The notes under the pieces are model-generated. The model ran no database searches. It had not been told where the DNA came from and saw nothing but the letters and a program-made list of their open reading frames with translations. The position numbers were made by a program, and so were the translations under genes. This document shows positions 1 through 64,000 of a DNA stretch of 64,000 nt, piece after piece. Position 1 is the first letter of the stretch. Every line of letters begins with the position of its first letter. The stretch lies in contig JAUMIR010000003.1 of assembly GCA_030847615.1 (NCBI GenBank), positions 288,666,265 to 288,730,264 of the forward strand. The letters run 5' to 3'. This DNA is from Gambelia wislizenii. Taxonomy: Eukaryota > Chordata > Lepidosauria > Squamata > Crotaphytidae.

Positions 1-1337
1 ATTAATCACTCCCCTTACCCACTACTCAGCCAACCCCGCTCTGGCCTGTGTAATAAGCCAGCACAGGCAAAGGTCTAATACACATGTGGTGGCTCTCACC
101 TCTCCAAGGATCCTGTCCACATCCTTGGGCTGCAGAAACTGGAAAGTATCAATCAGCACTGGACAAGCAGGGGCCAGCAGTACATCCACCAGACCTGTAT
201 CAACTCTAGCATCCAAGTCAAAGCAAATCCAGGCAATTTTATCTGTAAAGTTTTGGGCAAATCCTTGGCATTGGGCTGTTGATGGGCTTAAATTCTCCTT
301 TGGGCCAGATTGTAACAGATCCCTAATCATTTGAAACAGCTCAACTGGATGATTCTGTGCAGATGCAATTGTGTCCTGGCCACCTACCTTATTGTCCTAT
401 TATATACCTTCAGATAGACTCAAGTCCATTTTCAGTTGGACTGACTCTGAGTTTTCTGCCAGTGTTGCTCTAGTCTTTGTCTCATTTCATTGCTATAAGC
501 ACCTTAGAAAAGCAGGGGGCTGCTTTAGCTCCACTCTATAAAAAAGACACTTATGAACAATTATGTCCACTGTCATGATAATTTCCTGTTTCAGAGATCT
601 GCCAGGGATTCATCTGGATTACCTGCCAAGGCAGCAGGAAACTCCTCAAGAGCCATCAGAAATCCATCTGGACCCAGAAGTCTCCAGGACTACACCATCT
701 TTATGGAACCCCACCACCACCACCACTGCAGAGGTTCTGAGTCCCAGAAAATCTAAAGCTGACCAAGAAGTGATCTGCTCATGACAACAGAACAGTAGAA
801 AGATCCTCCATTCTCATATCACCACCATCTCAGCCAGTGCAGAAAACAAGGTCCAGAGTGTGTCCAGCAGCACAAATGGGGCCAGACAGCACTTGGGACA
901 GACCCATAATTCTCATGATGGATAGGCAGGGTAGTTTCAGCATGGATGTTGAAACTATCCATCATCACAAGCTGTAGAGACTCCAACACTACTCCTGAGA
1001 CCACCCCTGCTAGCTCATGAAGGGAGATTGTTGAACAGCAAGGTGGACAGTGCACCAACAGAATCCCTATTCTGTCACAGCCAGCCACCTTCAAATAAAC
1101 ACACTCAAACCTTGCAGACTGAGGAATAGGGCAATTGGTCAAGGGGATATTATAGCAACTCCAGCTCCCTGCCTCTCAGGTCTCACCAGCTGTAGCACAG
1201 AGAATCCTGGTGGGCAAAGCTGAGAAAGATTAAGCCCTTCCCAGCCACACACCTTCATCCAATATCATTCATAGAACATCATTTATTGTGCTCTTCCTGC
1301 TAGTGTAACACTTTACACAACCCTCTGCCAAGAAGCT
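1..1337 (-). mobile_element. L2-type LINE fragment: endonuclease domain and linker
   Basis: Minus-strand frames at 819-1142 and 22-330 read as consecutive pieces of an L2-clade non-LTR polyprotein. The first has the endonuclease core in decayed form: VYLKVAGCDRIGILLV, then VMMDSFNIHAE where L2 elements have a GDFN motif. The second has the linker before the reverse transcriptase (FQFLQPKDVDRILGEVRAT and a degraded DPCPSWL motif). The piece reads from about 1140 leftward past the window edge; 1143-1337 shows no readable domain. Frames are broken, so it is a relic inside JAM2 intron 1. The L2 assignment rests on motif recognition only. Confidence 0.6.
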
Positions 1338-2314
1338 TGTCATGATGGAGTGACCAGCCCATTATGGTGAGTTCATCTACAAAATCTACAGGTCACAGCA
1401 ACTGGAAAATCCCACTCTCTGCATGCCATAGCAACAGGTATTGTAGAGAGGGTAGGACCCTCATTTCCTAAACATGACATCACATCACCTGACTGCAGAG
1501 CCAATCCAAATCTGGAAATCAGAACCAATCAGATCTAACCAAAAGACTTTTAAGTTTCTGACTCCTTTGTTCAGAGCCACATGCTTGGGAGCCACATGGT
1601 TTGACCAGCAAGATAACCAGACATGATAACTGAGGTCAGGGGACTGACCTCCCTCATGGCTCTATAATATCAAAGAGCCGAAATGATACCATGAAGTCTA
1701 AGGAAGAGACTTCCAAATAACTCTGAATTTCCAGCTCCAGAGACTAGCTAGGCTGGCTATGATGAGCCTAGCCTAGCCCATCCCATTCGGACATGGACTG
1801 ATGGCATGGACATCATAAATGTGAGCTATTATTTTCTTAGCTAAGGGAACATGTCTAGTTAGCATGCGTTAGTTTTATGATTTATTTTCACTCTTATGAC
1901 TGAATGGATTCCTGTAACTTGATTAAGCTGAGATCCTGGAGGAGTGATTTCCCTCCATGCTGTTTCATTGCTTGAACTAAAAAATAAAGTTTACTTTCTT
2001 TTTCTCTACCAACTTGCCTCACGCGCCTGTCAGTCAGCTATCTTGTCTCTTTTCTGGGGGAAATAGAGAAGGGGGGTTAGGAATCCCCAACAGAGTGAGT
2101 TGTTCACTGGTTAGCCAGAGAACTGTCCTGGTTTCCCACTGAATTGGGTTCAAGAACTTTCTAACAGTTGGTGGTGGTCTACCAAAGGACAGGTCTCCAG
2201 GGATTTCTAGACTAGGAAAACCTTTGAGAGTGTGTTTTCAGATTGTACAAAAAGCCTGGGAGCTCCCTTCCCTTCTCTGTGAAGTTGGATTGCACAGAGA
2301 GGAAGAGCTTCTCC
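1338..2314 (+). repeat. LTR-like repeat, copy 1 of 3
   Basis: The sequence starts TGTCATGATGG and matches, nearly end to end, the repeats at 26947-27901 and 48905-49847. Shared landmarks in order are a 'cacctgact' block, 'accatgaagtct', a 'gagactagctaggctggct' block, an AATAAA signal near 1982, and a final 'cacagagaggaagagctt' block. Copies 2 and 3 end in CATCACA followed by TGGTGGCAGC, so the unit looks like a TG...CA LTR with an adjacent primer site. This copy lacks the TGGTGGCAGC continuation, so it is a solo or end-truncated LTR. It contains no coding sequence. Confidence 0.55.
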
Positions 2315-5090
2315 GCCTTAATAAAGCGTCATTGACCAATTTAAACCTGCTCTGCATCAGTTTCAGACCCATGTATGAACAGTATCAAAACAAGTGTTTC
2401 TTGATTATTCCAAGATGTTGGCTGAGTGCTAAGTTACTTCCCTTTAAGCCTTAAAGGGTTAAGCAAGACGAGCTGTTCAAAAATTCTGAATTATTCTTCA
2501 ACATAGAATAAAGGGCTGGTGATCATGTGAAATATAAAACTAGGTTTTGTATTTCATGGACCCTGCTTACTGATGTGGAATCTTAACAAAGGTCCCTAGA
2601 AGTTAAACTCAGATTCACAGAACTTTGTCTCTTTCATTTCCAAGGTGACCGGAGATGAAGGGCCAAATTATGCATTACATGCAAACTCATTTTATAAATT
2701 GCCAACATTTGTTTTCATGAAAAATAGCTCTGTTAGGCAGATGAAGAATCTAAATATGTATTAGGATCCCAGAAGAAGAGAAAAGCAACTGGCGTAGTAG
2801 AGACAGGGAACTTTGCCAAACTATACAATATTGTCTTATCTAAGAGTCCTGGACCACAGCCTTGCTTCAACTGGAAAAGGAGGGGTGACCTTTGTGTTTT
2901 TTTCTTGGGAATCATGTGGTGCATCATGGAATTATAGGCACAGCAGAGTCCTGAACTGTTGTTGGCAGCAGGATTAAACCTTTGACATTTTACATAAAAT
3001 GATTTTTATTTTAGGAACAAAATATGTTTGCAAAGATAAAAATCAACTGGCCATCTTTGTAGTAAACTAACTTGCAAATTCTGATACACATGTATTGCCC
3101 TTTCAAATACATTTAAAATAAACAAACTATGCATACATGGAAAGTAAATCAACCCGTGGCGGATGCAGATCAACACATGGCGGATGCAGATTACACAGGA
3201 TTATTATCAGTACAGTGTTATGCTTTGTGTCAGATTCATTGGTTAACAGTGCTGCTTTTAAGTGGGCTTAAGGGCTATTTTTCACTTCCCTTCCTTTAAA
3301 CAAAAAGAAGAGCCTGGCACTCTTAAAGGTGAAAGCTAAGGAAGCATTCATTACCATGCAAAAGTTTGCTCCAACTCCTTTACAAAGACAGCAAAGTGGA
3401 AAAAACATTCATGGATCTTGCACACTGACCTAGGATGTTTAAAAAACAACAACCAACCAACCACTATATTTGGTGGCTCAATCAGCAAGAATTTAAATGT
3501 AGGAAGAAGTGGAAAATTGCATCATCTCTGGTGTTCAACAAAATTGGACAAAACCAACTACATAGAGAACTTTCTAAAACCTTCTTCCAGCTCCAGGGTC
3601 AGTCACTTACAAAGATGGACTGTGATTCCAAACAAAGCAGGAAAGAATTGCAGTACTGTAAATACTGTCAAGACTCAGGAAAGCATTAAAAGTACCAGCT
3701 CATCATTTATGTAACCTTTTCAGTGTACAATTTCTTTCAGCTTCATCTTCATAAACAAAAAACTGAGATCCAGTCAATGAACTGCTCAGAGCAACATGTG
3801 GGCACTCATGTTTTAACTAAAAGGGTCTTTCCTTACCCCTTTAATGTTCACTGTGGGAGCTTTGGTTTTACAAGTAGAAAACTTATTTTGGTGTCATACG
3901 AAAAGTTATCTCAAAAATAAAATCTTTACATTACAAAAAACATTTTTGCTATTCCAAATTATATACCTTTCCCCACATCATATACCATCAAACAGATGAA
4001 AAATAGGACATGTGTGGCTGAGCTACATCACAGTGTGGTCAAAAGGATATGGCCAGGTAACAAAAATGTAAAGGTTAGTAATGAGGAAGAATACACAAAA
4101 CTACTATTTTAAGCAGAGAAATCCTAGAATATATGTATATACTGATTTTTAAAAGGGCAAGACTTAACCCTGTCCTCTTCTCTCTGCCCTCCTGAGTTGA
4201 CTGAGTTGTAAACTACTTCTGCAGTTTGAACCATCTGAAGTAAGCCAAGGATGAGGAGGGAATGTGGGAGGCAAAGAAAGAAACTGGGACATTTTAAGCA
4301 CAGCTGAGAAAATGGGACAGCAAAGGACTGCCAAATTGAGACGGTCAGAGGGTAGGCCACCAGATGCTCAGATATAATGCAGAAGCCAGTCACTATGTTC
4401 TAAGCCACCTTGACTCCTAGGGTTGGGAGAAAAGGAGGATACAAAATAAATAATTAACTAAATCTTAGACTCACCTACTTCACAGGATTGCTGTGAGTCA
4501 TGTATACCACCACAAATTCACATCTAATAAATAAAGTGACAGAGGTGTAAGAGTTTCACACAAAGGGAGAAATGCAGCTGGGGCATGGTTTCAATTATTC
4601 AAAGATCATATTAAATCTTCTGATAAAAAAAGAAACATGTAAAATCTTTTCAGCTAAGAAATCAATTCAAAATCACAAAGGTGGAGAATTTAAGAAAAAT
4701 ATTATGTCTGTCATGAATTCAGTATGCATTCTTATCAGAGCTCCAACATATTTCGCCACACATTGTTTTCACAGCTGTGTGTTTCAGGTTCACACAGTTT
4801 TGTTCATCACACTGTTTGGGTGTGGTGTTTTGCTTCCACTTATTTTTATTTTCTTAACCCCTTATTTTCACTGAAGTTATATTTGTCAGAGAGAAAACAT
4901 AGCTATTAACTTTTTCTTTTTATCAAATTCTTTACTGTGGAGTTACATGTTGCTTTAGTTTTCAATACCTGTGGCCAACTTTTTTTTTATATAATAAGCA
5001 AAACCCTGAATATTTTTCACAGTCCTTCTGAAGGGCATGAAGTCGAGTTTCTTTTAGAAAGTTTGATGTATTTCTGTTTCTTTTAAAGTA
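2315..5090. other. Repeat-poor intronic stretch, no gene seen
   Basis: AT-rich intron sequence. The only structure I see is a short tandem duplication near 3144-3189. Open frames here are short and carry no recognisable motif. Confidence 0.6.
3144..3189. repeat. Short tandem duplication (~22 bp x 2)
   Basis: Two adjacent copies of a unit containing 'tggcggatgcagat', with small differences between them. Confidence 0.7.
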
Positions 5091-5333
5091 CAGTTAGGGC
5101 CTGTATCCACTGAAGTTTGGTTCTTGGACTTACTGCAGATACTGGAAAACACGGATAACAGAAAATTCTATTAAAGTAAAAGACTTCTGGTAAAAACATA
5201 CCATAGAGTTGCATTGTAGGACCTAGAAGATGCCTGGAGAAGATGCCTCTCTAGGCATTTTCCAGCATGACACTATAGTATGTTTCTTTATTTTGTGTCC
5301 TGAGGATAACTGAAAGTTCAGATATCAGCCCAA
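5091..5333. mobile_element. Pogo/Tigger-like MITE, partial
   Basis: It begins TA/CAGTTAGGGCCTGTATCCACTG and matches the element at 50941-51205 through 'tctggtaaaaacatac', 'atagagttgcattg' and 'gatgcctctctaggcattttcc'. The far terminal inverted repeat is degraded ('agatatcagcccaacta'). It is non-autonomous with no transposase sequence. Confidence 0.65.
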
Positions 5334-6484
5334 CTACATACATAAAGGCTGAACAGCAAATACAGGCTGAAGAACGACCAACCCAAGTTGCTCAGCTTTA
5401 GCAGCGGATTTCTGACATCATTATCAGGCTGGACCTTTGAGGTGAAGTGCAGTTCCCATCAGCCCTACCAGCATAGCAACTAATGAGTTATGCCTTGAGT
5501 TGCAGTCGAACAACATTTGGGTCCTTTAATACTACAGTTATAACACTTATGGTGAGGCACTAGAATTCTCCAGCTGAGAATTCAAAATGCACCTCCCTAA
5601 TCTACAAATCCCAGGATTCCAGAGGAGGGAAGTTATAGTGCAACCATAAATCTGTAGTTGACCCCAAGGGCCACATGATTCCCATTCCAAAGTAAATCAT
5701 GGAAGTGAAGGGGAGCAGGAGAAGTCCAATCCTGGTTTTTACTAGAGTTTACATTCAAACTAAATTTTTATACCATTCTTCAGTACAGAAAGCCCAGTAA
5801 ATTGGTTCATTAGTATACAAATCATTTATTAACTAAACAGTTAAGGTGTCACTAACTAGACAATATGCAAGTGATATGAATACTAGCACATACACTTAAG
5901 CGAACCCAATCAATCATCACATCTATCTTGTCTAAATCTATACTATAATATAAATTGTTTGTTTATTTGTATGTCTGTTATGCTACAGAAATGCTTGATT
6001 ACAAAGTTACCAAGCTTAGCATGTTACCCAATTGGACCAAAATGAAGACTATGGCAAGGTTTTAGAGCCAGTCAGTTAACTACATCAAGTACCTCCTGAA
6101 CAAAGACTTACAATTTCTGTCAATTTCATTTTATTTTATGGTACTCTAGAAACCACATATGAGAACCAATTTTGCTTAAATGTGATATTTATGGTTAGAC
6201 TAGCATTTGCTAAATTTGGGACCAATTAGTAAACTTCAGCTTTGTTTAGTTTGGGTCCATTCTGCATGCAACTTGAAACACCTTTTAGGTACTGCAGGTG
6301 CTAGCATCCAGACTTTAAATTAATTCAAATCATATGTGGAACAATGAACTTTAACTCAGACAATACTGGGTACATTTCCTAGTACTAAATAAATACCTTT
6401 TATGTTGTATTACTTTCTATGTAACCTGAAGTAACAGGGAAACACTTGTTTAGTAGAAATACTGGAGGAAGGGAACTGGGCCTC
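5334..6484. other. Intronic stretch with MITE scraps, no gene
   Basis: Pieces near 5440-5470 ('gcagttcccatcagcccta') and 5605-5630 ('acaaatcccaggattccag') resemble hAT-type and palindromic MITE interiors seen elsewhere in the window. The rest is AT-rich and unremarkable. Confidence 0.45.
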
Positions 6485-6699
6485 TAATCTACACAAAACA
6501 AACAATCCAGTTTGAAAACTGGATTATTTCCCTTGGCTCCTTCCTATGGAATCCTGGGATTTGTAGTCTGGTGAGGCATCAGCACTCTTTGGCAGAGAAG
6601 GCTAAAGACACTTTAAAACAACAAATCCCAGGATTCCATAGGAAGGGGTCATGGCAAATAATCCAGTTTCAAACTGGATTATTTGTGTAGTGTGGATTA
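6485..6699. mobile_element. Palindromic MITE, copy A
   Basis: The ends are inverted copies: 'aacaatccagtttgaaaac' on the left and its complement within 'ataatccagtttcaaact' plus 'tgtgtagtgtggatta' on the right. The interior carries 'ctatggaatcctgggattt' and, inverted, 'aaatcccaggattccatag'. It is the same family as 12305-12526 and 54843-55051. There is no coding capacity, and the transposase superfamily is not assigned. Confidence 0.75.
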
Positions 6700-7654
6700 C
6701 CTCACTGCTACAAGAGAGACACAGAAATGTAGACAGAAGGATCTGGAATACCTGAAGGTCAAGCTGATCACATGGGCAGGAATGGAGCAATAGAAAACCT
6801 ATTCCTTGACCAAGAACTAAGAGAACTGTCAGAGTTTAATATGAACCACTAAACGCTGTAATTACTGTAGAATTTATTTTCAATTCCAGGTCTTCCAAAT
6901 GAAAACAAAAGTTTGATTTGAGTGGGCAATGTAATTTGAAAGTGTGCCAGCCAATCCTAACTGAGACCATGGTGGATGACAAAGTGTTAAACTCATCTGC
7001 CCCCATGATAGAATCTTAATTTAGACTGGGTTCTCCATTCTGACTTTTGAGTAAGGGAAAAAATAGTTGCTAGCTATGTCTTCGAAGTAAAGTGTAGTTT
7101 GACCTTCAGTTCTTTTGTGATGAGAAGCATCATAATAAGAGCCTGCTCAATCAGACTGAAAAGCAATCTAAACCAAAGGTGGAAAAACACTGGCCTGTCA
7201 TATGCTTTTGCCTAGAACTCCTAGAAATCCCAGGTAGCTTGGCCAACAACAAGGGACAGTGGGAGTTGTAGTCCAACATATCTGGAAGGTCAAAGGTTCC
7301 CTATAGAACAGGGAAAGCAATCCTGTGTTCCTCCAGAGGTTGTTGGACTGCACCTTCCAACATTCCTCACAACTGAGTATGGTGGCTAGAACTGCAGTTG
7401 AATGACATGTGGAGAGGCACAGAATTTTTACTCCTACCATAGACCAAGGATGGGAAATGTGCAGCCCTCCAGATGTTCTTGTACTAAGACTACCATAAAC
7501 CCCATCCAGCAGAGCCAATGGTGCATAGAAAAACATCTGGAGGGTCCTATGTTTCTCCATCCTGATCTAGACCACTTTTCTGTTTCTAATAGTAGCCAGT
7601 CAGATGCAGGGCACAAGGGCAAAAACCTTATTCTGTTCCCCAGCAATTGTATTC

Positions 7655-7705
7655 TTGTAGGGCAGGGGGTTGGACTAGATGGCCCTTGTGATTCTATGAT
7701 CTATC
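7655..7705 (+). mobile_element. CR1 LINE 3' tail scrap
   Basis: 'ggttggactagatggccc' followed by 'gattctatgat' is the characteristic CR1 3' end; compare 37120-37180. Confidence 0.8.
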
Positions 7706-7715
7706 TATGCTCTAT

Positions 7716-7759
7716 GGTATGTAATCTTCGTTTGCGAAGAAAAGCCAGAGGGTATGTAA
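7716..7759 (+). mobile_element. 26-bp LINE 3'-end insertion with 9-bp target duplication
   Basis: The direct repeat GGTATGTAA at 7716-7724 and 7751-7759 flanks 26 bp (7725-7750) that match the last bases of the zinc-finger LINE at 41346-41372: the hairpin CTTCGTTTGCGAAG followed by AAAAGCCAGAG. It is an extreme 5'-truncated insertion consisting of essentially only the terminal hairpin. Confidence 0.75.
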
Positions 7760-8065
7760 AGGAATGCTGCCTGCCTTGGACCATTAAAAGTTGTCTTGAG
7801 CAATAAAGGCTCTCCTCTGCAGCCCTGTTTGGACATACCTTCTCCTACAATCAACCATAATGCTCTAACATAATTAATCATAATATGGGGGAGAGTGGGG
7901 CCCTCCAGACATTAACTGCCTCTCCCACCTAATCAGTGCAACTGACAGTGAAATATGCTAGAAGTAGCAGTTCAACAATACCTATCTAGGTGACACAATT
8001 CCCTTTCCTACGTGTAATGTGTGGAGAGCAAGGGGCAGGCATCCAATTAACCATTATTTTTATTA

Positions 8066-8286
8066 CAGTTGGCACTTCATATCCATGGATTCTGTATCCA
8101 TGGATTCAACTATCCATGGCTTGAATTTAAAAAAAAATCCAAAAAAGCACACTTTGATTTTTCCATTTTACATAAGGGATACCATTTTACTATGTCATTG
8201 TATATAATGTGACTTGAGCATCCACGGATTTTGGTATCCATGGGGGATCCTGGAACCAAATCCCAGTGGATACCAAGGGCCCACTG
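8066..8286. mobile_element. Pogo/Tigger-like MITE with TA target duplication
   Basis: It is flanked by TA and starts CAGTTGGCACTTCATATCC; it ends 'accaagggcccactg' then TA. The inverted ends and the internal 'ggattttggtatccat' and 'ttgaa' blocks match 54100, 55971 and 62066. CAGT termini and a TA duplication are the hallmarks of Tc1/mariner-superfamily pogo/Tigger elements. There is no transposase. Confidence 0.8.
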
Positions 8287-10071
8287 TAACTGTATGAGGG
8301 TAAACCTCTGACTTGTCAATAGAAGTGGGTACCTCTGAACATATGCAGAATTTTCTCTCTCACAATACTGAACATCATGTACTGATTTTATATATTGGCC
8401 CTATGTGAGTAAAGGAGAGGACTTAGAGACTACGACTTCTGAGCATTTCTTGTTTGTTGGAAAAGTAATTATTTGGTGACTATTTCCCTTATTCAAGAAA
8501 AGGAAGGCAAAGAAATAAAAGATGCCCAACTTTCATATCCAACCATCAAGTCTTTCCTGCTGGTGGTCTCTAATTATCTATTGAGACAAGAACTAGCAGT
8601 GTAATGACAAGAAGCATAAAACAGACAAGCCAACAGAGAGTACTGAGCACAAATAAAAACTGGTGGTTGAATTTCCTCAAGGGCTGAGGTAGTACTTGTA
8701 TATTGAAAGAACTCAGAGGCATGGTGCTTCAACTCTCTGTGGTCAACACCAGTCTCTTCCTCCATATCTGGTAATGATGGGAATTGTGATCAATACCAGG
8801 TTGACTAGAGGCTACCAGGTTGTGGGAAGCTGCACAAATGACCTGGGAGAGAAACAGGAGGCTTCTTTTACTTGTGAATGAAGTGAAGAAAGTAAGAAAC
8901 CACATGAGTTTCCTGCTGCTCAGAAGGGTATCCTATGCTTTTGCTAATTGCTTGAAATGTAAGGTGGAAAAATGAGACCTGCAAGTGAGGGATTTGTGTG
9001 GTGGTTCCAGGTCCCTTACATACCAGGGGGCTAGGCTTGCTTACTCCTGTGCGAGCTGGCAAAGAGATGCTTTAGCTATGGATTCCTGCACTGATGAGGG
9101 CTTGGACTAGATGGTCTTTGGAGTGCTTTCCAACTCTAGGAGGATTTGTGAATGTTCTCGGTAGCTGCATCTCATCAGATCATCCTATTTCTTCAAAAGC
9201 AATCCCTAGGGCCAAAACGTATTTGGCAGTGTTCCTTGCAGCCTGCTCCTAACCAAGCAGGATAAAAATGAAACTAAGACACAACATAGAATAAGAAATA
9301 CAAAGCTTATAGGAATGAAGACTTAACACCCAGATCCTAAGCATGATGTCTCAGAAGTAAGTCCTGCTGGGTTTTTGATGGTGATTCCTGAGAAAGGTTT
9401 CAGAGAAGGCTGCACATGCCTTGCATCCAGAAATCCCACTTGAGACTGCAGCCAGACTTTATTCCTCCACAGCGCAGCAAAGATGTGGTGTCTCCCCCAC
9501 TCCACCAACACTTCTCTAGAATCCACAGCTTTACCCTCAATTCCAGGGCTCTCACTTCACAGAAAGCACACATAGGAGTGTAGCCTACACACCTCATTCT
9601 TATTTGTGTTAGTAACAGTCAAAGAAATAGCTATGTCAGTCTGAAAGGTGGGACTGGTTTCCTTTATGACTTTTCCCCAGACTAACTGGGAAGAAGAGAT
9701 ATCTTGCATATGCTTATGTGGACATGGTCAGCTACCCAGACGCATACTGTAGATCACAAAAGCTTATGCTAGAAATCTTCCCAGCTAGTCTCAAAGGTAC
9801 TACAGTACTGGATTCTTTCATGTCTTCTTAGGCATGTTCATAGTATCCCCATTGTATTCAGGGGGTCACTCATTCCTAGACAGGACAGATAAGAAGATCC
9901 CAGCTCTGCAATGAAAACAACAGTTCTTTGAAAGAGACATAACTTAACCATATTGGGAAACTGAGTCCCAATATTGAGGAAAAGGTGGGATATAAATGGA
10001 AAAAAAAATGGATAAAGATTAACCCTGGCCCTGGACAAAGCGGAGAAAACTTTATTATTATTTTTTTTGAC
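8287..10071. other. Intronic stretch, no gene seen
   Basis: A decayed CR1 tail lies near 9090-9150 ('gcttggactagatggtct'). The remainder has only short random frames. Confidence 0.5.
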
Positions 10072-10179
10072 ACTATAGTTCCCAGAATCCAGCAGCTTGT
10101 TCCATAATGCAATTCTGCCAGAACTGGGAAACTTTATTTTGGACTACAACTCCAACCAGCCTGGCTATTGGCCATACTG

Positions 10180-11620
10180 GCCAGGGGATTCTGGCCCCTG
10201 CGGTCTCAAATCCTAATTTTCCCCAGCTCCGGCTGGGCGGCGGGGGGGGGGAGAAAGCGCCTGCCGTGGCGGCTCCCTTCCCAGCCACCCTGTTGGCCCC
10301 AGCCAAGCAGACATAGCCGGCCAAGGGCTCCCGGCTTCCCACTTTTGGTGGCAGCCTGGGGGCTAATGAAATCCCAGCCAGCGGAGGTGGCCGGCCGGCG
10401 GGCGGTCTCCGTCCTCGTTCGGCAGAAGGGCAGTCCTGCCTAGTGGGACGGGAGAACGAGAGCGTGAAGGAAGGAGCCCCGGAACGGCCAAGACAAGAGC
10501 CGCCAAAAAGCAAAAGGAAAAAGGAGAGCGGGCAGCTGATTCGCTTCCTTGCGCCTCAGCCAGGCGGGGAGGAGGCGGGAAGAAAAGGGCGGCACTGGGG
10601 GGAAAGACGCTCTCCTGAGGGAGCCCCCAACCGCCTCGGCGTCGCCTTGGCTGGAAACAACCGAGAGGCTCCTGGCCGGGGAAGGGATGGAGGACGCGCT
10701 GGGGAGGAGGCGGCGAGCTTGGTCCAGGGCCCGGTTGAGGGGCTTCGGGAGGGGGCCGGCGGACGCCCTCGCCTCAGAAAGAGACCCTCCGAGGCCATCC
10801 AGCCAGAGAAGGAAAAAGAGGGAGAGAAGCGGGCGAGTGGACTTACAGCCAAGGGACCCGAAGTAGCAGCCGAGCAGCCTGAGGAGGAGCAGGAGGCGGC
10901 CAAGGAGGACCCCGCCGCCGCGCCTCGCCATCTTCGCAGCAACAGCTGCTTCTTTGGGGGGGCTCCCGCCTCAGCCCCCTTCTTTCCTTCTTTCCTCCTT
11001 CCCTCGGCAAAGCCAGGCAGGGAGAGTCGCGGGCGGCGGCACGGTGGCCGCTCCAGTTGGGGAGGGAAAGGCCGGCGGGCGGGCGGGGTGAGGAGGGACT
11101 CGCCGCAGCTGGAAGGGCTGAGGGGGAGAAAAAGCCCTCTTGCCCCGCGGCGGCTCCTCCCTTCCCTCCCACTTTGCTTATTGCACCTCGCGGGGCAGCG
11201 GGAAAACAGTGCCTTCCTCACACTCTGGACCGGGGTGGGGTGGGGAGATATTTTCCGTTAGGTTTTCGTCAGCAGCCAAGCAAATACGCACCAAGTGGAG
11301 CAGCAGGAGGAGGAGACTTGGGGGGAACTAAACTGAGGGAACGTGTCGGGGTAATTCAACTCTCCCCCCGCCCACTTGGTGCCTCTTTGTATTGGGATGA
11401 ATGTTTCCTTTAACTCCGAGGCGGCTGCCAGGAAGGTCTTAAAAGAAGAGGTGGCCCGACGCGGGAGAACGAAAGGAGCGGGTTTCTATAGGAAAGAAAC
11501 AAGGAGGGAGGCCCCCCGCTGTACCTATTGGCCCGCCGGCCCTTCACGGGGTCTGTCAATCTCGCCCTGCGTTTTGGGGCTGGGAAGGAGGCCTCGCCCG
11601 GTCCTGTTGGTCGTCTAGGA
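10180..11620. promoter_or_regulatory. JAM2: CpG island at the JAM2 5' end
   Basis: This is the most GC- and CpG-rich stretch in the window and covers JAM2 exon 1 and both sides of it. GC-box-like runs such as 'ggcgggcgggcggggtg' lie near 11072-11089, upstream of the minus-strand start codon. The JAM2 promoter and 5' UTR should lie at about 10932-11300. No TATA box is evident where expected, which fits a CpG-island promoter. Long open frames on both strands here are composition artefacts. Confidence 0.8.
10847..10931 (-). CDS. JAM2: JAM2 exon 1 coding part: junctional adhesion molecule B signal peptide
   Basis: JAM2 is a single-pass immunoglobulin-superfamily adhesion protein of endothelial and other cell junctions. 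Only its first coding exon is here. The start codon is at 10931-10929 on the minus strand; 28 codons plus one base follow before the donor GTAAGT (10846-10841). The peptide begins MARRGGGVLLGRLLLLL and continues RLLGCYFGSLG: a basic start, a leucine-rich core and a small-residue end, that is, a signal peptide. The MARR start, the 28-codon length and the phase-1 junction agree with my knowledge of human JAM2 exon 1. It sits in a CpG island and points away from MRPL39, also as in human. The immunoglobulin, membrane and PDZ-binding exons lie beyond the left edge. Confidence 0.88.
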
Positions 11621-12304
11621 AACCAAATGGGTCGTTGGGGCTGATGTAAGGGTTGATTCACCGTTCCCCAACTGATTCTGTGGGTCGGGTGGGGGGGGGA
11701 GTTGCTACAGGGAGGGGATAAAATGAAGGGAGTGCCCCTCCATAAAAACTCTCCACTCCCCATGAAATGTTCCTTCAGTTATTAACAACCATTCTTTCAA
11801 ACATTCATAACCTTTGCTGTGTTTTTTTTACATTCCCCTTAGTAACTTTGGTCCCCCTTTTTTTGTGGAGATGGTGAAATTCTGTCTCTAAATGCTCAAC
11901 TGAAGTTTTAAACTACTGTACCACAAATTTTGGGGACTGGCAGAAAATGTTATTGGCAAGACCAGAATTCTTATTTTGCCCCCACAGCTGCACCTCTCAT
12001 TGGTCTATTGTAGTTCAGACTACCAAAAGAATTCAGACTTATGCTTAGGTGTTGGCTGTGGCTTCACTATGGCTGTGTCATGATGCATCCCTCTCCCTGA
12101 TGGTGTGACCTGGTGCGGTTTGGCCTCTCTGCACCCAGTGCTGCCCTTGGGTGTTGGTCATGATTTTAAAAAATAAAAATAAACAGGGAGGGGTGCACAT
12201 GAGATTCAGTTTAGACCCCATTCAGAAATTAGGTAATCAGCTCAGTTTCACTCAGACAGAGGACACACATACATGCACAGGAAGTTGATCTGAGCCTACA
12301 CCAA
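11621..12304. other. Flank of the JAM2 CpG island, no gene
   Basis: A block around 11660-11715 ('ttccccaactgattctgtgg' and a G run) recurs at 20408-20460. No coding signal. Confidence 0.5.
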
Positions 12305-12526
12305 GGCCAAATGCACACTACAGAAATAATCCAGTTTGAAACTGGATTATTTGCCTGTGGCTCCTTCCTATGGAATCCTGGGATTAGTAGTTTTATAAGG
12401 TCTTTAGCCTTCTCTGCCAAAAATGCTGGTGTCTCACCAATCTATAGATCCCAAGATTCCAAAGGAAAGAGCCATGGCAAATAATCCAGTTTCAAACTGG
12501 ATTATTTCTGTAGTGTGCATTTGGCC
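12305..12526. mobile_element. Palindromic MITE, copy B, 48-bp perfect inverted ends
   Basis: Bases 12305-12352 and 12479-12526 are perfect reverse complements over 48 bp, starting GGCCAAATGCACACTACAG. The inner part of each arm (AAATAATCCAGTTT and its complement) is itself palindromic. The central part continues as an imperfect palindrome ('tatggaatcctgggatt' against 'gatcccaagattccaaa'). It is the same family as 6485 and 54843. Confidence 0.85.
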
Positions 12527-13303
12527 CATGTCTCCAAAATCCAAATTTTCATACATTCCATTTGACTATCCTTGGAAAATGTCAAGCAGCTACAGAGAAA
12601 AGACATTTGATGAATTTCAGTGGTACTCAGTGGGAGGCATAATATCTGAGAGGCATCAATGTAACAGAAAGAGATTAAATCTGTGGGAATAATCATCTTT
12701 CTGAGAGGATCAATCCTCATCAGATTTCAGAATGGGCAGGGGGTTTTGCACAAGAGCAGCTTGGAGGCAAGGAAGGAGGTTTTTGTTTTTGTTTTTTAAG
12801 GATACAGTTATACCCCTGAGGGGTAGAAGGGGAGAAAATGGCATTCAAAACAGAAGTGGCCTTGGTTAAGAACACTTGCAATAGCTGAGAAGTTTCCTGT
12901 TGAAGAGAAGTGTCCAGCTTTAGTGCATATGTTATCTGTTTTCCCTGCCCTTTCTATTGAGCTGTGGGCAATAACTATGAAAACAGCATACACCATACTC
13001 TTGGGAAGAAGTCTGCAAAATTTCAGAAAAATAGAAGTTGCAAGTAGTGGTTTGTGATAGATGAAAAACAGTTGGGAGTTTTCTTTAGTTTCTGCACAGT
13101 TGGCACCAATGTCATAGATGTGCAATTGGACAGATGACAAAACACCGTGACAGGAATAGAAGGACCTGGGCACTCAGCATTTTTCAAGCAAATACCCAAG
13201 TTTATAACTTACTAGAACCAACACTCCAAGAAAACAGTTTAATATTTCTGCTCTTGGGAGAGACGAATAGTGAAAAGCACCAAATCTTGTCCTGTAAGAT
13301 ATA
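12527..13303. other. Intergenic stretch, no gene seen
   Basis: Only short frames with no recognisable domain; no repeat identified. Confidence 0.5.
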
Positions 13304-13521
13304 CAGTATGACCTCTGTATCAGCATTTTCACTTATCTGCATCTGAAAAAAAAGTGTCCTCTTTAGTCATTTTCTAGGTCCGCCACATGATTCTATGGTA
13401 TGCTTCCATTGGAAGTTGGGCTGGAAGTCATTCATTTCAGTAGGGTTCACTATTACCCATGGTTTCATGTTTCCCCAGTAAGTCTGGGAAGGTATTCCCC
13501 ATAGATACATGGGTCATACTG
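13304..13521. mobile_element. Pogo/Tigger-like MITE with TA target duplication
   Basis: It is flanked by TA, begins CAGTATGACCTCTGTATC and ends 'gatacatgggtcatactg' then TA, giving near-perfect inverted ends. The interior ('ccatggtttcatg', 'cattcatttcagtagggttc') resembles the element at 44251. Confidence 0.75.
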
Positions 13522-14993
13522 TAAATCAAAATCCACTCCCAAAGTATGGTGACAGGATAACCTTAGAAAAATTAGTTACTGTGATTAGAAGCTAAAGCTG
13601 CCTGTTTCAAAACTGAACCCACATTCCAGTGTTTTCTTTGTATGGGAAGTGTGGAGCAAAATGCATCAGTTTGTATAGATACACTGTCTCTGTCTTTCTA
13701 AAACCAAATTATTTATGAATTTTCAACAATGTTCCCATTTTGATGGGATCCCTTTCAAAGACATTCTACTTTGACTCAGACATCTCCCCAAACTGCCTGA
13801 ATCATCCCAATTCAATACTGGGGGCTTGTCTAGATGAGGAGATATAATGCAGATTGTTGTGCATGATCGCAAATTTGCAGCCGCACTCATTTGTCTCTAC
13901 AGTCTTTTGGCAAAATCTGTTGTTAGCAAAGCTACCCGCATTTGAAATGCACATGCAGCCATGCCTGTGAATCAAGATGGTGGCCGAGAGTACATAGTGT
14001 TATTATTCTCCACATTTGTTGTAGATGCTGCACAATTTTTTTTGTACTTGTAAATCAAAGGTGTGCAAGTGTGACTTTCCACTTATAAAAAGCTCTTTGG
14101 TTGCCTCAGCACAGTGAAAAAGTGCACACTTGATAACGCAAAAATAAAAAATGGCACTTCCGGCCACTCCTTGCCAGCAAGCCTGCCTATACGGTGAACA
14201 AATCCACTTTTCACTTCTGCCCTCTCCGAGAATGTGCAGCATCCTGAATTGGATGTCCAGACTTGTGATAATGTACAAGCCTGAACGATATTTAAAAAAC
14301 CTTGGGGAAATCCAGAAAGGCTTTCCCACTGCAGTAGATGAGGTTTTGGCCTCCCTCCTTCTAAATACTGCAAATCTCATTCACAGCATGTTGGGACAAA
14401 AGGTATTCTAGTCAAATTCTATGAGGAGCATTTTCACTGTCCAGACAACCCCTGGGTCTGAGAGAGAGAGAGAGAGAGAGTTAGTTAGTTATAAAACAAA
14501 AGACAAATATCTCTTCAACATTTGTAGAACATGCGATAAATAGTGCATTCTATGTTTACTGGGACATTAATCTGATTGGACTGAATGCGACTTGTTCCCA
14601 GCTAAATTTGCGTAGATCTGGCTCTGAAACAAAAGTTTAATGCACACACTCTTTCCATGATACTCATGTCACAGTAGGCACAGTAAACCTCTGAGCATAA
14701 GCAGAAGATTTAGGCCTCAAAAGGAATGCAACAGAATCCCGTTACTTCAGGCAGCAAAGTAAAGAAACAAACACAGTTTTTTTTTTGCTAAAGAACTGTT
14801 TTACTCAAGGATAAGTAAGATACAACTTGCTATACAGAGATTGGAAAGCAAAGCGCATTAAATATCCAATTATTCTAAGTTTAAATAGAAAAAAATACAA
14901 ACAAGATATCTCTCAACTTGACAAAGTCAGCCAGACAGCTTGGCTATAGTCTTTAATCTATTAAGCCATACATGTCAACATTCAAGGTAATTC
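13522..14993. other. Intergenic stretch, no gene; (GA)n microsatellite
   Basis: A (GA)n run lies at about 14459-14480. The minus-strand frame at 14003-14380 has no recognisable domain. Confidence 0.5.
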
Positions 14994-15394
14994 TGTCAGG
15001 GGATGATAGGACACTCAATCCCTGGCAGAAGCCAAAAAACTATCTCAGCAGACTTAGTAGCAACCCATTTCCAAGAATACTCACACACAGAGTGTTTGAC
15101 ATCCAAATAAGCAGGAGGCACTTTTATCTTCAAAGTCAAATAGTGGCAATATGTAAAAAATATTTACAATTGAAGGACAAACTGCTCCACCAGGCATCAG
15201 CATTCACAAGAAGAGAGGAGGAAGTGAGCTCTGTTCTAAGCTCCCATATATTTATATATATACACACAGGACATTGCCCTCTAGTGGCCTGACTAGGCAT
15301 GACTGGGTAGTTCATGGAGTCAGCATTATGACTCAGCATGATTCTGCAGTTGTTTGGCCATTTTATAATGGAGTTCAGTCTCTAACTCCTGACA
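14994..15394 (-). repeat. Copia 3' LTR
   Basis: 401 bp from TGTCAGGGGATGATAGG to CTCTAACTCCTGACA on the plus strand. It is preceded by the AATTC duplication. A CTCF-like core is present (see findings). Confidence 0.92.
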
Positions 15395-15410
15395 ATCCTC
15401 TCCAAAAGGG
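15395..15410 (-). promoter_or_regulatory. Polypurine tract of the copia element
   Basis: Read on the minus strand the bases just inside the 3' LTR are purine-rich (GGAGAGGAT directly before the LTR), the expected plus-strand primer position. Confidence 0.55.
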
Positions 15411-15514
15411 TCAAACTACTGTGCAGGACACATCATCACAACATAACATCATTAACATATATTGTTGGACAGCAATCGTCTGTCGGTTGACCTTCCCTTT
15501 TGACACCTTTCACT

Positions 15515-18500
15515 TTACACACTAGTGACAAGGCCCAGCCTCTTTGTCATATCCTCATGGCTTCCTGGTGGAAGAGCTTTTATGAGTAGGTCTGCAACAT
15601 TGTCCTCAGATGGACAGTACCTCAGACACAAGACACCTTGTATTAACTGCCTCACATTTTGGTAGCGTACCGCAATGTACTTGGTCCTACATTTCAGATT
15701 TTCTGCTTCTGCCTTAGCTATGCAGGCTTGTGAGTCCTTGTGCACCTCAACAGGCATGTGGCATGGCTCCCCAAGGTCTGCAAGCATCTGTCTTACCCAT
15801 TGTACTTCACTTGCCATCTCAGACAAGGCTGAAAATTAAGCTTCAGTGGTACTAATGGCTACACAGTTCTGTTTCCTTGATCTCCACACTCTGGGGCTCT
15901 CTGCATACCTGACCACCAACCCGGTCACTGACTTCCTGTCTGAAGTCTCAGCAGAAAAAGAGCTGTCCACATACCACTCCAGGGTCACCCGACTTCCTGT
16001 CAGCTTCAAGCTCATGTCCCGGTCCCCTTGAGAAATCTAACTACCCTCTTCAGGGCTTCCTATTCAACTTGGAGACTCTTCTGCTGAACTGCAAAACTGA
16101 TGTCAGGCCTTGTGTTGCTTGCAATAAATAACAGACTGCCTACCACTGAGTGGTGCAGGTCTGGCCTTTCAAATTCCTGTTCTGCCTCCAAGTTCACAAA
16201 ATCAATGGTCATTGGTGTCCTGACCACCTTAGCCTCACTAAGCCCACACTTGGCCACAAGACTGTCAATTTTCTTCTTCTGACTTAGGAAAAATTCTCCA
16301 AGACCCGTTCTTTCTACTTCTACACCTAGATAACATCTCAGGCTGCCGAAGTCCTTTAACTTGAACTGGCTTTCTAACTCCACCTGCACTTTCTTGACAT
16401 CATTGGCACTCTTTGCTGCCACACAAAGGTTGTCCACATAGATAAGATAGCATGACAGCACTATCACCTGCCCCCTTGGTGTACACAGTGTCTGCAACAC
16501 TCTTTGTGTAACCTAGTGACACCAAACTTGGTGTATGCACTTGTTCCAGCAACATGTGCTTTGTTTCAAGCCGTAGAGCACTTTGTGTAACAAGTACAGC
16601 TTGCTCTCACCTGCACTGTCATACCCTGGGGCCTGTTCCATGAACACTACCTGTTCAAGATCAGCATTAAGATATGCTGTTTCAAAGTCAAAGTGTTGCA
16701 CAACCATCTGCCTCTTGGCTGCTACAGCTAACACTAACCTAAGACTTTCTGGCTTTGCTGTGGATGAAAAGGTTTTGTCAAAATTGGTGTAGCGCTTCTG
16801 CGAAAAGCCTTTTGCAACCAAGTGTGCTTTACACTTTTGTGTCCCATCAGGCATGTCCTTCAGCTTGTATACCCACCTGCAACCAACAACCTTTTGGTCT
16901 TTGGGCCTTTCAATTACCTGGAACACTTTCCTCTCCACCAGTGACTCGAACTCAGAATCCATGGCTTAGTTCCACTTCTCCCGCTCTCCCTGGGGAAGTT
17001 TTAGGAGATCCTGAAAGCTTGGAGGCTCCTCTGCCATGACATTGCATAGCCTGGCTTCCTGAACAACAATTCTGTCAGGAGCCTTTCTGACCCTTGTTGA
17101 CCTTCTGGGGATGAGCACCCCAGTTCTGCCTGAATCATCCTCACTTGCACTGCTGCTGCTTTCTCTCCCTGTGTCAGGTATAATGCTTGTTTGTGGTGGT
17201 ATGTGTGTTGAAGTGGCATGTGAAGTGTCAGGCTTTAATTCCTGTGCCTCCCCTTCATCATCAGGAATTACCACCCCTCCATTTGCAGGATTTTGGGGAG
17301 TTGTTGGCACATCGCTCCTCAAGGGAACAAATGCCTCCTGATTGCAATGTAATCTGTCCCACCCTGAGTGCATTTCAAAGTTTGCACTCCTGGAGAACAC
17401 CACCTTTCCAGGATGGAGAGAAAACACGTACTTATTTCCCTCATAGCCTAGGAAACGCAGCCTCCTGGTTTTAGGCTGCCCAGGTTTCCTTAGGTTCGGG
17501 TGAATCAGTACATTTGCATACTGTCCAAAAATCCTCAGGTCCTTAAGATTTGGTGGTCTACCATACAATAGACAATATGGGGTCTGGTTGACACTAGATG
17601 TCCACAGTCTATTTAAATGGTAAGCAGCAGTCTTCACCGCCTCCCCCCACAGCGCAGCTGGGGCTTGCGCATCTTCCATCATGCACTCCATTATGCATTT
17701 TAACATCCCAATTTTCCTTTCTACAAGCCCATCCTCCCCTGGAGATGCTGGGTTTGTGTTCTTGTGTTTTATATCCTTCCTACGCATCCAGGTCTGCAGA
17801 CTGTTGGATAAGAATTCCCCTCCTCTATCTGTCACCAGATTGGAAACCACATGAGAAGGAAATTCCCATTCCACTGAGTTCACCCACTCACGGAACCTGT
17901 CTGCAGCCTGACTTTTCTCCTTCAGTAAGTTTACATAGGTGTACCTAGTGTGTCTGTCCACTATCACAAATAAATAGTGGTTATCCCCTTCAGTGGGCTT
18001 ATAGGGGCCTGCTAAATCAGCATGGACAACTTCAAAGGGTCTCTTGGTGATACACTGGGTCTTTTTAGCAATAGGGAAAGCCTTCACCTTAACTTTTCTG
18101 CACACTGCACATTCTAAGAATCTTGGGCAGTGTTTCATGCTTAAACCAGGGCACACTTTTGCAAGCTCCTTTAACCCTTTGTAACTAGCATGGTCCATTA
18201 GCCTGTGGTAGTAATGAACACACTTATCATGTAGGGGCACATTGTCTGCAGGGTTCACATTTGCCACCTTCCCTTTAGGCAACATGTAATACAACCCATG
18301 TTTCTTTATCCCTTTTGCATAGACATTATTCATGTTATGATTTTCTGTTATTGTACAGTGTTCCACCTCAAATATCACTTTATAACCATCAGTAGTCGTC
18401 ATTTGGGACACACTCAATATACAATTCTCCAGTTCGCTAACACATAAAACATTTTCAAACTCTTTACCAGTGCCCATTTTCTGCACCTTTCTGGGAGCAC

Positions 18501-19452
18501 CACCTGCAAGGGTAATATTGGTTATAGAAGCATTTTTAATATTGCTTAACAGTTTTACATCATTTACCATATTGTGTGTTGCCCCACTATCAAGTAACCA
18601 AATTCTTCCCTCAGTACCATCAGGATGGTGCTTTGCTACCAAGGCATGGCTTGCAGCCTGAGAGGATGCACCCCTCCTTTGCCCTGTAGCTGTGCCACCC
18701 CTCCAATCCGGAGCAGGCATCTTACAGTCCTGAAAATGTCCAGGCTTTTTGCATCTGAAACAGTGTCTCACGTAGTTGCAGGCTCCCTCCTTCACATCAG
18801 ATGCCTCTGGGTGTGTTTCAGAGCTCTCCCGATTGCATCTGGTAATTTGTGGCTGTTTATTCCCCTCTGTCCCAGAATCAAATTGCTTGTGCTGGACCTC
18901 TTCCAGAATATGCCCAGCTACAATGTCTACAGACAAATCATGCTCCCTGTTGGTCTGCAGACTGTACATTAGGAAATCCCATTCCTTTGGCAAACTGCCC
19001 AATAAAATAAAACACTTATGGACTTTTGGAATGTCCACCCCTCTATTAGCCACCTCTAGAAAAAGCTGCCTCATTTCCTCCAAATGGGCTTTCACGCAGC
19101 CTCCAGTAGATAGCTTTGTGTTATAAAGTCTCTTAGTCCATATCATCTTTGAGAGGCAGGACTAATTCTGATGAACCGTTTTCAAAGCTGTCCAAAGCTA
19201 AAAGGCTGTCTTTGCTGGGGCCGTGTGTATTAACTGGGAGGGGCTGAGCGATAAGAGAATTACAGCTCTAGCCTTCTAGTCTGCTAGCCTGAATGCTGCT
19301 TTTTCATCTTCTGAACCCTCTGGGACAACACTTTCATTTTCCAAAACATGCCATAAATTGTCCTGAATTAATAAAGCCTCCATATATAAACTCCAGGCTG
19401 GATAATTTCCATCAGCCAATTTCTCAATACGAACATGGCTAGTATCTGCCAT
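15515..19452 (-). pseudogene. Copia gag-pol polyprotein, disrupted
   Basis: One minus-strand frame can be followed from ATG 19452 (peptide start MADTSHVRIEKLADGNYPAW). It is cut by in-frame stops at 19278-19276, 19164-19162, 16968-16966 and 16515-16513. The frame is lost near 16060 and picked up again at 15826-15515. Domains in order: Gag; a zinc knuckle CFRCKKPGHFQDC; an aspartic protease site LLDSGATHN; integrase with HADLAGP, TDRGGEFLS and VERK carrying the D, D and E; reverse transcriptase with CRWVYKLK, KAHLVAKGFSQ, YLNADLEQVV and LYGLKQS; and RNase H with DSQACIA and SEDNVADLLIKALP. Two key sites deviate: the knuckle has three instead of four residues between His and the last Cys, and the catalytic YVDD box reads YVDN. 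Confidence 0.92.
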
Positions 19453-19660
19453 TGTGCTGTCTGAATAATAAAAAAAAATCTTCAGCTATGAAACACAAAC
19501 AGCTGGCAGCAGGCAGCTCTTCAAGGCTGCTTGAAGATAGCTCTAGCACAGAGCCTGTCTGAAACTTAACTGTTTCACAGTCAACTCAGCGAAAACACTC
19601 AAAACCAAAAAGATTCTTGGAACTTTTCAGGGTGCACCTTATCTAATCTGAGATCAATCA

Positions 19661-19675
19661 GCTGGGCCCATAACC
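19661..19675 (-). promoter_or_regulatory. Primer-binding site, initiator tRNA-Met anticodon arm
   Basis: The plus-strand bases GCTGGGCCCATAACC, two bases inside the 5' LTR, are identical to the anticodon stem-loop part of the vertebrate initiator tRNA-Met as I know it. The RNA of the element (minus strand) would therefore pair with an internal tRNA segment, not the 3' CCA end. Drosophila copia is known for priming from a cleaved half of initiator tRNA-Met. Confidence 0.85.
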
Positions 19676-19677
19676 AC

Positions 19678-20074
19678 TGTCAGGGGATGATAGGACACTC
19701 AATCCCTGGCAGAAGCAAAAAAACCTATCTCAGCAGACTTAGTAGCAACCCGTTCCCAAGAATACTTAACACACAGAGTGTTTGACATCCAAATAAGCAG
19801 GAGGCACTTTTATCTTCAAAGTCAAACAGTTGCAACATGTACAAATATTTACAATTGAAGGACAAACTGCTTCACCAGACATCAGCATTCATAAGAAGAG
19901 AGGAGGAAGTGAACTCTGTTCTGAGCTCTCTTACATACACATCTACAGGACATTGCCCTCTAGTGTCCTGACTAGGCATGACTTGGTAATTCATGAAGTC
20001 AGCCATTATGACTCAGCATGATTCTGCAATTGTCTGGCCATTTTGTAATGGAGTTCAGTCTCTAACTCCTGACA
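19678..20074 (-). repeat. Copia 5' LTR
   Basis: 397 bp, homologous to 14994-15394 throughout, with small indels around 19945. It is followed by the AATTC target duplication. Confidence 0.92.
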
Positions 20075-20079
20075 AATTC

Positions 20080-21517
20080 AACTGAAATTTTACACTCAGT
20101 TTGCAGCTTGCAAACAGACTCTTTTACAGCATAAATTTACTAACTGAATGTTCTATTATCCCCGACAACTCACCCATTCTGCTGGTCTCCCCAGAGAAGC
20201 AGGAGGAATGGATTAGGGAGTGTTGCATGCCAGGAGAAACACAGTTCAATTAGCTCCCCAGATATCAGCTCCTGAACAGGAGTTACTCAATCTTGCCATC
20301 ACTGGCACCAGACAAAGTGGAATAACAGGATAGTAAATTGACTCCTGGTGCTGGATCCAGGGTAGTGATCTATTAATTGAAAATGGAAAATCTGTTTACT
20401 CTTCATGTTCCCCAACTGATTCAGTGGGTCTGGTGGGGGGAGTTACTATGGGGGGTTACTACACTTTCTCTCATGGTCCTACATGCTTTAATAGTAAAAC
20501 CTTTTTTTATTTAACAAAGGTATTTTCTTAGTGTTTCTAGTAGCTCCCCTTAATTCTTCCATTGGATATTTCTGCACTTAAACCATACACATTTAAATAG
20601 ATTTTAGCATGGAAACTGAAAGTAGAATGGGTTGTACGTACCAGAGGTGAACTGGGTTTTCCTCTTAATAGTACAGTATATTTTGAATATTCAACATCTT
20701 TGTTTTGTTATTACTAGAATCCCTATGATCTATGAATGAGTTTTGTGTTTATAAACTGAGATTGGATAGTAAGGATCTCTTACAGGTTAAGCTGAATGAT
20801 CCTGAGCATATATGTTTGTACCTAAAGTCATTAGTTTTTCTCTAACAATCTGAGAGCCCAGTTACATTGCAATCCTATGCCCGCTAATTCGAATGAGTTC
20901 AAGCATGCATAGTTTTACTCCCAAGTAGGTGTGAATCAGATTGCAGTCTTTCAGCACATTATTCCCACCTCTGATCTAAAGTGTTACTTAGAGGTTTTTA
21001 CAAAGGTCAATGGAGTACCAACATTCTCTGACTAGCATCTCAGCTCCATTTTATTCCCGATTCTTTTCTCCAGTTATATACAGCAAATATGAAAGCCATA
21101 ACAGAGCTGTTTGAACAGGAAGGGTTGGAAACAATGTAAGAAGAAATTCTACTCAATATGAAGTTAATAATAGTATATATTCTCATAAGAGGGAAGTCAC
21201 CTTTGATAAACTTGACATAATTGTAAAACAAAGCTACAAACCTAAACTTGCGCCTCCAGAATTGAAACAAACAATTGTGTTTGGGACTGAAATGAAAAGA
21301 ATGTGTGTATGTGTGTGTGTGTCATTTGCTGACCTTGCTTTTAACTTAACTACAATCACTTGGATTCAGACTCAGATAAAGTAAATTTCTGTTAAATTGT
21401 ATCTGTTTCTGTGGATGATACATTGTTTACAATTTGCTTGTATCACACATATTTTATATCACCCAATTTTCAGCCTATTGTTACATCCAAGTTCAAGTTT
21501 ATTTAAGTAATCTACAC
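20080..21517. other. Intergenic stretch, no gene; (TG)n microsatellite
   Basis: A block at 20408-20460 repeats one at 11655-11715. (TG)n lies at about 21302-21322. The minus-strand frame 21040-21270 is not recognised. Confidence 0.5.
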
Positions 21518-21694
21518 CAGTGCTTTTCAGGCTATCTGAAGTGCAGGACAAGCAATTGTTTTAATTCCTTTGAGCCATGGACTACACTATATTTGTGCCC
21601 ATTGGGTACAACTGTGAATTTTTTCACCTGGGACCAGCAGCCAATGGCTCAGGGATGGGTGCCAATCCAGGAATTGTGACTTTGAAAAACACTG
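21518..21694. mobile_element. hAT-like MITE
   Basis: Ends are CAGTGCTTTTCA and its near complement 'tttgaaaaacactg'. Flanking octamers 'atctacac' and 'atctatat' match at 6 of 8, the duplication length of hAT elements. 177 bp, no transposase. Confidence 0.65.
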
Positions 21695-22113
21695 ATCTAT
21701 ATCATGCAATTCATACGGTTTCTTTCTCTTGATGTCTTTTAATTGTGATTTAATATTTTAATTTTAATTTATATTTATATTTTAATATTAGGATCATCTT
21801 TGAGCTTCATTTTGCTCAAGAAAAGTAGAATATAAATTTAATAAATAAATTTCCTATTTGGCTTGCCCCAGAAGAAACTAATTAGTTCTTTTCTATTGTT
21901 AACTGTGTTGTTTTTAAGCACCCTTGAAATTTTAATGGAAAAGCAAGGTATCAATATAACAAAATGTTAAAGCACCAAAACTACATTATAGCATTAAAAA
22001 CTAGCAGAATATAGCCAAAAGGAAGATGCAGAGGAGTGGGAGGGGAGGAGAAAGCAAAGCATAAAATCCTCTTTGGAATGAAAATATTTTCTAAAATACT
22101 TTCTAAAATTACT
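21695..22113. other. Intergenic stretch with an L2-like tail, no gene
   Basis: The sequence around 21795-21850 ('aaaagtagaatataaattta') looks like the 3' tail of an L2-type LINE on the plus strand. Nothing else recognised. Confidence 0.4.
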
Positions 22114-23285
22114 TTCTCTCTCTCTGGCTTTTCTTCACAAATGAAGATTCAGGAAGGACTCATCCTGTGCTTTCTGCAAGCGCGCTGATGAATGAAAAGG
22201 CCAATCCAAGATAAACAAGTCCGGTTGCAGAAAGCACAGCAGAGGGTCTCCTTGGATGATTTTTCCGGGTTGTGATTCTTTCTGCATTGTCAGGGCGGAC
22301 CATTGTTGGTTATCAATTTGGCCAAGCCTGAGATGTTGTTTCAGAGAATGTTGTTTCAGGGAATCCTTGCATTGCATTTTTGGAGCACCCCTCTTACTCT
22401 GACCCGTGGTGAGTTCACCGTAGAGTATATTTTTTTGGTAGGCGATGGTCTTTCAGATTAGCAAATGCATATAGCGCATTTGAAAGACATTACAAAAGAG
22501 TCTGGAGTAATAAACACCTGAGGCGAAGCACAAAAATCAGTGTGTACAGAGCCATTGTACTGTTTATTCACCTTTACGGGTCTGAAACATGGGTCACCTA
22601 TCACCACTATTTACGACACCTTGAACGCTTTTTATCAGCGCTGTATACGGACAATCCTAAATATACTGTACACTGGACTGACTATTTGACGAATGTTGCT
22701 GTCCTTGAGCAAGCAGGGATCACCAGTATTGAGGCCATGATACTGAGAACACAGCTGCACTAGGCAGGGCAATGTGGGGATGGTGGTGTTCGTCCTGTGC
22801 TGCAGGCTGGTAAAGAACTTCCGTTTTCTTCTGGTTGACTTCCAGCCCAAACAGCTCTGCAGCTATTGTGAATCAGGATGTTAGGCGCTGCAGAGCTGAT
22901 TCTGTGTGGGCACAAGGGCAGCATCATCAGCGAAGAGCAGCTCATGGACTAGGTAGTTTAGAGTCTTAATGCGAGCCCTCAGACAGCTTAAGTTAAACAA
23001 GCTACCATCAATACGGTAACGTATATAGATGCCGTCTTCTTCTTCAAGCTCTGCCTTAGCCCTTTGGAGCATCATACTGAAGAAGATTGTAAATAAAGTT
23101 GGAGCAAGAACACAACCTTGCTTCTCTCCATTAGTTATTAGAAAGGGCTCTGAAAGAGCATTGCCATATCTGACTCGACCGTGCTGGCTCTCATGTAGCA
23201 AGATAATCATTTTAAGGAATTTGGGCAGGGGGGGGCATCCTAGTCTTTCCAGGATCACACCATCGAAAATGGGTGGGAGGGAGCT
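22114..23285 (-). mobile_element. Zinc-finger-tailed LINE, scrambled relic
   Basis: Three blocks come from one non-LTR element. 22764-23285 (minus) encodes the reverse transcriptase core: ITNGEKQGCVLAPTLFTIFF, then YIRYRIDGSLFNL, then ELLFADDAALV with the catalytic ADD. 22443-22763 reads on the plus strand: RVWSNKHLRRSTKISVYRAI, then LYGSETWVTY, then LEQAGITSIEAMILRTQL. 22114-22437 (minus) encodes the degraded GELTTGQ...RGAPK segment and C-terminal zinc finger, and ends in the 3' hairpin and a CT run. In sense order these are parts 1, inverted 2, and 3, with short losses at both joints. The clade is not assigned with confidence. Confidence 0.75.
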
Positions 23286-26200
23286 TGTTGGGTCTTCTCA
23301 GAAAGGTGATGTTGGATAAATTAAGAGCCAACCCAGATGGTATGTCAAACATGTAAGATCAAAACTTGCATTGAAGTGCAGCAGTTCCAGAACTAAAAGG
23401 TCTTAGAAAAACAAATAAAATAGAATAAAATAAAATAAAATAAAATTGAAGAATAAACATGTTTACAGCTGATGAAATTCAGCTGGTATTTAGAATTTTT
23501 CTGTGTCTGGACAGTAGGCTGTTGCTACAGGCCCAAAAGAAAGCAAATCCTCAGTGCTTTTGTTGCTTGTCATGGTCATCCCAGCTCATTCATTCACCTT
23601 CTCACTGTCAGCCCCATTCTTCACCAATAAGACAAACAGAAGGGTTGTCTAAATGGTGAAAATACTCGTCACGGAATGCAAAGAGAATCCTACCTATCTT
23701 AATGGCATTCTGCATTGTTTTACTGTATTGGGAAGGAGGGGGCCCCAAAACGTCAAGAACTCTGCAGGAAAAGCCGTTGCAGCTTTCTCCAGAGGTTTTT
23801 TTTTTTTTTAAAACAACAATTTGAAATGAATCGCTTTCCCATAGGAGAGGAAGCACAAAGTTGATTGGCCAGGCAAGCGTGGGGGCAGGGCTTGCTAACA
23901 AGGCAAGTACTCACTGCCGCCTTATTGGATTTTTGCCTCAGCGAGTGAGTACTAAGGAGAGAAAATGGGGCAGTGTTTTGTTTTTGTTTTTTGCTTTTTT
24001 ATTAAATTAAACAAATCACTCTATCACAGCTTGGACACTATTTTTTTTTTAAAAAAAAGTTTGGTGCCATGTCAGCTAACTGAGGTAAGAACAAACATGA
24101 GTAAATCACTCGTGGCTGCTATCTTGCACACAAAGTTTATGGGGGCAAAATCACCATTAAGAGAACTTGCAGTTGCTGCAAAATTGTGTTACTGCGAGGC
24201 ACTCTGGTTTCTGTTTTGTTTGTTTGTTTGTTTCGTTTTTTTGCCTCGTATAGACAGGCCCAGAGTCTTCTGCTCTTCTCCCTTGCTCTTGTTCAAATAC
24301 TTGGAGAAAGTAGGGAATATCAAGGAGGAAAATGAGAATATCAGGAGAATATCAAGGAGGAAAATGAGCAGGGCCAGAGGGATAGCAATACCGTAATTCC
24401 CTGCTGGGGTATGGGCTTTAACAGGTCCCCAGAAATGCTAGCCTTGATGTGCTATCTCTATCGAAGTCTTAGAGAATTTTTTTGAAGTCCTTGGCATGCT
24501 GCTGCCAATGTTAATGGGTACCTTATATGCATGTGTCTCAGAATGTGGATTAGTTTATAGACATATCTCGAAAGGACACTACTGTGGAAGAGCTAAGCTG
24601 GGGAAATGAATAAATGAATCTACATGTTTGGAAAACCTTGCATTTAGTCCACCCACCAGTCACAACTAATTTCCTTAATCATGCTGGATTAGTACTGGCC
24701 TTACTTAATCATGCTGGATTAGTGCTGGTTCATGTGTATAATCAAAAAGCTGACACTTTCTTCCTCACATGGACACACAAAAATTAAATTAAAGATTAAT
24801 TAAAACAAAAACAAATGACAGAAAGAGATAGTGGTTCTCCATTTAGAATTTGCCACCCCAGAGTGTCCTGTTCCGTTATGCTTCATGGTGATGCTGCCAT
24901 AGCCCAATGTTACATTATGCATCACTAGAGGAAAACCTTAACATGGTGTAGCCAAGGAGTTGAGAAAGGGCAACTTGCAGGCTAGATATGGCTGCTGGGC
25001 CCCCTCTTCATGCCTCTCAAAGCCCCCTCGGAGACTTCCAAAGCCTCCAATCCCCATTTTTTTAAAAAAGCAACCAAAATATGCTCCCCATGCTACAAAA
25101 TGTGGTGGTTTGCCCCACACTGCCCCCAAATAATTACATAATTGCCTAACTAGACAGTTTTTCCCCCCATGGTGACTTCTATAGGAGTAACCCTTCAGTC
25201 TCTAATAAAGAATAGGTTAATGTTCATTTTCTGGTTATAGAGGGAGAAATGTTAAAGGAAACACATGTCTTATATAAGGAGCAGTTCTGAAGAGGACAGC
25301 TATGAGTTTTCTATTGTTCAAATGCATTCAGACTAGTAATGTCACACTGATGATGTTCTTATTTCTTTTACCAGGTTTAATCTTTTGCTCAGATACCAGA
25401 AAATATTCCAAGAGAGCATTATAGTATACCTGTACTCTGTGCTTTGTTCTGTGCACCATGTACTATATACTCCCTAAAAAGATTCCCAAAGAAGCTGTAG
25501 CAAAAGTGAACAAGGCACCTGTTCCTTAAAGCAGCATATCCTGACACGTGCAAACTTTGGTCCAGCTTTGTATGAGAAGAAGCACAAAATATTCCAAAAG
25601 CTGGGAATGGGACATTTGATGCTTAACTCAGTCCAAAGCAAACAAGACTTAAAATGACAATCCAGATACAACATAAAGAGATCCGACCTTATTTCCACCA
25701 GTTTTCCATTCCATTCATCTCTTTTTGAGGAGTTACATGAATCAAAGAATTCTGTGAATAGTCTAATGGTAATGGTATAGATCACTGTGATGTACCAAGA
25801 ACCCATGCTCACATTCACTCAATAAGAAATCTTTATTGGTAAGGAAACGTGTGTCAGGAATGTAGAACAAAGCCGAAACTGAATACAGGCTAGCACAACC
25901 CCCAGATAAACCCTTACAGTGTGAGAATGGCATGTAGGGAGGAGAAACAGTCCAGCCAGCACCTGGAGCTGCGACCTTGAGCTGCTGTGGAGAGCAGTGT
26001 TCCCAGGCCAACAAGGCGGGATGGCACCCCTCCAAAGACAGAGAGGCCTAAGCAAAGGAAACAGGCCAAAGTCAGCCTCGTGTCAGGGTCCTCCATGAAT
26101 TCCACTCTAAACCCCAGAATTTAGGGATGAGCCTGACATTCCTGTATAAAGTACAAGTTTTAAGTAATTAGAGTGGTCACAAATTAGAGTGTTGTTTTCT

Positions 26201-26946
26201 AATCTGATTGGGCAAGCATGAGGTTTGGGTTTTTTTTTGGTCCAACAGTATCTAAGTCATTCTGATTAGAATTGGGAGTGCTGAAGTACAGCCAGTGGAC
26301 TTGGAAGCAGTGCCTTGTGTACAGCTCTTGGTTTACTCCTGAATTTGGAAAAGTTACTTTTTCGACTACAGTGACCAAAGTCCCCATTCAGGTGATCATG
26401 CTGGCTTGTATTGCTTATTTGAGCATCTTTAATACACTACACTCTTGAGGTAGGAAGATACTGGAGTTTGGAGAACCCAACTGGCAGGGAAGGTAGAACC
26501 ACAGACCTCCAATCATTCATCCCTGGCATATAGTTAGGCATCTTGATAAAGGTTATTTTCATTTCTTATTAAAATATTTGCATTCAATTTTTCAGTTAAG
26601 AATATATAGGTTGGTTGGCAAAGTATCATAAAATCGACTATATATTAATGAAGTTGTTATAAAGTGTAATTGTCACTCATTTTTATATTTTATTTTATTT
26701 TACCATGCCATTCTCCAACTATGGGAATCAAGATGGCTTACAATGTTGAATTAAAACTAAAATACAGTTAAAACAATGGCTGGCATCCTTTTGGTTAGTA
26801 CCAACTAAAGTAGATCCATTCAATCAATTACTGAATGGTGAATCTACATATACATAATAAATCTAAAGTCCGAAGGCCTTTTTAAATAAAAAAAGGTCTT
26901 TCCCTGCTAGCAAAAAGAGATCAAAGAGGGGGCCCAGCTAGTCTCC
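23286..26946. other. Intergenic stretch, no gene seen
   Basis: There are small local duplications at 24316-24369 ('atatcaaggaggaaaatgag' twice) and 24664-24725 ('cttaatcatgctggattag' twice). A (TAAAA)n-like run lies near 23415-23450 and T runs near 23795 and 24030. A block at about 25850-26145 begins 'tgtcaggaatgt' and ends 'gacattcctg', possibly an unassigned LTR or MITE. Around 26675-26790 is an L2-like tail on the minus strand. None of the frames is recognisable. Confidence 0.45.
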
Positions 26947-27901
26947 TGTCATGATGGAGTGACTACAACTCCCATCATAGAGATAGAACTACATCTGCCA
27001 GAACTACATTTCCCAATATCTGTAACAACCACTTCTCTTGTCTCAGAAGCAGGTAACCAGGGGTATGAGAAGTGGGAGTGGGACCATCATTTCCTAAACA
27101 TGCCATCATATCACCTGACTGAAGAGCCAATCACATTTAGCTAATGGGGTTTTGAGTTTCTGGATTCCTTTGTCTTTGACACATGATCTTGAGACAGTCT
27201 GAAGAAGCAGACCAGACACAGGGTCATCAAAGAGCTATGTGATACCATGAAGTCTGGGGGAGCAGACTTCTCAAATGACTCTGAATTCCATCATCAGAGA
27301 CTCAGCTAGGCTGGCTTTGATAAGCATGAGCCTAGCCCATCCCAAGTGGGACACAGACTGATACCATGGACTTAATAAATGTAAGTTAGCATTTTCTTTT
27401 AGCGCAGGGAAAATGTGTATAGCTAGAAGTGCATTAGTTTTTGTGATTTATTTTAATCCTCTGACTGAATGCCATTCTATGTAATTTTTAAGTTGGTGAC
27501 CTGGAGGGAAGGCCTTCTCTCCATGCTAACTGTTTAATTGCTTGAACTAGAAATAAAGCTTTTTTCAGTTTTTCCTACTAAAGTCCACATACACGTGCTT
27601 GGCTTGGGCAGCTACCTTGATCCTCTCTGGGATAAAGAAAGGGGGGGGGTTGGTGATTCTTTAGCGGGATGGGTTGTTCCACAGATTAATCAGAACCTTG
27701 CACAGCTTCCTGTTACTCTGTGTGGAAAGGGGAAAGACTCAGCGGGTGGCGGCGGCTATTGAAGAGAGACATAGTTCCAAGGGGTTTCTAGGCTAGAGGA
27801 ACCCCTGAGAGTGTGTCTCAGATTGTACAAACACACGAGCCTTCCTTCCTCTCTCTGTGATGGTGTGAATGCACAGAGAGGAGGGAGGGCTTCGCATCAC
27901 A
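26947..27901 (+). repeat. LTR-like repeat, copy 2 of 3
   Basis: It starts TGTCATGATGGAGTGAC and ends GCATCACA, immediately followed by TGGTGGCAGC as in copy 3. It has an AATAAA signal near 27550. The adjacent 27902-28030 looks like the start of an internal leader and then stops. No coding region. Confidence 0.6.
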
Positions 27902-28044
27902 TGGTGGCAGCTAGTTCCACAGAGCAACCACTGAAAAGACTCTCTCCGATGCCCTTGTCTGTGATGAAGGTAGGACAGAGAGAAAGCCCTTCCCCTGAAG
28001 ATCTGATGTTTTTGCAAGCTTGTATAGGGAGATGCAGTTGTTCA

Positions 28045-28230
28045 GCTAGTCTGGACCCAAGTCATATAGGGCTTTATCAGTCATTAATAGCATTTTGAAT
28101 TGTCCCCAGAAATGTATTGGTAGCCAGTAAGGCTGTTTCAGCAAGGGAATTTTATGTTTCCTATAACCAGCCCTCATACCAAAGCAGTACTCAATAGACC
28201 TGTGCATCAAGCTGGTTATCCAGCAATTTT
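28045..28230 (-). mobile_element. L2-type LINE fragment
   Basis: 'ggacccaagtcatatagggc' and the bases following it match, with divergence, 45807-45960 inside the L2 element at 45318. The fragment covers the same C-terminal coding part on the minus strand. Confidence 0.65.
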
Positions 28231-28519
28231 AAATTTGATTTTTGCTGTGCAATCTGAAAGCATCATTCAGTACTTGAAAACAACCATGAGCATCAAACAG
28301 ATTAAAGGTATAATCTCATACTATAAGTATTAATGCTGAATTTTCAATAAAATATAAGACTATCTGATCAGAATAATATTGCTTATGTTCAGAAGGATAT
28401 CTTAACCCTAGACTGCATGGTGTTTTTTTTCCCAAACAAAAATCAGGCCCTTTATTTACTTGTTTACAATATTTCTGCTCCTCTTCATATCGTAAGATCT
28501 CTTACAATAAAGTCCCTTC

Positions 28520-28683
28520 TCAGCCATGGAAACACACAGGGTGACCTTGGTCAAGTCAAACTTTCTCAGAGGATGGCAAAGGCAAACCCCCTTTGAACAA
28601 ATCTTGCCAAGAAAAACCCATTATAGGTTCACCTTAGGGTCACCATAAGTTGGAAACAATTTGAAAGCACATAACAACAATTC
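28520..28683 (+). mobile_element. Sauria-type SINE, partial
   Basis: It contains 'gggtgaccttggtcaagtca' and ends 'gggtcaccataagttggaaa' with 'cacataacaacaa'. The end is the BovB-like tail shared by squamate Sauria SINEs. The tRNA-derived head is mostly missing. Confidence 0.7.
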
Positions 28684-29094
28684 CCCACCCAGTTTCTTCA
28701 CTCACTGTCCAGAAAAATGCTCCCACCTTATTATGTCTCCTAATCCTTTTCCTGGGTTTGGTATACAGTTTGTTTTGCTATATAGAAAATAGTGGCCTAA
28801 GGTGCTCCAAATCTGGGTGTGCGTTAATTCTTTAGGGTTCTTCTTTGTGTGTGGCTGAGACTCAGTTAATCCCTCAAATGAATAATTCTTTGTAATAACA
28901 AGCATTAAAGCTGGTTCACTGCTTCTATCAATTTTACAATTCTCATCAAACTCCAAATTCTCCCTGAACTCCCACCTCCTCCCACTTCTTTCAGACTTTC
29001 CAGCTACAACTCCCTCTGAGTGTAACTGTCAGGTTAACTGGTAAATCTTTCCTTTTCTCCCCTGCTCTGCATTCCAAGTGCTGTGATTGTTTGA
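28684..29094. other. Intergenic stretch, no gene seen
   Basis: No repeat or coding signal recognised. Confidence 0.45.
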
Positions 29095-29676
29095 ATATAG
29101 GAATATAATGTCTAGATCAAGGGAAGTAATAGTGCCTCTCTATTCTGCTTTAGTCAGACCTCACCTGGAATACTGTGTCCAGTTCTGGGCACCACAATTC
29201 CAGAAGGATGTTGACAAACTGGAACGTGTCCAGAGGAGGGCGACCAGGATGGTGGGTGGTCTGGAAGCCATGTCCTATTGCGGAGTGGCTTAGGGAGCTG
29301 GGTATGTTTAGCCTGGGGAAGAGAAGGTTAAGAGGGGACATGATAGCCATGTTTAAATATTTGAAGGGATATCATACTGAGGATGGAGCAAGCTTGTTTT
29401 CTGTGGCTCCAGAGACTAGGACATGGAGCAATGGGTTCAAACTACAGGAAAAGAGATTCCATCTAAACATTAGGAAGAACTTCCTGACAATAAAAACTGT
29501 TCGGCAGTGGAATGCACTGCCTCCTAGTGTGGTAGAGTCTCCTTTTTTGATGTTTTTAATAGAGGCTAGATGGCCATCTGTCAGGAATGCTTTGATTGTT
29601 TATTCCTGCATTGCAGAGGGTTGGACTGGATGGCCCTTGTGGTATCTTCCCACTCTATGATTTTATGATTCTGTGA
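29095..29676 (+). mobile_element. CR1 LINE 3' fragment
   Basis: The plus-strand translation follows the C-terminal end of the CR1 ORF2 at 36610-37100 ([20 protein letters not shown], then [19 protein letters not shown]). One frameshift lies near 29275. It ends with the CR1 tail 'ttggactggatggcccttg' and 'atgattttatgattctgtga'. Confidence 0.9.
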
Positions 29677-30592
29677 TACAGGCTGGACAGGCTCTCTGTC
29701 TTTGCTGTCCATCACAGCTGTCCATTTTTCTTCCATACAGGTACTTTTTGTTCCCTTTTCTTTGTACTGATGTCTGAACATTTTGGCTGGAATCTGTTTC
29801 ATTTCATCTTGAAAAAGTGCCAAAATATTTTAAGGGTGTATTGAAATGATGGGTGCTCACTTTTTTCAGATGTCAAGAATATCAATGAGCTGTTGCACAG
29901 ATACATTAAAGCTTTACCCAGGCTATTATGGTAACACTGAACATTATAGTGATTTGTGGAGAAATATTCCACCTTTGGTTGCAACTTTTCTCAGAACTTC
30001 AAGGTTTCAGTGACATGAGCAAGCTAAAGAATGCCTTCTCACCAGCTTGGTAAGCCCAAGTAGTTCTACTGGGATGTGGTTCCAGAAGTCTACAGAGACC
30101 TACGACGGTGACCACAGGTCACCATTATATAAGTTAGCATGTTTATTTTCAGACTAAAGATCAGTAAAATGTTAGAGTATATTTGTAAGGAGGGCCAGTG
30201 TGTGCTTACAATGTCTCAGGAATTGCCCTGGCTGCATTTTCTAAAGACTAACCAAATAATCATGGTCCTTAGTGTGGTTTTCATCATGTCATCAGCAGGT
30301 AGTTTTATTATATTGTAAGTTAAACTGTCATTTATGGTATTAGCTGACCAGTTCAAAATCTCTAGGGACATGTTAATGTGGATGCTGAGTTTTGGAGATG
30401 TTTGGGATCTTTACAATGTCCCACCACCATGTTGTAGCAGATCATTTTAAGTTAAGTAAAAAACTGCCTTTTCATTGCCTTAGTGGCAACCTCCTGCCTT
30501 GCTGCCATCACATACTTAACCCTGTCTATAAACCCTTGCTTTGTATATGATAGGCAGAGGAAGAACAAATTATAGCTCCATACAGATAGTGG
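29677..30592. other. Intergenic stretch, no gene seen
   Basis: Short frames only; no family recognised. Confidence 0.45.
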
Positions 30593-31096
30593 GAGCCAAA
30601 GTGGTGTAGTGGTCCGAGTGTTGGAACAAGACTCAAAGAGACCTGGGTTTGACCTTGGGCAAGTCATACTCTTAGGAGATTTTCACATGGGGAAATTATT
30701 CCCCTGAGAGATCGGGAGAGAAACAGGGCTCTTCCAGGAGCAGAGCTCTGTTTCGCACGCCCCCTTCCTTCTCCTGATCTCACGTCATCCTCACTCTGTG
30801 CTGCTTCCATTTCTCTGCCAGTATCTTCCGTCATTTTTTACTAACGAAAGTTCTTCGCTATTAAAAAATGACGGAAGATACTGGCAGAGAAATGGAAGCA
30901 GCACAGAGTGAGGACAACGTGAGATTGGGAGAAGGAAGGGGGCGTGCGAAATGGAGCTCTGCTCCCGGAAGAGCCCTGTTTCTCCCCCAATTGCTCAGGG
31001 GAATAATTTCCCTATGTGAAAATCTCCTTAGCCTAAGAAGACCCTATGATAGGGTTGCCATAAGTCAGATCTGACCTGAAGGCATATAACAACAAC
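30593..31096 (+). mobile_element. Sauria-type SINE split by a palindromic MITE
   Basis: The head at 30593-30674 has an A-box-like TGGTGTAGTGG and the 'gacctgggtttgaccttggg' region of a tRNA-derived promoter. The tail at 31028-31096 has 'gggttgccataagtcagatc' and 'catataacaacaaca', the BovB-like end. The MITE at 30675-31027 separates them. Confidence 0.8.
30675..31027. mobile_element. 353-bp hairpin MITE with TTA target duplication
   Basis: The two arms, about 165 bp each, are reverse complements at roughly 90 percent or better by eye, starting GGAGATTTTCACATGGGGAA and joined by a spacer of about 20 bp near 30841-30862. The direct repeat TTA flanks it (30672-30674 and 31028-31030). A 3-bp TWA duplication is typical of PIF/Harbinger elements; that assignment is inference. 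Frames inside are translations of the arms. Confidence 0.85.
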
Positions 31097-32439
31097 AGTA
31101 GACATGTATTAAACAGATATGTCAGTAGATATATATTAGATGTATATTTCTTTCTTAATAAAAATTAAGATTTTTTTCTAAGATTTTTCTAAATTTCTTA
31201 GAATGTTATTAATTAATAACACTGCTATTTTAACTATCTTTAAGGATTATTAAGGAACTTTACTTCCATTTCAATGCAGATCTACCATAGTCAACTTACA
31301 GGAAATGCTCATATAGGCTACATAGTAATACTATATTCTAGCAGAGTTTACAGTGCCCAGGATATTCACAACTCTTTGACATCTTCCACAGTTTTCCTTC
31401 TGCTCTAGAAATCTCTGTAAACTGCAGCCAATGACTCATACTGAAGCTTCTGCTGCTCCCAAGGCAGCTGTGGGAATTTTCTAATGTTCTTTCTTTCTTT
31501 TCTTTTTTTTACACAACCCTACCACAGCTTGGCCTGGAGTGATCTCAGCTTCTTGGCCTTCAGCTACTTCAGCAGCCCTTCAGCTATTTCATCCAGACTT
31601 CAGACTTAAGCTGTTTTCTTCTGAAGTTGTTCTCTTCTGTTTTCTATCCCAGATGGCCCCAACATTCTGTTCTCTCTCAGGTTCTGGCTCCTTTGCCTTT
31701 TGTCCTCACAGAGAGCTCCTTGCCAGCTTGCCAGACCAGCAACCCATCACATTTGAAGGACCCAACTCTTCATCATCCCACCTGGCTAGAGTTCCTCATC
31801 AGTCACTTTCTGTGGAATGTTTTAAAACTTACGCTTGCTCAGCATGAAATCCCCTTATCAACACACACACACACACACATCTGAAACCTAATCAAGTCAT
31901 ATTCTCACTCTCATAGTGTAACCCTGCAAGTTTCCATAGATTAAACAATGTATCTTCTCCTACCCAATGCTACAGCAAAATGCATAAGTTTTCTTCTAGA
32001 TGCTTAACCCTTTCATAACACAAATATTACCAACACACATAGTTATATTATAAACATTTCCTTTCACGTCAGGGCTCATAGGTCTGTTTCTGCTGCCTTA
32101 TGATTCGTGAGGAAAATCTGTGGTGTAATTAAAGAAAGAGGGGCTATATGAAGGCTTTAATAGTCCTGAGGGAGAAATAGAAAATGGGCTTTTAGTAAGC
32201 AATGAAGACTTTGACAGCCAGCCACAAGAAAGAAACATCTGTAGAGGCCTTCTTGTATTATTTTGTATTTCGTTATTTTTCTAGCACTCTCTTCTTTAGG
32301 AGTGCACTTCTCAGTTCCAGAATGTAAATTATGTTGGGGTACTACTACTTCAAAGTCTAATTCCCTTTTCTATGTTTACATTTTTATTATGTATTTTTAT
32401 TACTGTATATAAATAATCTGTATGATCACAAGAGACCAA
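31097..32439. other. Intergenic stretch, no gene; (CA)n microsatellite
   Basis: (CA)n lies at about 31861-31880. Frames at 31539-31884 carry no known motif. Confidence 0.45.
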
Positions 32440-32697
32440 TCATCAGTTGCACTGCCTTCCAGTGCATTTTTGGGCCCAATTCAAACTGTTCATAAAGCTT
32501 TGAATGACTTGGGGTAGAATGTCAAGGAACACTCATAAGTACCTGCTTGGACCCATAGATTAGGTCATCGCTTTCAACCACCTTTGGGTGCCTCCATCAA
32601 AAGAAGCCAGGCAGATGGCTCCAAAAGGATGGCCTTTTCCAGTTATTCCACTTGTGGAATGCCCTCATCATCTAGAACCTACACAATTATCTTTAAA
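32440..32697 (+). mobile_element. L2-like LINE relic, insertion target of the nested cluster
   Basis: The translation has a decayed 'LHCLPVHFWAQFKLFIKL' and, further on, 'PPSKEARQ...WPFPVIPLVECPH'. These match in order the HWLP-x-xFRAQ and AFS-x-x-AP-x-LWN blocks at the C-terminus of L2-type LINEs. The end of this stretch (32673-32697) is duplicated at 41528-41552. Confidence 0.5.
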
Positions 32698-33245
32698 TAA
32701 TGGATACACTGTATTGGATTTACCAGCTATTCCACCTTCTGGCAAAGGAAGACCTAGTGCAGGACTTGCTATCCTGATTTCTACAGCGCTTAAAGTCATT
32801 ATCAAGTGTCTGCCTCATTGTGAACCATTCACTATGACATGTTTAATTGATCTTGGTACTTTGTGTTTATTGATGATAAATGTATATATTCTACCAAAAC
32901 TCAGTAGGGACTGTAACAATAAGGTGTGGGAAACATTGGAAAATTATATTGTTAATTTAGAGGGACAATTCCCCTCTGCCCTTTTAGTTCTGATGGGGGA
33001 TTTTAATGCCCAAATTGGCCACAACAATGAGGCCCTTGTTTCTTCCCATGCTTGGTGTTTAGAAGAGATGGAGGAATGTATCTTGAATATTTATAGACAC
33101 TCTAAAGATTGGGGGATCAATTATGCTGGCATATGCTTTGTTCAGATGGTTGAGCGCCTTGCTTTAAGAATGGTCAATGGGAATCCTTTATTTGACCCAT
33201 GTGGCGAGTACACATATATATCAGCAAAAGGTAGCAGTACGATTG
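32698..33245 (+). pseudogene. Outer LINE endonuclease domain, first part
   Basis: The frame reads GKGRPSAGLAILIS, then LLVLMGDFNAQIGHNNE with the catalytic GDFN, then GEYTYISAKGSSTI, where the CR1 insertion cuts it. The codons on the two sides (ACG ATT / GAT TAC) rejoin as T-I-D-Y. The very start of the domain is missing, so the element was 5'-truncated when it inserted. Confidence 0.8.
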
Positions 33246-33249
33246 TGCA

Positions 33250-34182
33250 ATGTTTGTATTCTTGTCTACAGACGTGGAGAACTTCACATGCACCAAATGC
33301 AAGCTGGTAGCCCTCTTGGAGGAGAAAGTACAGCAGCTGGAGACACGGGTAGCTACACTTCAACAGATTCGTGAGCAAGAGGTATTCCTGGACAGAACAG
33401 AACGAACAGTCTTGGATGGGGACCACACAGAGGAAGTGGCTGTGGAGGAGAGGGTCACTTCACGGACACAGGAAGTAGACAGCTGGAGGAATGTCACACA
33501 CAGAACAAGAAAATCCAGGGATTCTTCCAGCAGCTTACTGCTACAGAATCGATTCGAAGCCCTTTCCCTTATCAAGGACAACGAGGAAGAACAGCATGGA
33601 CAGACTTCAGGAGTAGAGCAGGGGACCTTGAGAGGACCACCGCAAGGAACAGCAGCTGCGAAGCCTCAGCGGAGGCGTGTGGTGGTGGTGGGGGACTCCT
33701 TGCTGAGGGGTACAGAAGCAGTGGTATGTGGGCCTGACAAGATGACTCGGGAGGTGTGTTGTCTCCCTGGGGCAAAGATCTGTGATGTGACCGAGAGGCT
33801 GACAAGACTCGTCAAGCCTACAGATCATTACCCCTTCCTTTTGGTCCATGTGGGAACCAATGATACTGCAAGGCACAGTTTTCCCAAGATCAGAAGAGAT
33901 TATGAGGCCCTGGGGAGGAAGCTGAAAGAAATGAATGCACAGGTGGTCATCTCGTCTCTTCTGCCAGTTGAAGGGCATGGTCCAAGAAGGGAGAGGAAAA
34001 TAGCCGACGTAAACAACTGGCTCCGTAGATGGTGTCGCCGAGAACAAATTGGATTCTTGGATCATGGACTGCGCTTCCATGCGGGGGGACTTCTGGCAAG
34101 AGATGGGGTGCATCTTACAACAGTTGGAAGAAACATTTTTGCCAACAGTCTCAAGAATTTGATCAGGAGGGCTTTAAACTGA
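33250..34182 (+). CDS. CR1 ORF1 protein with SGNH esterase domain (310 aa)
   Basis: The protein belongs to the retrotransposon, not the host. Residues 14-17 form a CxxC pair (FTCTKC) followed by a short coiled coil (about 22-45, LLEEKVQQLETRVATLQ). From about 143 the sequence has the blocks of an SGNH hydrolase: GDS at 148-150 with the nucleophile serine, GTND at 202-205, and DGVHLT at 285-290 with the Asp and His of the triad. CR1-group ORF1 proteins are known to carry such an esterase-like domain and to bind nucleic acid; what the esterase acts on is not shown by the sequence. The frame is fully open. The ATG at 33250 lies four bases inside the element, so an original upstream start may have been cut off. 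Confidence 0.85.
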   Translation: MFVFLSTDVENFTCTKCKLVALLEEKVQQLETRVATLQQIREQEVFLDRTERTVLDGDHTEEVAVEERVTSRTQEVDSWRNVTHRTRKSRDSSSSLLLQNRFEALSLIKDNEEEQHGQTSGVEQGTLRGPPQGTAAAKPQRRRVVVVGDSLLRGTEAVVCGPDKMTREVCCLPGAKICDVTERLTRLVKPTDHYPFLLVHVGTNDTARHSFPKIRRDYEALGRKLKEMNAQVVISSLLPVEGHGPRRERKIADVNNWLRRWCRREQIGFLDHGLRFHAGGLLARDGVHLTTVGRNIFANSLKNLIRRALN

Positions 34183-34187
34183 GTCAA

Positions 34188-37100
34188 ATGGGGGAGGGAG
34201 ACAGTATTCTGGAAGGCAAAAGGGCTGGAGAAAATAGTCAAACCATCATAGAGGGAACAAGGCAAACAGCGCAAGGACCCAACAGTGGGAGGCAAAAAAA
34301 CTTGCACAGGGAGCAAGTAAAGGGAACACATGGTCTCAGATGTCTCTACACTAATGCACAGAGCATGGGAAATAAGCAAGATGAACTTGAACTTCTTGCA
34401 CTACAAAACAAATATGATATAATAGGCATTACTGAAACCTGGTGGGACGAGTCTCATGATTGGAATGTAGGAATAGAGGGGTATAACTTTTATAGGAGAA
34501 ACAGGCCAAACAGGAAAGGAGGAGGAATAGCATTATATGTCAGGGATATTTACACCAGTGAAGTGATCCATGACATCAATACTGGAAGCCAGGTGGAGAG
34601 CATCTGGATAAAAATTAAAGGGGAGGGAAACAACAGGGATGTTATTGTGGGACTCTACTACAGACCCCCAAATCAGACGGAGGAATTGGATGTTGCCTTT
34701 CTAGAACAGATGAACATACATGCAGAAAGGAGAGATGTAGTAGTGATGGGTGACTTCAACTATCCTGATATTTGCTGGCAATCTAACTCAGCCAAAACTA
34801 CAAGGTCTAGCAAATTCCTTACATGCCTGGAAGACAATTTCATGGTCCAAAAGGTGGAAGAGGCAACAAGGGGGTCAGCTATTTTAGATCTGATCCTAAC
34901 CAACAGAGACGATCTGGTTAATGGGGTGCAAGTGGTGGGATCCTTAGGTGAGAGTGATCATGTTCTCCTGGAGTTTGTTATACAATGGAAAGGAGAAGCC
35001 AGGCATAGTCAGACACGTATTCTTGACTTTAGGAGAGCTGATTTCAATAAACTCAGGGAAATACTGGGGATGATCCCATGGTCAAGAATACTAAAAGAGA
35101 AGGGACCTCAAGACGGATGGGACTTTCTCAAAAGGGAGATACTGAAGGCACAATTTCAAACAGTACCATTGAGGAAGAAAAATGGGAGGTGTCTCAAGAA
35201 ACCAGGATGGATGACTAAAGAACTTTCAATGGAGCTAAGTTTCAAACGGAACATGTATAGGAAATGGAAAAAGGGGGAAATCACCAAAGAAGAATTCAAA
35301 CAGATAGCGAACACGTGTAGGAGTAAAGTCAGAAAAGCTAAAGCGCAGAATGAGCTCAGGCTTGCTAGGGAGGTTAAGAACAATAAAAAGGGGTTTTTTG
35401 GGTATGTCCGCAGCAAAAGGAGGAAGAAGGAAATGATAGGGCCGCTACGTGGAGAAGATGGCAAAATGCTAACAGGGGACAGAGAAAAGGCAGAATTACT
35501 CAACACCTTCTTTGCCTCAGTGTTTTCAGAAAAGGAAAAGGAGGACCAACCTGAGGAGAATGGAACAGAGGACACAATAGGGGAAATCCAGCTCAAAATA
35601 AGTAAAGAGGTAGTACAGGAATACCTTCTTAATCTAAATGAATTTAAATCTCCAGGACCAGATGAACTACATCCAAGAGTATTAAAAGAGCTGGCAAATA
35701 TAATCTCGGAGCCATTGGCAATAATATTTGAGAACTCCTGGAGAACAGGAGAAGTCCCAGCAGACTGGAGGAGGGCAAACGTTGTTCCCATCTTCAAAAA
35801 GGGGAAAAAAGAGGATCCCAACAACTATCGTCCAGTTAGTCTGACATCAATACCAGGGAAGATTCTAGAACAGATCATTAAACAGAGAGTCTGTGAACAT
35901 TTAGAAGGCAATGCCATCATCACAAAAAGTCAGCATGGGTTTCAGAGAAACAAGTCATGCCAGACTAATCTGATCTCTTTTTTTGATAAAGTTACCAGCT
36001 TGGTAGATGAAGGGAATGCTGTGGACATTGCATACCTTGATTTCAGTAAGGCCTTTGACAAGGTTCCCCATGACATTCTTGCAAACAAGCTTGTAGAATG
36101 TGGACTAGACAAGTTAACTGTTCAATGGATTTGTAATTGGTTGACCGGCCGAACCCAAAGGGTGCTCAGCAGTGGCTCCTCTTCGTCTTGGAAAGATGTG
36201 ACCAGTGGGGTGCCACAGGGTTCTGTCCTGGGCCCAGTGCTATTCAACATCTTTATCAATGACTTAGATGAGGGAATTAGGGGCATACTTATCAAATTTG
36301 CAGATGACACCAAATTGGGAGGAGTAGCTAATACCCTAGAGGACAGGATCAAAATTCAGAATGACCTGGATAGACTGGAGAGCTGGGCCAAAGCTAACAA
36401 AATGAAATTCAATACGGAGAAATGTAAAGTACTGCATTTAGGGCGGAAAAATGAAATGCATAAATATAGGATGGGAGAGACCTGGCTGAATGAGACTACG
36501 TGCGAAAGGGATCTAGGAATCCTAGTAGACCACAAGTTGAACATGAGCCAACAGTGTGATGCGGCAGCTAAAAAGGCCAATGCAATTTTGGGCTGCATCA
36601 ATAGAAGTATAGTGTCTAGATCAAGGGAAGTAATAGTGCCACTCTATTCTGCCTTGGTCAGACCTCACTTAGAATACTGTGTCCAGTTCTGGGCACCACA
36701 ATTCAGAAAGGATATTGACAAATTGGAGCGTGTCCAGAGAAGGGCAACTAAAATGGTGAAAGGTCTGGAAACAATGCCTTATGAGGAGAGACTTAGGGAG
36801 CTGGGTATGTTTAGCCTGGAAAAAAGACGGTTTAGAGGCGATATGATAGCCCTGTTTAAGTATTTGAAGGGATGTCACGCTGAGGATGGAGCAGGCTTGT
36901 TTTCTGCTGCTCCAGAGACTGGAACACGGAGCAATGGGTGCAAGCTCCAGGAACAGAGATTCCACCTCAACATGAGGAGGAACTTTTTGACAGTAAGAGC
37001 TGTTCGGCAGTGGAACACACTCCCTCGGAGCGTGGTGGGGTCTCCTTCCTTGGAGGTCTTTAAACAGAGGCTGGATGGCCATCTGTCGGGGATGCTTTGA
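34188..37100 (+). CDS. CR1 ORF2: endonuclease and reverse transcriptase (970 aa)
   Basis: This is the target-primed reverse transcription enzyme of CR1. I place the start at ATG 34188, five bases after the ORF1 stop; the frame is open from 34029 but the first 53 codons overlap ORF1. The apurinic-like endonuclease spans about residues 48-260: NAQS at 56-59, ITETWW at 81-86, GDFN at 188-191 and SDH at 256-258. The reverse transcriptase follows, with YLDFSKAFDKVPH, SGVPQGSVLGPVLFNIFIND and the catalytic FADD near residue 704. The C-terminal part has [13 protein letters not shown] and ends HLSGML. Length and domain order are normal for CR1, and no stop or frameshift interrupts it. Confidence 0.92.
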   Translation: MGEGDSILEGKRAGENSQTIIEGTRQTAQGPNSGRQKNLHREQVKGTHGLRCLYTNAQSMGNKQDELELLALQNKYDIIGITETWWDESHDWNVGIEGYNFYRRNRPNRKGGGIALYVRDIYTSEVIHDINTGSQVESIWIKIKGEGNNRDVIVGLYYRPPNQTEELDVAFLEQMNIHAERRDVVVMGDFNYPDICWQSNSAKTTRSSKFLTCLEDNFMVQKVEEATRGSAILDLILTNRDDLVNGVQVVGSLGESDHVLLEFVIQWKGEARHSQTRILDFRRADFNKLREILGMIPWSRILKEKGPQDGWDFLKREILKAQFQTVPLRKKNGRCLKKPGWMTKELSMELSFKRNMYRKWKKGEITKEEFKQIANTCRSKVRKAKAQNELRLAREVKNNKKGFFGYVRSKRRKKEMIGPLRGEDGKMLTGDREKAELLNTFFASVFSEKEKEDQPEENGTEDTIGEIQLKISKEVVQEYLLNLNEFKSPGPDELHPRVLKELANIISEPLAIIFENSWRTGEVPADWRRANVVPIFKKGKKEDPNNYRPVSLTSIPGKILEQIIKQRVCEHLEGNAIITKSQHGFQRNKSCQTNLISFFDKVTSLVDEGNAVDIAYLDFSKAFDKVPHDILANKLVECGLDKLTVQWICNWLTGRTQRVLSSGSSSSWKDVTSGVPQGSVLGPVLFNIFINDLDEGIRGILIKFADDTKLGGVANTLEDRIKIQNDLDRLESWAKANKMKFNTEKCKVLHLGRKNEMHKYRMGETWLNETTCERDLGILVDHKLNMSQQCDAAAKKANAILGCINRSIVSRSREVIVPLYSALVRPHLEYCVQFWAPQFRKDIDKLERVQRRATKMVKGLETMPYEERLRELGMFSLEKRRFRGDMIALFKYLKGCHAEDGAGLFSAAPETGTRSNGCKLQEQRFHLNMRRNFLTVRAVRQWNTLPRSVVGSPSLEVFKQRLDGHLSGML

Positions 37101-37185
37101 TTGTGATTTCCTGCGTGGCAGGGGGGTTGGACTGGATGGCCCTCGTGGTCTCTTCCAACTCTGCAATTCTATGATTCTATGATTG

Positions 37186-39567
37186 ATTACGCTTTAGTTT
37201 CAGTTGCCCTTGTCAATTTTATAGTTAGATTCTCTGTGGGTACTAGGCTTGATAGTGATCATCTTCCTCTTTCCCTCTCCTTTGAGATCTCCTCTAATAT
37301 TCATTCCCAGACACAACCTCATTTTACTGATTCAGCCATGGTGCTTAGACAGAAAAGGCTATGGTGGACAGAAAATCTCCATGGAGAGATTTCAGTGCTC
37401 CTTAATTCAGCATTGTGTCTGGGGCTTAAAAACCAGATCATTGAGTCGCAAGATGTGCAGGATGCCCTCGAGAATTACTCTCAGCTCCTCATGATATTGG
37501 CAACATTGTTGAGGTGCACAGAGAGGAGGCCTAGAAACTTTAAGCACAAAGGTTCAGCCCCCTGGTTTGATAAAGCCTGTGCTGAAGCTAGAAGTCACCT
37601 AAGGAATAAGTACATCCAATATAGGAGAGATAATTGCCAGACATTGCCTCAATCCTATTATACCACCAGAAGATGTTATAAATCACTCTTGGCAAGGAAA
37701 AAGAAAGAGGCAATTCAAAGGCAATGGACATCATTGATAAACTTTTCCTTACAAAAAAACACCAAGCTCTTCTGGGCCACAGTTACAGGGATGATAGGAA
37801 ACATTGGTGGCTCTCCTCCTTGTAACATCCCCAGAAATGTATGGGAGGATTATTTTTCCACATTGTATAGAGACAGCGGGGATCAGGTTTCTGTTATTCC
37901 CAATGAGCTGAATTCATCCCCTCTAAATTGCTTAGTTACTCCCCAGTGGCCCCCTGTATCTCAAGAAGAATTAAAGATGTTAATTACTCAGCTTAAAACT
38001 GGAAAAGCCCCAGGGCCTGATTTAATCTTGCCTGAGCTTTTGAAAGCAAACATCTCATGGTGGGCACCCCTACTTGCCTCCCTTTTTACCCTCATTAATC
38101 AGACAGCCAGAATACCTCCTAGCTGGTCAAAAGCGATTATAATCCCTATTTACAAGAAGGGAGTTAAGAATGATCCATCCAACTACTGTCCTATTAGTTT
38201 ACTTTCTGTTGTGGGTAAACTCTACGGCCGATTTCTCAACAACCGTCTTCCGAATGGATAGAGAATGAGAACGTTATCAGCGATGAACAAATTGGCTTCA
38301 GAAAGGGTAGGTCAACCTACGATCATTGCCTGGTCTTGAATCACCTGGCTGAGAAATATTCTAACTCCCAAAGTAAGGGTTTATATGCTGCATTCATTGA
38401 TCTGAAATCAGCTTTTGATTTAATCCCAAGAGAGAGATTATGGATCAAGCTTCTCGCCTCTTCTATGGACAGGAGATTATTATGGCTGATTATGAATCTG
38501 TATAGAAACACGACTATACAAGTGAGATGTGGTATTGAGGGTAATCTCACAAAATCAATTCCTGCCAACAAGGGTGTGCGTCAAGGTTGTATATCGGCAC
38601 CTTTACTATTCAACTTATATCTTAATGATCTTTCAGCCCTTATCACCTCAGAATCCCGTCACCCACCCAAACTGGGCTCAGCTAGTATTCCTTTATTGCT
38701 GTATGCAGACGATGCAGTTCTCCTGTCATTTACCAAAACAAATGCTGAGAGTTTTAGGGGGGTACTGTGAAGAAAACTGCTTAACCATCAATTATAGTAA
38801 ATCCAAAATCATGGTTTTCTCCAAGAATCAAAGTCGGTCCAATTGGGTCATAAACGGACACAAGTTAGAGCAAGTTAAACACTTCAAGTATTTAGGAGTA
38901 ATATTCCAATCATTGTGTGGCTGGGTATCCCAGCGGTCCGCTGCTATTCAGTCAGCAAATAACAGTGCTAAGGCATTAGTTCGGTTTTTTCACACTAAAG
39001 GAGGCCAATTTTTACCAGTAGCACTCAGGGTTTTCCAGGCCAAGGTCTTGCCACAATTGTTATTTGGCATACCTCTTTGGATCCTAGGTTTTTCTTCAGC
39101 ATTAGAACGGATTCTTTCAACATACCTTCGGAAATTATTTGGAGTACCCAATTGTGTTCCATCAGCCTTTTTACGGCTTGAAGCGGGTTATCATTCAGTT
39201 GAATGTACTGCCTGGATGTGGGCCCGAAAGTATTGGCTTAAACTTTTCTATGTTGGCCCTGTGTTAGGATATTTGTATTTTGTAATGAAAGACAATTATA
39301 CCACCCTTTGGTCTAAAAATATCAAGGAAAAATTGCAGAGAATAGGCTTTTCAAACAACTTCCTTATTACATATGATCTGCCTAGGGCCCCAGCAGATTC
39401 TGGTTTGCCGTATAAAAGATATTGATATACAATATTCTTTATCCTCTGCCCGCACCACTTGTTCTCCCATCAGTTTAGGATTGCAGTTTAATTTTGAGAG
39501 GATGGCACATTATTTACAAAATCTGACCATCTCAAAATATCGAGCTGTGTTTACTAAAGCAAGATTC
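37186..39567 (+). pseudogene. Outer LINE endonuclease end and reverse transcriptase
   Basis: The frame resumes with DYALVSVALVNF, then DSDHLPLSLSFE (the SDH of the endonuclease), then the reverse transcriptase: GKAPGPDLI, PSWSKAIIIPIYKKG, NDPSNYCPISLLS. A frameshift near 38255 moves to another frame: IGFRKGRSTYDHCLVL, then AAFIDLKSAFDLIPRERLW, KGVRQGCISAPLLFNLYLND and LLYADDAVLLS with the catalytic ADD. A second shift lies near 38755 (INYSKSKIMVFSKN, then LGVIFQSLCGW) and a third near 39410. It is cut at FTKARF by the L1 insertion. Confidence 0.85.
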
Positions 39568-40557
39568 TTTTTTTAATATATATATATATTTATTTAACGT
39601 TTTCACACAAAACATACTTCCAACATTGCTACATTTCCACAAAAAAAAATAAAATAAAGGATTCTTCTCTTATATTCTAATCATTTGTGTCAATGTTGCA
39701 TCTGTCTATTCTCATTTATTCATACAGCTTTCCTCTGTTCCTTCCCCCCTTATAGACCTCCCTTGTTATGCTCCTCCCGCCGGGATTATTAAATTAGTTT
39801 TATCTTCCACACTTCGGATTTCCTTTGTCATCACTTAAGCTCTTTACTTATCTTCTATCTTCCTTTTACTTTCTTTACGTCCATCTCCCCTTTCCAACTT
39901 TTCTTTAGTAATCATCTCCCTCCGTTGCTGTTCACTCTAATTCCAAAGTTCAGTAATCATTAATCACTACTATTTTATCTACTTCTCCAGTAATTTACAA
40001 TTGGTGCCCATTCTTCTTCCACTTGATCTACACATCTTCCATTTATTATATGAGTCAATATGTCATTGTCTTTCATATCCAACAGTTTATTTATCCATTC
40101 TTCTGTTAATGGTGCCTCTGTATTTTTCCATTTAGAAGCTATCTTAATTCTAGCTGTCGTAACTGCATATAATATGATACGGCCATATTTCTTTTCATCT
40201 TCCTTCTTAACTGATGTCATGATATTCAACAAGTAAATTTTTGGATCCATTGGGTATTCTATTTTAAGAATTTTTAAAATTGTTTTGTGCACCTTTTTCC
40301 AAAATGACTTTATAATGGGGCAATTCCACCACATGTGAAATAGTGACCCTACCTCTTTTGCATACCTCCAGCATTTCTTCTCTTTTAATTTATATATTTT
40401 ACTTATTTTACTTATTTATATATTTTACTTAGTTTAAGTGGGGTGAGATACCACCTATGGACAACTTTCAAGTAATTTTCTTTTAATTCTTGTGAGGCTG
40501 AAAAGGTATTAGTTTTCCTCCATGCTACTCCATGCCACCCAGGATTTAAGCAGGAAG
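39568..40557 (-). mobile_element. L1 LINE 3' end, 5'-truncated
   Basis: The 990-bp insertion has a 16-bp target duplication TACTAAAGCAAGATTC (39552-39567 and 40558-40573). On the plus strand it begins with T-rich and (AT)n sequence, the complement of the poly(A) tail. The minus-strand frame 40334-39975 reads MWWNCPIIKSFWKKV, then EEEWAPIVNYW, matching the C-terminal end of vertebrate L1 ORF2 proteins. Confidence 0.88.
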
Positions 40558-40573
40558 TACTAAAGCAAGATTC

Positions 40574-40897
40574 AATGTTATCCCCTCTGCCTTGCCAGAA
40601 GGCCACTTTAAGGGAACTCCCTACCATGAACGGGTCTATCCTTGTGGTGAAGGTTCTGTTGAGTGCCTAGAGCATGTCCTATTTTTCTGTATTTTTTACA
40701 GGGATGAGAGGCTAAGATTAATTTCACCCCTTTTGCATAAGTTTCCAGGTAGGCCAATCAATTGGTACCTGGTGTATCTGTTAAAAGATTCTGAGAAGAG
40801 TAAAACAGAAACAGTGGCTAAGTTTCTCCTTTCTGCTGTTAAAACTCGTAAGATCATGACCCATGTAAAACAAACAGCCCCGTCTATTGCTCTTTAA
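40574..40897 (+). pseudogene. Outer LINE C-terminal coding end
   Basis: It continues directly from the codons before the L1 insertion: PEGHFKGTPYHERVYPCGEG, then VECLEHVLFFCIFYRDERL (zinc-binding-like C..EH..C), then FPGRPINWYLVYLLKD, then FLLSAVKTRKIM, ending at the stop at 40895-40897. Confidence 0.8.
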
Positions 40898-40981
40898 ATA
40901 CCCATATACATTTCCATCTTGTCCCAGTCTCATATGGACTAGTATCACCTAATGTATTTGTAAGTGACTTAGTATATGCAT

Positions 40982-41381
40982 GCCGTCGTACTACTCTACG
41001 GTGAACTCACCACGGGTCAGCGTAAGAGGGGCGCTCCAAAAAAGCGATACAAGGACTCCCTGAAACGGCATCTCAGGCTTGGCCAAATTGATCACCAACA
41101 GTGGTCCGCCCTGGCCTCACATTGGGAGGCATGGAGACGCACTATCCACAATGCTGCAGCCTTATTTGAGAACTCACGACGAACAAGTCTTGAAGAGAAA
41201 CGACAACGCAGAAAGAATCACAACCCAAAAACATCACCCAAGGAGACCTTCTGCTGTGCTTTTTGCAACCGGACTTGTTTATCTCGGATTGGCCTTTTTA
41301 GTCATCAGCGCGCTTGCAGAAAGCGCGGGATGAGTCCTTCCTGAATCTTCGTTTGCGAAGAAAAGCCAGAGAGAGAGAGAG
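40982..41381 (+). mobile_element. Zinc-finger LINE 3' end with target duplication
   Basis: The 400-bp insertion is flanked by AGTATATGCAT at 40971-40981 and 41382-41392. It encodes YGELTTGQRKRGAPKKRYKD, then HQQWSALASHWEAWRRT, then a C2H2 finger CAFCNRTCLSRIGLFSHQRA plus C. After the stop come the hairpin CTTCGTTTGCGAAG, AAAAGCCAGAG and a (GA)n tail. It is the same family as 22114-23285, 7725-7750 and 50659-50689. The coding part is intact from the truncation point to the stop. Confidence 0.88.
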
Positions 41382-41552
41382 AGTATATGCATATATGTAT
41401 GTACATATGTACGCAGTACGAGTATGTCATGAATGTTTGTTTATAATGTTATTTTAGCACGTTTTATATGTTTTATATGTATTGTGATGCCTAATGGCCT
41501 GTTGGTTGAAATAAAGGTATGTTGTTGTAGAACTTACACAATTATCTTTAAA

Positions 41553-42689
41553 GTGCTGGGGTTCCTTTCACATTAAACAAGTATAGCACTGATTCCACTT
41601 GAATTGCTGTGGCAACACCCAATGGAATCCTAAGATGTGTAGTTTGGAGAGACGCTAGAACCTCTGTGGTTGAGAATTCTAACACTGTTCCATAAACTGC
41701 AAATCCCAATTAGATGTTGACATGGCAATTCAAGTGGAATATAGTACCATAATTATGTTGCACTGAAGGGCTCCAGGCCAAAAATCTTGCTTCTTTCCTC
41801 CCAGACACATACCCTCAATCTGTCCCAATTTGGCAGGGACAGTCGTGATTAATCCTGTCATCCCATTTTAACAACTGCTTTTAAAATGTTCCAGTTTCTG
41901 TTTCCACTACTCCAGCGTTGGTTTATTTCAATTGCTGCTCAATGAGTTGAAAGTGCAAAAATAGTTTGTACTCAGTTTGTAGTTTGTACTCAGTAGGATG
42001 GAGAGGAATGGGCAGAATCTTGCTGTTCCCTGTAGGTTCAGGAAAAAAATAAACTGCTGCAGCCTCTCCTAACTTGTGTATTCTTTTGCCTTCTTGATGA
42101 CACTCTGCAGTTGCTTGGCCACAACATATGCTGGTTTTTATCTGTGAAATATTGGAGAGTAGGCACACATTTTTGACACTAGTTTAGTTGTTCAGAGTAT
42201 TTATATTCCACCGTTTAACCACAAAAGTTCTCAGAGTGGCCTACAATTATTTTTTTCCATAGTTCCCTGTCCTCTGACTTATAATCTAAATAAGACCTGA
42301 CACACAAGGAAAAGGGAAGTTAAATGAAGCAGTTCCTGGCTGCTCTCCTTCTCCCTCAGAGGCCATAGTAATGGCAGTTGGAACACAGAGGGAGAGGCTC
42401 TCAGCCTTGTGGCCCAGACATGATGGAATTGTGCCTGGCTGTTCTTGTTCTCTCTCATAGGGCCATCAATGGCAGTTGGAACATGAAGAGATGGGCTTCC
42501 ACCAGCTGCTGGAGCCAAGGCAGATATTAGGGCTGTCTTTTCCTGTGTGTTTTATTGCATTTTTATAAGTGTTCCATAATCTACTCAGAGAATTTTGCTC
42601 TTAGGTAGATTAAAATAATAAATAAAGTGGGGAATAGAAGAAATGCAAAGAAGCTGTTGTGAGTGCTCAAAAGCAAACCCCTCCTGATG
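41553..42689. other. Intergenic stretch with MITE and local duplication, no gene
   Basis: A palindromic MITE is listed at 41584. Around 42325-42500 an imperfect direct repeat of about 95 bp occurs ('ggccatagtaatggcagttg' against 'gggccatcaatggcagttgg'). A possible L2 tail lies at 42190-42255. No coding signal. Confidence 0.45.
41584..41750. mobile_element. Palindromic MITE, divergent
   Basis: ATTCCACTTGAATTGC on the left and its complement GCAATTCAAGTGGAAT on the right are perfect inverted repeats. The interior has 'tggaatcctaagatgtgtag' and, inverted, 'ctgcaaatccca'. Confidence 0.65.
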
Positions 42690-43365
42690 CTCAAAGGTGG
42701 TAGCCAGCAAATGCATATTGTACTTACTTGATTCTGTCCAGCAAGGACCCAAGTGTCATGAAAGGCAGGGACAAAAGAATAGTCAGTTTATAACAGATAG
42801 GCAGATATATCATTCTGGAATGCCAGGGACAAAGAAGGATGCAAAGAAAGGAGCAATGCTGGAAACCTTTGAACTGCTCCTCACAGAATGTGTTCTTTAC
42901 CATGTTATTCATGAAACAAACAGAGAACACTGTATATTCAGGGTACAGAATGAGTGGAACCCAGCCATACCAAAGTGGAAGCCACTTAATATCACCAAGA
43001 TGAAGGCATACATTGGCCTACCAGTCCTGGTGATAGGGTATCATGGACAACACGAAGCTGTAGAGGAAATGTAGCATCCAGTCTAAAGGTATTGCCACTT
43101 CAGGGCAACAATAGGCCTGAAGAGATTTTGTGCTCTCACAAGGAACTTGAGCTTCAACAATGGAGGAACAAGAATAATGCAAAGAGTCACTAAGGAACTG
43201 GCTCCCTTTCAAAACATGTAGACTGTTGAGCAACTTCCAATGTGATCCACATCTAGGACAGATCTAATCACTAATGAATAGCTGTTTGAGTTCAGAGATG
43301 CATGCCCATTCCAGCAGTATATATCAAAGAAACCAGTAACATATGACATAAAAGGGTGGTAGTCC
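42690..43365 (+). pseudogene. piggyBac-type transposase relic
   Basis: The plus-strand translation keeps, across several stops and shifts, an ordered series of piggyBac (DDE_Tnp_1_7) blocks. These are VIHETNREHC...WNPAIPKWKPLNITKMKAYIGL, then RFCALTRNLSFN, then DLITNE (normally a conserved LSIDE-like site), then FQQYISKKPVTYDIKGW. The longest open part is 42697-43074. It is heavily decayed and cut by the BovB insertion on its right. Confidence 0.65.
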
Positions 43366-44250
43366 TGCAATTTTCCTTTAAATTCCTGGATCTTGTGGAA
43401 GATGTCTCTTATTCTTCCTTGCTTGTTGTCAGCCTCCATTTCCCTGCATTGGATGTTGTAGTAATTTTCTTTATCCCTGCACATTAATAGTCGTACCATT
43501 GTGTTCACGATTTTGTATCTGTTCCTGTCACTCTTTTCTTTTGCTTCTCATCTTTCCTTTACTGCTTGAAGTGTCTTGTATGTCAGCCATTGTTTCTTCT
43601 CTTTCTTTTTGGTCACTGTTAGCATTTTCTGCATTCCTCCTTTCTTATGTTCCTAGTTTCTGTCCATAATCCTTCTGGTTCCCAGTTGATTAGGCTCAGT
43701 AGTGTAAATCTATTTCTCACATTGTCTTTGAAATCTTTGAAATCTGCTGGGATGTTCTTCAGATTGTATCTTGGCGTGGTGATTGGTTTTGTGTTTTTCT
43801 TCAACTTTAATCAAATTTTTGTTATTAGTAATTCATTATCTAAGCTACAATCTGTACCTGATCTCATTTTTGCTTCAAAAATAGAGCTTCTCTATCTTTT
43901 GTTTCCAATTATGTAGTCTATCTGGTTTTTGTACTGACCATCTGGTGATGTCCATGTGTACAGCCTTCTGTCCAGTTGTATGAAGCAAGTATTTGCAATA
44001 AATAGATTGTTGGCCTCACAGAAATCTATCAGGTGCTCTCTTGCTTCATTTCTTGTTGCTAGCCCAAATTTTCCTAGAGTTTATGCCTCTGCTCTCTTCC
44101 CTACCTTTGCATTCCAATCATCTAAGATTAACATTACAGGGCCGGTTTAAGGAATTTTGCCCCCCCTGCAATGCTTTATTTTGGGGGCCCCATATGTTTA
44201 TCTCAGGTCAATGTAACCTAACCTATTCACAGTACAGGATGTTCAGATTA

Positions 44251-44487
44251 CAGTAGGACCCCCATATCCACAGATTCATTATCCATGGGACACAAAACAG
44301 CACACTTACCATAGAGTCTTCCTAGAAAATGTGTCTTCCCTAGCCATTTTTTAAGGCCCTCCAAGGCAACTCCATGGTATTTTAAACCAGAAGTCCCATT
44401 ATTTTCAATGGCGTTCACTATTATCCATGGTTTTCAGAATCCACGCCCCCCCCGAACCAATCCCCAGTGGATAAGAGGGGCCTATTG
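44251..44487. mobile_element. Pogo/Tigger-like MITE
   Basis: It starts TA/CAGTAGGACCCCCATATCCAC and ends 'gataagaggggcctattg' before TA. The interior is related to 13304-13521 ('ggcgttcactattatccatg'). Confidence 0.75.
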
Positions 44488-44602
44488 TATTACATAATTT
44501 GCCACCAATAATTTAGTTTAAAAACTATATTATAGGCACTAACATAATATTTTTTGTTTATTAGCAATTAACGTAATGGTGTAGATTTCATCAAAGAAAA
44601 GT

Positions 44603-45233
44603 AAGAGTGGACTACAAGCTGAACATGAGTTAGCAGTGTGATGCAGCAGCAAAAAATGCCAATGCGATTCTAGGCTGCATTAATAGGAGTAGTGTCTAGA
44701 TCAAGGGAAGTAATAGTATCACTCCATCCTGCTTTGGTCAGACCTCACCTGGAATGCTGTTTCCAGTTCTGGGCACAACAATTCAAGAAAGATACTGAGA
44801 AGGATGGTGGGAGGTCTGGAAGCCATTGCGCCCTATGAGGAGCAGCTTAGGGAGCTGGGTATGCTTAGCCTGGAGAAGAGAAGGTTCAGAGGTGAAGTGA
44901 TAGCCATGTTTAAATATTTGAAGGGATGTCATACTGAGGAAGGTGCAAGCTTGTTTTCTGCTGCTCCAGAGACTAGGACACGGAGATATGGGTTCACACT
45001 ACAGGAAAAGAGATTCCACCTGAATATTGAGAAGAATCTCCTGACAGTAAGAGCTGTTCGGAAGCGGAATACACTGCCTTAGAGTGTGGTGGAGTCTCCT
45101 TCTTTGGTTTTTTTTTAAAATAGGTTGGATGGTCATCTGTCAGGAATGCTTGGATTGTGTGCTCCTGCAGGGCAGAAGCCAATCAGATGGGATGGCTGTT
45201 GGGGTCCCTTCCAGCCCTATGATTTTATGATTC
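44603..45233 (+). mobile_element. CR1 LINE 3' fragment
   Basis: It matches the 36530-37180 part of the CR1 at 33246 with more decay: ELGMLSLEKRRFRGEVIAMF, then FKYLKGCHTEEGASLFSAAP. The tail ends 'ccctatgattttatgattct'. Confidence 0.9.
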
Positions 45234-45317
45234 TAGGCTGCATTCAGAACCTGGGAAAGTTACTCTTGGATTACACCTCCCAGAATCCCCCTGCCAGCAC
45301 CCTTCTCAAGGTCTATA

Positions 45318-46380
45318 ATAATAATAATAAATAAAATTTTATTTATATCCCGCCCCTCTGCAACGCAATCGGGGCGGCTTACAATATAAAAACCCCATAC
45401 TCACAATACCCTAACCCACCCACCCCTTAAAATAATATTAAATTGCAAAGGATTAAAAACATGCATTAATTAAAATATATATAAATTAGAAGAAAAAAAA
45501 ATTTAAAAAAAATTAAAAACATACAATCGTAGCCTATAAAGGGCAGCTGAGTCTTGGGCCGGGATAATTATTCAGGAAAGGCCTGCCGGAAAAGATCCGT
45601 CTTGACAGCTTTTTTAAAGCTGTCTAAGGTGGTAATAAGACGGATCTCGTCCGGCAGGCCATTCCATAATCTGGGAGCAGCAGCAGAGAAGGCCCTCTGG
45701 GAGGTCACCGACAGCCTTGTTTTCATAGGCTGTAACAGATTCCTCCCAGAGGACCGAAGTGTGCGGGGAGGGTCGTATGGAAGGAGGCGGTCCCGGAGGT
45801 AAGTTGGACCCAAGCCATGTAGGGCTTTAAAGGTCATAACCAACACCTTGTACTGTGCCCGGAAACTAATAGGCAGCCAGTGGAGAGCTTTTAGCACCGG
45901 TGTTATATGCTCTCTTCTGGGAACGCCAGAAATCAACCTGGCTGCCATGTTCTGGACTAGTTGAAGTTTCCGAGTCAAGCACAAGGGTAGCCCCATGTAG
46001 AGCGCATTACAGAAATCCAGACGGGAGGTTACCAGTGCATGTACCACAGTTTTGAGGTCCCTAGTTTCCAGGAAAGGGCGCAGCTGGCGTACCAGACGAA
46101 GTTGATAACAGGCACTCCTGACCGTTGCATTTACCTGATTAGTCATCTGGAGCGACGGGTCCAGGAGCACCCCCAGACTGCGAACACAATCCTTGGAGGA
46201 GAGTGTAATTCCATCCAGGATTGGAGTTTGTATTCGCAGACCTGGTTTTGGGCCTGTAACTGTTAGTACCTCCGTTTTGTCTGGATTCAGTCTCAATTTG
46301 TTTTTCCTCATCCAGTCCATTACTGCTTTAAGACAATCATTCAGAGGAGAGACGCCATCTGATTGCATTGTTGCATTGTT
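45318..46380 (-). mobile_element. L2 LINE 3' part with open C-terminal frame (266 aa)
   Basis: The minus-strand frame 46368-45568 is uninterrupted and reads WMRKNKLRLNPDKTEVLTVT, then VRSLGVLLDPSLQM, LDFCNALYMGLP, LVQNMAARLISG, ALHWLPISFRAQYKVLVM and RAFSAAAPRLWNGLPDEIR, the C-terminal half of an L2-type polyprotein after the catalytic core. The complement of the tail at 45320-45400 has 'gtaagccgccccgattgcg' and TTATT repeats. It is 5'-truncated, but the open frame suggests a fairly young copy. Confidence 0.88.
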
Positions 46381-46402
46381 CCTTTTCCAGCATTCTCTAG
46401 CC

Positions 46403-46757
46403 CAGTGGTTCTTAACTTGGGGTCCGCAATGTCCTCACAGGGGGTCCACAAAGGCTTGAAGGCTGCTTGGCCCACCTCCTCCCTGTAGTGGAGCAGCCAC
46501 ATGATAGGAACCAAGGCAAAGGCTGGCTGGCTTGGCCTGTACATTGCCATTCAATCCACTCCAGCCAGAAACTTGCAGGAAGAAGCAAGAGTGCCTCTGA
46601 GGGAAAGTTTAATGGATGGTGTAATTGTATTGTTGTTGTTTTTGTTAGCTATTATTATTAGCTATTATTATTAGGGTTTTAAATCTTGAGTTAAGTCTTG
46701 CGGCAACAAAAGATATTTAAAGTGGGTTCCTGGTAAAGAAAAGGTTAAGAACCACTG
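46403..46757. mobile_element. hAT-Charlie-like MITE
   Basis: Ends are CAGTGGTTCTTAAC and its exact complement GTTAAGAACCACTG. Flanking octamers 'ctctagcc' and 'gtgtagcc' match at 6 of 8. 355 bp, no transposase. Confidence 0.8.
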
Positions 46758-46884
46758 GTGTAGCCCAAAGTCTCTCACATAACACTAATGGGATACTGCT
46801 GTTTTAGTGACAACAATCAAACCATTGTTCCCAGTAATATTACTCCAAATTTGTATTTATATTCTTTATATTCTTCTGTTAAAA

Positions 46885-47095
46885 GCGCCAGTGTGTTGTA
46901 GAAGTTTCAGCATTGCACTATGACTATGGAGACCAGGGTTTGAATCCTTACTCAGCCATGAATACCCACTGGGTGACCTTGGGCAAGTCACATTCTCCCA
47001 GCCTCAAAGGAAGTCAAAGACACACCCCCTTTGAACAAACCTTGCCTAGAAAACCCTTAGCCAGAAATGACTTGAAGGCACATAGGCAAACACAC
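46885..47095 (+). mobile_element. Sauria-type SINE
   Basis: It has 'gaccagggtttgaatcctta', 'gggtgaccttgggcaagtca', 'ccctttgaacaaaccttgcc' and a tail 'cagaaatgacttgaaggcac' followed by CA-rich sequence. It is related to 28520 and 30593. Confidence 0.75.
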
Positions 47096-47219
47096 ACACA
47101 TTCCTTTTGCAGGTTGAACTTAGTTAGCAGCAAGGGGAATAAGCTGAGGAGAAAGGGGGAAAGGGAGGGAGGGGACAAAAACCAGGACATGGAAAGATGG
47201 GCTGGAGGGGATCTATGTG

Positions 47220-47236
47220 GAAGGAAGGAAGGAAAG

Positions 47237-47286
<50 letters not shown>

Positions 47287-47287
47287 A
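47220..47287. repeat. (GGAA)n/(GAAA)n microsatellite
   Basis: About 12 uninterrupted AAAG units follow a few AAGG units. Lysine/glutamate-rich frames here are products of the repeat. Confidence 0.95.
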
Positions 47288-47788
47288 ACCCTTTCTGAAG
47301 AGAAAGCAGGGAAGAAAGAGGGAAAGAGATGACCCTCACACTTCCCTCCCTCCCCCCTCTCTCACACACACTCCTTGCTGGCTTATGTTTTGATGATCCT
47401 GGGAGGAGGGGACGAGGGAGGAGCAAACTCCCACCAGCTTCAGCCACACGGAGGGCAGCTCCTTCTTTCTCTTTCTCTTCCTAGTTTGGGAGACACTTTT
47501 TTTTAAGCCAGCAGGAAGTTTTTGGAAGAGGAGGGTTAGGATGAGCGCGGGGGTGGTGGTGGCTGTGACACCCCCCGCAGATGCTGACTTGGCGGTATGG
47601 TTAAGCCGGCCCTGATTAACAAGAAATCCTGTTTTGGTGTGTTGTCAACCTCTTCTTGGGCTGCATTAAAGAACCTCTCTATTTCTTCTTCTTCTGCCTC
47701 TGTGGTTGGTGCATCTACTTGGATTACAGTAAAGTTAATTGGTTTTCCCTGAAGTCTTATAGACATGATTCTTTCCGACTTCATATTA

Positions 47789-48141
47789 CAGTTATCCCTT
47801 CACATTCGCGGGGGTTAGGGGCAGACAACCCCCGCGAATGTGAAAAAACGCGAATAAGAAATGAGCCTGCCGGCAAGCGGTTTTCCACCCCAGTCCCTTC
47901 CCAAGGCAGCGAGGAGCTTCCTGAGAAGCCCCTCGCTGCCTTGGGAAGGGAGTGGGGTGTAGCGCGAGCGTGCCAGCTGGTTCCCACGGCTCTCCCCAAG
48001 GTAGCGAGGAGCCTCCTGAGAAGCCCCTCGCTGCCTTGGGAAGGGAGTGGGATGTTGAGCAGCGGCAGGGGGGAGGGAGGGAGCTTTCCGCGAATGATCA
48101 AAACTGCGAATGTGAAAGTCACGAATATGGAGGGGCAACTG
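47789..48141. mobile_element. GC-rich Tigger-like MITE with internal hairpins
   Basis: Ends are TA/CAGTTATCCCTTCACATTCG and 'cgaatatggaggggcaactg' before TA. Inside are two related palindromes (47895-47950 and 47990-48045), each an inverted repeat around 'ttcctgagaag' or 'ctcctgagaag', with arms of about 25 bp. It lies within the inverted BovB segment and interrupts its frame. Confidence 0.75.
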
Positions 48142-48904
48142 TATATCCTTTGACTGTTCATGCTATGTTTTTCCTCAGTATTAGTGCCACCCCATTTCTT
48201 CTTGTCTTCTCGTTTCCTGAATAGTACACTGTGTAGTTATCCAACTCAAAATGTCCCATTCCTGTCCATTTTAACTAACTCCCAGAACTGCTGTTTATAA
48301 GATCCATTTCCTTTTTTTACTATGTCTAGCTTCCCTTTACTCATGCTTCTTGCATTCCATGTTCCTATAACATGTGTAGTGCAGCTTCGAACTATTTTTC
48401 CATTTTTAAAACTTTTCTTTGCTGTCTGACATCTTTCCTGTTTGATTTCTTTTGTGCCCTTGTCCACATCCCTATTTACAGTTGCCCTCTGCTCTGCCCC
48501 CTTGTCATTCTGTTTGCTTCCTATCCTTACTTCCTGTTTTGTTTTGGGTTGTCTCATCATGGTGTTTAATGACCACAGAGGATTCACATAAATTCAAAAT
48601 AGACGATGGTGAAATTGAAATAGTGAAAGACTTCCCATTCCTTGGATCAGTCATAGACCAGATCGGAGACTGCAGCCATGAAATTAGAAAAAGGCTAAGG
48701 ACTGGGTAGGACAGCTATGAAAGAACTAGACAAGAACATAAAATGCAAAGATATAACACTGAGCACTAAAGTCAGGGTAATTCAAGCAATCATCTTTTCC
48801 ATCAACATGTATGGATATGAGGGATGGACAGTGAAGAAAGCTGACAGAAGAAGAAGAAACTCATTTGAAATGTGGTGTTGGAGAAGAGTCCTGAGGATAC
48901 CATG

Positions 48905-49933
48905 TGTCATGATGGCCTACCTAGCCATCATGGAGTTCATCTCCAAACATATTTCACAGCAGTGGAATTCCATTCGCTGGATTCCATATCATCAGGTATG
49001 GCTAAGGGGGTGGGAACTTCATTTCCTAAACATGACATCACATCACCTGACTGCCAATCAGAAGTTGGCAATGCAGACCCAATGAGATATTACCACAAAG
49101 ACTTTAAAAGTTCTGACCGTTCCTTTGTTCTGAGAGACCACATGCTCAAGACTCTGGTTTAGCCATCTGCCTGAGGGCAGATGGAGAGAGCAAAATGGTG
49201 TAATCAACAAGATGCAAACTGTGATAACAAAAGGTTGGGGGGGGGGAGCCAACCTTTCTTAAGGGCTTGAAACACCAAGGCCCTAAAATGATATCTGAAC
49301 CCCAGGAGGAGGCTTCTATCCCAAAAAGGACTCTGAATTCTATCTCCAGAGACTAAGAAGGAGCCAGCTAAGGTGAGCCTGACCCAGTATCCCCCTGGGG
49401 ACAGAACAGATGATGATAGACACCCTAAATTGTAAGTTATCAATAATCCTAGCTTAGGGACCGTCTAGCTAGTTTAGTTTTATGATTTTATTTTAGTGCT
49501 CTGGTTTGAATGTATAACTCTGTAAATCCTAAACTGAAGCCTGAAGGGAATGCTTTTCCTTCCTGTTAACTTTGAGCCTTGGAACTAAAATTAAAGTCTA
49601 TTTACTTTTCTCTCTATAAGCTTCCCTCATGTGTCTTCTCGCTCAGCTATCTAAAGTCCTCTGGGACAGAGGAAAGTGTGTTACAGATCTTTTAACACAA
49701 CCTGTCTGGTTTCTCACTGCAGCAGATGTGTAAGGGGAAAACCTCAGTGAGTGGTTGCAAAACGAAGAGGAATCCCTTGGGTTTGGGATTGAAAAAAGGG
49801 CCAACCCTGGACTTCTGGCAGCAGAAACTTTAGGGTCAGCCATCACATGGTGGCAGCGCGTCTTGAACTTAGGACAAGTGAGAGGACGGTGGGTGACACA
49901 GATTCTTCGCTGGTGGGGTAGGAGGTTACGACC
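48905..49933 (+). repeat. LTR-like repeat copy 3 plus short leader, inside BovB
   Basis: The LTR-like part spans 48905-49847 (TGTCATGATGG...CATCACA, 943 bp, AATAAA-like near 49590), followed by TGGTGGCAGCGCGTC (49848 on), the expected primer-site position. BovB coding sequence ends just left of 48905 and resumes at about 49934 ('aaagacaaacaaatgggtct'), so this is a truncated LTR element inserted into BovB. No coding region remains. Confidence 0.6.
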
Positions 49934-50201
49934 AAAAAGACAAACAAATGGGTCTTAGAACAGATCAAACCAGAGCTCTTACCAAGATGACTAAATTGAG
50001 GCTGTCTTATCAAGATGACTAAATTGAAGCTGTCATACTTTGGTCACATCATGAGAAGCCACAACTCACTGGAAAAGTCAATAATGATAGGAAAGTAGAG
50101 GGGAAAAGAAAGGAAGACCATACACCAGATGGATAAACTCAATCAGAGAGGCCAGGGGCCTGAACCTGCAAGACCTGAGCAGTTAACAATAACAATAACA
50201 A

Positions 50202-50658
50202 AGTTCTGCAATATGAAGATACCATAACCTCTGCAAGATACACTTACATGGGCATACTGCCTGCTAAACTATGGAAGGCCTATCTCGATCAGTGACAACA
50301 CTAGCTAAATCTGTTTCCACACTAGATGAAATATTCTAAGAGATAATACTGTACTTTCATCCACTTAGAACTGTCTGCTAAGACCTAATGTATATTGGCA
50401 CTATTTGAAAAATAAGCCTTAACTCCTTCCCTGTTACTTCTGCAGTAGGGCAGTTGGTAAGAAAATCAGCAGGTGGTACACCAAGTGTCAAAAATTTGCT
50501 TGCAAGGATCAGAGCAGCATCTAAGTCAGTGGCCTCCAAACCTTGTCAAGCTAATGCCCCCTTTCCTCTTAGGCAACAACCCTAGTGCCCCCAATGCCTA
50601 TTTTTTGATATTAGGTCTACTGTTCTACTGTAAATTCAAAACAACCAATCTAGCACTA
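50202..50658. other. Intergenic stretch, no gene
   Basis: At about 50528 a 'cagtggcctccaaaccttgt' start suggests a decayed hAT-type MITE. Nothing else is recognised. Confidence 0.45.
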
Positions 50659-50689
50659 TCTCTCTGGCTTTTCTTCGCAAACGAAGATT
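50659..50689 (-). mobile_element. Isolated LINE 3' hairpin (about 31 bp)
   Basis: The minus strand reads the hairpin CTTCGTTTGCGAAG followed by AAAAGCCAGAG and a short GA run, identical to the 3' end at 41346-41375. No LINE sequence precedes it and I see no clean target duplication. Confidence 0.65.
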
Positions 50690-50940
50690 CAAGATACTGT
50701 AAAGTTAAACAAGTGTATGTATTTCACAAATAAAACTTAACTTTTAAAAACAATTTATTTAATGTTTTTATCAATTTGAAAATGATTATATTAAGCTGAG
50801 GCTAGCTAGAGAGAGGAGGCGAAGGGGAAAGTGGTGAAGGATGAAACTTTGTAATATTGGAAATTACCCATGGAAAATTCCTCCTTGCAGCATTGAAACC
50901 AGATGTTTAGTAATTTCTTATGCAGACAGTGTTAATAATA

Positions 50941-51205
50941 CAGTCAGATCCCCATATCCACTGGGCTTTGGTTTCTGGACTTATCACGAATACCAGAAAC
51001 CATGGATAACAGCAAACCCTATTAAAATAAAGGATTTCTGGTAAAAACATACTATAGAGTTGCATTGGAGAACCTGGAAGATGTCTACAGAGGATGCCTC
51101 TGCAGGCATTTTCCAATACAGTTCTATGGCAAATGTCCCCTACTTTGTGTCCCATGAATAACTGAAACTGTAGATATTGGTTCAATGGATATGTGGGGCC
51201 GACTG
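50941..51205. mobile_element. Pogo/Tigger-like MITE with TA target duplication
   Basis: It is flanked by TA, starts CAGTCAGATCCCCATATCC and ends 'ggatatgtggggccgactg' then TA. It is the same subfamily as 5091-5333. Confidence 0.85.
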
Positions 51206-54099
51206 TATAGAGGTGACTAAAAGATTTCTGTATTATAAATAGGTAATATTGATGCTAGTGTCCTCAGAAAAATCAGGCGTTATATTTAGCAAAAATGTTA
51301 GACTTGGTGTTCCCAAACTATTATGTGGAAGCAGTTTTCCATTAATTTATCATAGTGTTCGTTCCCTGCCCACCTGAATCCCATGCCTCTTCTTTATGGC
51401 GGTGCTAGAATATTGAATTGACAAAGCTAGAATTTATAAAGAGATGGGGAATTGTTCTTAGACTTGTGGTGCTTATCAAAAATGGTCTGGATGCCTCCAA
51501 AACTCAAAATGACATCTGACAAATCTCTGTACTCCCATGAGCAAGAGGGACACATTGTGACCAAAAATCTTGGCGGGTTATGAGACCAATTAAAATGCAT
51601 GGATACACATAAATATATACATGGGTGGCCAAATGTACAAGTTGTACCAAAAAATTGTGGCATGATTGGACTGGAGAAGGACTTTTTTTCTGTAGCATTA
51701 TTGGGGTCTATAAATGCCTGCCCTTCTAGTGCTGTTTTGTGATCTGTAGATCAGTGGGCTATAATCAAAATTAAATCATGAGGATTGGTGTCATTACTAT
51801 AGCTCACAGTAGGGCGACACTTCTGGCACAGGAGGACCACCATGGACACAGTTTGCATGCCTCTGCAGATGTGTGCAGGGATTAGAATTTGTAAACTATA
51901 AGGCAAAATTATGTGTAGAGAGTACATACAATTATGTCTTCCCTCCACATTTGTGGGTTTCACTTTTGTGTGTTTGCTTATTTGCAGATTATTAACTGCT
52001 GCCGTATGCCATTTTTACCACTTTGATAACAGGAAAAGATCACAGAAACATCAGCATCAAACTTCAAGCAGTTGTCCCCCCAAACATTTTTTTCTTCCAG
52101 TACCACTTCTCTTTATCTGTTTGACAAGGGAAAGCAGGAACACCAGTGCAGCTCCAACCTGCCATCCCAAGTCCTGGCAAAGCTCACAAATCTTAAGTGG
52201 GATCCTGAATTTGAAAGCTCCTTTCCCCCACCACCATTTCTCCCCCACTGTCATGTACACTAACTCCTGCTCCAGTCAGTCAGTCAGTCTGTCCCAAAAT
52301 GGAACCACTCTGAGCTGCAGAAGTGATGCCATGCACCAGTCTCATGAGAGTTTCGTAACTGCTGCCACCACTACAAAGGAAACATGGCTAAGGGAGTGAG
52401 CACACACAGGCAAACAAACCAAGCGTCTGGTGCAAAGAGCAGGAGACACCACCATATGAGGCGATCAGCAAGGCTGTGTTTTAAGGGACCCCAGAAAGAG
52501 AAGTTTTATGGAACTCTCATCCCCACCATCACCTGCCGCCCCCTTTTTCCTCACTGTCCCCCTGGAGCTTTCCACTGCCCCCAGGGGGGCAGTACCACAC
52601 ACACAGAATGACCTTTCAGTGGAGGCTGTCTCCCTTAGCAGAGACTATGTTGCTATTGAGGTAGAAAATTACTCTAAGATACCATTAATGCTAGGTCTTC
52701 CTGAAATTTAATAAAAACCATTTATGACTTATTTCCAAAATGTTTTGGGTTCACCAGGCTTTTGTTGCTGTTTTCAGCTGGAAATGACAGCATTAGAATT
52801 TTTAGGATTTAGGATTTTTTTTGGGGGGGGGGATTTGAAAAAATGCATTTTGGAATTTTACACTATCTCCCCAAAAGCGAAGTTAGTGCATTTGAACATA
52901 TGTTCTGCCTCATGTTAAAGTGTTTTCTGGCTTTGGGTATTTAAATATTGTGGAATATTTTTCGTTTCACACCACAGGCAGTTCTGTGGACATTGCCATT
53001 TTTATTTGCGTTTATTTATTTGTTCAATACATTGGAATTCCCATGAGGTTAGCATATTCTCTAGAAGTCACTTAGGATCACTTACTCTTTTCATCCACCT
53101 GGATGCAGGTTAAGAATGTTAGTTAAATTTTCTGGATGCTTTCTCTGCATACTTCAGTTTTCCAGCTGAATTCCTATCTCAAATAATTTTTTTGCAACAT
53201 TGAACCCGTTGTCAAGAATGAAGACAAGAGGAATTAGTATCACTCAGTGTGGACTCTTCTTAAGACCCACAATTTTATGTAAGCCTAGGGTGACTAATTC
53301 TTCAAGCTTTTTTTTTTTGCGGGGGGGGGGGATCCTTTCAGCTCCCTCATTGACTTTCTATTTCTCCCATATATTCACGAAGGTCTGACATTCAGATGTC
53401 AAGGGCAAGCAAAGAGGGAACCCATGAAGTTGAGCGTGAGGATCATAAAAAAAAAAAAAAGCCAGGAAACTCCTGCTGGCTTGAGGTGTGTGTTTGCATT
53501 TATGTAAGGGAGTGGGGAGTGTGTGTGTGTGTGTGGGAGGGAGGGAGGGAGGGAGAGTTGTGGGTGTGTTGTTGCATCTGTGTGCATGTGAGAAAGGGGA
53601 ATGTATGTTTGCATGTCCTTATAAGAGGTGGGGAATGGGGTATGTGTGTGCTTTTGCATCTCTGTACATAAAAGAAAGTAGTTGTTTTGTGTGGGTATGT
53701 GTGTTTTTGTGCATCTGTTTTGATAAGACATCTGTAACTGTTCTTTCAGTTTTCTTTAAAGTTAGTAGTGGTGCTTGGGATCGTTTTAGAATAGCTTTTG
53801 TTCTTCTTCTTCTTGTTGCTGTTTAAGTTCCCTGGATAGTGTAGACAGACACAAATATACAAAGCCAATCAAAATATTAAACAATATGGTCTGGCTGTTA
53901 AAGATGTAATCCTATACCAATGAACATTTGCTGCAGTAATGCCGTGCTGCTAAAAACGCACAAAATTTGTCAAGACTAAATCTCCCTTAAATTCACGGCC
54001 GAAAGTTGGTCACCTTATGTAAGTAAGCCTGCAAGTCAGTAGCTTACCTTTTATTTAATTTGAGTTAAATCTGCCAAGATAAACCTCACAACCATTATA
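51206..54099. other. Intergenic stretch, no gene; microsatellites
   Basis: TG/GGGA-rich low-complexity DNA lies at about 53515-53560 and an A run at 53448-53461. G runs occur near 52823 and 53321. Frames at 51911-52399 and 53399-53826 lack recognisable domains. Confidence 0.5.
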
Positions 54100-54481
54100 C
54101 AGTTGTCCAACCATATCCACGGATTTGGTATCGACGGATTTAAGTATTCACGGCTTGAAAATATTCTTTAAAAAATAATAATCCAAACAGCAAACCTTGA
54201 TTTTGCCCTCTTATATAAGGGACATCATTTTGTCTGAAGTTGGAGGCTTCCCTCACGTCCGGCATCCATAGATTTTCCTTGGTTTTTTTCCGGGCTGTAA
54301 GGCTGTGTTCTGGAATAGTTTCTTTCTGACGTTTCACCTGCATCTGTGGCTGGCATCTTCAAATCTATGGACACCATTTTGCTATGCCATTGCATATAAT
54401 GGGACTTGCGTATTCACGGGTTTTGGTATCCACGGTGGGAGGTCCTGGAACCAAACCCCAGCGAATATGAAGGGACAACTG
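54100..54481. mobile_element. Pogo/Tigger-like MITE interrupted by a Penelope-like tail
   Basis: It starts TA/CAGTTGTCCAACCATATCC and ends 'gaatatgaagggacaactg'. The interior matches 55971-56200 except for an extra block at 54233-54368. Confidence 0.82.
54233..54368 (-). mobile_element. Penelope-like 3' end inserted in a MITE, 13-bp target duplication
   Basis: The block is flanked by GGACATCATTTTG (54220-54232) and GGACACCATTTTG (54369-54381). It matches the end of the repeat at 60236 ('ttccgggctgt.aggc.gtgt', 'cctgcatctgtggctggcat'). Confidence 0.7.
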
Positions 54482-54842
54482 GTACATTACTTTCAGCTCA
54501 GTTTCTTAAAAGGGTAGTCCCCAGGGCTCAAAGGCATTGCGAAGGGGCTGTGTGTGTGTGTGTTTCCAGAGGTAGTTTTCCAAGAGGTGTGGCGTTGCCC
54601 ATGACTGCTTCTGCTGAATTCCTTCCTATTGTGCTGCTGCACAACATTGTTGTCCGTGAGGGAGAGAGAAGTCGGCAAAACATCCAGTTTAGGTCTCAAC
54701 ATTGGACTGAGGAAGGCTCTACAGCCTGGAATCTGGGGGCGTTTTATCCTTTTCGCTTTCGCCCTTCCATACACCCCACCACCAAGTAGGAAAGGTCTCC
54801 ATTCCCACAGCGGCACTTCCCGGTGTGTGTGTGTGTGTGGTG

Positions 54843-55051
54843 AATTCACACAACACAAATAATACAGTTTGAAACTTGATTATAGCCAAGCTCCTTCCTA
54901 TGGGATCCTGGGATTTGTAGTTCTACAAGGTCTTTCGCCTTCTCTGCCAAAGAGTGCTGGTGCCTCGCCAAACTACAAATCCCAGGATTCCATAGGAAGG
55001 AGCCAGGGCAAATAATCCAGTTTCAACCTGGATTATTTCTCTTGTGTGGAT
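54843..55051. mobile_element. Palindromic MITE, copy C, next to the MRPL39 start
   Basis: Ends are 'cacacaacacaaataata' and 'attatttctcttgtgtgga'. The interior has 'tatgggatcctgggatttg' and its inverse 'caaatcccaggattccata'. The right end lies about 160 bp before the MRPL39 start codon. Confidence 0.8.
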
Positions 55052-55213
55052 GCCCCCCCTTCCCCGGGAAACTTTAGGAAAATCTCTTGAGGAGGCGGCC
55101 GCGGCGGAACGTTTGTGTCGCGGCTGCTGTTTCCGGAGGGGCGAAGAACGCCGAGGCTCCTCTTGCTCCGGCTGGGTGGAAGGAGGCGAGGAACAAGAAG
55201 GCAGCAGCTGGCG
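55052..55213 (+). promoter_or_regulatory. MRPL39: MRPL39 5' flank, CpG-rich promoter/5' UTR
   Basis: A short GC- and CpG-rich block (e.g. 'ggaggcggccgcggcggaac' near 55090) begins just after the MITE and continues into exon 1 and intron 1 up to about 55320. It is the only CpG island near the start codon, so transcription most likely starts here; the exact start is not visible. Confidence 0.65.
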
Positions 55214-55262
55214 ATGGTTTCTTGCTGGGTGGCTCGTGGGTTGTGGAGGGGGTTCAGCAGGA
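55214..55262 (+). CDS. MRPL39: MRPL39 exon 1 (coding)
   Basis: ATG at 55214, peptide [16 protein letters not shown] plus one base. The donor is GTGAGT at 55263. It encodes the arginine-containing targeting peptide. The ATG is the only one that splices in frame to exon 2. Confidence 0.88.
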
Positions 55263-58200
55263 GTGAGTGCACCGGGAATCGCGGGGGGGGGGACGGCTGC
55301 CCGCCTGGTCTAGTTCTTTTTTTTGGGGGGGGGGTGCAGCTTGCTTAGTCTTCCTCCCCATCCCCAATTGATTAGTGGATGGTTACACGCCCCATTTCGT
55401 GATGTGTTCATTGCAGGGCTTAAGGTCTTAAATTTCAGGCATTTTATTGCCCGAAAATAAATCTCCTTGAAAAAAAGTTACGCGTGCAGCGCTAGGCTGG
55501 CTGTTGGTTTGTAAATTCTTGGTGAAGGTTGCATGTGCGCAGGTTTTTAAAAATTATTATTTTTTATTATTCGATGCTATCTGTTGTTGTTCTTGGTGTG
55601 CCTTCCAGTCGTTTCCCAGTTATGGCGACCCTGAGGCGACCCTGAGGCTGAGAGTGTGTGACTAGCCCAAGGTCACCCAGTGTTCTATGTTTCCCTTATT
55701 CTGCCTTAATAATAATAATAAAATAAAATTTATTTCTATCTCACCCCTCGGCAACGCAATCGGGGCGGCTTACAGCATAAAAATTCTATAATTACATTAG
55801 TACCATAACCTACCTACCCCTTAAAACAATATTAAATTAAAAAGATTAAAAACATACAATAATTAAAAACAGAATTGGATCTTAAGAAAGGATTTTGGGT
55901 CTGCGGAGGCTAATCCAGTTTAGTTCCATAGTTAGCACTCCCCATCCTCCTTTCGGAAATGGTGTAGTTACATTTGTCCCACCATATCCACGGATTTAAG
56001 TATTCACGGCTTGAAAATATTCTTAAAATAATAATAATCCAAAAAGCAAACCTTGATTTTGCCATCTTATATAAGGGACACCATTTTGTTATGCCATTGC
56101 ATATAATGGAACTTGAGTGTTCACGGATTTTGGTATCCGTGTGTGTGTGTGTGTGTGTGTGTCTTGGAACTAAACCCCAGCGAATAAGAAGGGACAACTG
56201 TAGTCTGACCTGTGTTTGGGACACTGTGTGTTGCTGGCAGGATGGTACTTGAGCAGTGCAGAGAAGCTTGTAATGTCCGTTTGTGCCTATGCGCCTTCAA
56301 GTTGTCTGTCAATTTACAGTGACCCCATTAATTTCATAGGGTTTTCTTAGGCAAGGTTTACTTAGTGGTGCTTTTGCCAGTTCCTTCCTCTGAAATATAA
56401 TGTACTCAATACATTTTCTCTTGGTATGGCCTGAATTATTTGACTGGGATATGTCAGCAGGTAGATAATACTGGTACCCCCAAATCTGTCTTAAACAGCT
56501 GCTCTCCTTTGCTTTCAGTTTATAGTCAAGGAAAGTCACTGGCATTTGTTCAATTATCCCAGGTTATTAGTAGCTTCTGAAGTAACTAGTATTCCCCCTA
56601 CACCACTTTACTGAAATCATCAGAGTTTGCTCCCAAGTAAATGAGCTTTGTCTCTTTTAAAAAACAACAAGCTGTTTAATGAGACTTCTTTTTTATTTCC
56701 AGGGTTTATTTCTACAGCTCCTGCTCCTCAACTTTCAACAGCTGAGATAGCTCAGCTGCGCAATGAACTTTTTACAAAAGAGAGAGAAAGACAGTTGTCT
56801 CTTTATCCACGAATTGAGAAGATAGAAGTAAAATATGTTGACAAATCTCATCCGGGCACTTTGTTTATAATGAATAAAGGGTTTTCTACACCATATAGTT
56901 GTGCTATGCGTAAGTAAATAGAATTGAGGGTTGTAGTTACATAATTAAAAGTTTGAATAAGACATTTGAATAAGACAGCCAATGATGCAGTTTCACACCA
57001 ATAACATCTGGAGGACACATGTTTCCCACGCCTTGTATCTCATATGTTAGTTCTTCCTTTTCTCAACCGTGGTCATGAGTATACCTGCTTGTCTCTTTAA
57101 GTCCACATCTGTCCAACAATTGTATATGCTATGAAGAAACAGTTATGTTAAGCTCATCAGACTTCTCTAGAACATTCTGTGAATTGATCCCAAGGTAGTA
57201 GGTAAATTGGATTTCCCCCTTGTCTTCTGTTAGGTTGAGGAGTTTTAAATTTTCAACAGTGTCTGAAGGAACGGTTAAAAAAGAACAGGCAGCAACTGTT
57301 GTAAGGATAGTGATGTTGAAAGCTCAGTCCTTTCTAATTTACTGTTGCCCAGTCCTTTCTAATTTACTTATCTTTTTGAAAATCTAAATAGTGGTTGTAT
57401 TGTCTAGGTGGTTAAAGTGCCAATTTATTAACAAAGTATTATGGTGATTTTTTGTCATTGTCCCTTTTTGGCTCTCTTGCTTTTCTAGATTTAAGTGAAT
57501 GGCACTGTAAGAAATCTGTACTTGCCCTTGTGGATGGGGAACCCTGGGATATGAACAAGCCTTTGATTCGATCATGTGAAATTCAGTTCCTTACATTCAA
57601 AGATGAAGATCCAGAGGAAGTAAACAAAGTATGTTTATGCAGATTTTCTTCACAGTGTTTTCATTGAACTGTGTTTGTCTCTTGATTTTTATTAGACTTT
57701 ACTTCTATAAAGTCTGAGGGATAGAAGGATCCAGGATTTAACCATTGTTGAATGCAGACACACATATTGGGTTGAAAACAATTGAAACATAATCATGTTC
57801 TGTTTCTCCTTTATGTATTCTTCCAGAAACCTGTTGTTCTGGTTTTTTACTACTAATATTTCATCACACTTTTCTGTGGTAAAGTTTTACCCATTTTCCC
57901 ACAAATGAGATAAAAATTCTCTTTATTCTGTGGGATTCTTAGAAATAGAACACTATAGTGAGCTGTTTCTAGCTCTTGGACATATGGTTGTCTTATTTTG
58001 TAGTATTTGCTACTAGTCAAAGAAGTTTGTGAAAGTAATTTCAAATGAATAGCAGTCCTGCTCTCCACAGTTTAACTTCTTTGTAAAACAAGCTACATAT
58101 GAAAGTTCTAATAGGGCAATGGAGAGATACAAAGAAAATCAGTAGCAAGCTGTTTTGAGTCTTTAATGCTCTCTTTTCAGTTGAATTGAACTAGCTTTGG

Positions 58201-61200
58201 ATAACTTTGGAATATTAAATACCCATTTGAAATTCTCTCTTGCAGGCTTATTGGCGCTCTTGTGCTATGCTCCTGGGCTGTGTATTAGAACAGGCATTTA
58301 AAGATGAATATTCAGTTACCCTTGTTAGAGCTCCAGAAGTGCCAGGTATGTTTTTTCTTCATAAATTTCCATTGTCCTTAGTGAGTTTTTTATTGCAGCT
58401 CATGTAGCTGCTTCTTGGGTATTATTCATTTATTTATTTTGAAAGTATTAGTAATTCCGTGGGAGATTTTTTGTATATGTATAATTAATGGCCATCACAA
58501 CATCTTACAGTACATAATCCTGTAAGTTAATTCCAAGTTTAATCAGTGTAATGGAATAATTGCCCAGCTCTAATTTTTTGTGAGTGTTAAAATAAGTAAT
58601 TTATTTGCCTTGAATTTGCAAAGAAGTCAGTATCAACTTGTGAATGCCACCCATCTCTTTTAATTTCATAATTGTATTAACAATGCAGGTTTGAATACTT
58701 ATTGCATTTATATCTTGCATAACTTCCAAGGAAGGATTGGGGTTCTCTGACATTTCTGTGTTAGAAATGATCAGCCCCAGAGCCTTCAGTCTATACACAA
58801 GAAAGGAACAGTCAGTTTTTACTTTTATTTGTTATTTATGTGCCACATATCAGCTGAAGCTGTCAGAATGGTTTACAAATTGAAACAATACACAATAATA
58901 AAAACAAATTACAAACTACTCAGAGAAGAATAAAATACCTGCATAAAACAACACATGCCAGATTAGACTATAACGCTGTTCAGATTTACATGAGAATAAG
59001 CTCCATTGAACTCAGTGAAACTTTTAAATGAATCTATTTTAATGTGATGTATAAAAATTCTAAAAGGCCTAAAAAATTTTTTAAAAAAGTGTTTGCCTCT
59101 ATTGAAAAGATATATTAATAGCATTAACTGAACCTTCCTGAGCAAGCAGTCAGTGGCATCACTGCACTGATGAAATCTTTCTCCAGTTGTTTCCCACGTT
59201 ATCTAAGAAGACGGTGGAATTCAGAACAGGGCATCAATGGCTAATCCTTGTATTCCTTTGGACAGATGCTATTCATCTGAAATACTTTAGCCTTTTTTTG
59301 TAAGAAAGATGCTCTAATTCTTGTGATTGTCTTAGTTGATTTCTTCTGTATCTTTTCTAAGTCTGTGCTATCCTGATTGAGATGGGGCAACCATAATTGG
59401 ACACAATATTCTCCTTCTGGCTGCACCATCATTTTGTATGAAGGTATTTGAAGTGTGGTATTGGAGAAGAGTTCTATGAATACCATGGACAGCTAAAAAG
59501 ACCACTAAAAATTGGTACTGGAGCAACTCAAGCATGAACTCCTAGAAACCAGAATGACTAAACTGAGACCATTGTATTTTGGACATGAGAAGACATGACT
59601 CACTAGAAAATACAATAATGCTTGTAAGGTAGAAGACAATAGGAAAAGAGGATGGCTGCATTACACATGGATAGACTCTATCAAGGAATCCACGGCCTTG
59701 AATCTGCAATTGCTGAGCAGGGCTGTTAATGATAGGGTGACTTGGCAGTTTCTCATTCATAGGGTTGCCATAAGTTGAAATCAACTTGATGGTAGTTAAC
59801 AACAACAGTTTTGGTACTGTTGTAAGCAGTTTTGTGCTGACTCGTTTAGAATTGCCAGGTATTTTTGATTCAGACTTTGAAATACCCTTTGCACTTACTT
59901 CAAATACACTTGTTTTTTTAATTTTTCTGAACATTGACTCACTATGTAGTGATCTCTGGAGCTTTCTGCTATGATGTAATCTTGGACAGTAAGCTTGATG
60001 ATTGGAAGCCAACTGAGGTAAGCATAATGATGATTCACTGATCTGTTTTCAGTGTGGCCTCTCTTTAGCGCAGGGGTGGGCAAAATATAGCCCCTCCAGG
60101 ACTGCCTGGAGAGTCAAGAATTTTTTTTGCCAAAATTTATTTTTCCTCCAAAATGCTCTGGAGGGTATGGAAGGCATTCCCTCCATGGGGGAAGCCCCCT
60201 TGCCTGCCCATGTGTCAAACAAAGTTTTTGCAAATTATGAAGTCGAAGGCTTTCATGACCAGCATCCATAGATTTTCCTTGGTTTTTTTCCGGGCTGTGA
60301 GGCCGTGTTCTGGAATAGTTTCTTTCTGATGTTTCGCCTGCATCTGTGGCTGGCATCTTCAGAGAATGGTTGGGTAGGTGTGTGTGTGGAGTTTATATGC
60401 TGTGAACCCCTGTTGGGGAGAATATGTAAATTTGTGTAATTGAATGGTTAGTTTCTGGGTATAGAAATGCAAAGCTCGTTAGTGTCTGTTTGGCTAATGG
60501 TTGGTTGATGGGCCATTATCTGCTGGGAATCCCCCTGTCGCTGGGTGGAATTTTTCTGTAAGTGTTGAGTTTTGATTCTATTGTATTTCAAAACTGGGGG
60601 CCAGATTTTGTTTACTTTTAAGGTTTCTTCTTCAACAGGAAAGAACCCAAGCATCTAATTTTAAATCTGCTACTAGTTATACCTGGTGTAACATTCACCA
60701 TTCCTCCGCCGTGCGCTACACCCCCCCCCCCCCCACGGTACACATGCAACTCCCCCATGTCACCGTCCCCACCCTTGCACCGCCCTCCACATACCCCGTG
60801 CCACTCTGCCCACACTCGCTCCTCCCTGCACAACGGCTAACTTCGCTCTTCTTGATTTCAGTGGGCATATTCTTAAGCAGGAGTTAGTCTAGATCCAGCT
60901 CATTGTCTATATGTTATATTCTTTTTTTTTACCCTAAAGTCAAGTAGAGCCAAGGCTGTCCTTTGTAGTTTAGCTTTGGAAAGGTCACAGGAAGATGGAG
61001 ATTAATTATTGCAAGCCTTGAATTTAAGCTACCTAGACTACCTGAATTCTGTATTCCTTATTTGATCTTTTGATATTTGGGCATGAGAAAGTGTTATTCT
61101 TCTCTTTCAAGGAAAGTCTTCGTTCTTTTACGAAGGATGTTCACAGAATAATTCACCAAGACCTTCCATTTGAACCCCTTGATGTTGATGCAAAAGTGGC

Positions 61201-62452
61201 ACTAGAAATATTTCAGCATAACAAGTCAGTATTAACATATATGCAAGATACAAAATATTGCTTTAAAAGAGAATCTCACATATATGTATGTATGTATGTG
61301 TGTGTATGTATGTATGTATGTATATGTATGTTGCTGAATTGGTATTGGGTTTTACAGCACAGATTTTAGATACAATTTAGATTGAGCTTTAAAAGGAAAT
61401 CCAATCTGTTGCTCTGGAAAACCTTTTCTCACTTTTACCAGTAGATGGCACTAGAACGTGTTACATGTAACGAGGAATGTATAACAAGTATACAGCTCCC
61501 ATTCGACCAATTAGCCCTATTTGTCATGCATATCTCAGAGAGCTGACATATAGCAGCTTATTTTCTGTGTAGGAAAAAAAAAAACAGGGATCAGTATATT
61601 AAAAGAGTTGGAACAGGAAAAGAAAAAGGGGCATGTGTTGTACGGGAGAATCACTGTGCTGTGTCTTGAATGTATAGATGTATCTCTTTCTTGCATGGCA
61701 GATATATTTAAGGTAGCTTTTCCTTCCTCCTGCTTAGTCTGTTTATTAAGGATTTGAGTGATTTAAGAGAAAGAAGCCTTCCAGCTTGTATTAACCAAGG
61801 CTAGGCAGGAAGGATGTTTTTGGGACAATTTCTTAAAAACCCTTAAGGCACTACTGAGAAACATCCTTTCAGATGCTGTGGAGCACAGCTTCCACAATAG
61901 ATTATCATTGGCTATGCTGTATGAAATTTCTCAGAATTGAAGCCTAAAACGTTGGAAGGCCACAGCTTCCCTTCTTCTGCCTTAGGGTAGAAGGCACAAG
62001 AACAAATAAATCCTATTGGAGCTGGCACTTAGGAAGCAAAAATAGCACACATGGTTATGAATATACAGTCAGCCCTTTGTATCCACGGATTCTGTATCCA
62101 CAGATTCCACCACCCACGGTTTGAAAATATTCAACAACAACAACAATAATAATTCCAAAAAGCAAACCTTGATTTTGCCATTTTATGTAAGGCACATCAT
62201 TTTACTATGCCATTGTATATAATGGGGCTTGAGCTTCCATGGATTTTGGTATTTATGAGGGAGTCCTCAAACCAAACCCCAGCAGATACCAAGGGCCCAC
62301 TGTACAAAGAAGGGTGGAATAGCACATGGGATTTTAGCTAAATGGTATACTTTCTGAAGTTATGAGCCTCTTTTATTGTATTCAAGGTACAAACGGGATA
62401 TAGTTGAACAGAAAGCTTCAGAAAATTCTGAAGGAATAGTAAAACTGCACAG
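55214..62452 (+). CDS. MRPL39: MRPL39, mitochondrial ribosomal protein L39 (exons 1-7, partial)
   Basis: This protein of the large mitochondrial ribosomal subunit (mL39) is nuclear-encoded and imported. Seven exons join in frame: 55214-55262, 56703-56909, 57489-57628, 58246-58345, 59950-60017, 61112-61224 and 62387-62452. They total 743 bases (247 codons plus two bases). Recognisable blocks are [85 protein letters not shown] and [12 protein letters not shown]. All agree with vertebrate MRPL39, which is related to the N-terminal part of threonyl-tRNA synthetase. The N-terminus is basic and fits a mitochondrial targeting peptide. Human MRPL39 has about 340 residues, so the last third lies beyond the window. 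The gene diverges from JAM2. Confidence 0.95.
55585..55680 (-). mobile_element. Sauria-type SINE, minus strand, partial
   Basis: 'gtgccttccagtcgtttccc' and 'atggcgaccctgaggcgacc' are the complement of the BovB-like SINE tail. 'agcccaaggtcacccagtg' is the complement of the head. It lies in MRPL39 intron 1. Confidence 0.7.
55700..55930 (-). mobile_element. L2 LINE 3' tail
   Basis: An (AAT)n run, then 'cggcaacgcaatcggggcgg' and 'cttacagcataaaaa', matching 45318-45420. Minus strand, intron 1. Confidence 0.85.
55971..56200. mobile_element. Pogo/Tigger-like MITE with internal (GT)n
   Basis: It starts after TA (CATTTGTCCCACCATATCC, first repeat decayed) and ends 'gaataagaagggacaactg' before TA. 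A (GT)n run at about 56138-56162 has expanded inside it. MRPL39 intron 1. Confidence 0.8.
56283..56400 (-). mobile_element. Sauria-type SINE, minus strand, partial
   Basis: 'gccttcaagttgtctgtcaa' and 'catagggttttcttaggcaa' are the complement of the SINE tail and body. MRPL39 intron 1. Confidence 0.7.
56703..56909 (+). CDS. MRPL39: MRPL39 exon 2
   Basis: The acceptor is a T-rich tract then CAG at 56700-56702; the donor is GTAAGT. It encodes [20 protein letters not shown], then [20 protein letters not shown], ending STPYSCAM plus one base. RRFIST is a plausible processing region. Confidence 0.95.
57489..57628 (+). CDS. MRPL39: MRPL39 exon 3
   Basis: Acceptor 'cttgcttttctag', donor GTATGT. It encodes [20 protein letters not shown], then [18 protein letters not shown]. 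It ends in phase 0. Confidence 0.95.
58246..58345 (+). CDS. MRPL39: MRPL39 exon 4
   Basis: Acceptor 'ctctcttgcag', donor GTATGT. It encodes [20 protein letters not shown], then [10 protein letters not shown] plus one base. Confidence 0.95.
59200..59440 (-). mobile_element. Old CR1-like LINE fragment
   Basis: The minus-strand translation [20 protein letters not shown], then QKKSTKTI, follows the CR1 ORF2 block [20 protein letters not shown] with many changes. MRPL39 intron 4. Confidence 0.6.
59445..59805 (+). mobile_element. BovB/RTE LINE 3' end
   Basis: 'ggtattggagaagagttcta' and 'actaaactgagaccattgta' match 48875 and 49990 of the BovB at 43366. The end 'gggttgccataagttgaaat' with 'ttaacaacaacag' is the BovB/Sauria tail. 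MRPL39 intron 4. Confidence 0.8.
59950..60017 (+). CDS. MRPL39: MRPL39 exon 5
   Basis: Acceptor 'cactatgtag', donor GTAAGC. It encodes [20 protein letters not shown], then PTE. The acceptor has a weak pyrimidine tract, but the reading frame and conserved peptide fix it. Confidence 0.93.
60069..60200. mobile_element. hAT-like MITE fragment
   Basis: It begins CAGGGGTGGGCAAAATATAG, a common hAT-type terminal repeat in reptiles. The far end is lost. MRPL39 intron 5. Confidence 0.5.
60236..60660 (-). mobile_element. Penelope-like retroelement 3' end
   Basis: The minus-strand frame 60654-60448 reads [15 protein letters not shown], resembling the C-terminal end of vertebrate Penelope-like proteins. 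The remainder is the non-coding 3' part, also seen in shortened form at 54233. MRPL39 intron 5. The family call is from memory of the motif. Confidence 0.5.
61112..61224 (+). CDS. MRPL39: MRPL39 exon 6
   Basis: Acceptor 'cttctctttcaag', donor GTCAGT. It encodes [20 protein letters not shown], then [14 protein letters not shown] plus two bases. The donor is a weaker GT site; using it restores the Lys-Tyr junction with exon 7. Confidence 0.93.
61280..61330. repeat. (TATG)n microsatellite
   Basis: Mostly TATG/TGTA repeats with GT interruptions, about 55 bp after the exon 6 donor. Confidence 0.9.
61438..61451 (+). promoter_or_regulatory. CTCF-type core motif
   Basis: CCAGTAGATGGCAC fits the 14-base CTCF core consensus at every position. 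It lies in MRPL39 intron 6, outside recognised repeats. Occupancy is not shown. Confidence 0.45.
62066..62302. mobile_element. Pogo/Tigger-like MITE with TA target duplication
   Basis: It is flanked by TA, starts CAGTCAGCCCTTTGTATCCA and ends 'taccaagggcccactg' then TA. It contains a (CAA)n run. MRPL39 intron 6. Confidence 0.85.
62387..62452 (+). CDS. MRPL39: MRPL39 exon 7
   Basis: Acceptor 'ttattgtattcaag', donor GTGAGC. It encodes [20 protein letters not shown], then H and two bases. The next exon should start with the bases completing an arginine codon; none fits before the window ends. Confidence 0.93.
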
Positions 62453-64000
62453 GTGAGCAAAACACATCTCTCTTGATTTACAGCTAGGATTCTTTGTAAT
62501 GCCAAATGATTTGAACTTCTCCAGACACAAACAAGCAAATGGTTTGGGATGCAGGGTTAGCAGATGAATGGGCAAGACTCTTCAAATGAGAAAAAAACCC
62601 CACAACACTTTTCCTGTTATTTTAAAAGTTGTGTTAATTGACAGAATATCTACCCATGTTGCTCCAAGAATGTGGTGAAAGGGTGTAGGTCAGTGGTCCA
62701 GTTGAGCACTGGAACTCATGAGATTAGGAAGAAATATCTGAACCCTAGATGCTTTTTCCTGGCCTCCATTATGGTTCAAAACAGAATTAAATGTGTTGGT
62801 TTACTACTGAGCCAGATTGTTATTAATTTCATCTTTACCCCTTCTGTACATTTTATCTCCTCCATCCCAACAACTTTTTCCCAGCCCTTGATGAAGTTGC
62901 ACAAACATGTTCAAAAGAGGCACCATGTCACATGGGCTTATCTTCTTTCCTTAGTAACCCTGTTCCTTTCTGGATGAAGTTTTTAAATATGTCCCTTTAG
63001 AAAATCATGCAGTGTAGAGGTGCAACATTCATCATTTGAATGCAGATGTGTTTTTTTCTTTGCATGGGTTTGGCCAATGTGGGTGTTCTAGTATTAGAAA
63101 TTATTGGTCTGTGCCGTAGTAACAGGGACTGTTCTTTTTTTCTCTCTTCCCTCTGGTTCAGTAGATTTTGGAAACCATGGTGATTAACTAGTATGGCAGA
63201 GTGTTTTGAGGAATATTCTTGTATGATCTCCAGTGGCAATACTCACAGAAAAAACAACCTAACAAATTTGAGTCAGCACTGTTTTTAAAATGGCCATATT
63301 TGAGAAGCATATGTATTAATCAAGGAACTTTGAACTCTTTAATTGTTGATACCAGTGCATGCCTACAAAAACTTGGAGCTGAATATTTTTGTCCTATTTG
63401 GCTGAACATATTGGTCTATTCATGTTGTTCCAACTAAACAACTTACCAGTACGTAGAATTAGCTGGTAATTATCCCCAGATATAAATGTTGAAACATGTG
63501 GGTTGTACTGTTTTTAAGCGGCATAGAAAGTTAAGATTCGTTTTAGGCTAAGATCCCATTAAAACAAGCTGTTCACACTAGCACAAAAAGCTTAACATTT
63601 CTGCTGCTTGGGCAACAAGGTGTCCAAGACCCCACGGGCAAGTGGAAGTTGTGTCTTCTGAATGGGAATTCCTGCTTTCATGATGGCAAGCAGTAGTAAT
63701 GCTGTATTACTGTAGTGGTAGGCCTTATGGCTTTATAAACACTAAGTAGGTTTTTGGTCTTTGTTTTTGTTTCATTTCAGGAGGATACAGTGAAAGTGGC
63801 AAGTGACCTTCTTAACTGTGGCACCTCAGTCATGGGATGCTGTAGAAAAATTTACTTGTTACTTATTCTGATCTTTTAGGTGCTAGATCTTTTCTTCTTT
63901 TCCAAGCTTTTAATGGTTGTGCACTTTTTGAACTGTTGGGCTCCAGTGATTTTTTTTAATGTTTATAGTTTTGATTTATTTGAGTCTTCATGTTATGCAG
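62453..64000 (+). other. MRPL39: MRPL39 intron 7 (partial), no exon seen
   Basis: Unique-looking intron sequence to the window edge. One acceptor-like site ('tttgtttcatttcag') at 63780 is discussed among the rejected items. Confidence 0.65.

Follow-up and report, generated by a model that had tools for sequence, protein, structure and literature searches.

A 26-bp LINE 3'-end insert flanked by a 9-bp duplication in the genome of Gambelia wislizenii

Insertions of the mammalian element L1 are characterized by 5' truncation, target site duplications, 5'-inverted copies, and a poly(A) tail. For the stringent-type LINEs ZfL2 and UnaL2, PMC4176376 describes a 3' stem-loop that is bound by the LINE protein, and for Bov-B a Tn-TA target signature is described in PMC13295347. 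AviRTE is an RTE-clade LINE of birds and filarial nematodes that has been reported in the manakin and tyrant flycatcher groups; its layout comprises a 5' untranslated region (UTR) of ~800 bp, a coding region of ~3.2 kb, and a 3' UTR of ~40 bp, and the two primers designed for its 5' UTR are spaced 126 bp apart (all according to PMC4844689). The accessible AviRTE literature that we searched names no squamate AviRTE, which is no proof that none is in print. Here we describe a very short insert in a 64,000-nucleotide stretch of DNA (termed the window herein) of the lizard Gambelia wislizenii, which consists of little more than the 3' UTR of a LINE with probable AviRTE affinity and is flanked on both sides by the same nine bases.

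Structure of the insert and its flanks

Read directly from the window, positions 7716 to 7759 contain GGTATGTAA, a 26-mer, and GGTATGTAA again, in this order. The features of the insert and of its immediate surroundings are as follows:

7648..7690, + strand, stretch of another very common repeat, ~43 bp, tail-like (matches of ~21 to 51 bp in many fetched loci)
7716..7724, + strand, target site duplication, left copy GGTATGTAA, 9 bp (direct read, flank comparison)
7723-7724, + strand, last two bases of the left GGTATGTAA (AA), which also match the LINE
7725..7750, + strand, LINE 3'-end insert, 26 bp, all of the 3' UTR except its first base
7725..7740, + strand, stem-loop TCTTCG-TTTG-CGAAGA, 6 bp with a 4-nt loop, −6.0 kcal/mol
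7741..7750, + strand, tail AAAGCCAGAG
7751..7759, + strand, target site duplication, right copy GGTATGTAA, 9 bp (direct read, flank comparison)

The original prediction, made from the window alone, was of a 26-bp LINE tail with a perfect 9-bp duplication, and this was confirmed: the tail is exact, GGTATGTAA is present on both sides, and identical 9-bp flanks around a 26-bp interval occur at 1 of 63,956 window positions, which is 7716-7759 itself. The length of the insert needs a qualification, since the match of 26 bp is exact but the AA that precedes the 26-mer is common to the LINE and the target, so that the LINE-derived part comprises 26 to 28 nt rather than exactly 26; one long genomic copy matches the insert over 28 bp at 100%. 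The flank repeat stops at 9 bp on either side, and the Tandem Repeats Finder list contains no array at the insert, so that the flanks are not part of a longer tandem duplication. That an unrelated, tail-like 26-mer came to be flanked by a 9-bp repeat through chance is extremely unlikely. When several bases of slack were allowed at both ends, a 9-bp repeat was found at 84 of 60,000 random window positions, but the exact geometry is unique among the positions counted above, and the arrangement recurs at independent loci whose shuffled flanks gave 0 of 3,394 such pairings (see below).

The stem is stable, though not unusually so for its composition, with 16 of 200 shuffles folding at least as well as −6.0 kcal/mol, and Rfam yielded no match up to an E value of 0.1 at window positions 7500-8000. 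The repeat stretch at 7648-7690 lies directly upstream of the insertion site; to us it reads like a CR1 tail, and it is perhaps itself a very short insertion.

The LINE that ends in the 26-mer

The 2.47-Gb genome contains 26,236 exact copies of the 26-mer (13,225 forward and 13,011 reverse), while the reversed control sequence gave 0. The exact 26-mer is absent from the viral and prokaryote collections searched, and the patterns used for the LINE protein recovered no relative from these collections either. Within the window, the 26-mer is identical at 26/26 positions to 41346-41371(+) and to 50662-50687(−) and at 24/26 positions to 22122-22147(−). The features of these further copies are as follows:

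40971..40981 (left) and 41382-41392 (right), + strand, 11-bp duplication AGTATATGCAT of a longer copy
40973..41344, + strand, LINE reading frame of the longer copy, C-terminal part, ending in ...MSPS and the stop codon
41346..41371, + strand, 26-mer of the longer copy, with (AG)n after it
50662..50687, − strand, second short copy, LINE match of 33 bp at 97%, without an adjacent duplication on search
22122..22147, − strand, tail of a longer, rearranged copy, 24/26 identical, with two pair-keeping changes in the stem

The stop codon of the LINE at 41344 lies 1 nt before the 26-mer, which gives a 3' UTR of 27 nt followed by (AG)n; the insert is therefore nearly the whole 3' UTR of the LINE. In the 80 copies examined, AAAGCCAGAG is followed by 0 to 15 AG units. 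That the insert reveals the 3' end of the LINE, as had been predicted, is true but adds little, because 18 of these 80 copies carry no AG unit after CCAGAG. The two stem changes at 22122 are no proof of selection, since both could be due to CpG decay. By eye, the longer copy at 22122-22427(−) seems to hold an inverted LINE piece.

Traits looked for in an RTE or AviRTE-like element are present. One is a 3' UTR that is very short and closes with a simple repeat (27 nt and (AG)n here), and another is the combination of endonuclease and reverse transcriptase domains, found in separate copies: PF03372 and PF14529 (endonuclease) in one genomic copy and PF00078 (reverse transcriptase) in another, all above the curated cut-offs. 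By sequence, the PDB matches comprised 10 reverse-transcriptase chains, from LINE-1, R2, and proteins similar to these. The designation as a "zinc-finger LINE" in the original prediction stands in part: a CxxC...HxxxC stretch is visible at the C terminus in the window copy and recurs in relatives, but Pfam matches at this Cys/His stretch remain below the curated cut-offs (best C2H2 match, 17.2 bits versus 27). The 5' UTR is ~650 nt long, as judged from the end of the inverted copy L040 near reference position 793 and the opening of the frame near 1440; the coding span covers ~3.27 kb and is interrupted by frameshifts in the copy that we read.

The LINE protein also shows weak similarity to a fragment at 48699-49085, which we take to be Bov-B. 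Other elements in the window are the remains of a Copia-type LTR retrotransposon at 16966-19161(−), with Pfam integrase core, gag, and Pol domains, and a second LINE at 34029-37100(+), with an open frame of 1,023 amino acids that contains endonuclease and reverse transcriptase.

Judged by its sequence, the LINE is probably of RTE type and resembles AviRTE. Both AviRTE 5'-UTR primers of PMC4844689 match L071 in facing orientation, 125 bp apart, with 4/21 and 2/19 mismatches, and they match again at the expected spacing in L050; ten shuffled primers (five for each) gave 0 to 5 single matches each. These two primers were the AviRTE sequence compared, and the remainder of the likeness comes from the layout and the proteins. 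The search for related proteins returned 2,977, and among the best 120 of these were proteins of Branchiostoma belcheri and Penaeus indicus (both 71%, over 100% and 96% of the query, respectively), along with proteins from the suboscine genera Manacus, Pseudopipra, and Myiozetetes (75 to 78% over 65 to 72%). An abundant AviRTE-like LINE in the G. wislizenii genome is a useful by-product of the analysis, and its presence here in tens of thousands of copies bears on the breadth of the spread of AviRTE.

Ordinary and ultra-short copies in the genome

For comparison with ordinary copies, we used 100 exact copies of the 26-mer from the start of C1. As measured by BLAST, LINE sequence upstream of the 26-mer extends over 16 to 1,102 nt in these copies, the value for long copies being a lower bound, since the fetched flanks were limited. 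Ultra-short copies are rare: none of the 100 has a reach below 16 nt; 12 reach 16 to 63 nt, and 34 fall into the zone of 64 to 383 nt. An exact duplication of at least 9 bp was present in 11 of 81 copies (9 of 78 when the three from the window are left out) versus 0.25% of 3,991 shuffled pairings; 81 of 83 rows were used for this count, and two repeats of one place were dropped. In an enlarged set with the search extended to 40 nt downstream, the count was 13 of 93 (93 of 100 rows used) versus 79 of 18,409. With a duplication score that tolerates mismatches, 14 of 73 copies lay above the 99th percentile of shuffled pairings (73 of 80 used; copies with a short flank or with a boundary at ≥1,000 nt were excluded), and at least one of these 14 high scorers, L054, lies in a simple repeat. 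A clear duplication is thus missing in most copies, partly because some are 5' inverted or rearranged: L013, L040, L041, and L053 are 5' inverted, as in twin priming, with ~750 bp of inverted 5' region in L040.

Further peculiarities were seen in individual copies. L013, L020, L058, and the window copy at 40989 begin at nearly one internal base, 351 to 357 nt before the 26-mer, which perhaps reflects a preferred stop or a deletion derivative. In L034 and L025, 11 bp of the 5' flank recur on the downstream side of the tail, at distances of 131 and 57 nt, respectively, possibly by 3' transduction or long duplication. At 50662(−), TTTACAGTA is present at the 5' side and again 27 nt past the 3' end of the copy, and a short 3' transduction is possible there; the chance of a 9-bp repeat within this range is 79/18,409.

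The target sites of the family were examined for the Tn-TA signature at 15 sites with duplications, namely, the 13 copies with an exact duplication and two window copies. TTT is found within positions −16 to −9, an interval chosen after the sites had been seen, at 10 of the 15 sites versus 14.2% of window positions, and T|A is found at 7 of the 15 versus 6.1% in the background. The site of the insert itself reads T|G, lacks TTT, and does not carry the signature.

Ultra-short copies were sought with three patterns, all of which require the exact 26-mer, so that decayed copies are missed. In pattern 1, the four bases before the 26-mer are all unlike the LINE. It yielded 18 places, all fetched with ~190 bp on each side: 9 are LINE copies with a local change, 1 carries an inverted LINE piece, and 8 have no LINE sequence beyond the 26-mer. 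Exact duplications are present in five of these eight (L094 and L110, 10 bp each; L093, 11 bp; L109, 12 bp; L098, 13 bp), and L095, L102, and L103 have none of at least 9 bp; in the null for this pattern, shuffled flanks reached 9 bp in 0 of 3,394 pairings. Pattern 2, which allows the shared AA, yielded 16 places, including the insert at 7716-7759; the other 15 were fetched, and 2 of them carry LINE sequence upstream and 13 do not. Among these 13, only L115 shows a duplication that reaches the 9-bp threshold (9 bp; null, 12 of 2,756). Pattern 3 (TGAA shared) yielded 25 places, which are outside the set considered below.

Together with the insert at 7716-7759, 22 ultra-short copies were obtained, of which 7 have an exact duplication of at least 9 bp; among the 21 others, 6 have duplications of 9 to 13 bp. 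The search that had been suggested for lizard genomes, for the 26-mer without adjoining LINE sequence but with flanking repeats, therefore gave a positive answer in the animal's own genome. The duplications of ultra-short and longer copies span the same range, 9 to 13 bp, with the lower limit set by the threshold. Alternatively, a longer LINE could have been inserted and a later internal deletion could have left its last 26 to 28 bp together with both duplications, and half of the pattern 1 places are indeed LINE copies altered locally next to the 26-mer, on its upstream side. Such a deletion would need to stop precisely at the boundary between the left duplication and the insert, not only here but also in the five clean ultra-short copies with duplications of 10 to 13 bp, and we consider this explanation highly unlikely.

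Duplications were found in 1 of 13 copies of the class with shared AA and in 5 of 8 copies of the class without overlap, both being small numbers; a joining route through microhomology, often without duplication, would fit the AA class. The duplication of L093, AAAGCCAGGAC, closely resembles the LINE tail AAAGCCAGAG, as though the tail had paired with the target.

When the flanks of the other 21 ultra-short copies were joined, those of 3 (L114, L115, and L119) aligned across the join with other fetched sequence; the stretches spanning the join numbered 17 for L114, 17 for L115 (perhaps with each other among them), and 8 for L119. In L115, GCATATAA is duplicated and is present once in the empty forms, and a few tail-like bases were added. 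L114 has a few target bases replaced, without a duplication, and L119 has neither a duplication nor a replacement, its paralogues being only 67 to 69% identical. A copy of the common repeat that L114 and L115 hit elsewhere in the genome is located at 8156-8260 in the window. Among the loci fetched up to that search, no paralogous empty site for the insert at 7716-7759 was found.

Two further candidates were set aside. A SINE carrying the LINE tail appears unlikely, as inspection by eye revealed no upstream sequence common to the short copies. A hot spot for stopping at the hairpin was suggested by the window, in which 2 of 3 exact copies stop within 8 nt of the stem base, but was not borne out as a rule by the C1 copies, where 0 of 100 stop within 15 nt. 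The stop rate near the stem, estimated by hand on the assumption that ~30% of random flanks pass such a pattern, is ~0.1 to 0.2% of copies per base, which is similar to the rate in the 64- to 383-nt zone (34/100 over 320 bases) and does not exceed that in the 16- to 63-nt zone (12/100 over 48 bases); we see no clear preference for stopping at the stem. Two ultra-short copies in one 64-kb window are more than would be predicted from 0/100 on C1, but we draw nothing from this excess, because the insert was picked for its oddity.

Proposed mechanism and comparison with known systems

The best-supported account of the insert, to which we assign a probability of about 0.9, is a severely truncated target-primed insertion of the LINE 3' end. 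The minimal target-primed event that had been proposed finds support in the identity with the LINE end, the duplication, the recurrence at independent sites, and the paralogous empty sites of 3 of the 21 other copies. Target-primed reverse transcription (TPRT) of RNA from the RTE-type, AviRTE-like LINE would have started at a nick immediately to the left of GGTATGTAA, and synthesis would have ended after 26 to 28 nt, when the stem-loop of the 3' UTR had just been copied. The other strand would have been cut 9 bp away, the end of the cDNA would have been joined, possibly at the 2-nt AA microhomology, and filling in would have duplicated GGTATGTAA. The order of these steps, the involvement of the LINE's own enzyme, and joining by microhomology are what we infer from the final arrangement.

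Several observations run counter to TPRT: the insert's own site has neither TTT nor T|A; duplications are scarce in its AA class (1/13 others); 3 of the 8 copies without overlap lack a duplication of at least 9 bp; and L114 has bases replaced, while L119 shows neither change. An origin as a patch of LINE RNA or cDNA in the repair of a staggered double-strand break, instead of endonuclease-started TPRT, would accommodate the absence of an exact duplication of at least 9 bp from 15 of the 22 ultra-short copies, the replaced target bases of L114, and the lack of the Tn-TA signature at the insert's site. The inserts nevertheless end at the LINE 3' end, usually with an AG tail (although the last 26 bases served as the selection criterion), and the duplications fall into the same 9- to 13-bp range as those of longer copies (with the threshold as the lower limit), and we regard break repair as highly unlikely.

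On the target-primed account, the insert is an extreme but ordinary case of a known process. Since the duplications of ultra-short copies lie within the range of longer copies, the second-strand cut appears, from the few cases available, to be placed independently of the length of the cDNA. A broader reading, which we put forward tentatively and at somewhat less than even odds, is that integration completes after fewer than 30 nt (stem-loop and tail) with the usual second cut at ~9 to 13 bp and that the family is an undescribed, very abundant squamate branch of AviRTE horizontal transfer. If it is true, completion is independent of how long the cDNA is, and all that must be copied is contained in the 27-nt 3' UTR. 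Such inserts are a natural experiment on the minimum of LINE copying that permits integration, in which 26 to 28 nt can suffice, with a duplication of ordinary length even when so little is copied. The 22 ultra-short events and their flanks should also ease the design of a minimal-tail retrotransposition assay.

Features of the locus and of its LINE have counterparts in several described systems. With mammalian L1, it shares 5' truncation, duplications, and 5'-inverted copies (L013, L040, L041, and L053 here), whereas the LINE described here has a stem-loop and an AG tail in place of poly(A). ZfL2 and UnaL2, which belong to a different clade, likewise have a short 3' stem-loop near the RNA end according to PMC4176376; ours is predicted from the sequence. 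The Bov-B RTE, according to PMC13295347, also has a short repeat at the 3' end, target duplications, and a T run about ten bases upstream of the duplication, but its repeat in reptiles is (CAA)n and not (AG)n. AviRTE differs in its hosts and by the 4/21 and 2/19 mismatches to its primers; it is matched in layout by ~650 nt of 5' UTR, ~3.27 kb of coding sequence, and a 27-nt 3' UTR with (AG)n, and the proteins that match the LINE at 75 to 78% include two from manakins and one from a tyrant flycatcher, groups that bear AviRTE.
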